Shown here piece after piece: positions 1 to 64,000 of a stretch of 64,000 nt of DNA. Both the position numbers and the translations under genes were made by a program. Source of the stretch: Actinacidiphila epipremni (GTDB taxonomy: Bacteria > Actinomycetota > Actinomycetes > Streptomycetales > Streptomycetaceae). How positions within the stretch are numbered: position 1 is the stretch's first letter; each line of letters starts with the position of its first letter. The stretch is taken from assembly GCF_012034175.1 (NCBI RefSeq), contig NZ_JAATEJ010000001.1, forward strand, positions 372,001 to 436,000, read 5' to 3'. The notes under the pieces were generated by a model that saw only the letters and a list, made by a program, of their open reading frames with translations, ran no database searches and was not told the DNA's origin.

Positions 1-297
1 GCGCTGCGGCTGGACGCCGGCGCGGTCCGCGCGGTCACCCAGCGGCACAGCTCGCTGCTGCCCGCCGGGCTCACCGGCGTGGAGGGCGACTTCGCCGCCG
101 GCGACCCGGTCGACCTGGTCGACGAGGCGGGCCGGGCGGTCGCCCGCGGCCTGGTCAACTACGACGCCCGCGAGCTGCCCCGGCTGCTCGGCCGCTCCAC
201 CCGCGAGCTCGCCGCGGAACTCGGGCCCGCGTACGAGCGGGAGGTCGTGCACCGCGATGACCTGGTACTGCTGCGGGGACGGGGGCTCACCGGCTGA
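1..297 (+). CDS. proB: Glutamate 5-kinase, C-terminal fragment
   Basis: This is the last 98 codons of glutamate 5-kinase, which phosphorylates L-glutamate in the first step of proline synthesis. The 5' part lies outside the window and the frame is open from base 1. The visible part is the C-terminal PUA domain, with features such as the GLTGVEGDF and GLVNY stretches and a C-terminal block containing ELGPAYEREVVHRDD. proA lies about 1 kb downstream on the same strand, which supports the assignment. Here the two proline genes are separated by a small hypothetical gene and a repeat-filled spacer. Confidence 0.9.
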   Translation, partial: ALRLDAGAVRAVTQRHSSLLPAGLTGVEGDFAAGDPVDLVDEAGRAVARGLVNYDARELPRLLGRSTRELAAELGPAYEREVVHRDDLVLLRGRGLTG

Positions 298-444
298 GCC
301 GGCCGCGGATCTCGTCCGGGGCTTCTTGCGGAAAACGCCCCCGCCGCCTGCCGGAGCCTGGTCAACTTTGATGAGGATGCGATGCGCAGGTACGTCCCCT
401 GCCGCGGACGGCGGGGCGGGACGCAACCCACAGGGAGGCCGCCG

Positions 445-909
445 GTGAAACGAGGGCGCCCAGGGCCATTGACCAGGACTTCTACGGAGCGTGCGCTGGT
501 CAGCGTCGACCGCGCCGCACCGGACGGCACGGTGGTGCCGCACCAGGCGCGGCCCCAGGACCGGCCCGCCGCCCGGCTGTGGCACGTCACGCTCAGCGTC
601 GCGGGCCCGCGGACCCCGCTGGCGGAACTGCGCCGCGGGCTCGAACAGCTCGCCAACGACCACCCTTTCCTGCTGACCAGCCGCTACGCCGAGGACCACG
701 CGGAGATCCGCTACTGGGAGGAGGCCCGCGACGTCCACGACGCCGCGGCGATGGCCCTCCGCCTCTGGGGCGAGCACCGCTCCTCCGCGCAACTTCCTCC
801 CTGGGAAACGGTCGGCCTCGAAGTCATCGACCGCCCCACCTACCACCAACGCCTAGCCGCCGGCGCAGCCCCTTCCCCACCCATCCCAGCGGGCGTCCAC
901 CCCTTCTGA
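445..909 (+). CDS. Hypothetical protein between proB and proA
   Basis: A 154-residue protein of unknown function. I placed the start at GTG 445 because an AGGGAGG ribosome binding site lies 6-7 bases upstream; an in-frame ATG at 382 has none. The central part (about residues 45-130) looks like a compact alpha/beta fold with a WHVTLSVAGP strand and a HPFLLTSRYAEDHAEIRYWEEA segment, and the tail is proline-rich. There is no signal peptide or membrane segment. I recall small hypothetical proteins at this position in other Streptomyces genomes, but I do not recognise a function. Confidence 0.75.
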   Translation: MKRGRPGPLTRTSTERALVSVDRAAPDGTVVPHQARPQDRPAARLWHVTLSVAGPRTPLAELRRGLEQLANDHPFLLTSRYAEDHAEIRYWEEARDVHDAAAMALRLWGEHRSSAQLPPWETVGLEVIDRPTYHQRLAAGAAPSPPIPAGVHPF

Positions 910-1340
910 CCCCCCTGCCGGGGCTCGCGGCTGCGCCGCAGGGTGCTTTTCCGGGCGCGCCCGGCCGGGGGCTGCGTCTGCGCCGGGCGGTGACACCCAG
1001 GGGCGCGGGGAACTGCGCGCTCAGCCAGTCACCGGCCGGTGGTCCGGATCGGACCGAACAGCCCCTTTGGGACGGTGGCGACGTGCACGCCGGTTCCTGG
1101 CTGGTCGCGCAGTTCCCCGCGCCCCTGGTGGTTGGCGTCCGGCGCAAACGCAACGCCAAACCGCGCGCCCACGCGGCGCCAGCCGCGCAGCAAACACAGC
1201 CCCGCGCCCCTGAAAAGCACCCCGCGGCGCGGATCGCGCCCATGCGGCGGCAGCCGCAGGTCAAACACAGCCCCGCGCCCCTGGGGGGCGCCGCGCGGCG
1301 CAGCCGCGAGCTCGTGGGGCGGGGTCGGTAGAGTGAGGGT
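910..1340. repeat. Intergenic palindromic repeat block upstream of proA
   Basis: This 430-base spacer has no gene. It holds a 128-base element (999-1126) ended by a perfect 21-base inverted repeat (999-1019 against 1106-1126, core GGGGCGCGGGGAACTGCGCG). Secondary hairpins built on GCGGCTGCGCCGC and short copies of GCGCGGGGCTGTG lie around it. A near-identical copy occurs in reverse orientation at 47579-47706. Long frames that cross this block on both strands are compositional artefacts. The proA start is preceded by GAGGG at the end of the spacer. Confidence 0.85.
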
Positions 1341-2615
1341 ATGGGAAATGGGACCTCCGCCGTGGTGGACGCGGCTCAGCGCGCGAGGGTCGCGGCAGCG
1401 GACCTCGCACCGCTGGCCCGGGCAACAAAAGACGCGGCGTTGCACGCCATCGCCGCCGCCCTGGAAAACCGCACCGCCGAGCTCGTCTCGGCGAACGCCG
1501 ACGACGTCGCGCGGGCGGCCGACGCCGGCACGAGCCCGGCGATCGTCGACCGCCTCACCCTCACCGCGGAGCGCATCGCCGCGATCGCCGCCGACGTGCG
1601 CCACGTCGCCGGGCTCCCCGACCCCGTGGGAGAGGTGTTGCGCGGGTCCACCCTGCCGAACGGCCTGGATCTGCGCCAGGTCCGGGTCCCCCTCGGCGTC
1701 GTCGGCATCATCTACGAGGCCCGGCCGAACGTCACCGTGGACGCCGCCGCCCTGTGCCTGAAGTCCGGCAACGCCGTCCTGCTGCGCGGCTCCTCCTCCG
1801 CGTACTCCTCCAACACCGCCCTGGTCGCCGTGCTGCGTGACGCGATCGCCGCCGCGGGCCTGCCCGCCGACGCCGTGCAGCTCGTCCCGGGCGAGTCCCG
1901 CGACTCCGTCACCGAGCTGATGCGCGCCCGCGGCCTGGTGGACGTGCTGATCCCGCGCGGCGGCGCCTCCCTGATCCGTACCGTCGTCGAGGGCTCCACC
2001 GTGCCCGTGATCGAGACCGGCACCGGCAACTGCCACGTGTACGTGGACGCCGCCGCCGACATCGACATGGCCGTGGACATCCTGGTCAATTCCAAGGCCC
2101 AGCGCCCGAGCGTGTGCAACGCCGCCGAGACGCTGCTGGTGCACCGCGACATCGCCGCCCGCTTCCTGCCGCGCGCCCTGGACGCGCTCGCCGACGCCGG
2201 CGTCACGGTGCACGGCGACCCCGCCGTGCTGGCCGCCGCCGAGGCGTCCGGCACCAAGGCCGCCGTCATCGCGGCGACCGACGAGGACTGGGCGACGGAG
2301 TATCTGTCGTACGACCTCGCCGCCGCCGTGGTGGACTCGCTGGACGCCGCGGTCGCCCACATCCGCCGCTGGTCCTCCGGGCACACCGAGGCGATCGTGA
2401 CGTCCTCGCAGCCCGCCGCCCGCCGCTTCACCCAGCTGGTCGACGCGGCGGCGGTGATGGTGAACGCCTCGACGCGCTTCACCGACGGCGGCCAGTTCGG
2501 CTTCGGCGCCGAGATCGGCATCTCCACCCAGAAGCTGCACGCCCGCGGCCCCATGGGACTGCCGGAGCTGACGTCCACCAAGTTCGTCGTCACCGGCGAC
2601 GGCCACACCCGCTGA
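1341..2615 (+). CDS. proA: Glutamate-5-semialdehyde dehydrogenase
   Basis: A 424-residue gamma-glutamyl phosphate reductase, the NADPH-dependent second step of proline synthesis. It shows the ALDH-superfamily features of ProA: a [20 protein letters not shown] block, a cofactor segment with [18 protein letters not shown], the [14 protein letters not shown] strand, and the catalytic cysteine in [15 protein letters not shown]. The C-terminus carries the conserved [14 protein letters not shown]. The length is normal. The ATG at 1341 follows a GAGGGT ribosome binding site. It acts in the cytosol on the product of the proB gene at the window edge. Confidence 0.97.
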
Positions 2616-2727
2616 CCTGCGACGGGCGCCCGCAGGCCGGGCGCTGGGCCATCCGGGTGCACAGCCGGCACACAGGCGACCGGGATTCCCCTGCCCAAAG
2701 GGCCAACTTCCGCATTACTCTGGACAG

Positions 2728-3162
2728 ATGCCGGACGATGACGAATTCGCCTCCGTAGTCCTCGACGAAGAATTCGTACGGTCTGCCCTGTTCCACGAGC
2801 CCACGGCCCGGGAACGGATGCTCGCCGTCGCCGAAGGTCCCGCGCTGCCGCCCGGCTGGCCCGGACGGCGCAGAAACGCGCGCGCCGACATCCCCGAGAC
2901 CGTCGACGCCGCGGACTTCCCCGCGCTCGACCCCCTCTACGCCGCCGGCCATCCGTACCGCGGCAGCAGCACCCGCTGGCACCGGCCGGTGGCCTGGGCG
3001 CTCGCCGTGGTGATGGGGATCGGCGTGGTCGCCCTGACCTTCGCCGCCGTCTACCGCGGCGCGGGCGCGGGTGCCCGGCAGCCCGCGGACCCGCCGCCGT
3101 CCAGCGGCAGCCAGCTCGGCCGGCAGACCCTGCCGCCGGTCGCCAGCACCCCTGTGCCCTGA
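2728..3162 (+). CDS. Small membrane protein, SCO2584-like (spore-wall related)
   Basis: A 144-residue single-pass protein. A cytoplasmic N-terminal region of about 85 residues begins with a DEFASVVLDEEFVR motif and an ARER motif. One membrane segment follows at about residues 88-110 (WALAVVMGIGVVALTF), then a proline/serine-rich exported tail. By gene order after proA it matches S. coelicolor SCO2584, which I recall as a partner of the MreB spore-wall synthesis complex; that link is synteny plus memory. The downstream protein shares the same N-terminal motif, so the two look like paralogues. No strong ribosome binding site is visible before ATG 2728. Confidence 0.8.
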   Translation: MPDDDEFASVVLDEEFVRSALFHEPTARERMLAVAEGPALPPGWPGRRRNARADIPETVDAADFPALDPLYAAGHPYRGSSTRWHRPVAWALAVVMGIGVVALTFAAVYRGAGAGARQPADPPPSSGSQLGRQTLPPVASTPVP

Positions 3163-3226
3163 TCTCATGTCAACTCGGCCGGTACGGGGGCGTTTATTCC
3201 CGCCTCGGCGGACTTAACCTTGTGGT

Positions 3227-4393
3227 ATGAGCGGGCCTGGAGACCCTCCTGAGGGCACGCCCGAGGGCGCCTCAGGAGGCGGTGAGGACGAATTCCGATC
3301 CGTCGTCTTCGACGAATCGTTTGTGAGGGCTGCCCGGATCCAGGAGTTCTCCGCCCGTGAGCGGCAGGACGACGCGGCCCGCCCGGTCCGGGTCCGGCAC
3401 GCGCTGCCCGGCGGCCTCGCCCGGCAGGCCGCGGCGCTGATCCTGCTGATCGTGCTGGCCTTCGGCTTCGCCATCTACATGGGCGTACGCCACCCCTACA
3501 CCGCCCACGACGGCGGCAGCGGCGAACCGCTGCGCGTCTCCGTCGTCCCGCTGGTGCCCACCGGGACCGTACGGGCGGTCTCCCCGGCCGACCCCTTCGC
3601 CGGCACCCAGGCCGCCGGCTTCGGCCGCGGCGTCGACGGCCTTGCCCTCCCCGCGGACGTGCACGGCGTCGGCGGCTACACCGCCGACGAGGTGATGGCC
3701 GGCTACGAGACCGCCCAGCAGTTCCTCGGCGACACTGGCTTGAGGAAGCAGACCGTCACCGGCGGCGACATCCGGCTCGTCCAGGACCTGCTCGAACCGC
3801 GCCAGGCCGACCTCTTCGCGGACAGCCTGAGCGCCCCGGCCGCCGACGGCGTGCACGAGGTCACCGGCTGGCTGGTGCGCTTCGACACCGACCGCCGCTC
3901 GGGGGTGAGCCTGGTCGGCGACGACATCCGCGTCCAGGGCAGCTTCGCCGCCGCCGAGTCCGCCGGCGGCCTGCTGCAGATCGTCGCCGACCACACCTAC
4001 GTCTACGCCGTCCGCGCCGCCGCCGATCCGGACGGGCCGGTCTCGCTGTTCACCGTGCGGCGCAGGCTGACCTTCCACTACGACCACGACCAGCTGCGCC
4101 AGGGCCACGTCGAGGTCGTCCAGGCCGACGTGACGGCGGGCCCGCTGGCCTGCGGCGCGCAGGTGCAGAGCTCTTTCCTGCCGATACTGGCCGGCCGGAG
4201 CGCGCCCGGCGGGGTCAGCCCCGCCGACCCCTACGACCACGACCGCCCACCCGGCGCCGTGTGCGCCCCGCTCGCCGACCCCGCTACGGCTGCGGCGCCT
4301 CAGGCCGGTCCTCGTCCTGATCCGACGTCGACTCCGGGTCTTGCGTCCCCGGCGGTCGCTCCGCGGTGGCCTGAGCCGAGCCGGAGCCTGTGA
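3227..4393 (+). CDS. Membrane protein, SCO2583-like
   Basis: A 388-residue protein. It begins with a cytoplasmic segment containing DEFRSVVFDESFVRAA and SARER, the same motif as the preceding gene. One transmembrane helix follows at about residues 66-86 (AAALILLIVLAFGFAIYMG), then a large extracytoplasmic domain of about 280 residues of unknown fold, ending in a proline-rich tail. By order it corresponds to SCO2583. I infer that it sits in the cell envelope alongside its neighbour, possibly in spore-wall assembly. Its 3' end overlaps the convergent M48 protease gene by 110 bases, and the overlap codes for the proline-rich tail. Confidence 0.8.
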   Translation: MSGPGDPPEGTPEGASGGGEDEFRSVVFDESFVRAARIQEFSARERQDDAARPVRVRHALPGGLARQAAALILLIVLAFGFAIYMGVRHPYTAHDGGSGEPLRVSVVPLVPTGTVRAVSPADPFAGTQAAGFGRGVDGLALPADVHGVGGYTADEVMAGYETAQQFLGDTGLRKQTVTGGDIRLVQDLLEPRQADLFADSLSAPAADGVHEVTGWLVRFDTDRRSGVSLVGDDIRVQGSFAAAESAGGLLQIVADHTYVYAVRAAADPDGPVSLFTVRRRLTFHYDHDQLRQGHVEVVQADVTAGPLACGAQVQSSFLPILAGRSAPGGVSPADPYDHDRPPGAVCAPLADPATAAAPQAGPRPDPTSTPGLASPAVAPRWPEPSRSL

Positions 4394-5426
4394 AGCGGTC
4401 CCTGAGCCGCCCGCCGACGTCGCCCGCCCCGTTGGTGATGTCCCGTATCAGGCCCATCAGCGGGTCCTTGCTGCGCTTCATCGACTCCGAGTAGTGGTTC
4501 GCGGTGTCGCGGAAGGCGTCCGAGACCGACGCGTCCTTGTCGGCGGTGCGCTTGGGGTAGTGGCCGTCCATCAGCCGCTGGAAGTCCCGCGAGGCCGCCC
4601 AGCGGCGCAGCTCGGCGGCCCGCACGGTGGTGAAGGGGTGGCTGCGCGGCAGCACGTTGAGGATCTTCAGGACCGAGTCGCGCAGGTCGCCGGCCGCCTC
4701 GTACTCGTCGGCCTGCTTCAGGAACGCGTCCACGTTCATCTCGTGCAGGTGGTTGCCGCCGGCGATCTTCATCAGCCCGCGCATCGACGCCTGCACGTCC
4801 TGGCCCACCAGCAGCCCCGCCCGGTCGGCCGACAGCTCCGACTTGCGGAACCACTCGCGCAGCGCGGTGATGATGGCCAGCACCGCCAGATTCCCCAGCG
4901 GGATCCACGCCACGCGCAGCGCCAGGTTGGTCAGGAACAGCAGTATCGTGCGGTAGACGGAGTGCCCGGACAGCGCGTGGCCCACCTCGTGGCCGATGAC
5001 CGCCCGCATCTCCTCCTCGTCCAGCAGCTCGACCAGGCCGGTGGTCACCACGATGATCGGCGCGTCCATGCCGATGCACATCGCGTTGGGCTGCGGGTCC
5101 ATCGTCACGTACATCGACGGGACCTTCTCCAGGTCCAGGATGTAGCAGGCGTCCCGCAGCATCGCGTTGAGGTGCGCGAACTGCTCGTCGCTGACCCGCA
5201 CGGAGTCCGACAGGAACAGCAGCCGCAGGCTGCGCTCGGGCAGCAGCCCGCTCAGCGACTTGAAGACGGTGTCGAACCCGCTGAGCTTGCGCAGCGCCAC
5301 CAGCGCCGACCGGTCGGCGGGGTGCTCGTAGGCCCGTGACGAGATGTCAGGGAACCGCCTGCGGGTGCGGCCCGGCAGCTTCTCGGTGCTGACGCGGTCG
5401 TCCCGCGGATCGTGCGACTCGGACAT
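4284..5426 (-). CDS. M48 family zinc metalloprotease, membrane-associated
   Basis: A 380-residue HtpX-like peptidase. The zinc signature is HEVGHALSGH, with the downstream Glu ligand in the SELSADRAG block. Hydrophobic stretches around LLFLTNLALRVAWIPLGNLAVLAI suggest membrane association. The C-terminus is a charged, proline-rich tail. I chose ATG 5426 (MSESHDPRDD) over an upstream in-frame start because a GGGGG ribosome binding site precedes it and the extra 66 codons resemble noncoding sequence. It corresponds by order to SCO2582. It overlaps the convergent upstream gene at its 3' end by 110 bases. Confidence 0.9.
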   Translation of the reverse strand: MSESHDPRDDRVSTEKLPGRTRRRFPDISSRAYEHPADRSALVALRKLSGFDTVFKSLSGLLPERSLRLLFLSDSVRVSDEQFAHLNAMLRDACYILDLEKVPSMYVTMDPQPNAMCIGMDAPIIVVTTGLVELLDEEEMRAVIGHEVGHALSGHSVYRTILLFLTNLALRVAWIPLGNLAVLAIITALREWFRKSELSADRAGLLVGQDVQASMRGLMKIAGGNHLHEMNVDAFLKQADEYEAAGDLRDSVLKILNVLPRSHPFTTVRAAELRRWAASRDFQRLMDGHYPKRTADKDASVSDAFRDTANHYSESMKRSKDPLMGLIRDITNGAGDVGGRLRDRFTGSGSAQATAERPPGTQDPESTSDQDEDRPEAPQP

Positions 5427-5564
5427 ACTGGCCCAACCCCCTGGTAGCCCACCGGTACATAAAGCTGGACGCGCGGAGCCTGCGCGAAGTTCCCACGGGC
5501 ACGCCCGTACCATGTGCCCAGAGTCTTGCCGCCCGTCCCCGACTTCGCAAAGGGTCCCGCTGAT

Positions 5565-5714
5565 ATGTCGCCCGTCGCAGCCTCCACCCTGACCACCCTC
5601 GCCGAGGACCACGGCGGGAACCACCCGAGCCTGAGCCCGTACCTGACCGGCTTCGGCGCGCTCGGTGCCCTGCTGATCCTGCTGTGGCTGGTCACCCGCT
5701 TCAACCGGGACTGA
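5565..5714 (+). CDS. Small single-pass membrane protein
   Basis: A 49-residue protein ([18 protein letters not shown] at the N-terminus) with one transmembrane helix near the C-terminus ([18 protein letters not shown]) and a short basic end. The ATG at 5565 is preceded by AAAGGG about 12 bases upstream. It ends 8 bases before nadD, so the two are probably cotranscribed. Divergent from the M48 protease gene. I recall a tiny membrane protein at this position in Streptomyces genomes; the function is unknown. Confidence 0.75.
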
Positions 5715-5722
5715 CCCGCGCC

Positions 5723-6325
5723 ATGTCCGATGCCAAACGCCGTATCGGTGTGATGGGCGGCACCTTCGACCCCATCCACCACGGGCACCTGGTGGCCGCG
5801 AGCGAGGTGGCGAGCCTTTTCCACCTCGACGAGGTCGTCTTCGTGCCCACCGGGCAGCCGTGGCAGAAGAGCGAGCGCCATGTGTCGCCGGCCGAGGACC
5901 GGTATCTGATGACGGTGATCGCCACCGCCTCCAACCCGACGTTCTCGGTCAGCCGCAGCGACATCGACCGCGGCGGCACCACGTACACCATCGACACCCT
6001 GCGTGACCTGCGGGCCGAGCACCCGGACGCGGACCTTTTCTTCATCACCGGCGCCGACGCCCTGGCGCAGATCTTCTCCTGGCGGCATGCCGAGGAGCTG
6101 TTCTCGCTCGCACATTTCATCGGGGTCACACGTCCAGGGCATACGCTGTCGGACCCGGGCTTCCCCGAGGGCGGAGTCTCGCTCGTGGAGGTCCCGGCTC
6201 TGGCGATCTCCTCGACGGACTGCCGGGCGAGGGTGGCCAAGGGCGACCCGGTCTGGTACTTGGTTCCGGACGGTGTGGTGCGCTACATCGACAAGCGGCG
6301 GCTGTACCGGGACGCTACCGGGTAG
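5723..6325 (+). CDS. nadD: Nicotinate-nucleotide adenylyltransferase
   Basis: A 200-residue enzyme that adenylates nicotinate mononucleotide in NAD synthesis. The N-terminal nucleotidyltransferase motif [12 protein letters not shown] is intact and the C-terminal [10 protein letters not shown] motif (the ISST-type signature) is present. [10 protein letters not shown] and [10 protein letters not shown] match the family. The ATG at 5723 ([14 protein letters not shown]) gives the normal length; a longer in-frame start at 5684 would overlap the previous gene. First enzyme in a string with the LCP-like protein, rsfS and a phosphatase. Confidence 0.95.
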
Positions 6326-6362
6326 CACGCGCCGCGAGACACAGCAGGTGAAGGGGTTCCTC

Positions 6363-8249
6363 GTGAACGACGCAAACCCCCGCTGGCAATATGCCGAGGG
6401 CGGACCCGACGACGAGAGGGACCCTCACCGGCAGGACCCCTACTACCAGCAGCAGCCCTACGGTTACGACGAGTACGGCCGCCCCCGGCAGCAGCCCCCC
6501 CAGGTCCCGCAGCAGCAGGCGTACCAGGACCCGTACCAGACCTACGGCGGCCAGCAGCAGGGCTGGGTCCCGCAGCAGCCCCAGCAGCCGTACTACGAGC
6601 AGCCGCCGCAGCCGCAGCCCCGGCAACCGCAGGGCTACCCGCCGGGCGGCTACCCCGCCGGTTACGGCCAGGGCTACGACACCGGTCAGCAGCCCGCGTA
6701 CGACACCGGCCAGCAGCCCGTCTACGACACCGGGCAGCACGCCGTCTACGACACGGGCCGGCAGCAGATCTACGAGACGGGCCAGCAGCCCGTCTACGAC
6801 ACGGGCCAGCACCAGGTCTACGAGACCGGCCAGCAACCGGTCTACGACACCGGTCAGCAGCCCGTGTACGACACCGGGCAGCACGCGGTGTACGAGACCG
6901 GGCAGATGCCCGCCCAAGGCGGCGCCCCCGAGCCCGCCGGGGACGGGGCCGGGCGGCAGGGGGGCGGCGGGCCCGGCGGCCGGGGCGGCTACCAGACGGA
7001 GATGTTCGCCTTCGTCGACGAGGAGTCCGAGCAGAGCGAGGAGGTGATCGACTGGCTGAAGTTCTCCGAGTCGCGCACCGAACGCCGCGAGGAGGCCCGG
7101 CGGCGCGGGCGCAACCGAAAGGTGGGCGTGGTCGTCGTGCTGGTCCTCGCCCTGATCGGCAGCGCCGGCTACCTGTGGCAGGCGGGCAAGCTGCCGGGCC
7201 TGCACAAGGACAAGGCCGCGCAGGCCGCGGCCGGCGGCCCGCAGAAGCGCGACGCGATCGTCGTGCACATGCTCCCCGTGGACGGCGGCCCCAGCGACAC
7301 CGCCGTACTCGTCGACAACAGCACCAAGGGCCGCGGCACCACCGTCCTGCTGCCCAACACGCTGTCGCTGACCGGCGACGACGGCACCGCCGTCACCCTC
7401 GACAAGTCCGTCGACGACGGCATAGGCCCGACCCGCGACGCCCTCAACACCCTGCTCGGCGCCGACATCAAGGGCAGCTGGCGACTGGACACGCCCTACC
7501 TGGAGCTGCTGGTCGACGCCCTCGGCGACATCTACGTCGACACCGACGCCACCGTGAAGGGCACCGGCAAGGACAGCGGACGCACCCTCGTCCAGCAGGG
7601 CAAGAAGCAGGAGCTGACCGGCCAGGCAGCCGTCGCCTACGCCACCTACCGCGCCGCCGGCGAACCGCAGACCAAGCAGCTCGCCCGCTTCGGGCAGGTC
7701 CTCCAGGCGGTGCTGGAGAAGATGCCGAGCGACGCGGACGGCGCCACCAAGACCGTGCAGTCGCTCGGCCAGATCCTCGACCCGTCGCTCACCGACGCCC
7801 AGCTCGGCGCGTCGCTGGCGCAGCTGGCCGACCTCGCCAAGACCGGCGCGTACGACACCTCGATGCTGGACGTGCAGAAGGACGGCACGCTCAGCGCGCA
7901 GTCGACCGACACCGTCAAGAACCTGCTCGGCGGCACCGTCAAGCAGTCCGAGGGCACCACGCAGGCGCGGGTGCTGATCAGCGACGCCAGCGGCGGCAAG
8001 GACTCCGCCCAGCTCGCGCAGGCCGCGATCGTCAACGGCGGCACGTACACCTATGTCGCCGGCCCCAAGGCGAGCGCGACCAAGGGCACCTCGCAGGTCC
8101 TCTACGCCGACCCGGCGCGGCTGGAAGCGGCCAAGGACGTCGCCGCGACCCTCGGGCTGCCGCCGACCGCGGTCGCCAAGGGCACCGTCCCCGCGAACGC
8201 GGACATCGCCGTCACTCTCGGCAAGGACTACAAGCCGCAGTCGGACTGA
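6363..8249 (+). CDS. LytR-CpsA-Psr-like envelope protein with LytR C-terminal domain
   Basis: A 628-residue membrane protein. Residues 1-235 form a cytoplasmic Gln/Pro/Tyr-rich region with ten octapeptides of the YDTGQQPV type, followed by an acidic stretch and a basic patch. A transmembrane helix at about 260-280 (VGVVVVLVLALIGSAGYLW) leads to an exported part with an LCP-like domain and a LytR_C domain at the end. By position it matches S. coelicolor SCO2578 (PdtA, a wall-glycopolymer transferase, from memory). The canonical LCP SIPRD motif reads as LLPNT here and the AxxxRxR motif as ATYRAAG, so catalysis is doubtful. I chose GTG 6363, after an AGGGG site. Confidence 0.82.
   Translation: MNDANPRWQYAEGGPDDERDPHRQDPYYQQQPYGYDEYGRPRQQPPQVPQQQAYQDPYQTYGGQQQGWVPQQPQQPYYEQPPQPQPRQPQGYPPGGYPAGYGQGYDTGQQPAYDTGQQPVYDTGQHAVYDTGRQQIYETGQQPVYDTGQHQVYETGQQPVYDTGQQPVYDTGQHAVYETGQMPAQGGAPEPAGDGAGRQGGGGPGGRGGYQTEMFAFVDEESEQSEEVIDWLKFSESRTERREEARRRGRNRKVGVVVVLVLALIGSAGYLWQAGKLPGLHKDKAAQAAAGGPQKRDAIVVHMLPVDGGPSDTAVLVDNSTKGRGTTVLLPNTLSLTGDDGTAVTLDKSVDDGIGPTRDALNTLLGADIKGSWRLDTPYLELLVDALGDIYVDTDATVKGTGKDSGRTLVQQGKKQELTGQAAVAYATYRAAGEPQTKQLARFGQVLQAVLEKMPSDADGATKTVQSLGQILDPSLTDAQLGASLAQLADLAKTGAYDTSMLDVQKDGTLSAQSTDTVKNLLGGTVKQSEGTTQARVLISDASGGKDSAQLAQAAIVNGGTYTYVAGPKASATKGTSQVLYADPARLEAAKDVAATLGLPPTAVAKGTVPANADIAVTLGKDYKPQSD
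6675..6914 (+). repeat. Ten in-frame 24-bp repeats in the LCP-like gene
   Basis: Ten consecutive copies of a 24-base unit encode octapeptides with the consensus Y-(D/E)-T-G-Q-(Q/H)-x-(V/A). The copies differ mostly at the last three residues and at synonymous positions. They lie in the cytoplasmic N-terminal region, well before the transmembrane helix. The spacing is exact, so slippage could change copy number in frame. Confidence 0.9.
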
Positions 8250-8340
8250 ACGGGACACCGGTGATCGACAAACGGTCGGGGGCTGTCGGAGGGTCGTGAG
8301 ACCCTGGAAGCAGTTCAGCCCCCGACCGAAAGCCGTATCC

Positions 8341-8778
8341 GTGACCGCGACCGACCGCTCCATCGAGCTCACCCGCGCCGCCGCCCAGGCCGCCGCCGAC
8401 AAGCTCGCGCACGACATCATCGCCTACGACGTCAGCGACGTGCTGTCGATCACCGACACCTTCCTGGTGGCCTCGGCGCCCAACGACCGGCAGGTCCGGG
8501 CGATCGTCGACGCGATCGAGGAGAAGCTGCTCAAGGAGCTCGACGTCAAGCCGGTCCGCCGGGAGGGCGAGCGGGAGGGCCGCTGGGTGCTGCTCGACTA
8601 CGTCGACATCGTGGTGCATGTCCAGCACGCGGAGGAGCGGGTCTTCTACGCGCTGGAGCGGCTGTGGAAGGACTGCCCCGAGGTGCCGCTGCCCGAGGAC
8701 GCGGTCGCGACCCGCGGCAAGGGCCGCGAGCAGGCGGCGGCCGAGGAGGCCGCGCGGGAGAACGGAGCGCAGAGCTGA
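8341..8778 (+). CDS. rsfS: Ribosome silencing factor RsfS (Iojap family)
   Basis: A 145-residue protein that binds ribosomal protein uL14 and blocks subunit joining under starvation. Family features are present: VLSITDTFLVASAPNDRQV, the WVLLDYVDIVVHVQ strand (usually W-x-L-x-D-x-x-D-x-V-V-H), and ER.FYALERLW. The C-terminal 30 residues are a charged extension rich in Ala/Glu. The GTG at 8341 (VTATDRSIEL) fits other actinobacterial RsfS starts. The gene is coupled to the downstream phosphatase by overlap and follows the LCP-like gene by 91 bases. Confidence 0.95.
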   Translation: MTATDRSIELTRAAAQAAADKLAHDIIAYDVSDVLSITDTFLVASAPNDRQVRAIVDAIEEKLLKELDVKPVRREGEREGRWVLLDYVDIVVHVQHAEERVFYALERLWKDCPEVPLPEDAVATRGKGREQAAAEEAARENGAQS

Positions 8779-9428
8779 GTGCGGACGGCAGCGGCCGGGG
8801 CCGCAGGATCGTGCTGTGGCGGCACGGCCAGACCGAGTGGAACCTGGAGCGCCGCTTCCAGGGCAACACCGACATCGGCCTGACCGGGACCGGTGTGGCC
8901 CAGGCCCGCCGGGCCGCCCGGCTGCTCGCCGCCCTCCGGCCCGACGCGATCATCTCCTCGGACCTGCGCCGGGCCGCCGCGACCGCCGCGGAGCTGTCGG
9001 CGCTCACCGGCCTGCCTGTCACGCACCACAAGGCCCTCCAGGAGACGTACGCCGGCCACTGGCAGGGCCTGACGCACGACGAGATCCTGGCGGCGTACGG
9101 CGAGCAGTATGCGGCGTGGAAGCGTGGCGAGCCGGTGCGCCGGGGCGGCGGCGAGCTGGAGACCGAGGTCGCCGACCGGGCCGCCCCGGTCGTGCTGGCC
9201 GCGGCGGACGACCTCGCGGACGGCGGGGTGCTCGTCGTGGTCAGCCACGGCGGCACGATCCGCACCACCATCGGCCGCCTGCTGGGCCTGGAGCCCACGA
9301 CGTGGGAGTCGCTGGGCGGGCTGTCCAACTGCTGCTGGTCCGTCCTCGGCGAGGGCGCCCGCGGCTGGCGCCTGACCGAGCACAACGCGGGGACTCTGCC
9401 CGAGCCGGTCCTGGGCGACGACACGTAG
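8775..9428 (+). CDS. Histidine phosphatase family protein (phosphoglycerate mutase-like)
   Basis: A roughly 217-residue protein of the histidine phosphatase superfamily. The catalytic RHG motif lies in VLWRHGQTEWN and the second histidine in VVVSHGGTIRT; ISSDLRRAAATA and GHWQGL also match. It is probably a phosphatase rather than a glycolytic mutase. No ATG is sensibly placed. The best candidate is CTG 8775, which overlaps the rsfS stop as CTGA and has GGAG 7 bases upstream. GTG 8811 is in frame but would remove the conserved first strand. The exact start is therefore uncertain. The tRNA-Ala gene follows. Confidence 0.85.
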   Translation: MSADGSGRGRRIVLWRHGQTEWNLERRFQGNTDIGLTGTGVAQARRAARLLAALRPDAIISSDLRRAAATAAELSALTGLPVTHHKALQETYAGHWQGLTHDEILAAYGEQYAAWKRGEPVRRGGGELETEVADRAAPVVLAAADDLADGGVLVVVSHGGTIRTTIGRLLGLEPTTWESLGGLSNCCWSVLGEGARGWRLTEHNAGTLPEPVLGDDT

Positions 9429-9567
9429 CGCCGCCGCGGGCCGGGCGGGGGTGTGGGCGCGGCTATGGGGCCGTGGGCTGGGCCGGGGGCTGGGCCGGGG
9501 GCGCGATTTCGTTTCCGGTCCACCGAGCGGCTATGCTTCTCACGTCGTCAGGGCGCACCTGGCGCAC

Positions 9568-9621
<54 letters not shown>

Positions 9622-9640
<19 letters not shown>

Positions 9641-10677
9641 CGCGTGAGAGAGCGAGGCATGTCCGCGGAAGACGCGGACGGGTCTCGCTCTTTGCTTTTC
9701 CGCGAGGCGTCGCCCCCCTCGCGGTCGGCGAGGATGACGGACAGCTTGCGGCCGTGCTCGGAGCAGCCCACCACCGGGTCGGTGAAGCTCCGCAGCGTCT
9801 CGATACGGCGCCGGTCCTCCTCGCTCACCGGCGTGTAGACGACGTAGCGGTGCTCGGCCATCCCGTCGATGCTCAGCGACATCGACGACAGCGTCACCAC
9901 GCCCACCGCCTGGTGCTGGAAGGTCTTGATCCGCTTGCCGGGCGCGGCCACGTCACCGCTCGCCCACAGCTGCGCGAAGGTCGCGCTGGACTCGACCATC
10001 AGTTGGATGAAGGACTCCCACGCCGGCTCGCCCACATGCCGCCCGTAGCTCCTGCGCACCTGCGCGACCATCCACGGCAGCTCGTCCGCGCTGTTGACGA
10101 AGGTCTGGCAGCACGCGGGCACGGTGAAGAGCTTGTAGAGCACATTGCGCTCCCAGCGCTCCACGATCGACGTCATCGGCCACATCGCGCGGTACGTCGC
10201 GTTGGTGGCGCGTACGTCGTAGCGGGCGTTGTAGATCGCGGCGGGCAGCGGATCCAGGGCGTCCAGGATGCCTTGCGTCTCCTCGCCCACGGTGTCGGTG
10301 TCGGCCTCCGGCTCGCGCACGAAGGGGATGCCGGCCAGCCGGTACAGATGCTCGCGCTCGGTGGCGTCCAGCAGCAGCACCCGCGCCACCGCGTCCAGCA
10401 CCTGCACGCTGGCGTTGATCGGCCGCCCCTGCTCCAGCCAGGTGTACCAGGTCACCCCGACACCGGCGAGCTGCGCGACCTCCTCGCGGCGCAGCCCCGG
10501 CGTGCGGCGGCGCAGGCCCGGCGGCATGCCGACGTCCTCGGGCGTCACCCTGGCCCGGCGGCTGCGCAGGAAGGCGGCCAGCTCGGTGCGCCGCGCGGCG
10601 CCCGTGCGCCCGGCGGCGGGCCGGCCGGCGTCCGGGTCGGCGGCGGGGGTACGGGGCACTGCCGGTGACTGGGGCAT
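9622..10677 (-). CDS. XRE-family regulator with MmyB-like ligand-binding domain
   Basis: A 351-residue regulator. The N-terminal helix-turn-helix lies at about residues 28-110 (LRRRTPGLRREEVAQLAGVG, then WYTWLEQGR), followed by the MmyB-type sensor domain (PLPAAIYNARYDVRATNATYRAMW and a C-terminal FTDPVVGCSEHGRKL). It faces an MFS exporter across a 101-base gap with a CTGCCAG palindrome, so it probably represses or activates that gene. The last roughly 24 residues are encoded by the terminator and the 3' end of tRNA-Ala on the other strand. They look like readthrough after loss of the natural stop. Confidence 0.88.
9649..9698 (+). terminator. Hairpin terminator after tRNA-Ala copy 1
   Basis: A stem of AGAGCGAG and GTCCGCG pairs with CGCGGAC and CTCGCTCT, with a 4-base internal mismatch and a 5-base loop, then TTTGCTTTT. 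It resembles the terminator after tRNA copy 2 in sequence but is less perfect. The XRE regulator on the other strand is read through it. Confidence 0.8.
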
Positions 10678-10706
10678 ACCGTCATCGTCCCCGGCGCGGG
10701 CGGCGC

Positions 10707-10723
10707 CTGCCAGGTGCTGGCAG
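10707..10723. promoter_or_regulatory. Palindromic operator between regulator and exporter
   Basis: A perfect 7-base inverted repeat, CTGCCAG-GTG-CTGGCAG, lies in the divergent region between the XRE regulator and the MFS gene. A second related half-site pair (CTGGCAGTACCAG) overlaps its right arm. The position suits an operator for the adjacent regulator; binding is inferred. Confidence 0.55.
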
Positions 10724-10778
10724 TACCAGGATCACGGGGCTCTCGTTACCGGTACCGCGGCGGCGTGAGGGTCGGCGT

Positions 10779-12320
10779 ATGACACATCCCGCACCGAACG
10801 GCGCGCCCGCGACCGGCGCCGTACGCACCGCCCCCGGCAGCACCGCGCACAGCTCCACGACGAACCCGGCCCGTACCGCCACGAGCGACGGGGCGGGGCA
10901 GGCGGGCCGGGCCGGGCCGCCGCCCGGGCTGCTGCTCGGCACCATCCTGATGGGCCAGTTCATGGCCCTCCTCGACGTCTTCATCGTCAACGTCGCCGCG
11001 CCCACCATGCGCGCCGACCTGCACGCCTCGGGCGCGCAGCTGCAACTGGTCATCGCCGGCTACAGCATCAGCTACTCCGTGCTGCTGATCACCGGCGCCC
11101 GGCTCGGCGGCCTGCTCGGCAACCGGCGGCTCTTCCTCGCCGGGCTCGCGCTGTTCACCGCCGCCTCGCTCGCGTGCGGCCTGGCGCAGAACACCGGGGA
11201 GCTGATCGGCTTCCGCTTCGTGCAGGGCGCCGGCTCCGCGCTGATGATCCCGCAGGTGCTGACCCTCATCCAGCTCAACTTCCGCGGCGAGGCCAGGACC
11301 CGGGCGATGAGCGTGTACGCGGCGGTGCTGTCCTCGGGCGCCGCGCTCGGCCAGACCCTCGGCGGGGTGCTGGTCAGCGCCGACCTGTTCGGCACCGGCT
11401 GGCGGCCGGTGTTCCTGGTCAACGTGCCGATCGGGGTGGCGATGCTGATCGTCGCGCCGCGCATCCTCCCGGCCGACGCCCCGCGCGACCGCGGCTCCCA
11501 GCGCGGCCTGGACCTGCCCGGCCTGGTCGTGCTGGCCGCCGCCGTGACGCTGTTCACCGTGCCGCTGGTGCTGGGGCAGGAGGAGGGCTGGCCGGTGTGG
11601 TGCTGGGTGTGCCTGGGCCTGAGCGCGCTGCTGTTCGCGGGGTTCGCGGTGCTGGAGTCGCGGCTCGCCCGGCGCGGCGGTGCGCCGCTGGTGTCGGTAC
11701 GGGTGCTGCGGGCGCCGGGCACGCTGCGGGCGGCGCTGGTCATCACGGCGACGATGGGCTCCAACGCGGGCTTCCTGTTCGCCGTCGCCCTGCACCTGCA
11801 GTCCGGGCTCGGCTTCAGCGCGCTGCGCACCGGCCTGACCTTCGCGGTGGCCGCGGTCACCTTCGGCGGCATCGGCCTGAACTGGAGCCGGCTGCCGCTG
11901 ACGTGGCGGCCGTGGCTGGCCGGCGCGGGCCTCGTCGTCGCCGCGGTGTCGTTCGCGGGCCTGGGCCTGGCGCTGCACGGCGGCGGGGACGGCGGGGCGG
12001 CGCTCTACGTGTGCCTGGCGACGCTGGGCCTGGGCCTCGGGCTGGGCTTCAGCCCCACCCTGACCCTCGCGCTGTCCACGATCGCCCCGCAGGACGCGCC
12101 GGACGCGAGCGGCCTGCTGGCCACCGTCACGCAGCTGGCCCAGCTCGTCGGCGTCGCGACCATCGGCACGCTCTACCTCAACCGGCTGACCGGCGCCGGC
12201 GCGCACGCCTCGGCGCGCGCGTACGGCGTGACGTCCGTGGCGATGACCGCGGTGTGCGTGGCGGGCGCCGCGGTGGCCCTCACCCGGCCCCGCCGCCGTA
12301 CCGCCCGTACCGCGGGCTGA
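10779..12320 (+). CDS. MFS drug exporter, DHA2 type
   Basis: A 513-residue major facilitator with about 14 hydrophobic segments, typical of the proton-driven DHA2 family. Helix 1 carries MGQFMALLDVFIVNVAAPTM (conserved D in LDxxIVNVA). The loop 2-3 region has ARLGGLLGNRR (motif A) and the fifth helix a motif C-like stretch. The N-terminal 45 residues are a Pro/Ala-rich cytoplasmic lead. I chose ATG 10779 after GAGGG; a frame opening at 10665 would overlap the operator. Divergent from the XRE regulator, which suggests induction by its substrate. The substrate cannot be told from sequence. Confidence 0.92.
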   Translation: MTHPAPNGAPATGAVRTAPGSTAHSSTTNPARTATSDGAGQAGRAGPPPGLLLGTILMGQFMALLDVFIVNVAAPTMRADLHASGAQLQLVIAGYSISYSVLLITGARLGGLLGNRRLFLAGLALFTAASLACGLAQNTGELIGFRFVQGAGSALMIPQVLTLIQLNFRGEARTRAMSVYAAVLSSGAALGQTLGGVLVSADLFGTGWRPVFLVNVPIGVAMLIVAPRILPADAPRDRGSQRGLDLPGLVVLAAAVTLFTVPLVLGQEEGWPVWCWVCLGLSALLFAGFAVLESRLARRGGAPLVSVRVLRAPGTLRAALVITATMGSNAGFLFAVALHLQSGLGFSALRTGLTFAVAAVTFGGIGLNWSRLPLTWRPWLAGAGLVVAAVSFAGLGLALHGGGDGGAALYVCLATLGLGLGLGFSPTLTLALSTIAPQDAPDASGLLATVTQLAQLVGVATIGTLYLNRLTGAGAHASARAYGVTSVAMTAVCVAGAAVALTRPRRRTARTAG

Positions 12321-12418
12321 CCGGCCGTCCGCGCCGGGCGCGTCCCACGGGGGAGCGCCCGGCGCGGCGTACGCGTGCGGTGCCCGGCGGCCGGTCACGG
12401 GGGCCGGGCCGGGCGGGC

Positions 12419-13492
12419 TCAGGCGCCGAGCGGCGGGTAGTCGGTGTAGCCGCGGTCGCCGCCGCCGTAGTACGTCGCCCGGTCCGCGTCGTTGAAGGGG
12501 CCGCCCGCGCGCAGCCGCGCCGGCAGGTCCGGGTTGGCCAGGAAGAGCGTGCCGTACGCGACCATGTCGGCGGTGCCGTCCTCGACCAGGGCCAGCTCGC
12601 CGGGGCCCGCGTGGCCGCCGCCCGCCGAGCGCGGGTTGAGGATCAGCACACCGGGGAAGCGCTTGCGCAGCTCCAGCGTCAGGGTCCGCTCGCAGCTCTC
12701 GACCAGGTGCAGGTAGCCGGGGCCGATCGGCTCCAGCGCCCGCAGCAGCGCGGTGTAGGCCGGCTCCGGGTCGGGCTCGTCGATGTCGCCGAGCCGGTTG
12801 CCCGGCGAGATGCGCAGGCCCGTGCGCTCCGGCCCGATCGCGTCGGCGACCGCCCGGACCAGCTCCGCGGCGAACCGCGCCCGCCGCTCGGGGGTGCCGC
12901 CCCAGGCGTCGGTGCGGACGTTGGAGTTGGGCGCGAGGAACTGGTGGGCGAGATAGCCGTTGGCGGCGTGCACCTCGACCCCGTCGAAGCCGGCGGCGAC
13001 CGCGTTGCGCGCGGCGGCGGCGTGCTCGTCCAGGACCCGCGCGATGCCGTCCTCGTCCAGCTCGGCCGGCTCCTCGAACTCCTGCGGGCCCGCGGCGGTG
13101 TAGATGGTGCCCTGGGGCGTGACGGCCGACGCGCTCACCGTGCGCAGTCCCTCGGGCAGCAGCGAGCGGTGGCCGATCCGCCCGGTGTGCATGAGCTGGG
13201 CGACGATCCGCCCGCCGGCCTCGTGCACCGCGTCGGTCACCCGCCGCCATCCGGCGACCTGCTCGGCGCTGTGCAGCCCCGGCGTGTCCGGATACCCCTG
13301 GCCGCCCACCGACGGCTGCGTGCCCTCGGTGACGATCAGCCCGGCGGAGGCGCGCTGCGCGTAATACGCCGCGGTGCTCGCGGTCGGGCTGAGCCCCGGG
13401 CCGTACGCCCGGCTGCGGGTCATCGGGGCCATCACGATCCGGTTGGGCAGCCGCCTGCCGCCCAGGTCGATCGGGTCGAAAGCAGTGGTCAC
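12419..13492 (-). CDS. Alkene reductase, old yellow enzyme family
   Basis: A 357-residue FMN-dependent oxidoreductase of the NemA/OYE type that reduces activated alkenes or nitro compounds with NAD(P)H. Features are RIVMAPMTRSRA, EGTQPSVGGQGYP, QLMHTGRIGH, and the GVEVHAANGYLAHQFLAPNSN block with the substrate-binding H/N pair (HAAN) and the catalytic Tyr in the GYL segment. The C-terminus has DMVAYGTLFLANPDLP. GTG 13492 follows a strong GAGGGAG site. The gene is convergent with the MFS exporter and lies between the two tRNA-Ala genes. Confidence 0.95.
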   Translation of the reverse strand: MTTAFDPIDLGGRRLPNRIVMAPMTRSRAYGPGLSPTASTAAYYAQRASAGLIVTEGTQPSVGGQGYPDTPGLHSAEQVAGWRRVTDAVHEAGGRIVAQLMHTGRIGHRSLLPEGLRTVSASAVTPQGTIYTAAGPQEFEEPAELDEDGIARVLDEHAAAARNAVAAGFDGVEVHAANGYLAHQFLAPNSNVRTDAWGGTPERRARFAAELVRAVADAIGPERTGLRISPGNRLGDIDEPDPEPAYTALLRALEPIGPGYLHLVESCERTLTLELRKRFPGVLILNPRSAGGGHAGPGELALVEDGTADMVAYGTLFLANPDLPARLRAGGPFNDADRATYYGGGDRGYTDYPPLGA

Positions 13493-13616
13493 AGCGCTCC
13501 CTCACCCCTGGAGTCCTCATCGGCCGCACCACCGTAACCCGCGGACCACCGTCCAATTGTTGACACTTCATGAACATCCCCGCGGCCCCGCGGGTGCCTG
13601 CGGCGCGGAAACGGAT

Positions 13617-13647
13617 TTGCTCCCGCCGCCCACCCACCGTGTAAAGT
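13617..13647 (+). promoter_or_regulatory. Candidate promoter of tRNA-Ala copy 2
   Basis: A TTGCTC -35-like hexamer (13617-13622) and a TGTAAAGT -10 region (13640-13647) are spaced 17-19 bases apart and end about 37 bases before the tRNA. The sequence is clearly richer in AT than its surroundings. Confidence 0.55.
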
Positions 13648-13683
13648 AACCCCAGGTCGCCGGGGCAGCCCGGCCGGCCGCGA

Positions 13684-13756
<73 letters not shown>

Positions 13757-13761
13757 CGGGC

Positions 13762-13816
13762 GAGAGGGCGAGATGTGTCCGCAGAAAGCGCGGACACATC
13801 TCGCCCTCTCCTTTTT
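13762..13816 (+). terminator. Perfect hairpin terminator after tRNA-Ala copy 2
   Basis: Two 21-base arms (13762-13782 and 13790-13810) pair without mismatch around a 7-base loop and are followed by CTTTTTG. It shares the GAGxGxGCGAG and GTCCGCG core with the terminator behind tRNA copy 1, so tRNA and terminator seem to have been copied together. Confidence 0.92.
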
Positions 13817-14320
13817 GCCCGGCTGCGCCTCGCCTGAGCAGGGCTCCGCCACCCGCACCCCCCCGCGCGGCGGGCGCGGGTCGGGGGATTGTCGTACCGC
13901 CGGGCGTGGGACCGGGGCGGGTGGGGTGCGTGCTTCGCGGGGCGGGGCGTAGTAGGTCTAGGGGTCGTTACCGAAACGGAACCGGAGGGCCCCTGTGCGT
14001 ACGGCCGAGGAACAGGGACTACGGCGGTTTCCCGCCAGGCAACCGGACGGACGGCCCGTCAGCTCGCTGGGTGACCTGGCATGACGGCTGGTCAGCGCCC
14101 CGCGGACAACGGCTTGATACGAACTCGATCTGACGGCACAGGGTCAGGTCCGGTTCCCGCAGGGACGTTTCCTTGACCTGCTCTTGGCGAAATCGTGGCC
14201 CTGGCATGAACTGATCAGCGACAGAGTGGCGCTTTGCGGTGCGGCGTGTACGCATAGCGGCGACACCGCAGAGTGCGACCAAACGCGACAACGCGACAAC
14301 TCGCTTCGCATGGGGGTTAC
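13817..14320. other. Noncoding region upstream of S53 protease
   Basis: About 500 bases without a convincing gene. Short frames here lack a ribosome binding site and family features. A CCTGGCATGA element occurs twice, near 14070 and near 14199, each followed closely by TCAGCG. A TTGACC hexamer lies near 14173. The region is less GC-rich than the neighbouring genes. It may hold the protease promoter and an untranslated leader; I could not match it to a known riboswitch. Confidence 0.5.
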
Positions 14321-16282
14321 ATGAGATTTGAGCGCAAAAGAACGCGTGTGGGACTGGTGGCCGCCGCCGCGCTGCCGCTGGTCGCCAGCGCGCTCGCGCT
14401 TTCGACCCAGTCCGCGTCGGCCGACCAGGCCTCGGGACGTCAACTCCTGACCGGCACCAAGCCGCAGTGGGCCACCGCCCAGGCGGACAAGGGTGCCACG
14501 GCCGACTCCGCCAAGGTGACCGTCCGGGTCTACCTCGCGGGCAAGGACGCCAAGGGCCTCGCCGCCTACGCGAAGTCCGTGTCGGACCCGAACTCCGCCG
14601 ACTACGGCCACTACCTGACGGCGGCGCAGGCGCAGAAGGCCTACGGCGCGACCAAGGAGCAGGTGGCCGCGGTCACCGCGTGGCTGAAGTCGGCCGGCCT
14701 GAAGGTCACCGGCAGCAACCAGCACTACCTCACCGTCACCGGTGACGTGGCCGCCGCCGAGAAGGCGTTCGGCACCCAGCTGCACAACTACACCAAGTCG
14801 GGCCACGTCTACCGCGCGCCCACCGGCACCGCCTCCGCGCCCGCGTCCCTCAAGGGCGCGGTGCTCACCGTCACGGGCCTGGACACCGCTCCGAAGAAGT
14901 CCACCCACGACGACGAGCTGCCGCCCCCCGGCGAGGTCTTCAAGAACGCCGGGCCGTTCTCCACGTACTACGGCTCCAAGACCGCCTCGAAGTACCCGAG
15001 CGCGTACGGCAGCAAGGCGCCCTACGCGATCCAGGGCTACACCGGCGACCAGCTGCGGGCCGCGTACGGCGCCGGCAAGTACACCGGCAAGGGCGTCACT
15101 GTCGCGATCACCGACGCGTACGCCTCGCCGTACATCGCCCAGGACGCGGCGCGCTACGCCAAGGACACCGGCGGCCAGAAGTACAAGAAGGGCCAGCTCA
15201 GCCAGGTGCTGCCGAGCGACTACAACAGCACCGAGGACTGCGACGCCGGCGGCTGGTACGGCGAGGAGACGCTCGACGTCGAGGCCGTGCACGCGGTCGC
15301 GCCGGACGCCGACATCGTCTACGTCGGCGGTGCCTCCTGCTTCGACGACGACCTGCTCGACGCGCTCAACAAGGTCGTCGACAACCACCTCGCCGACATC
15401 GTCTCCAACTCCTGGGGCGACGTCGAGGCCAACGAGACGCCCGACATCGCGGCGGCCTACGACCAGGTCTTCCAGCAGGGCGCGGTCGAGGGCATCGGCT
15501 TCTACTTCTCCTCCGGCGACTCGGGCGACAACGTCGCCTCGACCGGTGTGAAGCAGGCCGACACCCCCGGCAACTCCCCGTGGGCCACCTCCGTGGGCGG
15601 CACCTCGCTCGCGGTCGGCAAGAACGACAAGTACCTGTTCGAGACCGGCTGGGGCACCCTGCGCGCCCCGCTGTCGGCCGACGGCAAGAGCTGGACCGGC
15701 TTCCCCGGCCCGTACACCTCGGGCGCCGGCGGCGGCACCAGCAAGCTCTACGACCAGCCGTACTACCAGCGCGGCGTGGTCCCGGACTCGCTGGCCCTCG
15801 CCAACGGCGGCGGCGTCAAGCAGCGCGTCGAGCCCGACATCTCCGCGGTCGCCGACCCGAACACCGGCTTCCTGGTCGGGCAGACCCAGTCGTACCCCGA
15901 CGGGTCGCTGAAGTACAGCACGTACCGCATCGGCGGCACGTCGCTGGCCGCCCCGGTCATCGCCGGCGTCCAGGCGCTCGCCGAGCAGGCGCGGCACGGC
16001 ATCGCCATCGGCTTCGCCAACCCGCTGATCTACTCCAAGTACGGCACGCCGGTCTACCACGACGTGACCGACCACCCGCTCGGCCAGGGCCAGGGCCTCG
16101 CGGTGGTCCGGGTGGACTACGCGAACTCGCTGGACGACTCCGACGGCACGATCGTGTCGCTGCGGACGCTCGGCGCCGACGCGTCGCTGCACGCCACGGT
16201 CGGCTACGACGACGTCACCGGCGTGGGCACGCCCGCGAAGGGGTACGTCACCTCGTCGCTGCCGCCCAAGCACAAGAAGTAG
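14321..16282 (+). CDS. Secreted S53 serine-carboxyl protease (sedolisin/kumamolisin type)
   Basis: A 653-residue exported endopeptidase. A signal peptide (MRFERKRTRVG, then a hydrophobic core ending near SASA) precedes a pro-kumamolisin activation domain (about residues 60-205). The catalytic domain has the Glu/Asp pair in GEETLDVEAVHAVAP, the oxyanion Asp in SSGDSGDN, and the catalytic Ser in GGTSLAAPVIAG. The C-terminal calcium site matches DDVTGVGTP. All key residues appear present, so it should be active, probably at low pH. ATG 14321 follows GGGGGTT. It lies between the tRNA-bracketed island and leuS. Confidence 0.93.
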   Translation: MRFERKRTRVGLVAAAALPLVASALALSTQSASADQASGRQLLTGTKPQWATAQADKGATADSAKVTVRVYLAGKDAKGLAAYAKSVSDPNSADYGHYLTAAQAQKAYGATKEQVAAVTAWLKSAGLKVTGSNQHYLTVTGDVAAAEKAFGTQLHNYTKSGHVYRAPTGTASAPASLKGAVLTVTGLDTAPKKSTHDDELPPPGEVFKNAGPFSTYYGSKTASKYPSAYGSKAPYAIQGYTGDQLRAAYGAGKYTGKGVTVAITDAYASPYIAQDAARYAKDTGGQKYKKGQLSQVLPSDYNSTEDCDAGGWYGEETLDVEAVHAVAPDADIVYVGGASCFDDDLLDALNKVVDNHLADIVSNSWGDVEANETPDIAAAYDQVFQQGAVEGIGFYFSSGDSGDNVASTGVKQADTPGNSPWATSVGGTSLAVGKNDKYLFETGWGTLRAPLSADGKSWTGFPGPYTSGAGGGTSKLYDQPYYQRGVVPDSLALANGGGVKQRVEPDISAVADPNTGFLVGQTQSYPDGSLKYSTYRIGGTSLAAPVIAGVQALAEQARHGIAIGFANPLIYSKYGTPVYHDVTDHPLGQGQGLAVVRVDYANSLDDSDGTIVSLRTLGADASLHATVGYDDVTGVGTPAKGYVTSSLPPKHKK

Positions 16283-16307
16283 CCGCAAGAAGTAACAGCG
16301 GCACACC

Positions 16308-16345
16308 GTACGGCCCCGCACCTTCGCGAAGGTGCGGGGCCGTAC
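16308..16345. terminator. 38-bp perfect palindrome after S53 protease
   Basis: Two 19-base arms pair with no loop other than the central bases (GTACGGCCCCGC...GCGGGGCCGTAC). It lies 26 bases after the protease stop and has no T-run, as is common for actinobacterial terminators. Three GTACCACG copies follow, at about 16342, 16374 and 16392. Confidence 0.75.
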
Positions 16346-16416
16346 CACGTCCGCCGCCCGCCGCCCGGCGGCCGTACCACGTACCGGGCACGTACCACGG
16401 CCGGTGGCCGCTGCGG

Positions 16417-16422
16417 TAATCT
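16417..16422 (+). promoter_or_regulatory. -10 element of the leuS leader transcript
   Basis: TAATCT lies 7 bases before the leader-peptide ATG at 16429. A transcript starting at the usual distance would begin at or next to that ATG, making the leader peptide leaderless. The -35 region is not obvious. Confidence 0.5.
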
Positions 16423-16428
16423 GATGCC

Positions 16429-16470
16429 ATGCGACGAGCCGTGCGCCTCCTGCTTAGCGAGCCGCGCTGA
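16429..16470 (+). CDS. Leucine-rich leader peptide of leuS attenuator
   Basis: A 13-residue frame, MRRAVRLLLSEPR, has three consecutive leucine codons (CTC CTG CTT, 16447-16455). An intrinsic terminator follows 24 bases after the stop, and then leuS. This is the classic layout of ribosome-mediated attenuation: stalling at the leucine codons when charged tRNA-Leu is scarce would favour readthrough into leuS. The sequence CCTCCTGC occurs both in the leader and in the terminator stem, offering competing pairings. The assignment is by pattern; the peptide itself need not be functional. Confidence 0.8.
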   Translation: MRRAVRLLLSEPR

Positions 16471-16493
16471 CCACGAACCACGTCAGTGCGGCA

Positions 16494-16518
16494 CCCCTCC
16501 TGCGCGAGGGGCTTTTTT
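16494..16518 (+). terminator. Attenuator terminator upstream of leuS
   Basis: The stem CCCCTC pairs with GAGGGG around a 6-base loop (CTGCGC) and is followed by CTTTTTTG. This intrinsic terminator in the 5' region is the distal half of the leu attenuator. Confidence 0.85.
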
Positions 16519-16594
16519 GTTTGCCCCGCGAGCACGCACCCGAGGCAGCAGATGGCCGTAGCAGCCGTCATGACATCGATGGAGTACCGAAACG

Positions 16595-19480
16595 ATGAGC
16601 GAGACCACCCCGGCCGCCGAGACGGCTGCGCCGCACCGCTACACCGCCCAGCTGGCCGCCGAGATCGAGGGCCGCTGGCAGGACTTCTGGGACACCCACG
16701 GCACCTTCGCCGCGCCCAACCCCAGCGGTGACCTGGACGCCGACCCGGACCTGGCCGCACGGCCCAAGAAGTTCATCATGGACATGTTCCCGTACCCCTC
16801 GGGCGCGGGACTGCACGTCGGCCACCCGCTGGGCTACATCGCCACCGACGTCTACGCCCGCTACCAGCGCATGACCGGCCACAACGTCCTGCACACCCTG
16901 GGCTTCGACGCCTTCGGCCTGCCCGCCGAGCAGTACGCCGTCCAGACCGGCACCCACCCGCGGGTGTCCACCGAGGCCAACATCGTCACCATGCGCGCCC
17001 AGCTGCGCCGGCTGGGCCTGGGCCACGACAAGCGCCGCTCCTTCGCGACCATCGACCCCGACTACTACCGCTGGACGCAGTGGATCTTCCTGCAGATCTA
17101 CGACTCCTGGTACGACAAGGCCGCCGACCGCGCCCGCCCCATCGCCGACCTGGTCGCCCAGTTCGCCGACGGCACCCGCGCCACCCCCGACGGCCGCCCC
17201 TGGGCCGAGCTGACCCCCGCCGAGCAGTCCGACGTGCTGGGCACCCACCGGCTGGCCTACGCCGCCGAGTCGCCGGTCAACTGGTGCCCGGGCCTGGGCA
17301 CGGTGCTGGCCAACGAGGAGGTCACTGCCGAGGGCCGCTCCGAGCGCGGCAACTACCCGGTCTTCAAGGCCAACCTGCGCCAGTGGATGATGCGCATCAC
17401 CGCCTACGCCGACCGGCTGCTGGCCGACCTGGACGCGCTGGACTGGCCCGAGGCGATCAAGCTGCAGCAGCGCAACTGGATCGGCCGCAGCGAGGGCGCC
17501 CGGGTCGACTTCCCCGTCCACACCGTCGACGGCGCCCCCGGCGAGCACGCCGTCACCGTCTTCACCACCCGCCAGGACACCCTGTTCGGCGCCACGTACA
17601 TGGTGCTGGCGCCCGAGCACGACCTGGTCGACGCCATCGTCCCGGCCGGCTGGCCGGCCGGCATCCCGGAGGTGTGGACCGGCGGCCACGCCACGCCCGC
17701 CGCGGCCGTCGCCGCCTACCGCAAGCAGGCCGCCTCGAAGTCCGACGTCGAGCGGCAGGCCGAGGCCAAGGACAAGACCGGCGTCTTCACCGGCGCGTAC
17801 GCCGTCAACCCGGTCACCGGCGAGCCCGTCCCCGTCTTCATCGCCGACTACGTCCTGATGGGCTACGGCACCGGCGCGATCATGGCCGTCCCCGCGCACG
17901 ACAGCCGCGACTTCGCCTTCGCCCGCGCCTTCGAGCTGCCCATGCGCTGCGTCGTGCGGCCCACCGACGGCCGCGGCGAGGACCCCGCCACCTGGGACGA
18001 CGCCTTCGCCTCCTACGACGCGGAGATCGTCAACTCCGCCAACGACACCGTCTCGCTGAACGGCCTGGGCGTCACCGAGGCCAAGACCGCGATCACCGCC
18101 TGGCTGACCGAGCGCGACATCGGCCACGGCACCGTCAACTACCGTCTGCGCGACTGGCTGTTCAGCCGCCAGCGGTACTGGGGCGAGCCCTTCCCGATCG
18201 TCTACGACGAGGACGGCGTCCCGCACGCCCTGCCCGATTCGATGCTGCCCGTCGAACTGCCCGAGGTCGACGACTACAGCCCGCGCACCTTCGACCCCGA
18301 CGACGCCGACACCTCCCCGGAGACCCCGCTGTCGCGCAACGCGGACTGGGTCACCGTCGAGCTGGACCTGGGCGACGGCCCGCGCACGTACCGCCGCGAG
18401 ACCAACACCATGCCCAACTGGGCCGGCTCCTGCTGGTACGAGCTGCGCTACCTGGACCCGTTCAACAGCCAGGCCCTGGTCGACCCGGCCGTCGAGTCGT
18501 ACTGGATGGGCCCGCGCGAGGGGCAGCCGGCCGGCGGCGTGGACCTGTACGTCGGCGGCGCCGAGCACGCCGTCCTGCACCTGCTGTACGCCCGCTTCTG
18601 GCACAAGGTGCTGTACGACCTGGGCCACATCTCGTCCTTCGAGCCGTTCCACAAGCTGTACAACCAGGGCATGATCCAGGCGTACGTCTACCGCGACGCG
18701 CGCGGCATCGCCGTCCCCGCGGCCGAGGTCACCGAGGACGGCGCGGGCACGTACCACTACCAGGGCGAGAAGGTCAGCCGGCTGCTGGGCAAGATGGGCA
18801 AGTCGCTGAAGAACGCCGTCACGCCGGACGAGATCTGCGCGGAGTACGGCGCCGACACGCTGCGGCTGTACGAGATGGCGATGGGCCCGCTGGACGTCTC
18901 CCGGCCGTGGGACACCCGTGCGGTCGTCGGGCAGTACCGGCTGCTGCAGCGGCTGTGGCGCAACGTCGTCGACGAGACGACCGGCGAGGTCACCGTCTCC
19001 GACGCCGAGCCCGACGAGCAGACGCTGCGCGCCCTGCACAAGGCCATCGACGGCGTCCGCGGCGACCTGGCCGACCTGCGCTTCAACACCGCGATCGCCA
19101 AGATCACCGAGCTGAACAACCACCTGACCAAGTCCGGCGCCCCGGTGCCGCGGGCCGTGGCCGAGCAGCTGGTGCTGCTGATCGCGCCGCTGGCCCCGCA
19201 CATCGCCGAGGAGCTGTGGTCCCGGCTGGGCCACCCGACGTCCGTGGCCCACGCCGACTTCCCCGTCGCCGACCCGGAGCTGGCGCAGGACCCGGCGGTG
19301 ACGTGCGTCGTCCAGGTCAAGGGCAAGGTCAAGGCCCGCCTGGAGGTCCCGCCGGCCATCGCCGACGCCGACCTGGAGGCACTGGCCCTGGCCGACCCCG
19401 CCGTCGTCACGGCGCTGGGCGGGGCGGCGGTGCGCAAGGTGATCGTGCGGGCGCCGAAGCTGGTCAACATCGTGGTGTGA
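16595..19480 (+). CDS. leuS: Leucyl-tRNA synthetase
   Basis: A 961-residue class I synthetase that charges tRNA-Leu. The ATP site HIGH motif is [10 protein letters not shown] (about residues 66-75), and the KMSKS loop reads KMGKS near residue 735. Between them lies the CP1 editing domain, with the [15 protein letters not shown] and [15 protein letters not shown] blocks. The last 120 residues are the anticodon-binding and C-terminal domains, ending in [14 protein letters not shown]. The ATG at 16595 has GGAG upstream. Expression is predicted to respond to leucine through the attenuator. Confidence 0.98.
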
Positions 19481-19494
19481 GCGGGCGGCCCCCT

Positions 19495-19549
19495 AGGGGC
19501 AGGTCCGGGGCAGGTCCGGGGGTCCATCGGGTCCCGCGGGCCTGCCCCT
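19495..19549. terminator. Hairpin after leuS
   Basis: AGGGGCAGG at 19495 pairs with CCTGCCCCT at 19541-19549, with an internal direct repeat of GGGGCAGGTCCGG. There is no T-run. Its position right after the leuS stop suggests termination. Confidence 0.5.
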
Positions 19550-19624
19550 TGCCGTTACGGTGGAGGTGGCAGCGCACGTACCCGGCCGTACGACCGGGTG
19601 GACCGTCCGGAGTGGGAGCCGCCC

Positions 19625-20203
19625 GTGGAGACCGTCGGCATCATCGTGCTCCTGCTCGTCCTGGCCTTCCTGACGCTGGCCGGCGTCGTGGCGGTACGGA
19701 CCGTGCGCGCGGTCAAGCGCGGGGTGGTGCGCGGCACCACGCAGGCCCGCAGGGCCGTCGAGGACGCCCAGCTCAAGGCCCGCCGCTACACCACGCCCGG
19801 CGTCGGCGGCGAGGTCGCCCAACTGCGCCTGGACCTGCGCGCGGCCATCGACAGCACCTTCGCCGCCCTCGAAGCCCGCCGCGCCGACGACCCCTCCCTC
19901 GCCGAGGCCGGCGCCCTCCTCGCCCGCCTCAACGACCACGCCCGCGCCCTCGACGGCGACCTCAAGCTCCTCGAACGCGAGCCCGACAAATCCCACGTCG
20001 CCGCCCGCCTCCCCGACCTCACCACCCGCGTCCGCCACATCACCCACTCCGCGGACTCCCTCCGCTGGGCGGCCCAGGACCGCGCCCACCACTGCGCGAC
20101 GGACGACCTGGCGTCCCTGACCGACCAGATCGCCATCGAGTCCGCCGCCCTGCGCCACTGGACGCCGACGGACCCACCGAAGCTGTCGGCTCCGGGGGAG
20201 TAG
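19625..20203 (+). CDS. Single-pass membrane protein with coiled helical domain, function unknown
   Basis: A 192-residue protein. An N-terminal transmembrane helix (VGIIVLLLVLAFLTLAGVVAV) is followed by a basic linker and a mostly helical cytoplasmic domain, suggestive of coiled coil (ARLNDHARALDGDLKLLERE). GTG 19625 was chosen for its GGGAG site 6 bases upstream; a longer frame from 19598 would start outside it. I recall similar proteins next to leuS in Streptomyces but no known role. Confidence 0.8.
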   Translation: METVGIIVLLLVLAFLTLAGVVAVRTVRAVKRGVVRGTTQARRAVEDAQLKARRYTTPGVGGEVAQLRLDLRAAIDSTFAALEARRADDPSLAEAGALLARLNDHARALDGDLKLLEREPDKSHVAARLPDLTTRVRHITHSADSLRWAAQDRAHHCATDDLASLTDQIAIESAALRHWTPTDPPKLSAPGE

Positions 20204-20536
20204 GGGCTGGCGGCGCGGGGGCGGGGCGCGGGCGCGCGGCCGGTGCCTCCGCGCGGCGGGCGGGCTCGTGCCTGGGCGCCTGGGAGGGGTGCCGGCGGGT
20301 GCCCGGACCCTGGAAGTGGCGCCCGGCGGGTTCGTGCCCGGCCCCGGGGAGGGGCACCGCGTTTGTGTCCGGGCCCCTGGGCGCGGGGCCGGCGGTTTGT
20401 GCGCGGGCCGGAGGAGGGGTGCCGCGTCTGGGTCCGGGCGAAGGGTCCGGCGCGAAGGGTCCGGGCGAACCCGGCGCGGAGCGCCTCGTACGGGCCAAGC
20501 TGTCGCCTGCCGCCCACACCCCGGTAACCTCCCGAC
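20204..20536. repeat. Degenerate GC-rich tandem repeats before degV
   Basis: This 333-base gap holds no credible gene. It contains several degenerate copies of a unit of about 40 bases built on GGGGAGGGG(C/T)(A/G)CCG and GTGCCCGG/GTCCGGGC, alternating with GGCGGGTTCGTG. Frames across it give Gly/Arg/Pro runs only. The degV start follows at its end. Confidence 0.6.
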
Positions 20537-21382
20537 ATGCCCCCGCACGTCGCCATCGTCACGGACTCCACGGCCTACCTCGGTCGTGAGGCCCTGATCC
20601 GCCACAAGATCACCGTCGTTCCCCTCACGGTGGTGATCGGCGACGAGGCTCTGGAAGAAGGCACCGAGATCTCCGCCCCCGCGGTCGCCCGAGCGCTCCA
20701 GCGCCGCCGCCCGGTGACCACCTCCCGCCCGGCCCCGCCCGAATTCTCCGCCGCCTACGAGGCGGCAGCCGCGTCCGGGGCGTCCGCGATCGTCTCCCTC
20801 CACCTGTCCGCCGACTTCTCCGGCACGTACGACGCCGCGCTCATCGCGGCGAAGGACGCGTCCGTCCCGGTGCGGGTCGTGGACACCGGCATGGTCGCGA
20901 TGGCCCTCGGCTTCACCGTGCTCGCGGCAGCGCAGACCGCCGAGGCCGGCGGTACGGCCGACGAGGTGGTCGTCGCGGCGGAGAAGCGCGCGGCGGACAC
21001 CTCCGCGTACTTCTACGTCGACACGCTCGACTATCTGCGCCGCGGCGGCCGTATCGGTGCCGCCCAGGCCCTCTTCGGCTCCGCCCTCGCCGTCAAGCCC
21101 CTCCTCCGCCTCGCCGACGGCCGCATCGAGCTCCTGGAGAAGGTACGCACTGCCTCGAAGGCGATCACCCGCCTGGAGGAGGTCGTCGTCGAACGCGCCG
21201 GCACTCGCGCGGTGGACCTGGCGGTCCACCACCTCGCCGCGGCGGACCGCGCGACCACCCTCGCGGACCGCCTCCGCGACCGCGTCCCGGGCCTCACGGA
21301 CCTCGTCGTGAGCGAGGTCGGCGCGGTCATCGGTGCCCACGCGGGCCCAGGCCTGCTCGGCGTCGTGCTCTCCCCCCACTGA
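20537..21382 (+). CDS. DegV family fatty-acid-binding protein
   Basis: A 281-residue protein of the DegV (FakB-like) family, which binds a fatty acid and may present it to a fatty-acid kinase. Features are VTDSTAYLG at the N-terminus, TSRPAPPEF, SLHLSADFSGTYDAA, VDTGMVAMALG, and the YVDTLDYLRRGGRIGAAQALFGSALAVKPLL block, with the C-terminal GAVIGAHAGPGLLGV. Length and order are normal. ATG 20537 is used. It lies upstream of the repeat-rich comEA operon. Confidence 0.95.
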   Translation: MPPHVAIVTDSTAYLGREALIRHKITVVPLTVVIGDEALEEGTEISAPAVARALQRRRPVTTSRPAPPEFSAAYEAAAASGASAIVSLHLSADFSGTYDAALIAAKDASVPVRVVDTGMVAMALGFTVLAAAQTAEAGGTADEVVVAAEKRAADTSAYFYVDTLDYLRRGGRIGAAQALFGSALAVKPLLRLADGRIELLEKVRTASKAITRLEEVVVERAGTRAVDLAVHHLAAADRATTLADRLRDRVPGLTDLVVSEVGAVIGAHAGPGLLGVVLSPH

Positions 21383-21913
21383 CCTCCTCCGACCCACCGC
21401 GCCGCCCGGCCTACCGCGCCGCCCGGCCCGCCTGCCGCCCGCCGCGCTGCCCCGACCTGCTGCCTGGCCTGGTGCGCTGCCCGGCCCTCCGCCTGGCCCG
21501 GCTTGCTCTTGGCGTGCCTGGCTGGCCCGCCGCCCGGGGTGGCGCCGGCGCGCTGCATGGCCTGGCGCCCGAAGTGGCTCCCGCCCGTTGCCTGGCCTGG
21601 CCCGATGCCAGTCCTGCGCCTGGTCTGGCCGGCTGCCCGGCCCGTCTGGCGGCCCATCGCCAGGGATGGCGCCTGGCCCACCTTTCGCGTGCCGCCCGGC
21701 ATGGCCGACCGCTTGGCCCGCCGGTGAGGTCCCGACGCCGGTTTGGGGACCCGGCCCGAGGGTTGCCAGCGTCCGGAGGCAGGTCCGCCAGGGTCGGCGC
21801 CCCGGCGCCGCACGCGGTGATTCCCCCTGGTCAGGACCACCTGAGCGAAAGTTATCCACAGGTTGCGGACCAAGATCATCGCGGTGGACGCCGCGCGGTC
21901 CACGATGATCGGT
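21383..21913. repeat. GC-rich degenerate repeats upstream of comEA
   Basis: About 350 bases (21400-21730) consist of degenerate repeats of GCCTGGCC(C/T)G and CTGCCCGGCC, with no gene on either strand that has a ribosome binding site. The last 180 bases are less biased. They contain TTATCCACA (21852-21860), a perfect DnaA-box-like nonamer, and an imperfect inverted repeat, GATCATCG...GTCCACGATGATC (21874-21910), directly before the comEA start. Confidence 0.6.
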
Positions 21914-24067
21914 ATGAACGCATCGACGCCTTCCGAGCCCAGGTTCCCCCGCCCTCGTGCCGCACTGACCCGCGAGCGCGCGGCTGCCCTCTTCCCGCAC
22001 CTCACCTTCACCCCCCTGCACGAAAAGCCCCGCCCACCGGCCCCACCCCCGGACGCACCACATACCCCTGCCCCGGCGCCCCCGGTCCCTTGCGCCCTCC
22101 CGGATGCATCACATGCCCCTGCCCCGCCCCCGGCGCCCCCTGCCCTCTCGGGCGCACCGCATGCCCCCGTGCCGCCCCCGGCGTCCCCCTTCCTCCGCGT
22201 CCTCCATGGCGGCCTCGCGGTCTCCGCCCCGCCCGAGCGGAAGCCCGGCCCCTCCCGCAGCTCGACCTCCTGGCCACCGCACCACCCCTCCCTCCGCGCC
22301 CGGACCACACCCCCACCACGCCGCCCCGCGGTGTTCCCATGCCCGGACCAGCCCGTACCCCCGACCCCCGAACCGCCGCACGAGCGCCCGTCCCCACCAT
22401 CGCCAACCCTCACGGTCGCCCGGCTGCCTGAGGCCCCGTCGCAGGTGATGCAGCCGAGCACGGTTGCCCCGCCGCCCGCACCACCGCCGGTGCGGTTGCC
22501 CGGCCCCGCGGCCGGTGCGCAGGCGACGCCGTCGCACGGCCTCGCGAACGTCCCCGAGTTGGCGCCGTACCTGGGGTCACCTCGTCGGCTGGCGGTGTTC
22601 CCGTGCCCGGACGAGCAGGTGCGTTCGGCGCCTGAGCCGGTACGGGAGGGTCCGGGGTCGCCGTTGCCGTTGTTGGGTGTGAGGTCCGAACCGCGGGTGA
22701 TGGCGCCGAGCGCGGATGCCTCGCAGCCCGTGCCACCGCCGGCGGTGTTGCCCGGCCCTGCGGCCGGGGCGCAGGAGTTGCCGCCGCGCGGGCTCGCGGT
22801 CGCCCCTGAGCCCGTGTCGCCTCCGAGGTCACCTCGTCGGCCGGCGGTGTTCCCGTGCCCGGACGAGCAGGTGCGTTCGGGGCCGGGACCGGTACGGGAG
22901 GGTGGTCCGGAGACGCCGCTGCCGGGTGTGACGTCCGAACCGCGGGTGATGGCGACGGGCGCGGTTGTCTCGCCGCCCGTGCCACCGCCGGCGGTGTTGC
23001 CCGGTTCGCAGACCACTCCGCCGGACGGGCTCGCGGTTGTCGCCGGGGCCGCGCCGTCCCTGAGGCCACCGCGCCGGCCCGGGGTGTTCCCGCTGCCGGA
23101 GGGGTCGGTTGCCGTGCCGGTCGAAACGCCGGGCCGTTCCGCCGCGGAGGCGGCGCCGAGCTCACCGGGCGGTTCCGCTGGCTTCGCCAGGCCCGCGGCT
23201 CACGCGCAGGCTGCGCTGGCCGGTTCCGCCGCGCTGACCTCCGAGGCTGCACTGCCCGGCCTCGGCACCTATCCGGCGCGGGAATTGCTGACGTCGGCGG
23301 TCGACTCCGTGCCGGTGCGGGCCCTCAACCCATCCGGTGGCCCCAAGCGTTATCCGCCCTCCGCGGCGGAGTCCGCCGATTCGGCCTCCGCGGGGGCAGG
23401 CGACCTCGCCGTTCAACCCGCCGCCGTGGGGCGGCTGGCCGCAGCGCGCACGTGGCTGATGCTGCGATGCGGGCTGGAGCTGCGGACCGTCGTGGCGCTC
23501 ACCGTCGTGCTCGTGGCGGCAACCGGTCTCGCCGTACGGCATTACGTCGCGGGCCGGCCGCACACCGTCGCCGTCCCCGCAGCCCTCCCGAGCCTCGCCC
23601 CGGCCCACTCCTCCGCCCCGCGGCCCAGCCTGACCATCGACATCGCCGGCAAGGTGGCCCACCCGGGCCTACGCAAGCTTCCGCCCGGCTCCCGCGTCGC
23701 CGACGCCTTGGCCGCCGCCGGCGGATCCCTCCCGGGCGCCGACACGACCTCCCTCAACCTCGCCCGACCCCTCACGGACGGCGAGCAACTCCTGGTGGGC
23801 CAGCCACCGCCCGCCGACACCGCCACCTCCGGCTCCGCCGGAATCGGCACCGGCACCGGCACCGGCGCGGGCGCCACACCCCTGAGCCTCAACTCCGCGA
23901 CGGCGCCCCAACTGGACGCCCTCCCCGGAGTGGGCCCCGTGCTGGCCCAGCACATCATCGACTACCGGACCGAACACGGCGGCTTCACGACCCTTCAGCA
24001 ACTGCGCCAAGTGCCCGGCATCGGCGACCGCAAATTCTCCAGCCTCAAGTCCTTGGTCCACCTATGA
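21914..24067 (+). CDS. comEA: ComEA-type DNA-binding competence protein with long proline-rich repeat N-terminus
   Basis: A roughly 717-residue protein. The C-terminal third is a normal ComEA: a transmembrane helix (about residues 522-545, VVALTVVLVAATGLAV), an SLBB-like domain (IDIAGKVAHPGLRKLPPG) and helix-hairpin-helix repeats (LNSATAPQLDALPGVGP, LRQVPGIGDRKF) that bind DNA. The preceding 500 residues are cytoplasmic, extremely proline-rich, and contain about four 79-88-residue repeats around RRPAVFPCPDEQVR. Family members are usually near 300 residues. The start is uncertain: ATG 21914 and ATG 21905 both sit in a hairpin without a clear ribosome site. It overlaps comEC by 4 bases. Confidence 0.85.
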   Translation: MNASTPSEPRFPRPRAALTRERAAALFPHLTFTPLHEKPRPPAPPPDAPHTPAPAPPVPCALPDASHAPAPPPAPPALSGAPHAPVPPPASPFLRVLHGGLAVSAPPERKPGPSRSSTSWPPHHPSLRARTTPPPRRPAVFPCPDQPVPPTPEPPHERPSPPSPTLTVARLPEAPSQVMQPSTVAPPPAPPPVRLPGPAAGAQATPSHGLANVPELAPYLGSPRRLAVFPCPDEQVRSAPEPVREGPGSPLPLLGVRSEPRVMAPSADASQPVPPPAVLPGPAAGAQELPPRGLAVAPEPVSPPRSPRRPAVFPCPDEQVRSGPGPVREGGPETPLPGVTSEPRVMATGAVVSPPVPPPAVLPGSQTTPPDGLAVVAGAAPSLRPPRRPGVFPLPEGSVAVPVETPGRSAAEAAPSSPGGSAGFARPAAHAQAALAGSAALTSEAALPGLGTYPARELLTSAVDSVPVRALNPSGGPKRYPPSAAESADSASAGAGDLAVQPAAVGRLAAARTWLMLRCGLELRTVVALTVVLVAATGLAVRHYVAGRPHTVAVPAALPSLAPAHSSAPRPSLTIDIAGKVAHPGLRKLPPGSRVADALAAAGGSLPGADTTSLNLARPLTDGEQLLVGQPPPADTATSGSAGIGTGTGTGAGATPLSLNSATAPQLDALPGVGPVLAQHIIDYRTEHGGFTTLQQLRQVPGIGDRKFSSLKSLVHL
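22331..23110 (+). repeat. In-frame 237-264-bp repeats in comEA
   Basis: The segment beginning GTGTTCCC recurs at 22331, 22595, 22847 and 23084, spaced 264, 252 and 237 bases apart, all multiples of three. Units 2 and 3 are the most alike and share long blocks, for example TCCGAACCGCGGGTGATGGC and CCACCGCCGGCGGTGTTGCC. The repeats encode a proline-rich segment in the cytoplasmic region. Confidence 0.9.
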
Positions 24068-24423
24068 GCAGGTTCACGTCCACCCCTAAGGGGTCGCAGG
24101 AGGCGGGTGCGCGCGGCAACTCGGTGCGTGGCGGTGCCGCCTCGCGCTTGGACGCGTCGAACCCAGAGCCCCAAGCCCCTGGTCCACCCATGAGCAGGTC
24201 CACGTCCGCCTCCGAGGGGTCGCAGGCCGCGGCACGCGCCGGGGCCACCTTGCACCTGGGTGCGTCGAGCGCAGAGCCCCAAGTCCCTGGTCCACCTACG
24301 ACCGGGGCCAGGCCCACCCCTGAGGGGCCGCAAAGCGTGGCGGACGCAAGCGGCAACCCGGCGCTTGCCGGGGCCACCTCGCGCCCGGGCGTATCGGACC
24401 CGCGGCCTCAAGCACCCGGCCCA
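24055..24423 (+). repeat. Tandem duplication of the comEA-comEC junction
   Basis: The GGTCCACC(T/C)ATGAGCAGG junction sequence at 24055 recurs at 24181, then degenerately at 24289 and 24418. The spacings of 126, 108 and 129 bases are all multiples of three. Each unit carries the (C/T)C(T/C)(G/A)AGGGG(T/C)CGCA block as well. The first unit contains the real gene junction; later units are read as the comEC N-terminus. Confidence 0.9.
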
Positions 24424-27072
24424 CCCGCGACCACGCCCATGGCCCAAGCGGCGGGCCCGGGCCGCAACCCCGTGCACGCCAAGGCCGCGTCCCGGCTGGG
24501 CGCGTCGAACCCTCGCCAGGACGGTCCGCCCGACCTGCGGCTCGTGCCGCCGGCCCTTGCCGCCTGGGCCGCGGCAGCCCTGACGCCCGCCGTCGGGGCG
24601 ACGGTTCTGCTCCTGGCCACCGCAGCGGCAGCCGCGGCCCTCACCGCCACGTTCGCCCTCACCCGCACCCGAAGGAGGAAGCCCAAGCCCATTCACGCCG
24701 GCCCAGCGCCCGGCCCCGCGTCCAGCCCCGCCACCGCCCCCGCGACCGGCCTCGCGGTGACCGCCGCGGCCACCCTCCTGACGGTCGCGGCAGCCACCCT
24801 CGCCGCCGCGCTCGCGGACGCCGACCGCCACCGCGGCCCCATCCCACGCCTCGCCGCCCACCGGGCCACCGTCGAGCTCGACCTGCGGATCACCTCGGAC
24901 CCCACCCTCACCCGCTCCAGAGCCCCCGCCCCGGCGTGGAAGGCATCCACGGAAGCCGCCCGCGCCGAGCCCGCCGAGCCCGCCGCCCCCGCCGGCAACG
25001 ACGCAGCCCCCGGCATGGTCATCGTGCCCGCGGAAGCCCTCCAGCTCGGCAAGGAAAAGATCCGCACGCCCGTGCTCGTCCTCGCCGACGCCGACCTCCC
25101 CACCTGGCAGCACCTGCTGCCCTCAACCACCCTGCGCCTCACCGCCCGCCTGGCGCCGGCCGACCGCCCGGGGGACTCCGTCGCCGCGGTGCTGCGCCCC
25201 ACGGGGGCGCCCCGCGTCATCGGGCCACCCTCCACGGCCCAGCGCGTCGCCGCCCGCTTCCGCAGCGGCCTGCGGACGGCGAGCGCCGGGCTCCCGCCGG
25301 ACGCCCGCGGGCTGCTGCCCGGACTGGTGACCGGCGACACCGCCGGCCTTGAGTCCGACCTCAAGGACGCCTTCCGGGCCACGGACCTCGCGCACCTCAC
25401 CTCAGTAAGTGGCGCGAACCTCACCATCGTGCTGCTCCTGCTCATCGGCCCGCCGGCCGAGGCGATCAGGGCCGAGCGCCGCGGACTGGCCGGGGCGCTG
25501 GGCATCCCGCTGCGGATCACCGCGGTGCTGGGGGCCGCGCTGACGGGCGCGTTCGTGTTGGTGTGCCGGCCGGGCCCGAGCGTGGTGCGGGCCGCCGCCT
25601 GCGGGCTGATCACGCTGCTGGCGATCGCGACCGGCCGCCGCCGCTCGCTGCTGCCCGCCCTCGCCGGCGCGGTGCTGCTCCTGGTGCTCTACGACCCACC
25701 CGTCGCCCGTTCCTACGGCTTCGCGCTCTCCGTCCTGGCCACCGGCTCCCTGCTGACGCTCGCCCCGCGCTGGAGCGCGGCCCTGCGCGCCCGCCGGGTG
25801 CCGGCGCGGCTCGCGGAGGCGCTGGCCGCGGCGGGGGCGGCGCAGGCGGCGTGCGGGCCGCTGATCGTGGTGCTGTCGGCGCGGCTCAGCCTGGTCGGCG
25901 TGCCCTGCAACCTGCTGGCGGAGCCCGCGGTCGCGCCGGCGACGGTGCTCGGCTTCTGCGCCCTCGCGGTCGCGCCCCTCACGCCCGCCGCCGCGGCAGC
26001 GCTCGCATGGGCGGCGGGCTGGCCGACGCGGTGGATCGTGACGGTGGCCCGGCATGGCGCGGCCCTGCCCTGGGCGGAGATCGGCTGGCCCGCGGGCTGG
26101 GCGGGCGCGGCCCTGCTCACGACGCTGACGGTGGCCCTCGCGGCGGGCGGCGCCCGGGCGCTGGGCGTGCTCGTGGTCCGGCCCTGGGCGGTGTGCGCGG
26201 CGGCGCTGCTCCTGCTGCTGGCGCTGGTGCGTCCGCTGCCGCTGCCGCTGCCCGGCGGGGTGACGGCCCGCTGGCCGCCGGCGCAGTGGCGGTTCGCGAT
26301 GTGCGACGTCGGGCAGGGCGACGCGCTCGCGCTTTCCGCGGGGCCGGGCAGCGCGGTGGTGGTGGACACCGGCCCGGATCCGGAGCTGGCCGACCGCTGC
26401 CTGCGGCGGCTGCGGGTCACAGCGATCCCGCTGCTGGTCCTCACCCACTTCCACGCCGACCATGCGGACGGGCTGCCGGGCGTGCTGCACGGCCGCCGGG
26501 TGGGCGCGATCGAGACGACGGTGCTGGACGAGCCCGCGGGGGAGGCCGCGCGGGTACGCCGGGAGGCCGCGGCGGCGGGCGTGCCGCTGCTGCGGGCGAG
26601 CGTGGGGGAGGAGCGCACGGTGGGCCCGCTGAGCTGGCGCGTGCTGTGGCCGCCACCGACGGCCGACGCCCTCCCGGACGACGACCCGAACGACGCGAGC
26701 GTGGCCATGCTGGTCCGCACCGGCTCCCTGACCCTCCTGCTCGCGGGCGACCTGGGACCCGCAGCCCAGGAGGAGATCCTGGCGGCGGACCCGGGCCTCC
26801 CGCGGGTCGACGTGCTGAAGGTCGCCCACCATGGCAGCGCCTACCAGTCCCCGGCGTTCCTGGCCCGCCTCCACCCCCGGCTGGCCCTGGTCTCCGTGGG
26901 CCTCCACAACTCCTACGGCCACCCGTCCCCGCGCACCCTGACCGCCCTGCGCGCCCTGGGCGCGACCGTCCTGCGCACCGACACGTCCGGTTCCCTCGCC
27001 CTCACCACCACCGCCCCCACCCCCCCCGCCGGCCCACCCACCCTCCACACCTCCCTGACCGGCCCGCAATGA
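24064..27072 (+). CDS. comEC: ComEC/Rec2-type DNA uptake channel with repeat-expanded N-terminus
   Basis: A 1002-residue membrane protein for DNA transport. Residues 1-160 are a disordered, cytoplasmic, repeat-derived extension. Next come the N-terminal membrane segments and OB-like domain, the competence domain with many helices (TSVSGANLTIVLLLL, ARSYGFALSVLATGSLL), and a C-terminal metallo-beta-lactamase domain with DVGQGDALAL and LTHFHADHADG intact. The start at 24064 overlaps the comEA stop as ATGA. A second ATG at 24190 lies in a duplicated copy of the same junction, so the true start is ambiguous. It may not provide natural competence; the role in Streptomyces is unclear. Confidence 0.92.
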   Translation: MSRFTSTPKGSQEAGARGNSVRGGAASRLDASNPEPQAPGPPMSRSTSASEGSQAAARAGATLHLGASSAEPQVPGPPTTGARPTPEGPQSVADASGNPALAGATSRPGVSDPRPQAPGPPATTPMAQAAGPGRNPVHAKAASRLGASNPRQDGPPDLRLVPPALAAWAAAALTPAVGATVLLLATAAAAAALTATFALTRTRRRKPKPIHAGPAPGPASSPATAPATGLAVTAAATLLTVAAATLAAALADADRHRGPIPRLAAHRATVELDLRITSDPTLTRSRAPAPAWKASTEAARAEPAEPAAPAGNDAAPGMVIVPAEALQLGKEKIRTPVLVLADADLPTWQHLLPSTTLRLTARLAPADRPGDSVAAVLRPTGAPRVIGPPSTAQRVAARFRSGLRTASAGLPPDARGLLPGLVTGDTAGLESDLKDAFRATDLAHLTSVSGANLTIVLLLLIGPPAEAIRAERRGLAGALGIPLRITAVLGAALTGAFVLVCRPGPSVVRAAACGLITLLAIATGRRRSLLPALAGAVLLLVLYDPPVARSYGFALSVLATGSLLTLAPRWSAALRARRVPARLAEALAAAGAAQAACGPLIVVLSARLSLVGVPCNLLAEPAVAPATVLGFCALAVAPLTPAAAAALAWAAGWPTRWIVTVARHGAALPWAEIGWPAGWAGAALLTTLTVALAAGGARALGVLVVRPWAVCAAALLLLLALVRPLPLPLPGGVTARWPPAQWRFAMCDVGQGDALALSAGPGSAVVVDTGPDPELADRCLRRLRVTAIPLLVLTHFHADHADGLPGVLHGRRVGAIETTVLDEPAGEAARVRREAAAAGVPLLRASVGEERTVGPLSWRVLWPPPTADALPDDDPNDASVAMLVRTGSLTLLLAGDLGPAAQEEILAADPGLPRVDVLKVAHHGSAYQSPAFLARLHPRLALVSVGLHNSYGHPSPRTLTALRALGATVLRTDTSGSLALTTTAPTPPAGPPTLHTSLTGPQ

Positions 27073-27104
27073 CCCGCCCCCGCCGCGACCCACTTGGAGG
27101 TCCC

Positions 27105-27194
27105 ATGCCCGACCCCACCACCGAGCCGACCACGCCGTGTGCCGGTATCGCGTCCGGCAGGGCGGGGGCTGGCGGATGGCTCATGAGCATCTGA
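27105..27194 (+). CDS. Possible 29-residue small protein after comEC
   Basis: A short frame (MPDPTTEPTTPCAG...) starts 32 bases after the comEC stop and has an excellent TTGGAGG site 4-5 bases before the ATG. It has no recognisable domain and ends just before the ArsR operator. The strong ribosome site argues for translation. It could also be the remnant of a lost gene, since it lies exactly where the accessory block begins. Confidence 0.3.
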   Translation: MPDPTTEPTTPCAGIASGRAGAGGWLMSI

Positions 27195-27216
27195 GCGGGT
27201 GATCCGCTGCGGCCCG

Positions 27217-27258
27217 AGCTATCTAAAGAAAGCTTGCTAAAGAATCCTTTAGATAGCT
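27217..27258. promoter_or_regulatory. Operator palindromes for the ArsR-type regulator
   Basis: A perfect 12-base inverted repeat, AGCTATCTAAAG (27217-27228) and CTTTAGATAGCT (27247-27258), spans an inner repeat CTAAAG-AATC-CTTTAG (27237-27252). The AT-rich block is striking in this GC-rich context and sits directly before the regulator start, covering the likely promoter. It is the obvious autoregulatory site. Confidence 0.8.
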
Positions 27259-27264
27259 ACCGTG

Positions 27265-27957
27265 ATGCGCATGGAGCAGAAGCGGCCCTTCCCGGACCAG
27301 GTGCATCTCAGTGACCCGCGGGCGTTGCGGGCGTATGCGCATCCGACGCGGATGGCGTTGGTCGGGCTGCTGCGGGTGGAGGGGCCGTTCACGGCGACGC
27401 GGGCGGCGGAGCTGACGGGGGAGTCCGTCGCCAGTTGCTCGTACCATCTGCGGATACTCGCCAAGTACGGGCTCGTGGCGGAGGCGGAGCCCGGGGCGGG
27501 TGGGCGGGAGAAGCCGTGGCGGGCGACGGCGGCGTACACGGACTGGCCGAACTACTCGGAGGACCCGGCGGTCGCCTCGGCTGCGGAGGCGCTGAGCGTC
27601 GCGGTCGCGGAGAACCAGTTCCACCGGATGATGCGGGCGCTGGAGCGGCGGCACACGCTGCCGCCGCAGTGGCAGCGGGCCGAGCGGCACTCGGACGCGA
27701 TCCTCTACCTCACCCCGGAGGAGCTCGTCGCGATCGGGGAGCGGATCGACGCGGTGATCGCCGAGTACGCCGACCGCGGCCTCGACCCGACCCTCCGCCC
27801 CCAGGGCGCCCGCCGGGTCGCGTACCTCCAGGTCGCCTACGTCGCCCCCGAACAAGGCCCGGGCCAGCACCCCGCACCGGCCCCGGAAGCAGCCCCCGAA
27901 CCGGCCCCCGAACCAACCCCCGCGCCGGAGGCCGGGTCGGCGGAGGGGGAGCGGTGA
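27265..27957 (+). CDS. ArsR-like helix-turn-helix regulator
   Basis: A 230-residue regulator. A winged helix-turn-helix lies at about residues 15-90 (YAHPTRMALVGLLRVEGPFTA, ASCSYHLRILAKYGLV), followed by a helical domain and a Pro/Ala/Glu-rich tail. GTG 27262, ATG 27265 and ATG 27271 are all possible starts; none has a ribosome site, so translation is probably leaderless. It overlaps the MFS gene by 4 bases (GTGA) and is presumably a repressor of the pair, released by an exporter substrate. Confidence 0.9.
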   Translation: MRMEQKRPFPDQVHLSDPRALRAYAHPTRMALVGLLRVEGPFTATRAAELTGESVASCSYHLRILAKYGLVAEAEPGAGGREKPWRATAAYTDWPNYSEDPAVASAAEALSVAVAENQFHRMMRALERRHTLPPQWQRAERHSDAILYLTPEELVAIGERIDAVIAEYADRGLDPTLRPQGARRVAYLQVAYVAPEQGPGQHPAPAPEAAPEPAPEPTPAPEAGSAEGER

Positions 27958-29252
27958 GCGGGGGAACCCTCGCGCGGGGGCTGAGCGCGCGGGCGCCGGT
28001 GCTGCTGCGGGAGCAGGGGTTCCGGCGGTATTGGGCCGGGCAGACGGTCTCCCTCTTCGGGGACGAGGTCACGTACCTCGCCGTACCGCTCGCCGCCGTG
28101 CTGGTCCTGCACGTGAGCGCCGCCGGCATGGGCTGGCTGCGGTTCGCCGGTCTGCTGCCGGCCCTGCTGTTCTCGCTGCCCGCCGGCGCCTGGGCGGACC
28201 GGCGCGGGCGGCGGCGGCAGACGATGATCGCCGCCGACCTCGCCCGGGCCGCCCTGATGGCGTCGCTGCCGCTGGGCTACGCGCTCGGCGTGCTGACGTT
28301 CGCGCAGCTGTGCGCGGTCGCCTTCGCGGTCGGCACGCTCGCCGTCGCGTTCGACGTCTGCAACGCCACGCTGCTGGTGTCGCTGCTGACGCGTGAGCAG
28401 TACGTCGCCGGCAACTCGCTGACCAGCGGCAGCCGGGCCTTCGCGTTCCTGGCCGGGCCGAGCGCCGGCGGGCTGCTGGTCCAGCTGCTCGCCGCACCGC
28501 TCGCGCTGCTCGCCGACGCCGCCTCGTACCTCTTCTCCGCCTGGCAGCTCGCCCGGATAGCGCCGGCCGAACCGCCCCCCGCCGAGCGCGGCGGCGGCCG
28601 GCTCACCGAGGGGCTGCGCTTCATCGGCGGCTCCCCGCTGCTGCGCTCGATGCTCGCCTGCGTCGCGACGATCAACCTCTTCAACTTCGGCTTCAGCACC
28701 CTGCTCGTCCTCTACGCGGTCGACGGGCTCGGCCTCCGCCCCGGGACGCTGGGCCTGGTCGTGGGCGCCGGCGCGGTCGGCAGCCTGCTCGGGGCGGTGG
28801 TGAGCGCCCGGATCGTGCGGGCGATCGGCATCGGGCCGGCCTTCACGCTCGGCGCGGTCGCCTTCCCCGCCCCGCTGGTGCTCGTCCCGCTGGCCGGCGG
28901 GCCGACCCCGCTCGTGCTGCTCGCCTTCTTCGCCGCCGAGTTCGGCTCCGGGCTCGGGGTGATGCTGCTGGACATCTCCGCCGGCTCGCTCCAGGCCGCG
29001 GTCATCCCCAACGCCCTGCGCTCCCGCGTCAGCGGCGCCTTCCGTACCGTCAACTACGGCGTCCGGCCGCTCGGCGCGCTCGCCGGCGGCTTCCTCGGCT
29101 CCGCGATCGGGCTGCGGCCCGCCCTGTGGCTGGTGACCGTCGCCGCGGTGCTCGGGGCGCTGTGGCTGGTGCCCTCCCCGCTGCCGCGGCTGCGCCACCT
29201 GCCCGGCCCCGCGGACGCCGCCACGGCCGGGAAGGCCCCCGCAGCCGGCTGA
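27954..29252 (+). CDS. MFS exporter, 12-helix type
   Basis: A 432-residue major facilitator of the enterobactin-exporter-like group (MFS_3). It shows GFRRYWAGQTVSLFGDEVTYLAVPLAA at the first helix and ADRRGRRRQTMIAADLARA at motif A. GTG 27954 overlaps the regulator stop, so the two are translated together. The substrate is unknown; similar pairs often move macrolide-like or siderophore-like compounds, which is only an analogy. Confidence 0.9.
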   Translation: MSGGTLARGLSARAPVLLREQGFRRYWAGQTVSLFGDEVTYLAVPLAAVLVLHVSAAGMGWLRFAGLLPALLFSLPAGAWADRRGRRRQTMIAADLARAALMASLPLGYALGVLTFAQLCAVAFAVGTLAVAFDVCNATLLVSLLTREQYVAGNSLTSGSRAFAFLAGPSAGGLLVQLLAAPLALLADAASYLFSAWQLARIAPAEPPPAERGGGRLTEGLRFIGGSPLLRSMLACVATINLFNFGFSTLLVLYAVDGLGLRPGTLGLVVGAGAVGSLLGAVVSARIVRAIGIGPAFTLGAVAFPAPLVLVPLAGGPTPLVLLAFFAAEFGSGLGVMLLDISAGSLQAAVIPNALRSRVSGAFRTVNYGVRPLGALAGGFLGSAIGLRPALWLVTVAAVLGALWLVPSPLPRLRHLPGPADAATAGKAPAAG

Positions 29253-29315
29253 CGGACGCCACCGCCCGCCGCACCCCGCCCCAGGTCAGAGCCGGTGCGA
29301 TGGCATAATCCGGCC

Positions 29316-31236
<1,921 letters not shown>

Positions 31237-31350
31237 CCCAGGTCCGGCTGACGTACGACCGGCCGGCGCGGCCCCGGCCGACGCAGGGCCGGTGACGCAC
31301 CACCCCCTCACCCGACGGCGGTCCGCCGCCCCGCAAGAGGAGATCCCCCC

Positions 31351-32376
31351 ATGTCCAGGAATCCCCGTACGGTCCGTACGCTCGTCGCCGGCCTCGCCGT
31401 CGCCGGGCTGGCGGTCACCGGCGTCGTGACCTCCACCGTCAACCCGACACCGTCGCAGGCGGCCACCTGCAACGGCTATGTCGGCCTCACCTTCGACGAC
31501 GGCCCCTCGAACGACCACACGCAGGCCGTGCTCAACGCGCTCAAGCAGAACGGCCTGCGTGCCACGATGTTCAACGAGGGCCAGTACGCGGCGGCGTACC
31601 CGTCCCAGGTGGCGGCGGAGATCGCCGCCGGCATGTGGGTGGGCAACCACAGCTACACCCACCCGCATCTGGTCCAGGAGAGCCAGGCGCAGATCGACTC
31701 CGAGGTCGGCCGCACCCAGCAGGCGATCGCCGCGGCCGGCGGCGGTACGCCGAAGCTCTTCCGGCCCCCGTACGGGGAGACCAACTCCACGCTCCAGGCG
31801 GTCGAGGCGAAGTACGGCCTCACCCAGGTCATCTGGGACGTGGACTCGCAGGACTGGAACGGCGCGAGCGTCGACGCGATCGTGGCGGCCAACGCCCGGC
31901 TCACCAACGGCCAGGTCATCCTCATGCACGAGTGGCCCGCCAACACCCTCCAGGCGATCCCGCGGATCGCCCAGGGCCTGGCGAGCCGCGGCCTGTGCGC
32001 CGGCATGATCTCGCCGCAGACCGGCCGGGCGGTCGCCCCCACCGGGGGCGGCACCAGCGGCGGTACGTCGGCCGGTGGCACGAACGGCGGTACGTCCGGC
32101 GGTACGGGCGGCGGCTGCACGGCGACGCTGTCCGCGGGCACGGCCTGGTCGGACCGCTACAACCTCAACGTGGCGGTCAGCGGCTCCAGCAACTGGACCG
32201 TGACGATGAACGTGCCCGCGCCCGAGAAGATCATGTCCACCTGGAACATCACCGCGAGCTACCCCAACGCCCAGACGCTCGTCGCCAAGCCCAACGGCAA
32301 CGGCAACAACTGGGGCGTGACCGTGCAGAAGAACGGCTCCACCACCTGGCCCACGGTCTCCTGCTCCGCCGGCTGA
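31351..32376 (+). CDS. Secreted CE4 polysaccharide deacetylase, likely acetylxylan esterase
   Basis: A 341-residue exported esterase. A signal peptide (residues 1-35, ending PSQAA) precedes the NodB domain. The motifs are complete: TFDDGPS (catalytic base and metal Asp), HSYTHPH (metal histidines), RPPYGE, and ILMHEWP. A Gly/Thr linker leads to the same 85-residue C-terminal module as in the xylanase, about 80% identical by eye. ATG 31351 has AGAGGAG upstream. It would remove acetyl groups from xylan so that the adjacent xylanase can act. Confidence 0.93.
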
Positions 32377-32435
32377 CCGTCAGGTCCCCCCACCCGCGGG
32401 GCCCCGCGCGCACGACCCGGCGCCGGGCCCCGCGG

Positions 32436-32678
32436 TCATTCCACCCAGCCGTCGTACGGCACGACCAGCGAGTCCAGCGCGCCCCGGTCGATCCGGCAGT
32501 GCGGGTCCTCGACCACCACCAGCCACTGCGCGTCCTCGGCGTCGTCCTCACCCGCGAGCGCGTCCCGGACCAGCTGCGGCTCCGCGGCCAGCGCGAAGCG
32601 CCCGGGCAGCTCGGCGGCGACCTCCTCGGCGCTGTCGCGGTCCGGGAGCACGAGGATGTGGCGTACTGCTGCGGTCAT
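32436..32678 (-). CDS. Small conserved hypothetical protein
   Basis: An 80-residue acidic cytosolic protein (MTAAVRHILVLPDRDSAEEV at the N-terminus). An alpha/beta pattern with VVVEDP and VPYDGWVE is visible. The start ATG 32678 was chosen over an upstream in-frame start that overlaps the holA promoter region. It is divergent from holA. I recall small proteins of this type next to holA in Streptomyces; no function is known. Confidence 0.7.
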   Translation of the reverse strand: MTAAVRHILVLPDRDSAEEVAAELPGRFALAAEPQLVRDALAGEDDAEDAQWLVVVEDPHCRIDRGALDSLVVPYDGWVE

Positions 32679-32797
32679 CCGCCCATTGTGCCGCCCCCGC
32701 AAGCCCCGCACCCGCCGCCCCGTACCGGCCCGCCCCCCGCAAGCCCCCGCAAGCCCCGCGCCCGCGATGTCCGAGCGGCGTGCGATGCTGGTCCGCG

Positions 32798-33784
32798 ATG
32801 GCCAGGAAGACCGCATCCGACGACGTGCTCGCCCCCCTCACCCTCGCCGTGGGCCAGGAGGACCTGCTGCTCGACCGCGCCGTGCGCGAGGTCGTGGCGG
32901 CGGCCCGCGCCGCCGACGCCGACACCGACGTACGGGACCTGCCGCCCGAGGCGCTGCAGCCCGGCACACTTGCCGAGCTGACCAGCCCCTCCCTCTTCGC
33001 CGAGCGCAAGGTCGTCGTCGTCCGCAACGCGCAGGACCTGTCGGCCGACACCGTCAAAGAGGTCAAGGCGTATCTGACCGCGCCGGCCGAGGAGATCACG
33101 CTCGTGCTGCTGCACGCCGGCGGCGCCAAGGGCAAGGCGCTGCTGGACGCGGCCCGCAAGGCCGGCGCGCGCGAGGTGGCGTGCCCGAAGATGACCAAGC
33201 CGGCCGACCGGCTGGCCTTCGTACGCGGTGAGTTCCGCACGCTCGGCCGGTCCGCGACGCCCGAGGCGGCGCAGGCCCTCGTCGACGCGCTGGGCGGTGA
33301 CCTGCGCGAGCTCGCCAGCGCGTGCGCCCAGCTCGTCGCCGACACCGAGGGCACGGTGGACGTGAACGTCGTCGGGCGGTACTACACCGGCCGCGCCGAG
33401 GCCACCGGCTTCGAGGTCGCCGACCTCGCGGTGACCGGACGGGCGGCCGAGGCGCTGGAGCGGCTGCGCTGGGCGCTCGCGGTGGGGCAGCCCGCCCCGG
33501 GCATCACCTTCGCGCTGGCCTCGGGCGTCCGGGCGATCGGCAAGCTCGCCTCCGCCCCGCGCGGCGCCAACCCCGGCCAGCTCGCCCGGGACCTCGGCAT
33601 GCCGCCGTGGAAGATCGACCGGGTGCGGCAGCAGATGCGCGGCTGGAGCGCCGACGGCGTCTCGGCCGCGCTCCAGGCGGTCGCCGAGGCCGACGCGGCC
33701 GTCAAGGGCGGCGGCGCGGACCCGGCGTACGCGCTGGAGAAGGCCGTCGTCACCATCGCCCGCGCCTCCCGCTCCCGCGGCTGA
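32798..33784 (+). CDS. holA: DNA polymerase III delta subunit
   Basis: A 328-residue clamp-loader subunit that opens the sliding clamp. It shows the HolA pattern: an N-terminal AAA-like fold (VGQEDLLLDRAVREVV), the LFAERKVVVVRNAQDL and LLHAGGAKGKALLDAARKAG blocks, LGGDLRELASACAQLV, and a helical C-terminal collar domain (MPPWKIDRVRQQMRGW). ATG 32798 (MARKTASDDV) gives the usual length. Order with rpsT and lepA is conserved in Streptomyces. Confidence 0.95.
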   Translation: MARKTASDDVLAPLTLAVGQEDLLLDRAVREVVAAARAADADTDVRDLPPEALQPGTLAELTSPSLFAERKVVVVRNAQDLSADTVKEVKAYLTAPAEEITLVLLHAGGAKGKALLDAARKAGAREVACPKMTKPADRLAFVRGEFRTLGRSATPEAAQALVDALGGDLRELASACAQLVADTEGTVDVNVVGRYYTGRAEATGFEVADLAVTGRAAEALERLRWALAVGQPAPGITFALASGVRAIGKLASAPRGANPGQLARDLGMPPWKIDRVRQQMRGWSADGVSAALQAVAEADAAVKGGGADPAYALEKAVVTIARASRSRG

Positions 33785-33839
33785 GGCAGCCGCCGGCACC
33801 CGGCGCGGTCAGCGGGGCCACTCCAGCCGCGGCCCGCGG

Positions 33840-34691
33840 CTACTTCAGCTTCGGCAGCGTCGCCTTCGTGGCCGCCTCGACCCACCCGGTGGCCTTGTCC
33901 AGCGACGGGAAGTTGTCCTCGCTCTCGGCCGTGGAGGCATAGCCGTTCCAGGTCAGGGAGTACGTCATCCAGCCGTCCCGCACCGCGAGCGTCACCTCGC
34001 GGCTGCCGCCCGTCGCGCTCGTCGTGCTGTCCTGCGTGATCAGATACGCCTCGTCGCCGTAGCCGTCCATCGGCGTGACGTCGTACTTCTCCGTCGGCTC
34101 CGTCCCGCGGTCCGCGAAGCTCTTCCACTGGTCGGCGAACTCCGGCCCGGGGTCGCTCCTGCGGTGCAGGTCGGCCTGCACGGACACATAGGCGTAGGAG
34201 TAGCCCGAGGAGGACGAGTCGTCGTCATCGTCCTTGTCCAGGCTCTCGCTGCAGTACATCTGCGCCAGCGAGGCCCGGTCGCTCAGATACGAGGTCGGGT
34301 GCTCGTCGGGCTTGGGGTACTCGTCCTTGAAGGCGCTCAGGTCCGCGGTGTCGCACAGCTTCTTGTGCACGGTGTAGCCGCGCAGGTCGGCCTTGGCGGA
34401 GTCCTTGCCGAACAGCACGACCCCGCCGCCCCACAGCGCCGAGGCCACGGCCGCGCCGACCGCCGCCCACAGCACCGCCCTGCCCACCGCACCGGTCCCG
34501 GTCCCGCCCGGCGTCCCGCCCGGCTGCGCGGGTATCTGCTGCACCCCGTAGTAGCCGGGCTGCTGCGGCGGGCCGTATCCCGGGGCGCTCTGGGCGTACG
34601 GGTTGTACTGCGGCGGGACGGCTCCGCCCGGCTGCTGGGGGTTCTGGTACGGCGAGGGGCCCGGCTGCCCAGGCGGAGGGGGCGTCGACAT
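33840..34691 (-). CDS. Membrane-anchored hypothetical protein with proline-rich N-terminus
   Basis: A 283-residue protein. Residues 1-70 are Pro/Gln/Gly-rich (MSTPPPPGQPGPSPYQN), as in many actinobacterial envelope proteins. One transmembrane helix follows (about 70-92, AVLWAAVGAAVASALWGGGVVLF), then an exported domain of 190 residues with two cysteines and a DDDDDSSSS stretch. The function is unknown. ATG 34691 has no ribosome site; a TATCCT hexamer 8-13 bases upstream suggests a leaderless transcript. Confidence 0.82.
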   Translation of the reverse strand: MSTPPPPGQPGPSPYQNPQQPGGAVPPQYNPYAQSAPGYGPPQQPGYYGVQQIPAQPGGTPGGTGTGAVGRAVLWAAVGAAVASALWGGGVVLFGKDSAKADLRGYTVHKKLCDTADLSAFKDEYPKPDEHPTSYLSDRASLAQMYCSESLDKDDDDDSSSSGYSYAYVSVQADLHRRSDPGPEFADQWKSFADRGTEPTEKYDVTPMDGYGDEAYLITQDSTTSATGGSREVTLAVRDGWMTYSLTWNGYASTAESEDNFPSLDKATGWVEAATKATLPKLK

Positions 34692-34917
34692 ACAGTGAGG
34701 ATATCGACACCCTCGGACACCCGGGGCCGGGCCCGTGAATCGCAGGATGTGTGCGCCGCGTGCACGTGGCGAACGTACGTGTACGGCGCCGGGTCGTGGC
34801 GGTGCGGGTCCGGGCGGTAGAGGGGCCGCTGGTTCCGGTTGTCCGCGGTGCGTGGGACCCGAGGGTGATCAGCCCTGGAAGGAGCCGGCAGGAGCTGGCA
34901 AGCGCCGGCCGGAGGGG

Positions 34918-35184
34918 TCAGCCCTGGAGCGAGGCGACCGACTGCGCGATGGCCGACTTCTTGTTGGCGGCCTGGTTCTTGTGGATGACGCCCTTGCTGG
35001 CGGCCTTGTCGAGCTTCTTGGCGGCGAGCCTCGCGGCGGCCTGGGCCTTCTCGCTGTCACCGGCCGCGACGGCCTCGCGGGTGCGGCGGATGGCCGTCTT
35101 GAGCTCGGACTTGACCGCCTTGTTGCGCTGGCGCGCCTTCTCGTTGGTCTTGTTGCGCTTGATCTGGGACTTGATGTTCGCCAC
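34918..35184 (-). CDS. rpsT: 30S ribosomal protein S20
   Basis: An 88-residue basic, helical ribosomal protein that binds 16S rRNA. The N-terminal [20 protein letters not shown], the [10 protein letters not shown] helix and the [25 protein letters not shown] region are diagnostic. The start is GTG 35184, with AGAAGG upstream. Divergent from lepA, as usual in actinobacteria. Confidence 0.98.
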
Positions 35185-35453
35185 GAAAGAGCCTTCTCAG
35201 GTTCGTCATTCACACATACCGAAAGGTCGGCGCCCCGGGCCCGGCGGTGGGCGACCACAAGGGGCCGACCGGCGGGGACGCGAGACGCAGCGGCCCAGAT
35301 TACCAGCAGCGCGGGCCCGCTCCCAAACCGTCCCCGGGCCGCCGCTCATGGGACTATGGAGTCTGCGTATCGACCCGACCGCGACCCGACCGTGATCCAC
35401 CCGCGGTCCTCCCTGTGACCCGACCCGCGATCAGACCAGAAAATGGACCCTGC

Positions 35454-37331
35454 GTGCCCGCGACCCCTTCTTCCGTGCCGGCCCACGTGCCGGAGCCGAG
35501 CCGTACCGACCCGGCGCTGATCCGCAACTTCTGCATCATCGCGCACATCGACCACGGCAAGTCGACGCTCGCCGACCGGATGCTCCAGCTGACCGGGGTC
35601 GTCGACGCGCGGCAGATGCGTGCCCAGTACCTCGACCGGATGGACATCGAGCGCGAGCGCGGCATCACGATCAAGTCGCAGGCCGTCCGGCTGCCCTGGC
35701 AGCCCACCGACGGCGCCTCGGGCACCCACATCCTCAACATGATCGACACCCCGGGCCATGTCGACTTCACCTACGAGGTGTCCCGGTCGCTGGCCGCCTG
35801 CGAGGGCACGATCCTGCTGGTGGACGCCGCCCAGGGCATCGAGGCGCAGACGCTGGCGAATCTGTACCTGGCGATGGAGAACGACCTGGCCATCATCCCG
35901 GTGCTCAACAAGATCGACCTGCCGGCCGCGCAGCCGGAGAAGTTCGCCGAGGAGCTGGCCAACCTGGTCGGCTGCGACCCGGACGACGTGCTGCGGGTCT
36001 CGGCGAAGACCGGTGTCGGGGTGGACGCGCTGCTGGACCGGGTGGTGCGGGACGTGCCCGCGCCGGTCGGCGTCGCCGACGCGCCCGCCCGCGCGATGAT
36101 CTTCGACTCGGTCTACGACTCCTACCGCGGTGTGGTCACCTACGTCCGGGTGATCGACGGCCAGCTCAACCGGCGCGAGCGGATCCGGATGATGTCCACC
36201 GGCGCCACCCACGAGCTGCTGGAGATCGGCACCAACTCGCCCGAGATGCTGCCCGCCGACGGGCTCGGCGTCGGCGAGGTGGGTTATCTGATCACCGGCG
36301 TGAAGGACGTCCGGCAGTCCAAGGTCGGTGACACGATCACCAGCCAGAACGCCGGCGCCACCGAGGCGCTGGGCGGCTACAAGGACCCCAAGCCGATGGT
36401 GTTCTCCGGGCTGTACCCGCTGGACGGCTCGGACTACCCGGAGCTGCGCGAGGCGCTGGACAAGCTCCAGCTCAACGACGCGGCGCTGGTCTACGAGCCC
36501 GAGACGTCCGCGGCCCTCGGCTTCGGCTTCCGGGTCGGCTTCCTCGGCCTGCTGCACCTGGACGTGATCCGCGAGCGGCTGGAGCGCGAGTTCGGCCTCG
36601 ACCTGATCGCGACCGCGCCCAACGTGGTCTACCGGGTGGTGATGGAGGACGGCACCGAGCATGTCGTCACCAACCCGAGTGAATTCCCCGAGGGCAAGAT
36701 CGCCGAGGTCCACGAGCCGGTCGTACGCGCCACCGTGCTCGCCCCGACCGAGTTCATCGGCGCGATCATGGAGCTGTGCCAGAACCGGCGCGGCACCCTG
36801 CTGGGCATGGACTACCTGTCCGAGGACCGGGTCGAGATCCGCTACACCCTCCCGCTCGCCGAGATCGTCTTCGACTTCTTCGACAACCTCAAGTCCAAGA
36901 CCCGCGGCTACGCCTCGCTGGACTACGAGCCCACCGGCGAGCAGTCCGCCGACCTGGTCAAGGTCGACATCCTGCTGCACGGCGACAAGGTCGACGCGTT
37001 CTCCGCGATCACCCACAAGGAGAAGGCGTACGCCTACGGGGTGCGGCTGGTGGCGAAGCTGCGCGAGCTGATCCCGCGGCAGAACTTCGAGGTGCCGATC
37101 CAGGCCGCCATCGGCGCCCGGGTGATCGCCCGCGAAACGGTGCGCGCCATCCGCAAGGACGTCCTCGCCAAGTGCTACGGCGGCGACATCTCCCGCAAGC
37201 GCAAGCTGCTGGAGAAGCAGAAGGAGGGCAAGAAGCGGATGAAGATGGTCGGCAGCGTGGAGGTCCCGCAGGAGGCGTTCATCGCGGTGCTGTCCACCGA
37301 CTCCGACGGCGACTCCAAGGCGAAGAAGTAG
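35454..37331 (+). CDS. lepA: Elongation factor 4 (LepA), ribosomal back-translocase GTPase
   Basis: A 625-residue translational GTPase that acts on stalled ribosomes. G1 is AHIDHGKST (residues 30-38), with DTPGHVDF (G3) and NKIDLP (G4). The family-specific C-terminal domain ([22 protein letters not shown]) is intact. GTG 35454 ([19 protein letters not shown]) is chosen as the usual actinobacterial start; longer frames run into the rpsT promoter region. The ribosome site is weak (GGAC). Confidence 0.97.
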
Positions 37332-37404
37332 ACGTCCACGGCGAAGACGTAATCATGGAGTGACCGAGCGGAACGGCAGGGACGCGGCGGCAGCCGCCGC
37401 GAGG

Positions 37405-37458
37405 GGGCCGACGGCCCGATGCGCTGGGCTTTCCCCCTTACGCACCGGGCGTCGGCCC
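37405..37458. terminator. Long hairpin between lepA and fadD
   Basis: Arms GGGCCGACGGCCCGATGCG (37405-37423) and CGCACCGGGCGTCGGCCC (37441-37458) pair with one mismatch and one bulge, around a loop of about 17 bases. It is probably the lepA terminator, though it lies close enough to the fadD start to act on either gene. Confidence 0.7.
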
Positions 37459-37525
37459 TCTACTCTGATCCGACCGGATAGGTTACTGGTGAGTTAAGAA
37501 AGCCCGCGCGTGCCCGGAGGTTGCG

Positions 37526-39412
37526 GTGACCGACACACAGACGTTGCTTGAGACCAGGCCGCCCTCCGTGGCGACCCTCTTCCTGGAGCGGGTCGCGGCA
37601 ACCCCCGACGCCGAGGCGTACCGCTACCCCGTACCGCCGCAGAGCGGCGAGGGACCTGACGGCTGGAAGTCGCTCACCTGGGCGGACGCCGCCCGCCGGG
37701 TGCACGCGATCGCGGCCGGCCTGATTGACCTGGGCGTACGCCCCGAGGAGCGGGTCGCGATCGCCGCGAACACCTCGGTGGAGTGGATCCTGGCCGACCT
37801 CGGTGTGCTGTGCGCGGGCGCGGCGACCACGACCGTCTACCCCAGCACCAACGCCGAGGAGACCGCCTTCATCCTCGCCGACTCCGGCAGCCGGGTGCTG
37901 ATCGCCGAGAACGCCGCGCAGCTGGACAAGGCGCTGGAGCGGCGGGCCGAGCTGCCCGAGCTCGCGCATGTCGTCGTCATCGACGCCGAGGACGCCCTCG
38001 ACGAGTCCGGCGACGGCTGGATCCTGTCGCTCACCGAGCTGGAGAAGCGCGGCGACGCCTATCTGGCGCAGCACCCGGCCGCCGTCACCGACGCGGTCGC
38101 CGCGCTCACCAAGGACCAGCTCGCCACCCTGATCTACACCTCCGGCACCACCGGCAAGCCCAAGGGCGTACGCCTCCCGCATGACTGCTGGTCGTACATG
38201 GCGCGTGCGATCCAGGCCATCGACCTGCTCGAACCCGAGGACGTGCAGTACCTGTGGCTGCCGCTCGCGCACGTCTTCGGCAAGGTGCTGACCGCCGGGC
38301 AGATCGCGGTCGGGCACATCACCGCGGTCGACGGCCGGGTCGACAAGATCATCGAGAACCTGCCGGTCGTGCAGCCCACCTACATGGCGGCCGTGCCGCG
38401 GATCTTCGAGAAGGTCTACAACGGCGTCGCGGCGAAGGCCCGTGCGGGCGGCGCGGCGAAATACCGGATCTTCCAGTGGGCCGCGGACGTCGCCCGCGAA
38501 TACGCCAAGGCCACCCAGAACAGCATGCGGCTCACCGGCGTGCCCTCCGCGCCGCTGGGCCTGCGCGCCCAGCACGCGCTCGCCGACAAGCTCGTCTACG
38601 GCAAGCTCCGTGAGGCGTTCGGCGGCCGGCTGCGCGCGTGCGTGTCCGGCTCGGCCGCGCTCGCCCCGGAGATCGGCTACTTCTTCGCCGGCGCCGGCAT
38701 CCACATCCTGGAGGGCTACGGCCTCACCGAGTCCAGCGCCGCGAGCTTCGTCAACCCCGGCGAGAACTACCGCACCGGCACGGTCGGCAAGGCGCTGCCC
38801 GGCCTGGAGGTGCGCATCGCCGAGGAGGACGGCGAGGTGCTGCTGCGCGGGCCCGGCATCATGCAGGGCTACCACGGGCTGCCGGACAAGACCGCGGAGG
38901 TGCTGGAGCCGGACGGGTGGTTCCACACCGGTGACATCGGCGAGCTGTCGCCGGACGGCTTCCTGAAGATCACCGACCGCAAGAAGGACCTCATCAAGTC
39001 CTCCAACGGCAAGTACATCGCGCCGGCCGAGGTCGAGGGCCGCTTCAAGGCGGTGTGCCCGTTCGTGAGCAATGTGCTCGTCCTCGGCGGCGGGCGCAGC
39101 TTCTGCACGGCGCTGATCGCGCTCGACGAGCCGTCGATCCTGGACTGGGCCGCCGAGCACGGCCTGGCCGGCCGGCCGTACGGGGAGGTCGTCGCGAGCG
39201 AGGAGGTCCGTGTGCTGATGGACGGCTTCGTGGCGCGGCTCAACGAGGGGCTCCAGCGCTGGGAGCAGATCCGGCGGTTCCGCGTCCTTCCGCGCGACCT
39301 CGACGTCGAGCACGGCGACCTCACCCCGAGCCTGAAGCTCAAGCGGCCCGTCGTGGAGCGCGAGTTCGCTCCGCTCATCGACCAGATGTACGCGGGTTCG
39401 CGCGAGGCGTGA
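37526..39412 (+). CDS. Long-chain fatty acid-CoA ligase
   Basis: A 628-residue AMP-forming acyl-CoA synthetase. The P-loop YTSGTTGKPKGVRLPH starts near residue 204, with LPLAHVFGK, the GYGLTESSA motif and the ITDRKKDLIKSSNGKYIAP hinge with its catalytic lysine region. It activates fatty acids for degradation or lipid synthesis. GTG 37526 follows CGGAGG. FadD15-like proteins sit at this location in related genomes, from memory. Confidence 0.94.
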   Translation: MTDTQTLLETRPPSVATLFLERVAATPDAEAYRYPVPPQSGEGPDGWKSLTWADAARRVHAIAAGLIDLGVRPEERVAIAANTSVEWILADLGVLCAGAATTTVYPSTNAEETAFILADSGSRVLIAENAAQLDKALERRAELPELAHVVVIDAEDALDESGDGWILSLTELEKRGDAYLAQHPAAVTDAVAALTKDQLATLIYTSGTTGKPKGVRLPHDCWSYMARAIQAIDLLEPEDVQYLWLPLAHVFGKVLTAGQIAVGHITAVDGRVDKIIENLPVVQPTYMAAVPRIFEKVYNGVAAKARAGGAAKYRIFQWAADVAREYAKATQNSMRLTGVPSAPLGLRAQHALADKLVYGKLREAFGGRLRACVSGSAALAPEIGYFFAGAGIHILEGYGLTESSAASFVNPGENYRTGTVGKALPGLEVRIAEEDGEVLLRGPGIMQGYHGLPDKTAEVLEPDGWFHTGDIGELSPDGFLKITDRKKDLIKSSNGKYIAPAEVEGRFKAVCPFVSNVLVLGGGRSFCTALIALDEPSILDWAAEHGLAGRPYGEVVASEEVRVLMDGFVARLNEGLQRWEQIRRFRVLPRDLDVEHGDLTPSLKLKRPVVEREFAPLIDQMYAGSREA

Positions 39413-39571
39413 GTCCGCTCCCGCCTCGCGCGGGGCGGGTGATGATACGGGGGCGGGCGGTCTCCCGGAGCGGTTTGCGGGCAGGACGCCCGGACGGGGG
39501 CGTACGGCTGCGTCCGCGCCAGTGGGGCGTGGCAGGGTGAGGGCCGGTTGCCGTGCGCTGAGGAGCCGCCC

Positions 39572-41848
39572 GTGGGGCTGTTGCAGGGATGCCGTGAGGA
39601 CGCGGTGTCCGAGGTCGTGGCGCGGACGAGTCTGTCCGGGGATCAGAAGGCGGCCGGTGCCGCCCGGCGGTTCCTGCGGGACGCGCTCGCCCGGTGGGAG
39701 GCGGCCGGGCTGCCCGCCGGCGTCCGCTTCGGCGACCGGCTGCTGGACGACGGCACGCTGCTGGTGAGCGAGCTGGTCACGAACGCCGTCGTGCACGCCG
39801 GCACCGACGTGGAGCTGGAGTGCCGGCTTGAGGCGTTACCGGCCCCGCCCGGCGTGGTGATCGAGGTCGGCGACCGGCACCCCGCGCGGGTGCTGCGGGA
39901 CGACACGCAGGAGCCGGCGGACACCCGCGAGGGCGGCCGGGGCCTGCACCTGGTGGCGGCACTCTCCGACGCCTGGGGCATCAGCTACCGGCGCGACCGC
40001 AAGACCGTCTGGTGCCGCCTCGACCTCGCCCCCGCCGAGGACCCGGCCGACGCCCGGGACGGCGCCGCGGCACCGCCCGCCGACCTGCTCGCCCCCGTCC
40101 CGCCGCCCGCCCCGCCGCGCGGCGACCAGGACTGGACGGGCGGCGCCGCCCTGACCTTCCTCGCCGGCACCTCCGACCTGCTCGCCGGCCGCCTCGACGA
40201 GCCCGGCGTCGCCGCGCTGGCCACGCAGCTCCTCGTCCCGCGGATCGCCGACTGGTGCGCGCTGTGGACGTACGCACGCGGCTCCGCCCCCCGCCTCGCC
40301 GCCGTCTGGCACGCCGAGGAGCAACACCTCGACGCCTTGCGCTCCGCGCTGACCCCCTGCCCCCCACCCCCCGCCCCGACCCCCATCGCCCGCCCCTGGC
40401 CGTACCCGGACGCCACAGCCGCGCTTTCCCGCCCCCGGACCCCGGGCGCGGGTGACCGCGACGAGGGGGGTGGGCGTGGATCGGACCGCCCGGAGGGTCC
40501 GGCGGCGGGCTCAGCAGGGGGCTCAGACGCGGACCCGGGCCGCGACGAGGGGGGTGGGCGTGGATCGGACCGCCCGGAGGGCCTGGCGGCGGACCCGGTC
40601 GCGGCTCAGGGCGCGGACCCGCGCGGGGACTTAGCCGTGGACCCGGACCGGGTCTCGGACCAGGCCCCGGAATCGGGCGTGGGCCCGAGCGTGGACCTGG
40701 ACCGGGTTGCGGGCCCGCGCGTGGGCGAGGCCGCGGAGCCGGACTCGGACCAGGGCGCAAACCCGGGCGTGGACCCGGGAGCGGGCGTGGGTTCGGGCGC
40801 GGACCAGGCCCCGGACTCGGGCGTGGGCTCGGGTGGGGGCGCGGGCCAGGCCCCGGGCCGGGGCGTGGGTTCGGGAGCTGGGTCGGGCGCTGCTCTTGGG
40901 CGATTCATCGGTGGTGGGGCTTTCGCCGTGCCGCTTGTCGTCGGGGGGAGGTGTCTGGGGACGCTGCTGGTGGGGCGGGTCGCGGGGCCGGTGATGGGGG
41001 ACGGGCTCACCGGGCTCGTGGAGGACTTCGCCCGGCGGGTCGCGCTCGCGCTCGGCACGGCCCGGCAGTACGCGCGGCAGGCGGCGCTCGCCGCCGTCCT
41101 GCACCGCGGCCTGGTGCCGGCCGCCGCCGGCGCCGTCCCCGGCATCGACCACGCCGTCGTCCGGGAGCCGCCGGCCGGCGGACGGGTGGGCGGCGACTCC
41201 TGCGGCCTCCTCTACGACCTCTTCCCGGCCGGCGACGGCCGCTGGTGCTTCGCCCTCGGCGGCGTGTACGGCGACGGTCCCGAGGGCGCCCCGCTTGCCG
41301 GCCTCGTCCGCCCGGTGCTGCGGCTGCTGGCCCGCGAGGGCCTCGGCGTCCCCGGCGTCCTGGGCCGACTCGACGAGGCCCTCGCCGCCGAGACGCCCAC
41401 CCCGGATTCCGGCCGGGCCCCCGGCCTCGCCCTGCTCTACGGCGAGATCACCCCGTACGTCCCCGGGCGCGGCGCCCGCTGCACCCTCGCCTCGGCCGGC
41501 CACCCCGCGCCGCTGCTGCTCAGCGGCACGTCCGGCCTGGTCACCGCGGCGGCCACGGCGCAACCACCGCTCGGGACGGCGGACCCGGCGCGCTACGCCG
41601 GCGAGTCCTTCGACCTCCGCCCGGGCGACACCCTGCTGTGCGCCACCGGGGGCGCCGCCAGCCGGCACCGGCCCGACGATGACGGCGGCGGCGACGGCGG
41701 CCTCGCGGCGCTCCTGCGCGGCTGTACGGGCCTGCCCGCGGCGGACATCGCCCGGCGCGTCCTGCACGCCGCCCCCGCCCCCGCCAACGCCCCCGCGCAA
41801 GCGCCGCCCGGCGGCGACCTCGCCGTCCTGGTCCTGCGGGCCCGCTGA
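39572..41848 (+). CDS. SpoIIE-type protein with kinase-like N-terminus and degenerate phosphatase domain
   Basis: A 758-residue regulator. Residues 10-150 form an RsbW-like ATPase domain (ELVTNAVVHA; EGGRGLHLVAALSDAW). A GAF domain follows, split by a 170-residue Gly/Asp/Pro-rich insertion (about 275-445), then a PP2C/SpoIIE domain. In the last, GGD survives, but the metal Asp of the GDV motif is Gly (LGGVYGDG) and the TDG motif reads TGG, so activity is unlikely. Two in-frame TTA codons (39836, 40631) suggest bldA dependence. GTG 39572 has GGAG upstream. The kinase domain could still act on an anti-anti-sigma factor. Confidence 0.88.
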   Translation: MGLLQGCREDAVSEVVARTSLSGDQKAAGAARRFLRDALARWEAAGLPAGVRFGDRLLDDGTLLVSELVTNAVVHAGTDVELECRLEALPAPPGVVIEVGDRHPARVLRDDTQEPADTREGGRGLHLVAALSDAWGISYRRDRKTVWCRLDLAPAEDPADARDGAAAPPADLLAPVPPPAPPRGDQDWTGGAALTFLAGTSDLLAGRLDEPGVAALATQLLVPRIADWCALWTYARGSAPRLAAVWHAEEQHLDALRSALTPCPPPPAPTPIARPWPYPDATAALSRPRTPGAGDRDEGGGRGSDRPEGPAAGSAGGSDADPGRDEGGGRGSDRPEGLAADPVAAQGADPRGDLAVDPDRVSDQAPESGVGPSVDLDRVAGPRVGEAAEPDSDQGANPGVDPGAGVGSGADQAPDSGVGSGGGAGQAPGRGVGSGAGSGAALGRFIGGGAFAVPLVVGGRCLGTLLVGRVAGPVMGDGLTGLVEDFARRVALALGTARQYARQAALAAVLHRGLVPAAAGAVPGIDHAVVREPPAGGRVGGDSCGLLYDLFPAGDGRWCFALGGVYGDGPEGAPLAGLVRPVLRLLAREGLGVPGVLGRLDEALAAETPTPDSGRAPGLALLYGEITPYVPGRGARCTLASAGHPAPLLLSGTSGLVTAAATAQPPLGTADPARYAGESFDLRPGDTLLCATGGAASRHRPDDDGGGDGGLAALLRGCTGLPAADIARRVLHAAPAPANAPAQAPPGGDLAVLVLRAR
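40457..40594 (+). repeat. 84-bp in-frame direct repeat in the SpoIIE-type gene
   Basis: A block of about 50 bases with GACGAGGGGGGTGGGCGTGG recurs 84 bases later (40457 and 40541), nearly unchanged. It encodes DEGGGRGSDRPEG twice inside the GAF insertion. Further (GSG/GVGS) repeats follow up to about 40890. Confidence 0.85.
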
Positions 41849-41888
41849 GGGGCCCTGAGCACCGGCGGGCGTGCCGGATACTGGGGGG

Positions 41889-43121
41889 ATGCCCTCCGTA
41901 CTGCCCGACGGCGAACCCGTGCCCCAGGACGGCGCCCTGCCGGCGCAGGCGCTGGCCGGCGGCGCGGACCGGCCGCTCGGCTTCTACCTGCACGTGCCCT
42001 ACTGCGCCACCCGCTGCGGCTACTGCGACTTCAACACCTACACCGCGAGCGAACTGCGCGGCTCCGGCGGCGCCCTCGCCTCCCGGGAGAATTACGCCGA
42101 CGTCCTCATCGACGAGGTCCGCCTCGCCCGCAAGGTCCTCGGCGACGACCCGCGGCAGGTCGCGACGGTCTTCGTCGGCGGCGGCACCCCGACGCTGCTG
42201 CCCGCCGCCGACCTCGTCCGCATGCTCGGCGCGATCCGCGACGACTTCGGCCTCGCGCCCGGCGCCGAGATCACCACCGAGGCGAACCCGGAGTCCGTGG
42301 ACCCGGCGTATCTGGCGGAGCTGCGCGAGGGCGGCTTCACCCGGATGTCCTTCGGCATGCAGTCCGCCCGGCAGCACGTCCTGAAGGTCCTGGACCGCAC
42401 CCACACCCCCGGCCGCCCCGAGGCGTGCGTCGCCGAGGCCCGCGCCGCCGGCTTCGACCACGTCAACCTCGACCTGATCTACGGCACGCCCGGCGAGTCC
42501 GACGACGACTGGCGCGCCTCCCTGGACGCCGCGATCACCGCCGGGCCCGACCACGTCTCGGCGTACGCGCTGATCGTCGAGGAGGGTACGCGGCTGGCCC
42601 GGCAGATACGCCGCGGCGAGGTGCCCATGACCGACGACGACGAGCACGCCGACCGCTACCTCATCGCCGACGAGCGGCTGGCCGCCGCCGGCTACTCCTG
42701 GTACGAGGTCTCCAACTGGGCCACCACCGAGGCTGCCCGCTGCCGGCACAACGAGCTGTACTGGACCGGCGCCGACTGGTGGGGCGCCGGGCCCGGCGCG
42801 CACAGCCACGTCGGGGGAGTGCGCTGGTGGAACGCCAAGCACCCCGGCGCGTACGCCCAGGCGCTTGCCGAGTCCCGCACGCCCGGGGTGGGCCGCGAGG
42901 TGCTGACGGCCGAGGACCGCAGGGTCGAGCGGATCCTGCTGGAGCTGCGGCTGGCCGCGGGCTGCCCGCTGGACCTGCTCACGCCGGCCGGCGCCGCAGC
43001 CGCCGCCCGCGCGGTCGGCGCCGGCCTGCTGGAGCCCGGCCCGCACGCCGCCGGGCGCGCGGTGCTGACGCTGCGCGGCCGGCTGCTGGCCGACGCGGTC
43101 GTCCGGGACCTCACGGACTGA
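41889..43121 (+). CDS. hemW: Radical SAM heme chaperone HemW
   Basis: A 410-residue HemN-like protein. The radical SAM cluster motif is CATRCGYCDF, preceded by GFYLHVPY, with VFVGGGTPTLL and EANPESVD typical of HemW. It lacks the extra features of true coproporphyrinogen oxidases, so a heme-insertion role is more likely. ATG 41889 matches other actinobacterial starts; a GTG at 41871 is an alternative. No good ribosome site is visible, and a GATACT -10-like hexamer just upstream suggests leaderless translation. Confidence 0.92.
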   Translation: MPSVLPDGEPVPQDGALPAQALAGGADRPLGFYLHVPYCATRCGYCDFNTYTASELRGSGGALASRENYADVLIDEVRLARKVLGDDPRQVATVFVGGGTPTLLPAADLVRMLGAIRDDFGLAPGAEITTEANPESVDPAYLAELREGGFTRMSFGMQSARQHVLKVLDRTHTPGRPEACVAEARAAGFDHVNLDLIYGTPGESDDDWRASLDAAITAGPDHVSAYALIVEEGTRLARQIRRGEVPMTDDDEHADRYLIADERLAAAGYSWYEVSNWATTEAARCRHNELYWTGADWWGAGPGAHSHVGGVRWWNAKHPGAYAQALAESRTPGVGREVLTAEDRRVERILLELRLAAGCPLDLLTPAGAAAAARAVGAGLLEPGPHAAGRAVLTLRGRLLADAVVRDLTD

Positions 43122-43151
43122 GCGGGCGCCGCGCACCCGGCCCCGTACGCC

Positions 43152-43982
43152 CTACGCCTCCGGGACGGTCACGAAGTCGATCAGGTGCTCCACCGCGCCC
43201 AGCAGCTCGGGCCGCAGGTCCTTGTAGGAGTGCACCGACGCCAGGATCCGCTGCCATGCCTCGCCGGTGGTCATGTCCCAGCCGAGCGCCCGGCACACTC
43301 CGGTCTTCCAGTCCTGCCCGCGCGGCACCCGCGGCCAGTCCGCGATACCGACCGAGGACGGCTTGACCGCCTCCCACACGTCGACGAACGGGTGGCCGAC
43401 GACCAGCACGTCCGCGCCGGTCACCGACGCGGCGATCCGGGACTCCTTCGAGCCCGGCACCAGGTGGTCGACCAGCACGCCGAGCCGGGCGTCCGGCGCC
43501 GGGCCGAACGCCTCGACCACGGCGGGCAGGTCGTCGACGCCCTCCAGGAACTCCACGGCCACCCCCTCGACCCGCAGGTCGTGCCCCCACACCCGCTCGA
43601 CCAGCTCCGCGTCGTGCGCGCCCTCGACGTAGATCCGCCCGGCCCGCGCGACCCGCGCCTTCGCGCCCCGCACGGCGATCGACCCGGACGCCGACAGCAG
43701 CGGCCCGCGCGGCGCGGGCGCGGCCTGCGGGCGTACGAGGGTGACCGGGCGGCCGTCGAGCAGGAAGCCGGCCGGCGTCATCGGGAAGACCCGGTGCTTG
43801 CCGAACCGGTCCTCCAGCGTGACCGTCAGCCCTTCCGCGGTCTTCTCGCAGCGCACCACCGCCCCGCAGAAGCCGGTCCCGGCCTCCTCCACCACGAGGT
43901 CCGCCTCCGCGGCCACCTCGGGCACGGCGGCCGGTTTCTTCCACGGAGGCGTGAGATCGCCGTCGTACGTCCTGCTGCGCAT
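43152..43982 (-). CDS. DUF3097 family protein
   Basis: A 276-residue actinobacterial protein of unknown function. Diagnostic stretches are [10 protein letters not shown] at the N-terminus, [48 protein letters not shown] and [12 protein letters not shown]. The [14 protein letters not shown] segment resembles a TOPRIM-like nucleic-acid enzyme fold, which is a guess from pattern. ATG 43982 was chosen; an upstream in-frame ATG at 44084 lengthens it without family support. Convergent with hemW. Confidence 0.88.
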
Positions 43983-44135
43983 GCCGCCGATCGTAGCCAG
44001 CCCCCGCGCCCGCCCGGCGGCGAACCGCCCGCCCGCATCGCCCGGGACCGTCGCCCGGCCCGCCAGCCCCGCCCGTATCCGCACGGCCCGCGGGCGCCGC
44101 TGCCCGCCCCGCGGGCGCCGCAGAGGGGCTCGCGC

Positions 44136-44891
44136 TCAGTCGCCCGTCGCGAACCGCTCCGCCAGCGCGTCCCGCTGGGCCCGCAGGAAGCGCGCGTCCA
44201 CCACGGAGCCGTGCCCCGGCACATAGCGGCCGGTCTCGCCGCCCAGCGCCAGCAGCGCGTCCAGCGTGGCCGGCCAGTCGTCGCGCACCGCGTCCTCGCC
44301 GGCCTGCGGCTCGCCGGACTCCTCGACCAGGTCGCCGCAGAAGACCACCGTGGGGTCGCTCGCGGTCGCGCCCGGCACCACCACGACCAGGTCGTGCCCG
44401 GTGTGCCCGGCGCCCGGGTGCACCAGGCGCACCTCGCGCTCGCCGAGGTCCAGGGCCGTCTCCTCGGTCACCTCGCGCGTGGGGAGCACCAACGCGCCGG
44501 CCGCCGCCGCGGCCTCCTCCCGGTCCGTCTCCAGCAGGATCGCGGTCTTGCGCAGCCCGTCCCGCTCGGCGCGCAGCCGCTCACCGAGCCCGGCGTGCCC
44601 GAAGACCTCCGCGCCGGGGAAGGCGGCCGTACCGAAGACGTGGTCGAAGTGCCCGTGCGTGAGCACGACATGCGTGACCGCCCGCCCGGTGAGCGCCTCG
44701 ACCTGCTCGCGCAGCTCCGCGCCCTCGCGCAGCGTCGACCCGGTGTCGACCAGCAGCACGCCGTCCGCGCCGACCACCAGGCCGATGGTCACATTGAGAT
44801 AGGGCATCCTGCGCCGGGCGACCCCGGGAGCCAGCTGCTCCCAGACGGAACCGCCCGTACCCGGATCCTCCGCGCTCTCCACAGATTCCAC
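44136..44891 (-). CDS. MBL-fold metallohydrolase
   Basis: A 251-residue metallo-beta-lactamase fold enzyme. The metal motif is [11 protein letters not shown], with further ligands at [19 protein letters not shown] and VPGHGS. The substrate is unknown; the HxHxDH pattern is complete, so it should be active. It lies between DUF3097 and hrcA. Confidence 0.92.
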
Positions 44892-45003
44892 GGGGGTGAC
44901 GGTATCGCCGCCGCGGGCCCGCCCGCCGCCACCTCACCGCACCGGTGCGCCGCGCACCCTTGCCGAGCCCTTGGCGCCTCGCCTTACACTTGCTCAGGGG
45001 AAA

Positions 45004-45030
45004 CTGGCACTCGAAACCGCGGAGTGCCAG
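45004..45030. promoter_or_regulatory. CIRCE operator upstream of hrcA
   Basis: A perfect 9-base inverted repeat with a 9-base spacer, CTGGCACTC-N9-GAGTGCCAG. It matches the heat-shock CIRCE element (TTAGCACTC-N9-GAGTGCTAA) except in the outer three bases of each arm, where the changes are compensatory. It lies 29 bases before hrcA, next to a TACACT -10-like hexamer at 44985. HrcA should repress its own operon here. Confidence 0.93.
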
Positions 45031-45059
45031 GCAGCGAACGACACGGCTGGAGGTGCGCG

Positions 45060-46076
45060 ATGCTGAGCGAACGCAGACTCGAGGTCCTGCGCGCCATCGT
45101 CCAGGACTACGTCGGCACCGAGGAGCCGGTCGGTTCCAAGGCGCTCACCGAGCGCCACCACCTGGGCGTCTCCCCGGCCACCGTACGCAACGACATGGCG
45201 GTGCTGGAGGACGAGGGCTACATCGCCCAGCCGCACACCAGCGCCGGCCGTATCCCCACCGACAAGGGGTATCGGCTGTTCGTCGACAAGATGGCCGGCG
45301 TCAAGCCGCTGTCGGCCGCCGAGCGGCGGGCGATCCAGAACTTCCTCGAAGGCGCCGTCGACCTCGACGACGTCGTGGCCAGGACCGTACGGCTGCTGGC
45401 GCAGCTCACCCGGCAGGTCGCCGTCGTGCAGTACCCGTCGCTGACCCGCTCCTCGGTGCGGCACGTCGAACTGCTCTCGCTCGCGCCCGCCCGGCTGATG
45501 CTGGTGCTCATCACCGACACCGGCCGCGTCGAGCAGCGGCTCATCGACTGCCCGGCGCCCGTCACCGAGACGGTGCTCGCCGACCTGCGCGCCCGGCTCA
45601 ACGCCCGGGTCGTCGGCCGGCGCTTCGCCGACGTGCCGCCGCTGGTCCAGGACCTGCCGGAGAGCTTCGAGGCCGACGACCGCCCCGCGGTCGCCGCGGT
45701 GCTCTCCACCCTGCTGGAAACCCTCGTCGAACGCCCCGAGGAGCGCATCATGCTGGGCGGCGCGGCGAACCTCACCCGGTTCAACCACGACTTCCCGCTC
45801 ACGATCAGACCCGTGCTGGAAGCGCTGGAGGAGCAGATGGTGCTCCTGAAGCTGCTCGGCGAGGCCACCGACTCCGCGATGACCGTGCGGATCGGGCATG
45901 AGAATTTTCACGAGGGCCTCAATTCCACCTCGGTGGTGGCCGTCGGTTACGGTTCCGGCGACGAGGCAGTCGCCAAACTCGGCGTGGTCGGACCGACCCG
46001 CATGGACTACCCCGGAACGATGGGAGCGGTACGCGCAGTGGCACGTTACGTCGGACAGATCCTGGCGGAGTCGTAA
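45060..46076 (+). CDS. hrcA: Heat-inducible transcription repressor HrcA
   Basis: A 338-residue repressor of class I heat-shock genes. The N-terminal winged helix ([36 protein letters not shown]) is followed by the dimerisation and GAF-like domains, ending in [29 protein letters not shown] precedes ATG 45060. It is autoregulated through the CIRCE element and abuts dnaJ with no gap. Confidence 0.97.
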
Positions 46077-47210
46077 GTGGCCACGGACTACTACGCCGTG
46101 CTCGGCGTACGCCGCGACGCAGGGCCGGACGAGATCAAGAAGGCCTTCCGCCGGCTCGCCCGTGAGCTGCACCCTGACGTCAACCCCGACCCGAAGACGC
46201 AGGAGCGGTTCAAGGAGATCAACGCCGCGTACGAGGTGCTCTCCGACCCGCAGAAGAAGCAGGTCTACGACCTCGGGGGCGATCCGCTGTCCGCGGCCGG
46301 CGGTGGCGCGGGGGGCGGCTTCGGCGGCGGCTTCGGGAACTTCAGCGACATCATGGACGCCTTCTTCGGGCAGTCCTCGCAGCGCGGACCGCGCTCGCGC
46401 ACCCGGCGCGGGCAGGACGCGATGATCCGGCTGGAGATCGACCTGGAGGAGGCGGCGTTCGGCACGACCAAGGACATCCAGGTCGACACCGCGGTCACCT
46501 GCGGGACCTGCAACGGGGAGGGGGCCGCGCCCGGCACCTCCGCGCAGACCTGCGACATGTGCCGCGGGCGCGGTGAGGTCTCGCAGGTCACCCGGTCCTT
46601 CCTCGGCCAGGTCATGACGTCGCGGCCGTGCCCGCAGTGCCAGGGCTTCGGCACGGTCGTGCCCACGCCCTGCCCGGAGTGCGCCGGCGACGGCCGGGTC
46701 CGCTCGCGCCGCACGCTCACCGTCAAGATCCCGGCGGGCGTCGACAACGGCACGCGCATCCAGCTCGCCGGCGAGGGCGAGGTGGGCCCCGGCGGGGGCC
46801 CGGCCGGCGACCTCTACGTCGAGATCCGGGAGACCCCGCACCCGGTGTTCCAGCGCCGCGGCGACGACCTGCACTGCACGGTCACCATCCCGATGACCGC
46901 GGCGGCGCTCGGCACGAAGTGCCCGCTGGAGACGCTGGACGGCCTGGAGGAGATCGACATCCGCCCCGGCACGCAGTCGGGCCAGTCCATCCCCCTCCAC
47001 CAGCGCGGCATCACCCACCTGCGCGGCGGAGGCCGCGGCGACCTCGTCGTCCACGTCGAGGTCCTGACCCCCACGAAGCTCGACCCCGACCAGGAGGACC
47101 TCCTCCGCCGCCTCGCCAAAGCCCGCGGCGAAGAACGCCCTACGGGCCAGTTCGCCCCGGGCCAACAGGGCCTCTTCTCCCGCCTGAAGGACGCTTTTAA
47201 CGGCCGCTGA
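46077..47210 (+). CDS. dnaJ: Chaperone DnaJ (second actinobacterial paralogue)
   Basis: A 377-residue Hsp40. The J domain has HPD at residues 32-34, then a Gly/Phe-rich region, then four CxxCxGxG zinc motifs (CGTCNGEG, CDMCRGRG, CPQCQGFG, CPECAGDG) and the C-terminal substrate-binding domains. It is the hrcA-linked copy (DnaJ2 type), distinct from the dnaK-operon copy. GTG 46077 directly follows the hrcA stop, so the two are translated together. Confidence 0.96.
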   Translation: MATDYYAVLGVRRDAGPDEIKKAFRRLARELHPDVNPDPKTQERFKEINAAYEVLSDPQKKQVYDLGGDPLSAAGGGAGGGFGGGFGNFSDIMDAFFGQSSQRGPRSRTRRGQDAMIRLEIDLEEAAFGTTKDIQVDTAVTCGTCNGEGAAPGTSAQTCDMCRGRGEVSQVTRSFLGQVMTSRPCPQCQGFGTVVPTPCPECAGDGRVRSRRTLTVKIPAGVDNGTRIQLAGEGEVGPGGGPAGDLYVEIRETPHPVFQRRGDDLHCTVTIPMTAAALGTKCPLETLDGLEEIDIRPGTQSGQSIPLHQRGITHLRGGGRGDLVVHVEVLTPTKLDPDQEDLLRRLAKARGEERPTGQFAPGQQGLFSRLKDAFNGR

Positions 47211-47767
47211 GCGCGCCCACTCTCCCCGCCGGCACGTTGCGGCTGCGCCGCGGGGTGCTTTTTCGGGGGCGCGGGGCTGTGTTTGCTGTGCGGCTGGCGC
47301 CGCGTGGGCGCGACCGGCGGGGGTCTGCGTCTGCGCCGGACGCCGGCAAACCAGGGGCGCGGGGAACTGCGCTCCCCCAGAGCTTCGCCTGGGAGGTACC
47401 CCCAGCCATATGCGGCCCGCAGGTCGTCACCGACCCAAAGGGGCTGTTCGGTTCGGTCCGGACCACCGGCCGGTGGGTGGCTGAGCGCGCAGTTCCTCGC
47501 GCCCCTGGTGGTTGGCGTCCGGCGCTGGGTGAGCCCAGCCCGGCGGGGGCTGCGGCTTGCGCCGCGGGGCAGCACACCAGGGGCGCGGGGAACTGCGCGA
47601 CCAGCCAGGAACCGGCGTGCACGTCGCCACCGTCCCAAAGGGGCTGTTCGGTTCGGTCCGGACCACCGGCCGGTGGCCGGTTGCGCGCGCAGTTCCTCGC
47701 GCCCCTGGGGGGTGCCGTCCGGCGGGAGCCGTAACCCCGGGGTTCGGGGGCGCATAGGGTAGGCGTT
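47211..47767. repeat. Intergenic palindromic repeat block after dnaJ
   Basis: No gene is present in these 557 bases. Two copies of the palindrome-ended element lie here: 47353-47506 and 47579-47706. The second is 128 bases and is the reverse complement of the element at 999-1126, with about seven mismatches by eye. Before them lie hairpin sequences (GCGGCTGCGCCGCGGGGTGC with a T-run) that also match the first block. Confidence 0.88.
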
Positions 47768-48829
47768 ATGTCAGGCGCGAGTTTGCCGAGCTATTCGGCG
47801 TATCCGGTCGTGCAGGCGCCCATGGCGGGCGGCGGGTCCAATCCGCGGTTGGTGACGGCCGTGGGGGCGGCGGGGGGCTTCGGGTTCCTGGCGGCGGGGT
47901 ACAAGACGCCGGAGGCGATGTACGAGGAGATCCGGCAGACCAGGGACCAGAGCAACAAGCCCTTCGGGGTGAACCTGTTCATGCCGCAGCCGCAGGCCAC
48001 GGACCCCTCCGCCGTGGCGGTGTACGCCGAGCAGCTCGCCGGCGAAGCCGCCTGGTACGGGACCGCCCTCGGCGACCCGGACGCCGGCACGGACGACGCG
48101 TACGAAGCGAAGGTCGCGATCCTCCTGGAGGACCCCGTCCCGATGGTGAGCTTCACCTTCGGCGTCCCCACCCCCAAGGTCCTGGAGGCCTTCCGCAAGG
48201 CGGGCACGTACACCGTCGTGACGGCCACCACCGCCGCCGAGGCCCTGGCCGCCGAGTGGGCCGGCGCGGACGCCGTGTGCGTGCAGGGCATGGAGGCCGG
48301 CGGCCACCAGGGCACGCACCGCGACGACCCGCTCCTGGACGGCGCCGGCAGCGGCCTGCTCGCCCTGCTCCCGCAGGTCCGCGAGGCCGTGCGCCTGCCC
48401 CTGATCGCCGCCGGCGGGCTGATGCGCGGCGGCCAGGTCGCCGCCGTCCTCGCGGCGGGCGCCAGCGCCGCCCAGCTCGGCACCGCCTTCCTGCCGTGCC
48501 CGGAGTCCGCCGCGCACCCCCTGCACAAGCAGGCCCTGACCGACCCGGTCTACACCCGCACCGAGTTGACAAGAGCGTTCTCCGGCCGCCCCGCCCGTAC
48601 CCTGGTCAACCGCTTCGTCCGCGAGCACGGCCGCTACGCCCCGCCCGGCTACCCGCAGATCCACCACCTGACCGCCCCCCTGCGCAAGGCCGCGGCCGAC
48701 GGCGGCGACCCGCAGGCGATGTCGCTGTGGGCCGGGCAGGGGCACCGGCTGGCCCGCGAGGCGTCCGCCGGGCGCCTGGTGGAGCTGCTGGTCGAGGAGA
48801 TGCAGGCGGCCCGGGAGGCGGTGGCGTGA
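47768..48829 (+). CDS. Nitronate monooxygenase / 2-nitropropane dioxygenase-like
   Basis: A 353-residue FMN-dependent TIM-barrel enzyme. Family features are VVQAPMAGGGSNPRLV, GVNLFMPQP, MVSFTFGVP, CVQGMEAGGHQGTHRDD (with the catalytic His region GGHxG), LIAAGGLMRGGQVAAVLAAGASAAQLGTAFL and SGRPARTLVNRF. It detoxifies nitronates such as propionate 3-nitronate. ATG 47768. It overlaps rsmE by 4 bases. Confidence 0.94.
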   Translation: MSGASLPSYSAYPVVQAPMAGGGSNPRLVTAVGAAGGFGFLAAGYKTPEAMYEEIRQTRDQSNKPFGVNLFMPQPQATDPSAVAVYAEQLAGEAAWYGTALGDPDAGTDDAYEAKVAILLEDPVPMVSFTFGVPTPKVLEAFRKAGTYTVVTATTAAEALAAEWAGADAVCVQGMEAGGHQGTHRDDPLLDGAGSGLLALLPQVREAVRLPLIAAGGLMRGGQVAAVLAAGASAAQLGTAFLPCPESAAHPLHKQALTDPVYTRTELTRAFSGRPARTLVNRFVREHGRYAPPGYPQIHHLTAPLRKAAADGGDPQAMSLWAGQGHRLAREASAGRLVELLVEEMQAAREAVA

Positions 48830-49569
48830 CCGCCCCGGTCTTCCTGGTCAAGCCCCAAGCCCTCGACGGCGAGCCGAAGCAGCTCACCCTCGACGGCCCC
48901 GAGGGCCGGCACGCGGTGTCGGTCCGCCGGCTGCAACCCGGCGAGGAGGTCGTCCTCACCGACGGCGCCGGCCGCGGCGCGTACGGCGTCGTCACCGCGG
49001 CCCGCGGCAAGGACGAGCTGGACGTCGAGGTGCGCGAGCTGCGCGCCGAGCCGGAGCCGGCCCCGCGGATCACCGTCGTGCAGGCCCTGCCGAAGGGCGA
49101 CCGCGGCGAGCTGGCCGTCGAGACGATGACGGAGGCCGGCGTGGACGCGGTCGTCCCGTGGGCGGCGAGCCGCTGCGTGACGCAGTGGCGTGCCGAGCGC
49201 GGCGCGAAGTCGCTGGCCAAGTGGCGGGCGACGGCCCGCGAGGCCGCCAAGCAGGCCCGCCGGCTGCGCTTCCCCGACGTCGCCGGGCAGCTGACGACCC
49301 GCCAGGTCGCCGAGCTCCTCGCCGCCGCCGACTTCGCGGGCGTCCTGCACGAGGAGAGCGCCGCCCCGCTCGCGACCGCCCCGCTCCCCGCCGCCGGCTC
49401 CGTCGTCCTGGTGGTCGGCCCCGAAGGCGGCGTCGCCCCCGACGAGTTGGCCGCCTTCGCCGCGGCCGGCGCACCCGCGTACCGGCTCGGCCCCACCGTC
49501 CTGCGCACCTCCACCGCGGGCGTCGCCGCGGCCTCCCTGCTGCTGGCCCGCACCGGCCGCTGGTCCTGA
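48826..49569 (+). CDS. rsmE: 16S rRNA m3U1498 methyltransferase
   Basis: A 247-residue SPOUT-fold methyltransferase that modifies U1498 of 16S rRNA. LDGPEGRHAVSVRRLQPGEEV (PUA-like domain), ALPKGDRGELAVETMTEAGVDAVVPW, KWRATAREAAKQARR and the knot motifs VVGPEGGVAPDEL and LGPTVLRTSTAG are all present. GTG 48826 overlaps the previous stop as GTGA. Confidence 0.96.
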   Translation: MTAPVFLVKPQALDGEPKQLTLDGPEGRHAVSVRRLQPGEEVVLTDGAGRGAYGVVTAARGKDELDVEVRELRAEPEPAPRITVVQALPKGDRGELAVETMTEAGVDAVVPWAASRCVTQWRAERGAKSLAKWRATAREAAKQARRLRFPDVAGQLTTRQVAELLAAADFAGVLHEESAAPLATAPLPAAGSVVLVVGPEGGVAPDELAAFAAAGAPAYRLGPTVLRTSTAGVAAASLLLARTGRWS

Positions 49570-49590
49570 ACGACCCGCGCCGGAAGACGC

Positions 49591-49623
49591 CCCTTACCTC
49601 ACCCCTACGGGTCCCCGTAAGGG
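49591..49623. terminator. Hairpin after rsmE
   Basis: CCCTTAC (49592-49597 region) pairs with GTAAGGG (49617-49623), and inner ACCC pairs with GGGT. It has no T-run. Position suggests a terminator for the rsmE transcript. Confidence 0.45.
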
Positions 49624-49680
49624 TGCGAATCGGTCGTGTGGGGGATGGACCGGACGCACCGTGGGCAGGACCGTGGGTGT

Positions 49681-50064
49681 ATGCAAAAGGCCAGGAAAAT
49701 GTGGGTGGTTGCGGCACTGGCGGCCGGCGCCGCGGTGTCCGTCGCGGCGTGCGACCCGGACGACGGGCTCGGCAGCAGCGCGGTGTCGGTGACGACGGAC
49801 CAGCTGGCCACGCACGCCCTCAAGCACGACGGCGTGCAGGTCCAGTGGCTCTCGTGCAGCGCGCAGACGAAGAGGACCAGCGCGTCCGTGGACTGCGTCG
49901 GCCGTACCGACGAGCAGCAGAAGATCTCCGTCAAGGGCGAGGTGACCAAGCAGATGGACGACCTGTGCGTGCGCGGCCGGCTCACGGCCACCGTCGGCTC
50001 CCGGCAGGTCTTCGCCGTCCAGGGCCTCGGGAACTGCGAGAACCGGACTGCTGCGCGGAGTTGA
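49681..50064 (+). CDS. Small putative lipoprotein
   Basis: A 127-residue exported protein. The signal peptide (MQKARKMWVVAALAAGAAVSVAAC) ends in a lipobox-like VAAC, so Cys 24 is probably lipidated. The mature part has two more cysteines (CSAQ, CVGR) in a compact beta-rich domain. I recall similar small lipoproteins in Streptomyces; function unknown. ATG 49681 starts the signal peptide; a longer frame from 49636 would disrupt it. Confidence 0.8.
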   Translation: MQKARKMWVVAALAAGAAVSVAACDPDDGLGSSAVSVTTDQLATHALKHDGVQVQWLSCSAQTKRTSASVDCVGRTDEQQKISVKGEVTKQMDDLCVRGRLTATVGSRQVFAVQGLGNCENRTAARS

Positions 50065-50083
50065 TCGAAGTTAGGGTGTCCTG

Positions 50084-53000
50084 GTGACGCACCCGACACA
50101 GCAGCAGCCCGCGGCGGACCCCCGGCGGGAGCAGGCGCAGCCCTCGTACCTGCGGCACCCCCATCCGTACGGGGACGTGATCGCCTTCACCGCCGAGGAC
50201 GACGTGTGGGTCGCCCCGCTGGACGGCGGCCGGGCCTGGCGGGTCAGCGCCGACAACATGCCGGTCGGGCGGCCCCGGATCGCCCCGGACGGCGCGAGCG
50301 TGGCGTGGACGTCCACCCGGGACGGCGCCCCCGAGGTGCATGTCGCCCCGCTGGCGGGCGGCCCGTCGCGCCGGCTCACGTACTGGGGCGACGCGCGTAC
50401 CGCCGTGCGCACCTGGACGCCGCAGGGCGTGCCGGTCGCGACCTCCGGGCACGGCCAGGCGTCCGCCCGCCGCACCTGGGCGCGTACCGTCCCGCTGGAC
50501 GGCGGCCCGGGCGAGCTGCTGCCGTACGGCCCGGCCGGCGACCTGGCGTACGGTCCCGGCGGCGCGGTGCTGCTGCTGTCGGTGACGATGGGCCGCGAGG
50601 CCGCGTACTGGAAGCGCTACCGCGGCGGCACGACCGGCAAGCTGTGGCTGGACGCGGACGGCAGCGGCGAGTTCACCCGGCTGCACGCGGACCTGGCCGG
50701 CAACATCGAGTGCCCGCTGTGGGTGGGCGGCCGGATCGCGTTCCTGTCCGACCACGAGGGCGTCGGCGCCCTCTACTCCAGCCTCCCGGACGGCACCGAC
50801 CTGCGCCGGCACAGCGCCCCCGAGGGCTTCTACGCCCGCCAGGCCGGTACGGACGGCACCCGCGTCGCCTGGACGTCCGGCGGCCGGCTGCACCTCCTGG
50901 ACGACCTGGACGGCGCCGAGCCGCGCCCCCTCGACATCGCCCTCGGCGGCCAGCGCGCCGACCTCCAGCCGCACCCCGTGCGGGCCGCCCACCACCTCGG
51001 CGACGCCCGCCCCGACCACACCGGCCGCGGCAGCGCGGTCGAGGTGCGCGGCACCACGCACTGGATCACCCACCGCGGCGGCCCCGCCCGCACGCTCGCC
51101 GCCGAGCCGGGGGTGCGCACCCGGCTGCCGCGGGTCTTCGCGCCCGGCGGCGCGGACGGCGAGCAGCACGTGGTGTGGGTCACCGACGCGGACGGCGAGG
51201 ACGCCCTGGAGCTCGCCCCGGCCCTCGGCCTGGCGCCCGGCGCCGCCCCGCGGCGGCTCGCGGCCGGCCGGCTGGGCCGGGTGCTGGAGATGGAGGTCTC
51301 CCCGGACGGCCACCGGGTCGCCGTCGCCTCGCACGACGGGCGGGTGCTGCTGGTCGAGACGCAGACCGGCGAGGTCCGCGAGGTCGCCGTGAGCGACGCC
51401 GGCGACGCCACCGGGCTCACCTTCTCGCCGGACTCCGCGTGGCTGGCCTGGTCCGCGCCCGGGCCCGGCGACCTGCGGCAGCTCAAGCTCGCCGCGACCG
51501 CGGACCTCACCGTCGTGGACGCGACGCCCTTGCGCTTCAACGACTACGCGCCCGCCTTCACCGCCGACGGCCGCCATCTGGCGTTCCTGTCCGAGCGGGC
51601 CTTCGACCCGGTCTACGACGCCCACGTCTTCGACCTGGCCTTCACCAACGCCTGCCGCCCGTACCTGATCACGCTCGCCGCGACGACCCCCTCGCCGTTC
51701 GGCCCGCAGCGGCACGGCCGCCCGTACGAGGACGACGCCGAGCACGAGGGCGGCGCCGAGGACGACAAGACCCGCGACAAGAGCGGGGACGGCGACGGCA
51801 AGAGCGAGGGCCCGCGGGTGCCGGCGACCGCCGTGGACACCGTGGGGCTGGCCGACCGCATCGTGCCCTTCCCCGTCGAGGCCGGCCGCTACTCGGACCT
51901 GCGGGCCGCCAAGGGCGGGGTGCTGTGGCTGCGCCACCCGCTGGTCGGCGCCCTCGGCTCCGCGCTCGCCACACCCGAGGCGCAGCCGCCGGGCACGACG
52001 CTGGAGCGCTACGACCTGGTGCAGCTGCGGCTGGAGGAACTCGCCGACGAGGCCGACGACTTCGCCGTCAGCGGCGACGGCGCGAAGGTGCTGCTGCGGG
52101 TGGACGGGCGGCTGCGGGTCGTGCCGGCCGACAGCAAGGCCGACTCCGACGACGACTCCGGCAGCGCCGTCACCGTGGACCTGTCCCGTGTCCGCGTCAC
52201 CGTGCGGCCCGCCGACGAGTGGCGGCAGATGTTCGCCGAGACCCACCGGCTGGCCCGCGACAACTTCTGGCGCGCCGACATGGGCGGCCTGGACTGGGAC
52301 GGCGTCGCGGAGCGCTACCGCCCGCTGCTGGACCGGGTCGCGACCCACGACGACCTCGTGGACCTGCTGTGGGAGCTGCACGGCGAGCTCGGCACCTCGC
52401 ACGCCTACGTCTCGCCGCCCGGCGGCTACCGCGACCCGCTGCACCGCCAGGGCCTGCTCGGCGCGGACCTGTCCCGTACCGAAGACGGCCGCTGGCGGGT
52501 GGAGCGGGTGCTGCCCGGCGAGTCCTCCGACCCGCACGCCCGCTCCCCGCTGTCCGCGCCGGGCGTGGCGGTACGCGCCGGCGACGTGCTGCTCGCGGTG
52601 GACGGCCGCCCGGTGGACCCGGTGGCCGGACCGGGCCCGCTGCTGGTCGGCACCGCGGGCCTGCCCGTGGAGCTGACGGTGACCGCCGGGTCGGGCGGTC
52701 CGGTACGGCATGTGGTGGCCGTCCCGATCGACGACGAGGAGCCGCTGCGCTACCACGACTGGGTCGCCGGCCGGCGCGCGCACGTCCACCGGGCGTCGGG
52801 CGGGCGGCTGGGCTATCTGCACGTGCCGGACATGGTCGGCAGCGGCTGGGCCCAGCTGCACCGGGACCTGCGCGTCGAGGTCGCCCGCGAGGGCCTGGTG
52901 GTGGACCTGCGGGAGAACCGCGGCGGCCACACGTCGCAGCTGGTCGTGGAGAAGCTGGCCCGGCGGATCGTCGGCTGGGACCTGCCGCGCGGCCGGCACC

Positions 53001-53395
53001 CCGTCAGCTACCCGCAGGACGCCCCGCGCGGCCCGGTGGTGGCCGTCGCCAACGAGTTCTCCGGCTCCGACGGCGACGTCGTCAACGCGGCGATCCGCGC
53101 GCTGGGCATCGGCCCGGTCGTCGGCGTCCGCACCTGGGGCGGCGTCATCGGCATCGACAACCGCTACCAGCTCGTCGACGGCACGGGCGTGACCCAGCCC
53201 AAATACGCCTTCTGGCTGGAGGGCCACGGCTGGGACGTCGAGAACCACGGCGTGGACCCGGACATCGAGGTCGTCCACACCCCGCAGCACTGGGCGGCGG
53301 GCGAGGACCCCCAACTCGACACGGCGATCGCCCTGGCCCTGCGCGCCCTGGAATCCACCCCGGCCAAGACCCCGCCGCCCCTGCCCCCGCTGTAG
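50084..53395 (+). CDS. Tricorn-type S41 protease
   Basis: A 1103-residue cytosolic peptidase thought to work on peptides released by the proteasome. Two beta-propeller regions cover about residues 20-560, interrupted by an acidic DDAEHEGGAEDDKTRDK insert. The core domain, a PDZ domain (GVAVRAGDVLLAVDGRPVD) and the catalytic S41 domain follow. The catalytic His lies in ELHGELGTSHAY and the Ser in NEFSGSDGDVV, with NRGGHTSQLV before it. GTG 50084 is chosen. Intact length suggests activity. Confidence 0.95.
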   Translation: MTHPTQQQPAADPRREQAQPSYLRHPHPYGDVIAFTAEDDVWVAPLDGGRAWRVSADNMPVGRPRIAPDGASVAWTSTRDGAPEVHVAPLAGGPSRRLTYWGDARTAVRTWTPQGVPVATSGHGQASARRTWARTVPLDGGPGELLPYGPAGDLAYGPGGAVLLLSVTMGREAAYWKRYRGGTTGKLWLDADGSGEFTRLHADLAGNIECPLWVGGRIAFLSDHEGVGALYSSLPDGTDLRRHSAPEGFYARQAGTDGTRVAWTSGGRLHLLDDLDGAEPRPLDIALGGQRADLQPHPVRAAHHLGDARPDHTGRGSAVEVRGTTHWITHRGGPARTLAAEPGVRTRLPRVFAPGGADGEQHVVWVTDADGEDALELAPALGLAPGAAPRRLAAGRLGRVLEMEVSPDGHRVAVASHDGRVLLVETQTGEVREVAVSDAGDATGLTFSPDSAWLAWSAPGPGDLRQLKLAATADLTVVDATPLRFNDYAPAFTADGRHLAFLSERAFDPVYDAHVFDLAFTNACRPYLITLAATTPSPFGPQRHGRPYEDDAEHEGGAEDDKTRDKSGDGDGKSEGPRVPATAVDTVGLADRIVPFPVEAGRYSDLRAAKGGVLWLRHPLVGALGSALATPEAQPPGTTLERYDLVQLRLEELADEADDFAVSGDGAKVLLRVDGRLRVVPADSKADSDDDSGSAVTVDLSRVRVTVRPADEWRQMFAETHRLARDNFWRADMGGLDWDGVAERYRPLLDRVATHDDLVDLLWELHGELGTSHAYVSPPGGYRDPLHRQGLLGADLSRTEDGRWRVERVLPGESSDPHARSPLSAPGVAVRAGDVLLAVDGRPVDPVAGPGPLLVGTAGLPVELTVTAGSGGPVRHVVAVPIDDEEPLRYHDWVAGRRAHVHRASGGRLGYLHVPDMVGSGWAQLHRDLRVEVAREGLVVDLRENRGGHTSQLVVEKLARRIVGWDLPRGRHPVSYPQDAPRGPVVAVANEFSGSDGDVVNAAIRALGIGPVVGVRTWGGVIGIDNRYQLVDGTGVTQPKYAFWLEGHGWDVENHGVDPDIEVVHTPQHWAAGEDPQLDTAIALALRALESTPAKTPPPLPPL

Positions 53396-53498
53396 CCCGC
53401 CCGGCCGCTGCCCCGGCGCCGCGCCGCCCGGGGCCGGGAGCCGGGGGCCGGTACGATGCCGGAGCCCGTAGACACCCCTGGAGAAGGGAGCCCCGCGC

Positions 53499-53855
53499 AT
53501 GGCGGGAGAGCCGCAGGACGACTGCCTGTTCTGCAAGATCGTCGCCGGGGACATCCCCGCGACGATCGTCCGTGAGACGCCCACCACGCTCGCCTTCCGG
53601 GACATCAACCCGCAGGCGCCCACCCATGTCCTGGTCATCCCGCGGGTGCACTACCCGGACGCCGCCTCGCTCGCGGCCGGCGACCCGGACGCGGTCGCGG
53701 ACGTGCTGCGGGAGGCCGGCGAGGTCGCCGCGCAGGAGAAGGTGGACGGCACCGGCTACCGCGTCGTCTTCAACACCGGCCCCGGCGCCGGGCAGACCGT
53801 CTTCCACGCGCACGCGCATGTGCTCGGCGGGCGCGACCTCCAGCGCCTGGTCTGA
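53499..53855 (+). CDS. HIT family protein (nucleotide-binding hydrolase)
   Basis: A 118-residue histidine-triad protein. The motif is HAHAHVLGG, with [13 protein letters not shown] and [15 protein letters not shown] at the N-terminus. The family hydrolyses AMP-amides such as adenosine phosphoramidates. ATG 53499 follows GAAGGGAG. It is close to RNase Z, and they are probably cotranscribed. Confidence 0.96.
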
Positions 53856-53878
53856 GCCGGGGCGCCGGAAAGCCGCCC

Positions 53879-54784
53879 GTGTCCGCCCGCGAGCTCGTCG
53901 TCCTCGGCACCGCCAGCCAGGTGCCGACCCGGCAGCGCAACCACAACGGCTACGTGCTGCGCTGGGACGGCGAGGGCATCCTGTTCGACCCCGGCGAGGG
54001 CAGCCAGCGGCAGATGCTGCACGCCGGGGTCGCCGCGCACGACCTGACCCGGATCTGCGTCACCCACTTCCACGGCGACCACAGCCTGGGCCTGGCCGGC
54101 GTCATCCAGCGGATCAACCTCGACCGGGTGCCGCACGAGATCACCGCCCACTACCCGGCGAGCGGGCAGCCGTACTTCGAGCGGCTGCGCCACGCCACCT
54201 CCTACCGCGAGACGGCGCGGCTGCGCGAGGAGCCCGTCCGCGGCGACGGCGTCATCGCCGCGACCCCCGCCTTCACGCTGGAGGCCCGCCGCCTCTCGCA
54301 CCCGGTGGATTCCTACGGCTACCGCCTCGTCGAGCCCGACGGCCGCCGCATGCTGCGCGCCCGGCTCGCCGAACTCGGCGTCACCGGGCCGGACATCGGC
54401 CGCCTGCAACGCGAGGGCTCGCTGCGCGGGATCACCCTCGACGAGGTGAGCGCGCCGCGCCGCGGCCAGCGCTTCGCCTTCGTCATGGACACCCGCATGT
54501 GCCCGGCCGTCCCCGAACTCGCCGCCGGCTGCGACCTGCTGGTGATCGAGTCCACCTTCCAGGACCAGGACGCCGCGCTCGCCGAGGAGTACGGGCACCT
54601 CACCGCGGGCCAGGCCGCGGCCGTCGCGCGCGACGCGGGCGTACGCCACCTGGTGCTCACGCACTTCTCGCAGCGCTACCCCGAGCCGGACGGCTTCGCC
54701 GAGCAGGCCCGCGCGGCCGGCTTCACCGGCGAGCTGACCGTCGCCGCCGACCTCACCCGGGTACCGGTGCCGCGCCGCGCCTGA
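53879..54784 (+). CDS. rnz: Ribonuclease Z
   Basis: A 301-residue tRNA 3'-processing endonuclease of the MBL fold. The metal motif is [13 protein letters not shown], with the [11 protein letters not shown] and the C-terminal [12 protein letters not shown] motifs of RNase Z. It matures tRNAs that lack an encoded CCA, such as the two tRNA-Ala copies in this window. GTG 53879 has GGAAAG upstream. Confidence 0.95.
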
Positions 54785-54820
54785 GGCGGCGGCACGGCAC
54801 CAGCGGGCCCGGGGCCCGTA

Positions 54821-55603
54821 CTACGGCAGGAAGTACATCGGGTTGGGCAGCTTGAACGACTTGTCCGCGTGCCCGCCGGACAGGTCGCTGTACTGGTCGC
54901 CGAAGTTGCCGATGATGTCGTAGCCCAGCGACTCGATGTGCGCCCTGGTCCCGGACTTGTACTCGATCGTCGTGCAGGTCGCCCCGCACGCCAGGTACGC
55001 CGGCGGGTTCGCGGTGTTCTTCAGGTACAAGTGGGCGGTGTCCGGCGCCGACTTGTAGCCGACCGCGGTCAGGTTCCGTACGGTGTCGGCGCGTTGCGCC
55101 TCGGGCCGGCCGGTGATCCAGAAGACCGTGACGCCCTGGCTCGCGGCCCAGTTGGTCAGCGAGTCCATGCCGAAGACCGGCGGCATGTCCTTGGTGTCGA
55201 GATACGCCTGGTTGCTGGCCGGGGTGTAGTTGAAGCCCACCTCCAGCTCGTAGTTGTACGTCAGCACGCTGGTGTCGTCGACGTCGAGGACGATCGCCGG
55301 CTTCTTGCCGTGCCTGGCGTGCTTCAGGCCGTGCGCCAGGTCCTTCTTCGCCTTGGCCTCGATACCGGCCAGCTGGCGCGCGTAGGAGCTGTCCGCGGAG
55401 GCGTAGTGCTCGCCGCCCACGACCGTGTCGCCGTAGTAGGCCTTGATGTCGTTGACGACGTCGGTGAGGTTCGGGATCTCCTTGTCGCTGCGCGGCACGG
55501 AGTTGTCCGCGGTGGCGGCTCCGACGCCGTAGAACGTGGCGCCCAGGGTGGCCGCGGCGGCGGCGAGCGCCAGCGAACGGCGGGACGGACGGGCGAGGGG
55601 CAT
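54821..55603 (-). CDS. Secreted HAD acid phosphatase (class B-like)
   Basis: A 260-residue exported phosphatase. The signal peptide (RPSRRSLALAAAAATLGATFYG) carries an RR that may direct Tat export. HAD motifs are LDVDDTSVL (DxDxT with the nucleophile), FWITGRPE, and the acidic GDQYSDLSGG. It probably scavenges phosphate from phosphomonoesters. ATG 55603 has GGAG 8 bases upstream. A good -35/-10 pair lies further upstream. Confidence 0.93.
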   Translation of the reverse strand: MPLARPSRRSLALAAAAATLGATFYGVGAATADNSVPRSDKEIPNLTDVVNDIKAYYGDTVVGGEHYASADSSYARQLAGIEAKAKKDLAHGLKHARHGKKPAIVLDVDDTSVLTYNYELEVGFNYTPASNQAYLDTKDMPPVFGMDSLTNWAASQGVTVFWITGRPEAQRADTVRNLTAVGYKSAPDTAHLYLKNTANPPAYLACGATCTTIEYKSGTRAHIESLGYDIIGNFGDQYSDLSGGHADKSFKLPNPMYFLP

Positions 55604-55637
55604 GGCGGTGCTCCTTCAACGCTGGTTGGTGCGGCGA

Positions 55638-55667
55638 AAGTTAGACCCCTCCGTCGACCCTGGTCAA
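55638..55667 (-). promoter_or_regulatory. Promoter of the acid phosphatase
   Basis: On the minus strand, TTGACC (55667-55662) is followed 16-18 bases later by TCTAAC/TAACTT (55645-55638). The -10 lies about 35 bases before the start codon. This is a clean housekeeping-type promoter. Confidence 0.65.
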
Positions 55668-55755
55668 GGAAGGTCTACGCGCGTACCGTCACATCGCAGG
55701 TCATCCGCTGTTTCCGCGGTGTTTCCCCGGCCGTTGCGCGGGAGTCGGCGTCCCG

Positions 55756-57057
55756 TCAGGAAGACGCCGCGTCGAGGACACGGGCCGCCGCCGCGGGGGA
55801 GTCCACCAGCGGGTGCAGCGCCAGCGCCCGCAGCGCCGCCGTGCGCGAGCCCGTCGCCGCGGCCTCGATCGCCGCCCGCTCCACCGCCTTGACCGCCAGC
55901 ATCAGCCCCGCCTGGTGCTCGTCCGGCGCCGCCACCGGCAGCGGCCGGGCCCCGAACGCGCCGACCTCGCACGGCACTTCGACGACCGCCCCGGCGTCCA
56001 GGAACGGCAGCGCGCCGCCCGAGGGCACGTTGAGGATCAGCGTCGTGCGCTCGTCGCGCGCGATCGCCCGCATCAGCGCGAGCGCGACCCGGTCGTAGCC
56101 GCCGCCGTCCAGGTCGTGCGGGTCGCGCCGCCAACCGCCGCTCGCCGCCCGGCTCTCGGCGCCGTACGTCTCCTCGCGCTCGCGCCGGGCCGTCAGCCAC
56201 AGCTCGTACGCGCGGCCCGGCTCGCGGTCGGCCGCCGCGAAGAACGCGCCCTGCTGGCGGTCCAGGAACTCCCCGCGGGTCGCGTCCGCCGCCCGCACCG
56301 CCGCCAGCGTCTCGCGGCGGAAGTAGTAGTAGTGCAGGTATTCGTTGGGCAGCGACCCGAGCGCGGCCAGGAAGTCCGGGCCGAAGAGCCGGCCCTCCTC
56401 GAAGCCGCCGAGCGCCGCCGGGTCGGCCAGCAGGCCCGGCAGCAGGTCGCGGCCGGCCGCCGTCATCCGGCGCAGCCAGCCCAGGTGGTTCAGGCCCACG
56501 TAGTCGTAGCCGAAGTCCGGCGCGTCCGGGTCGGCGCCGGCCGCCCGCGCCGCCCGCCGCACCAGGCCCACCGGCGAGTCGCAGATGCCGATGACCCGCT
56601 CGCCCAGCACCCGGGACATCGCCTCGGTCACCATGCCCGCCGGGTTGGTGAAATTGATCACCCACGCGGCCGGCGCCAGCGCCCGTACCCGCTCGGCGAT
56701 CCGCACCGCCACCGGCAGCGTCCGCAGCCCGTAGAGCACCCCGCCCGCGCCCACCGTCTCCTGCCCCAGCACGCCCTCGGCCAGCGGCAGCCGCTCGTCG
56801 CGCACCCGGCCGGCCGTCCCGCCGACCCGGATCGCGGAGAAGACGAAGTCCGCCCCGCCCACGGCCTCGTCGAGGCTCCCCGCGATCCGTACCGCCGGGC
56901 CGGCCGCGCCGGAGCCCGCCAGCACCGCCGCGACGACCCGCAGCCGCAGCGGGTCCTCGTCGTACAGCACGACCTCGTCGATGAGCCGGTCGCCGGCCAG
57001 CGCGCGGTGGACCAGCGGCACCCGGAAGCCGCCGCCGCCGAGAATCGTGAGCTTCAC
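55756..57057 (-). CDS. GH4 family 6-phospho-beta-glucosidase
   Basis: A 433-residue NAD- and metal-dependent glycosidase of family 4. The Rossmann start KLTILGGGGFRVPL, FVFSAIRVGG, INFTNPAGMVTEAM, GICDSPVGL and VGLNHLGWL are family hallmarks, with the metal Cys in ICDSP. The start is GTG 57057, where ACGGAG precedes; an upstream in-frame start would overlap the divergent kinase gene. It probably hydrolyses phosphorylated disaccharides; substrate specificity within GH4 cannot be fixed by eye. Confidence 0.92.
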   Translation of the reverse strand: MKLTILGGGGFRVPLVHRALAGDRLIDEVVLYDEDPLRLRVVAAVLAGSGAAGPAVRIAGSLDEAVGGADFVFSAIRVGGTAGRVRDERLPLAEGVLGQETVGAGGVLYGLRTLPVAVRIAERVRALAPAAWVINFTNPAGMVTEAMSRVLGERVIGICDSPVGLVRRAARAAGADPDAPDFGYDYVGLNHLGWLRRMTAAGRDLLPGLLADPAALGGFEEGRLFGPDFLAALGSLPNEYLHYYYFRRETLAAVRAADATRGEFLDRQQGAFFAAADREPGRAYELWLTARREREETYGAESRAASGGWRRDPHDLDGGGYDRVALALMRAIARDERTTLILNVPSGGALPFLDAGAVVEVPCEVGAFGARPLPVAAPDEHQAGLMLAVKAVERAAIEAAATGSRTAALRALALHPLVDSPAAAARVLDAASS

Positions 57058-57115
57058 CCGTACTCCGTTCCGCGGATGCCCGCAGGTGTCAGTGCGGTCG
57101 TGCACAGTGTGTTCC

Positions 57116-58237
57116 ATGGACGACCAGCCCGTTCTCGATCCGCTCGGCGCGGTGCGCGCCGCGGGGGACCCGGCGACCGATGTCTACCTCACCGGCACCG
57201 TCTTCCTCGACATCATCTTCACCGGCCTGGACAGCGCCCCCGTGCGCGGCACCGAGTCGTGGGCCCGCGGCATGGGCTCCAGCCCCGGCGGCGTCGCCAA
57301 CATGGCGACCGCGCTGGCCCGGCTCGGCCTGCACACCACGCTCGCCGCCGCCTTCGGCGACGACATGTACGGCGACTACTGCTGGGAGTGCCTGTCGCAG
57401 GGCGAGGGCATCGATCTGGGCCCCTCCCGCCGCATCCCCGGCTGGCACTCCCCGGTCACGGTGTCGATGGCCTACGAGGGCGAGCGCACCATGGTCAGCC
57501 ACGGCCACCGCGCCCCGCCGCCCGAGCAGGAGCCGGTGCCGGCCTGCCCGCCGCCGGCCAGGGCCGCCGTCGCCTCGCTCGGCCAGCGCGACCGGGCCTC
57601 GGACGAGGAGCCCGCGCCCGACCCGGACCGCGAGTGGGTCGCCCGGGCCGCCGCGCACGGCACGAAGGTCTTCGCGGACGTCGGCTGGGACGACACCGGC
57701 CGCTGGGACCCCGCCGACCTGGCGGAGCTGTGCCACTGCGCGGCCTTCCTGCCCAACGCCGAGGAGGCCATGCGCTACACCCGCACGACCTCGCCGCGCG
57801 CCGCCGCCCACGCGCTCGCCGAGTTGGTGCCGCTCGCGGTGGTGACGCTGGGCGCCGAGGGCGCGGTCGCGGTGGACGCCGGCAGCGGTGAGACGGCGGA
57901 GGTGCCCGCGCTGATCGTGGACGCACTCGATCCGACCGGCGCGGGGGACGTCTTCGTGGCCGGCTTCGTCACCGGCTCGCTGGCCGGCTGGCCGCTGCCG
58001 GACCGGCTGGCCTTCGGGTCGCTGTGCGCGGCCCTGTCGGTGCAGGAGTTCGGCGGCTCGCTGTCCGCGCCGGGCTGGCCCGAGGTCGCCGCGTGGTGGA
58101 CCCGCGCCAAGGCCGACCCGGCGACGCCCGCCGAGGCGCTGCGCCGCTACGCCTTCCTCGACGCCCTCATCCCGCCCGCGCCCCGCCGCTGGCCGCTGCC
58201 CCGGGCGGTGCCCACGATCGGCTTCCGCCCGGCGTGA
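57116..58237 (+). CDS. PfkB-family carbohydrate kinase
   Basis: A 373-residue ribokinase-family enzyme. The N-terminal signature GSSPGGVANMATALARLG and the C-terminal ATP motif DPTGAGDVFVAGF, with the catalytic Asp, are intact. A polar insert rich in Pro/Glu/Asp lies around residues 130-170. It is divergent from the GH4 gene with a 58-base gap, suggesting shared regulation and a joint role in handling a sugar or sugar phosphate. ATG 57116. Confidence 0.9.
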   Translation: MDDQPVLDPLGAVRAAGDPATDVYLTGTVFLDIIFTGLDSAPVRGTESWARGMGSSPGGVANMATALARLGLHTTLAAAFGDDMYGDYCWECLSQGEGIDLGPSRRIPGWHSPVTVSMAYEGERTMVSHGHRAPPPEQEPVPACPPPARAAVASLGQRDRASDEEPAPDPDREWVARAAAHGTKVFADVGWDDTGRWDPADLAELCHCAAFLPNAEEAMRYTRTTSPRAAAHALAELVPLAVVTLGAEGAVAVDAGSGETAEVPALIVDALDPTGAGDVFVAGFVTGSLAGWPLPDRLAFGSLCAALSVQEFGGSLSAPGWPEVAAWWTRAKADPATPAEALRRYAFLDALIPPAPRRWPLPRAVPTIGFRPA

Positions 58238-58353
58238 GACAACGGCAAATCCCCTCGGCGGCCGGCGGCCCACGTCGTACGCTTGGTATCCAAGGCCCCC
58301 AGCGGGTTCCCCGATCAGCAGAAAGCGGGATGAGCAGGCCCTAGCGCCGGCCC

Positions 58354-59433
58354 ATGACTCAGACACCGACCAAGCAGCAGCCGCAGCCGCAGCCGGCGCG
58401 CGCCCACTTCGTCGTTCCGGCCAAGCACCCGATGGTGACCGTCCTGGGGTCCGGTGACGCTCTCCTGCGGGTGATCGAGAAGGCGTTCCCCGCCGTGGAC
58501 ATCCATGTGCGGGGCAACGAGATCAGCGCGGTCGGCGACCCCGCGGACGTCGCCCTCGTGCAGCGGCTCTTCGACGAGATGATGCTGGTGCTGCGCACCG
58601 GCCAGCCCATGACCGAGGACGCCGTCGAGCGCTCCATCGCCATGCTGCGGGCGGGCGGCGAGGCCGCCGGCGAGGACGCCGAGACCCCGGCCCAGGTGCT
58701 CACCCAGAACATCCTCTCCAGCCGCGGCCGGACGATCCGCCCCAAGACGCTCAACCAGAAGCGCTACGTGGACGCGATCGACAAGCACACCATCGTCTTC
58801 GGCATCGGCCCGGCCGGTACCGGCAAGACGTATCTGGCGATGGCCAAGGCGGTGCAGGCCCTGCAGTCCAAGCAGGTCACCCGCATCATCCTGACCCGCC
58901 CCGCGGTCGAGGCCGGCGAGCGGCTGGGCTTCCTGCCCGGCACCCTCTACGAGAAGATCGACCCCTACCTGCGCCCGCTCTACGACGCCCTGCACGACAT
59001 GCTGGACCCGGACTCGATCCCCCGCCTGATGGCGGCCGGCACGATCGAGGTCGCCCCGCTGGCCTATATGCGCGGCCGTACGCTGAACGACGCCTTCATC
59101 ATCCTGGACGAGGCGCAGAACACCAGCGCCGAGCAGATGAAGATGTTCCTGACCCGGCTCGGCTTCGACTCCAAGATCGTCATCACCGGTGACGTGACGC
59201 AGGTCGACCTGCCCGGCGGCACCAAGAGCGGCCTGCGCCAGGTGCAGGACATCCTCGCCGATGTCGACGACGTCCACTTCTCCCGGCTGACCAGCACCGA
59301 CGTGGTGCGGCACAAGCTCGTCGGGCGGATCGTGGACGCCTACGAGCGGTACGACAACGCGATCGCCGAGGCGGAGAACGCCGGCGGTGCGAACGCCGGC
59401 GGCAACCGAGCCCCCCGGCCGAAGAGAAAGTAA
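58354..59433 (+). CDS. PhoH-like ATPase
   Basis: A 359-residue P-loop ATPase. The Walker A motif is [11 protein letters not shown] and the Walker [10 protein letters not shown], with [16 protein letters not shown] and [12 protein letters not shown], typical of PhoH. A KH-like domain precedes at residues 45-80. Linked to RNA metabolism in the ybeY-corC context. ATG 58354. It is 15 bases from ybeY. Confidence 0.96.
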
Positions 59434-59448
59434 CCGAACACCACCATC

Positions 59449-59943
59449 ATGGCGATCGACGTCAACAACGAGTCCGGCTGGGAATGCGACGAGCAGGCGG
59501 TTCTCGACGCCGCCCGGTACGCGCTCCAGCGGATGCGCATCCACCCGCTGTCGGAACTGTCCGTGATCCTCGTCGACGCCGACGCGATGGAGCAGCTGCA
59601 CGTGCAGTGGATGGACCTGCCAGGCCCCACCGATGTCATGTCCTTCCCGATGGACGAGCTGCGGCCCGGCAAGGAGGACGAGGAGCCCGCGCAGGGGCTG
59701 CTCGGCGACATCGTGCTGTGCCCGGAGGTCGCCAGGAAGCAGGGCGAGGAGGCGCCGACCGGGCACAGCATGGACGAGGAACTCCAGCTGCTGACCGTGC
59801 ACGGCGTCCTCCACCTGCTCGGCTACGACCACGAGGAGCCGGAGGACAAGGCCGAGATGTTCGGCCTGCAGAAGGCGATCCTGGACGGCTGGCGGGCCGA
59901 GCGCGGGGTGGCGGGCCCCTCGCCCGCGCCCACCACCCACTGA
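59449..59943 (+). CDS. ybeY: Endoribonuclease YbeY
   Basis: A 164-residue metal-dependent RNase for 16S rRNA maturation and ribosome quality control. The zinc motif is [11 protein letters not shown] (HxxxHxxxxxH), with [10 protein letters not shown] and [12 protein letters not shown] upstream. ATG 59449. Between phoH and corC in the conserved order. Confidence 0.97.
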
Positions 59944-59966
59944 CGGCGGCGCGCGCACCCCGACCC

Positions 59967-60005
59967 ATGAACGCACTGACCATCGGCCCGGTGACCGACT
60001 CGTGA
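59967..60005 (+). CDS. Possible 12-residue upstream peptide of corC-like gene
   Basis: A short frame, [12 protein letters not shown], ends in TGA that overlaps the corC-like GTG start as GTGA. It may serve translational coupling, or be a coincidence. No ribosome binding site is obvious. Confidence 0.25.
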   Translation: MNALTIGPVTDS

Positions 60006-61315
60006 TCGTCTTCGCCGTCCTGCTCGTCCTGGTCGCCTGGCTCGCCGCGTGCGCCGAGACCGCGCTCGCCAGGATCTCCCGCTTCCGCGCCGAGGACGCC
60101 GTACGCCAGGGCCGCCGCGGCGCGGCGAACCTGCTCGCGGTGGCCTCCGACCCGACCCGCTACCTCAATGTCGCCCTGCTGGTGCGGGTCGGCTGCGAGA
60201 CCGCCGCGGCCGTGCTCATCACGGTGGTGTGCGACCGCACCTTCGCCAGTACGTGGCAGGTGCTGGCCGTCGCCATCGGCGTGATGGTGCTGGTGTCGTA
60301 CGTGGCCGTCGGCGTCTCGCCGCGCACCATCGGCCGCCAGCACCCGCTCACCACCGCGACGGCCGCCTCGTACGTGCTGCTGCCGCTGGCCAGGGTCATG
60401 GGCCCGGTGCCGGGGCTGCTGATCCTGCTCGGCAACGCGCTGACGCCCGGCAAGGGCTTCCGCCGCGGCCCGTTCGCGAGCGAGGCGGAGCTGCGGGCGA
60501 TGGTGGACCTGGCCGAGTCGCAGTCGCTCATCGAGGACGACGAGCGGCGCATGGTGCACTCGGTCTTCGAGCTGGGCGACACCATCGTGCGCGAGGTGAT
60601 GGTGCCGCGCCCGGAGCTGGTGATGATCGAGCGCTTCAAGACCATCCGGCAGGCCACCACGCTGGCGCTGCGCAGCGGCTTCTCGCGCATCCCGGTGACC
60701 GGCGAGAGCGAGGACGACGTCGTCGGCTTCGTCTACCTCAAGGACCTGGCCCGGCGCACCCACATCAACCGCGACGCCGAGAGCGAGCCGGTCACCAGCG
60801 TGCTGCGGCCGGCGGCCTTCGTGCCGGACACCAAGAACGCCGGCGATCTGCTGCGCGAGATGCAGCGCGACCGCAACCACGTCGCGGTGGTCGTCGACGA
60901 GTACGGCGGCACGGCCGGCATCGTCACGATCGAGGACATCCTGGAGGAGATCGTCGGCGAGATCACCGACGAGTACGACCAGGAGACCCCGCCGGTGGAG
61001 GAGCTGGGCGGGGGCCGCCACCGGGTCACCTCGCGGCTGGACATCGGCGACCTCGGGGAGCTCTACGGGGTGCTGCTGGACGACGACGACGTCGAGACGG
61101 TCGGCGGGCTGCTGGCCAAGTCGCTCGGCCGGGTGCCGATCCCGGGCGCGACGGCGGTGGTGCCGCTGCCGGAGGACGGCTCGGGGGAGCGGCACACGGT
61201 CGCGCTGCGGCTGACCGCGGAGACGCAGGCCGGGCGGCGCAACCGGATCGGGACGGTGCTGGTGGAGCCGCTGGGCCCGGCGGACGTGGCACCGGAGGAG
61301 CTGCCTGAGGTATGA
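60002..61315 (+). CDS. CBS-pair membrane transporter, CorC/HlyC family
   Basis: A 437-residue protein. A DUF21/CNNM transmembrane domain (about residues 1-150) is followed by two CBS domains ([59 protein letters not shown]) and a CorC_HlyC C-terminal domain. It is linked to magnesium or cobalt efflux. GTG 60002 is used, but other homologues extend somewhat upstream and the start may differ. Follows ybeY by 58 bases. Confidence 0.93.
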
Positions 61316-61435
61316 GCGGTGCTTCTGGTCGGCAGCAGAAGCATTCCTTGGACTTCTCATGGTGTCGCGGGCCAGGCTGGAAGGGAGAAGCCGGTACGAC
61401 CCCGGACCCCACCCGAAAGCCGAGGGAGCCCGACC

Positions 61436-61789
61436 ATGCCTGAGACCCGTGCCCGCGCCCACCACCCGGAGGACCTGGCCCGCCTGCTGGTGGCCCGGGT
61501 CAACGCCCGCGATCTGGACGGCATCCTGGAGCTCTTCGAGCCGGACGCCGTCGTCGCCTACCCCGTCGACCGCCCCTCGCAGGGCACGGCCGCGCTGCGC
61601 GAGCTGTACGCGAAGCTGCTGGCCGCAGAGCCGGTCTTCGAGGTCGAGGACCCGCTGCCCACGCTGATCAGCGGCGACCTGGCGCTCACCTCGACCGCCC
61701 CGAAGGACGGCACCGGGGGCAGGGTCCAGGTGGCCCGCCGGCAGCCGGACGGCACCTGGCTGCGGGTCATCGACCGCCCGGAGTCGTAG
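61436..61789 (+). CDS. NTF2-like / SnoaL-type small protein
   Basis: A 117-residue protein with the cone fold of nuclear transport factor 2. The N-terminal helix LLVARVNARDLDGILELFEPDAVVAYP and the later strands (VQVARRQPDGTWLRVIDRP) match small ketosteroid-isomerase-like proteins. The function is unknown. ATG 61436 follows GAGGGAG. Confidence 0.85.
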   Translation: MPETRARAHHPEDLARLLVARVNARDLDGILELFEPDAVVAYPVDRPSQGTAALRELYAKLLAAEPVFEVEDPLPTLISGDLALTSTAPKDGTGGRVQVARRQPDGTWLRVIDRPES

Positions 61790-61807
61790 CCGGCGGAGCG
61801 CGTGCCG

Positions 61808-62002
61808 TCAGGGCCCGACGGCGCCCAGCATGCCCAGCAGGTTGGCGCTGGCCTCGTGGATGGAGCCGGCGAGACCGGTGTCGGCCAGATAGAAGCCCAG
61901 GGCGCCGCACGCGAGGGCGTGGCTCGCCTTGAACGCGGCCTTGCGGGTGAGGAAGACCGTGGCGGCGGCGAGCGCGAGGACCAGGGGCATGTGCAGAAGC
62001 AT
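61808..62002 (-). CDS. Small hydrophobic protein, function unknown
   Basis: A 64-residue protein with two hydrophobic segments (MLLHMPLVLALAAATVFL and ALACGALGFYLADTGLAG), consistent with a two-helix membrane hairpin. I recall similar 60-70-residue proteins in Streptomyces. ATG 62002 has GAGG 8 bases upstream; an in-frame GTG lies at 62011. Confidence 0.75.
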   Translation of the reverse strand: MLLHMPLVLALAAATVFLTRKAAFKASHALACGALGFYLADTGLAGSIHEASANLLGMLGAVGP

Positions 62003-62133
62003 GCGGATCACCTCACAACGAGCGCTTGCCCTGCCAGGCTAGAGGGCGGTCGCGCCCCGCGCATGTGCGGTCACGCAGCGCAATCCACAGGGGAAAGGCC
62101 GGGGGGTCGGCGCGAAGCCCTAAGATCGCGCGT

Positions 62134-62499
62134 ATGACCGATCAGCAGCCGGCCGCCGACCTGCCGGACCCCGAGGACCGCAAGCTCGTCACCCTCGCCC
62201 GTTCCGCCCGGGCGCGCAACGGCGTGCCGGAAGGCGCCGCGGTGCGCGACGAGACGGGCAGGACGTATGTCGCCGGCACCGTCGCGCTGGAGTCGCTGCG
62301 GCTGAGCGCGCTGCAGACCGCCGTCGCGATGGCCGTGGCCAGCGGCGCGAAGTCGCTGGAGGCCGCCGTGGTGGTCGCCGACACCGAGGCCGCCGCGGCG
62401 GCCGACCGCGCCGCGGTGCGCGATCTCGGCGGCCCCGCGGTCCCGGTCATACTCGCCGGCCCCGACGGCACGGTCCGCGCCACCGTCACCGCGGGCTGA
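62134..62499 (+). CDS. Cytidine-deaminase-like protein without catalytic residues
   Basis: A 121-residue protein that aligns by eye with cytidine deaminases (AVRDETGRTYVAGTVALESLRLSALQTAVAMAVASGAKSLEAAVVVADT). The zinc-binding C-A-E motif is replaced by LQT and the PCxxC motif is missing, so it should not deaminate. In Streptomyces this gene usually sits before era, from memory. ATG 62134. Confidence 0.8.
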   Translation: MTDQQPAADLPDPEDRKLVTLARSARARNGVPEGAAVRDETGRTYVAGTVALESLRLSALQTAVAMAVASGAKSLEAAVVVADTEAAAAADRAAVRDLGGPAVPVILAGPDGTVRATVTAG

Positions 62500-62564
62500 C
62501 ACCGCGGGGACCCTCCGCAGCCCGCGGGGTCACAGCGCGTCGCGGGCCTGCCCGGTCCGCGGGG

Positions 62565-64000
<1,436 letters not shown>

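Follow-up and report, generated by a model that had tools for sequence, protein, structure and literature searches.

Probable growth of the ComEC N-terminus by in-frame tandem duplication across the comEA-comEC stop-start overlap in Actinacidiphila epipremni

The comEC gene of Actinacidiphila epipremni carries four diverged repeating units, head to tail and in frame within its single open reading frame, and each unit joins the end of the neighbouring gene comEA to the beginning of comEC. We analysed a window of 64,000 nt (contig NZ_JAATEJ010000001.1, positions 372,001 to 436,000; coordinates below are positions in this window, and features are on the plus strand unless marked otherwise). The comparison of units and relatives indicated that the segment running from the comEA tail to a conserved anchor motif was very probably duplicated in tandem and in frame more than once, lengthening the N-terminal head of ComEC, and that the result is most likely a largely neutral extension, predicted to be disordered. 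The array is known from one A. epipremni genome, and the comparisons were made with other species, whose heads differ.

The gene comEA (21863..24067) was identified from its open reading frame and from Pfam matches to SLBB, HHH_3 and HHH (helix-hairpin-helix), with the Pfam scan of the product run from an in-frame start at 21917. The gene comEC (24064..27072) encodes 1002 aa counted from the ATGA start, and its product contained the Competence transmembrane domain (PF03772, E 8.7e-39, residues 421-693) and the C-terminal metallo-beta-lactamase-like domain (PF00753, E 9e-10, residues 749-927). The structure model also had a beta-rich domain at about residues 269-390, a candidate for the N-terminal OB fold of ComEC/Rec2, which was mostly of high confidence, weak at about 281-320 and without a Pfam match. 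The two genes overlap at an ATGA (24064..24067), in which the comEC ATG begins at 24064 and the comEA stop TGA occupies 24065-24067. The comEC frame was also open for about 1.2 kb upstream of this start, through comEA (22855-24063 of an ORF at 22855-27072), so an in-frame copy of the junction can be read through. An Rfam scan of 21500-27500 gave no match at gathering scores. comEA itself has a long N-terminal extension with its own tandem repeats, which formed four copies at 22314-23128 with spacings of 264, 252 and 237 nt; its open frame of 740 codons was the longest among 32 loci of the genus, the others having 286-530 codons (that of L051 is cut by a contig end). In the comEA extensions one weak repeat lag (454, 28/36, in L028) was not divisible by three.

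The initial annotation had reported that the junction around the comEA stop and comEC start recurs at 24181 and, in decayed form, at 24289 and 24418, with spacings of 126, 108 and 129 nt that keep the frame, and our analysis agreed with this. The junction string GGTCCACC(T/C)ATGAGCAGG starts at 24055 and 24181, and the decayed copies are at the two positions given. An independent repeat search and the alignment of the units both placed four diverged units at 24040-24513 with the same three spacings, and all the copies lie within the comEC open frame. When the 49-nt junction was compared with its three internal copies, 39/49, 35/49 and 28/49 positions were identical. None of 2000 dinucleotide shuffles scored above 28, a value that the first two internal copies clearly pass and the third only equals, so the third was not significant alone. 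The 28 nt that code for comEA gave the same picture (20, 21 and 18 of 28, best shuffle 19), that is, the comEA-tail copy in unit 4 was not significant on its own. The third copy was accepted because of its place within the array and not for its own score. At E <= 0.001 the 701-nt stretch 23900-24600 matched nowhere else in the genome. The array was absent from the Tandem Repeats Finder output at a score of 30 or more, which is expected for units so diverged.

Alignment showed that every unit has the same order of parts, namely 24 nt of comEA tail, ATGA or its remnant, the comEC head, and a closing motif whose last residues are SNP, intact or decayed. A unit therefore comprises 24 nt from the end of comEA and the complete N-terminal head of comEC with its conserved anchor motif, and is larger than the junction segment that had first been described as duplicated. 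Tandem duplication itself was supported; the unit opens 24 nt ahead of the comEC ATG, takes in the anchor and recurs every 108-129 nt. Unit 1 (24040..24165) consists of the real comEA tail (24040-24063) and a comEC head copy ending in VRGGAASRLDASNP. Unit 2 (24166..24273) begins with a comEA-tail copy read as EPQAPGPP, followed by a head copy with the former start ATG at 24190. In unit 3 (24274..24402) the tail copy is read as EPQVPGPP, and the former start before the head copy is now ACG (24298). Unit 4 (24403..24513) has a tail copy read as RPQAPGPP and what appears to be the ancestral comEC head, the former start now being GCG (24427). The tail copies are read in a frame other than that of comEA, with the pattern xPQ(A/V)PGPP, and they contribute about 8 codons per unit, the remainder being copies of the head of comEC itself.

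The conserved anchor VHAKAASRLGASNPRQDGPPDLR (24472..24540) ends the head in relatives, where this VHAAAASRLGASNPRQEGPPDLRL-like motif directly precedes the ComEC body. In the comEC frame, the anchors of units 1-3 matched the sister consensus at 29, 26 and 30 of 42 positions, and that of unit 4 at 35/42. On this best match we take unit 4 to be the ancestral N-terminus, in front of which about 121 residues (363 nt) have apparently been added. The extension was earlier put at about 160 residues made of junction copies; an added and predicted disordered part is indeed there, but it comes to about 121 residues and is mostly copies of the comEC head.

To place the array among relatives, 35 genomes of the genus were searched, which gave 32 loci (G015 had no match; G032, at a contig end, and G009, with comEA and comEC matches on separate stretches, were left out). 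An ATGA or GTGA overlap of comEA and comEC in the comEC frame was present at 30/32 of these loci. The exceptions were L057 and L058, from two related species, in which a GTGA overlap is out of the comEC frame; in L058 a single stop also interrupts the head, so its start must be further downstream. From other genera of the family, 39 of 51 loci were kept after 12 without a usable comEA or comEC match were dropped, and the overlap was found at 27/39, the other 12/39 having no -1 overlap by the start call used. The distance from the start to the DLRL motif was about 155 residues in the window and at most 66 (median 35) in those 27 loci with the overlap. Among the genus loci, head length up to the anchor ranged from 7 to 331 residues. 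In the tree, the window grouped with L026-L032 (100/100), with L026 as its sister there (93/86, below the starred level).

Of the 31 other genus loci looked at, 27 had heads long enough for a 36-nt query and were testable, and none of these had a detectable junction copy in comEC although they possess the comEA tail. Their best query match was 16-21/36, against 30/36 in the window, and the shuffle value was at least 0.22 in all 23 of the 27 loci that were given one. Long heads without strong repeats do occur in homologues (L038, L042, L043, L054), an outcome that had been foreseen as evidence against duplication; their sequences differ from the window head, and they do not explain its repeats. 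The head of L039 (331 residues) has a different, unrelated tandem array, in which the repeat lags are 147 and 156 nt. We also scanned 325 mechanical ATGA/GTGA ORF pairs from the window and 85 loci for downstream junction copies, and the pairs above 26/36 were the window junction (30), two pairs in L071 (36 and 34) and one in L096 (32). The matches in L071, which is from another genus, sit inside 208-nt tandem arrays found by Tandem Repeats Finder (1258-2167 and 2538-3153), and the L096 match has a similar shift of 206.

These comparisons support the comEA tail as the source of the tail copies. The duplicated segment would have taken in the final 24 nt of comEA, the comEC start codon and the head with its conserved anchor. 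Since the ATGA overlap is shared and the comEC frame is open across the comEA tail, an in-frame duplication of this kind would spare comEA and renew the comEC start: comEA would stay whole, a fresh comEC start would stand at its stop, and the old start and the copied comEA tail would turn into internal codons. Slippage or short-homology recombination may have been the cause. The live start would have remained at the comEA stop, so that successive events copied the comEA-proximal junction, and translation from 24064 may proceed by termination-reinitiation. Superseded starts would be free to decay. The product would be a disordered, near-neutral head that precedes the first membrane helix and is kept only in frame.

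From 5' to 3' the former starts read ATG, ACG and GCG, which is in line with decay that grows with distance from comEA. The order of duplication events that we infer from this also draws on five tail sites at which this comEA differs from the majority base of the sisters (the sister base was identical in 7/7 at four sites and in 6/7 at one). Unit 2 carried the sister base at 3 of these sites, unit 3 at 2 and unit 4 at 4. A sixth tail site was not counted because the sisters divide 5:2 there; at that site every unit agrees with this comEA. Over the whole 30-nt tail, the sister/own matches were 25/25 for unit 2, 23/25 for unit 3 and 22/20 for unit 4, so the units are about equally close to this comEA and to the sisters, and the evidence for the order of events is modest. 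The ATG at 24190 had been proposed as a second start context. The codon is there, but nothing supports its use: the comEA stop lies 123 nt upstream with none adjoining, no ribosome-binding site was seen by eye within 20 nt, and the codon is gone from the copies that follow. Without a comEA stop to feed termination-reinitiation and without a visible ribosome-binding site, it is a likeness only.

The array is most likely a tolerated, largely neutral expansion before the first membrane helix. The AF2 model had no structure over residues 1-136 (pLDDT 32-40), which is weak proof of disorder because the AF2 alignment held only 5 sequences; a short helix in the anchor region, at residues 137-144, was drawn with low confidence. 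The head is rich in Pro, Ala, Gly and Ser, and order-promoting residues make up 0.09 of it and 0.30 of the body. The dN/dS estimates between units were 0.50-1.20 over 30-41 codons, that is, mildly constrained to neutral. Together these data fit a loosely constrained linker that is predicted to be disordered. The head could instead be a selected tether or binding region of variable length, for example one that spaces ComEC from cytoplasmic partners, with adaptive variation in length, and the long heads of unlike sequence in several lineages, all in frame, would suit such a role. We consider this unlikely in view of the same dN/dS estimates and of the 10/32 loci that have heads of just 7-33 residues. 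In addition, Kitasatospora L-forms from which comEA and comEC had been deleted showed unchanged DNA uptake (PMC9500057), so on that account the role of the pathway in this family is unproven, which also speaks against selection on a tether.

The comEC heads look like coding sequence. In the 30 in-frame loci, the comEC frame had 0 stops in 3079 head codons, the other two frames had 21 and 32, and 26.5 were expected from shuffles; over all 32 loci there was 1 stop in the comEC frame, that of L058. All 28 of 28 strong repeat lags (30/36 or more, comEC heads only), found in 10 comEC heads, were multiples of three, and lags within one head are not independent. In our judgement the repeats are quite unlikely to be an untranslated spacer after comEA, a reading in which high GC alone would keep the frame open and comEC would start close to the anchor (at ATG 24439 or GTG 24472). 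Chance open frames are common at high GC, no Shine-Dalgarno sequence was seen by eye before ATG 24064, the amino-acid divergence among units is little constrained, the GC3 of the head (0.80) is below that of the body (0.95) and marks a weaker coding character, and two species have an overlap that does not share the comEC frame. However, a spacer would not readily account for the absence of stops from one frame only, for repeat lags that keep to threes or for an overlap that is in frame at nearly all genus loci.

We also considered a dispersed GC-rich element with the core GGGGCGCGGGGAACNGCGCG, of which this genome has 167 exact copies and none of the reversed control. The core was found in 26/35 genus genomes with no reversed-control matches, and in 40/61 genomes of the family sample with one control match, in one genome. 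In the window it occurs at 1000, 1106 (minus strand) and 47580. In G001 and G003 many of the listed copies form inverted pairs about 105-110 nt apart, which have a REPIN-like look only. The 16-base core had no match in the open-licence PMC literature searched. Of the 28 comEC heads tested (4 heads under 60 nt were left out), 8 had the element inside the open frame, namely all seven sisters L026-L032 and, separately, L035. With the element in every sister head and so abundant in this genome, the window repeats might be copies of it, but this origin was rejected as highly improbable, since the shuffle scores gave no trace of it in the window head: 336/500 shuffles scored as high against the genomic element, 90/500 and 451/500 against two sister comEC units, and 132/200 when the test was repeated. 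Element number and head length were correlated (Spearman 0.46, p 0.008, n=32); clades confound this correlation in the tree, and no conclusion was drawn. Finally, the chance that the array is an assembly error or a chance GC-rich likeness is next to negligible even in a draft of 100 contigs, because none of the 2000 shuffles reached the first two copies and the units differ pairwise by 24-34 substitutions, the longest exact string common to two of them being 13 nt, which makes read collapse or misjoining unlikely.

If the head grew by in-frame duplication as proposed, the locus is a readable record of the growth of a protein end, in which the ancestral start, its two successors and the start that is probably live today stand in a row and in graded decay, and part of each unit would be new protein sequence obtained by reading the neighbouring gene in a different frame. 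For annotators it means that length cannot set ComEC start sites in this genus. It is also a concrete system in which to ask whether stop-start overlaps favour N-terminal growth. We offer only as a doubtful possibility that such overlaps act as a one-way ratchet. Were this true, each in-frame duplication across ATGA would spare the upstream gene and displace the downstream start upstream by the length of a unit, the 3' end of the neighbour would become new protein when read in another frame, and this genus would offer a natural laboratory at comEC, where junction copies, the dispersed element and private repeats feed one tolerant site.

By their domains, the genes here are the same as the ComEA-ComEC DNA uptake genes, with SLBB/HhH in ComEA and Competence plus metallo-beta-lactamase in ComEC, in the domain order given in PMC12455585. 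Termination-reinitiation often couples the two genes of an overlapping pair (Huber et al. 2019, PMC6728339). By its widely kept stop-start overlap comEA-comEC belongs to the ATGA-overlap class, and a similar coupling may be supposed by analogy. Rickettsia palindromic elements lie in protein-coding genes (Ogata et al., summarised in PMC10969869). The sister species resemble them in having a dispersed element inside the comEC open frame, the likeness being one of position in an open frame; the window units, with their one match in the genome, differ from such elements, and from the GGGGCGCGGGGAACNGCGCG element, in not being dispersed. Narrow search terms in the open-licence PMC literature gave no report of tandem duplication with ATGA overlaps or with N-terminal extension. 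The closest known class is that of intragenic tandem repeats in disordered regions, with which the array shares tandem, in-frame, diverging units in a region predicted to be disordered. It differs from them in that the unit spans a stop-start overlap and takes part of its sequence from the 3' end of the neighbour in another frame, and in that each event would re-create the start codon upstream. The array is a form of intragenic tandem repetition, probably neutral in effect and set apart by crossing the overlap between two genes.
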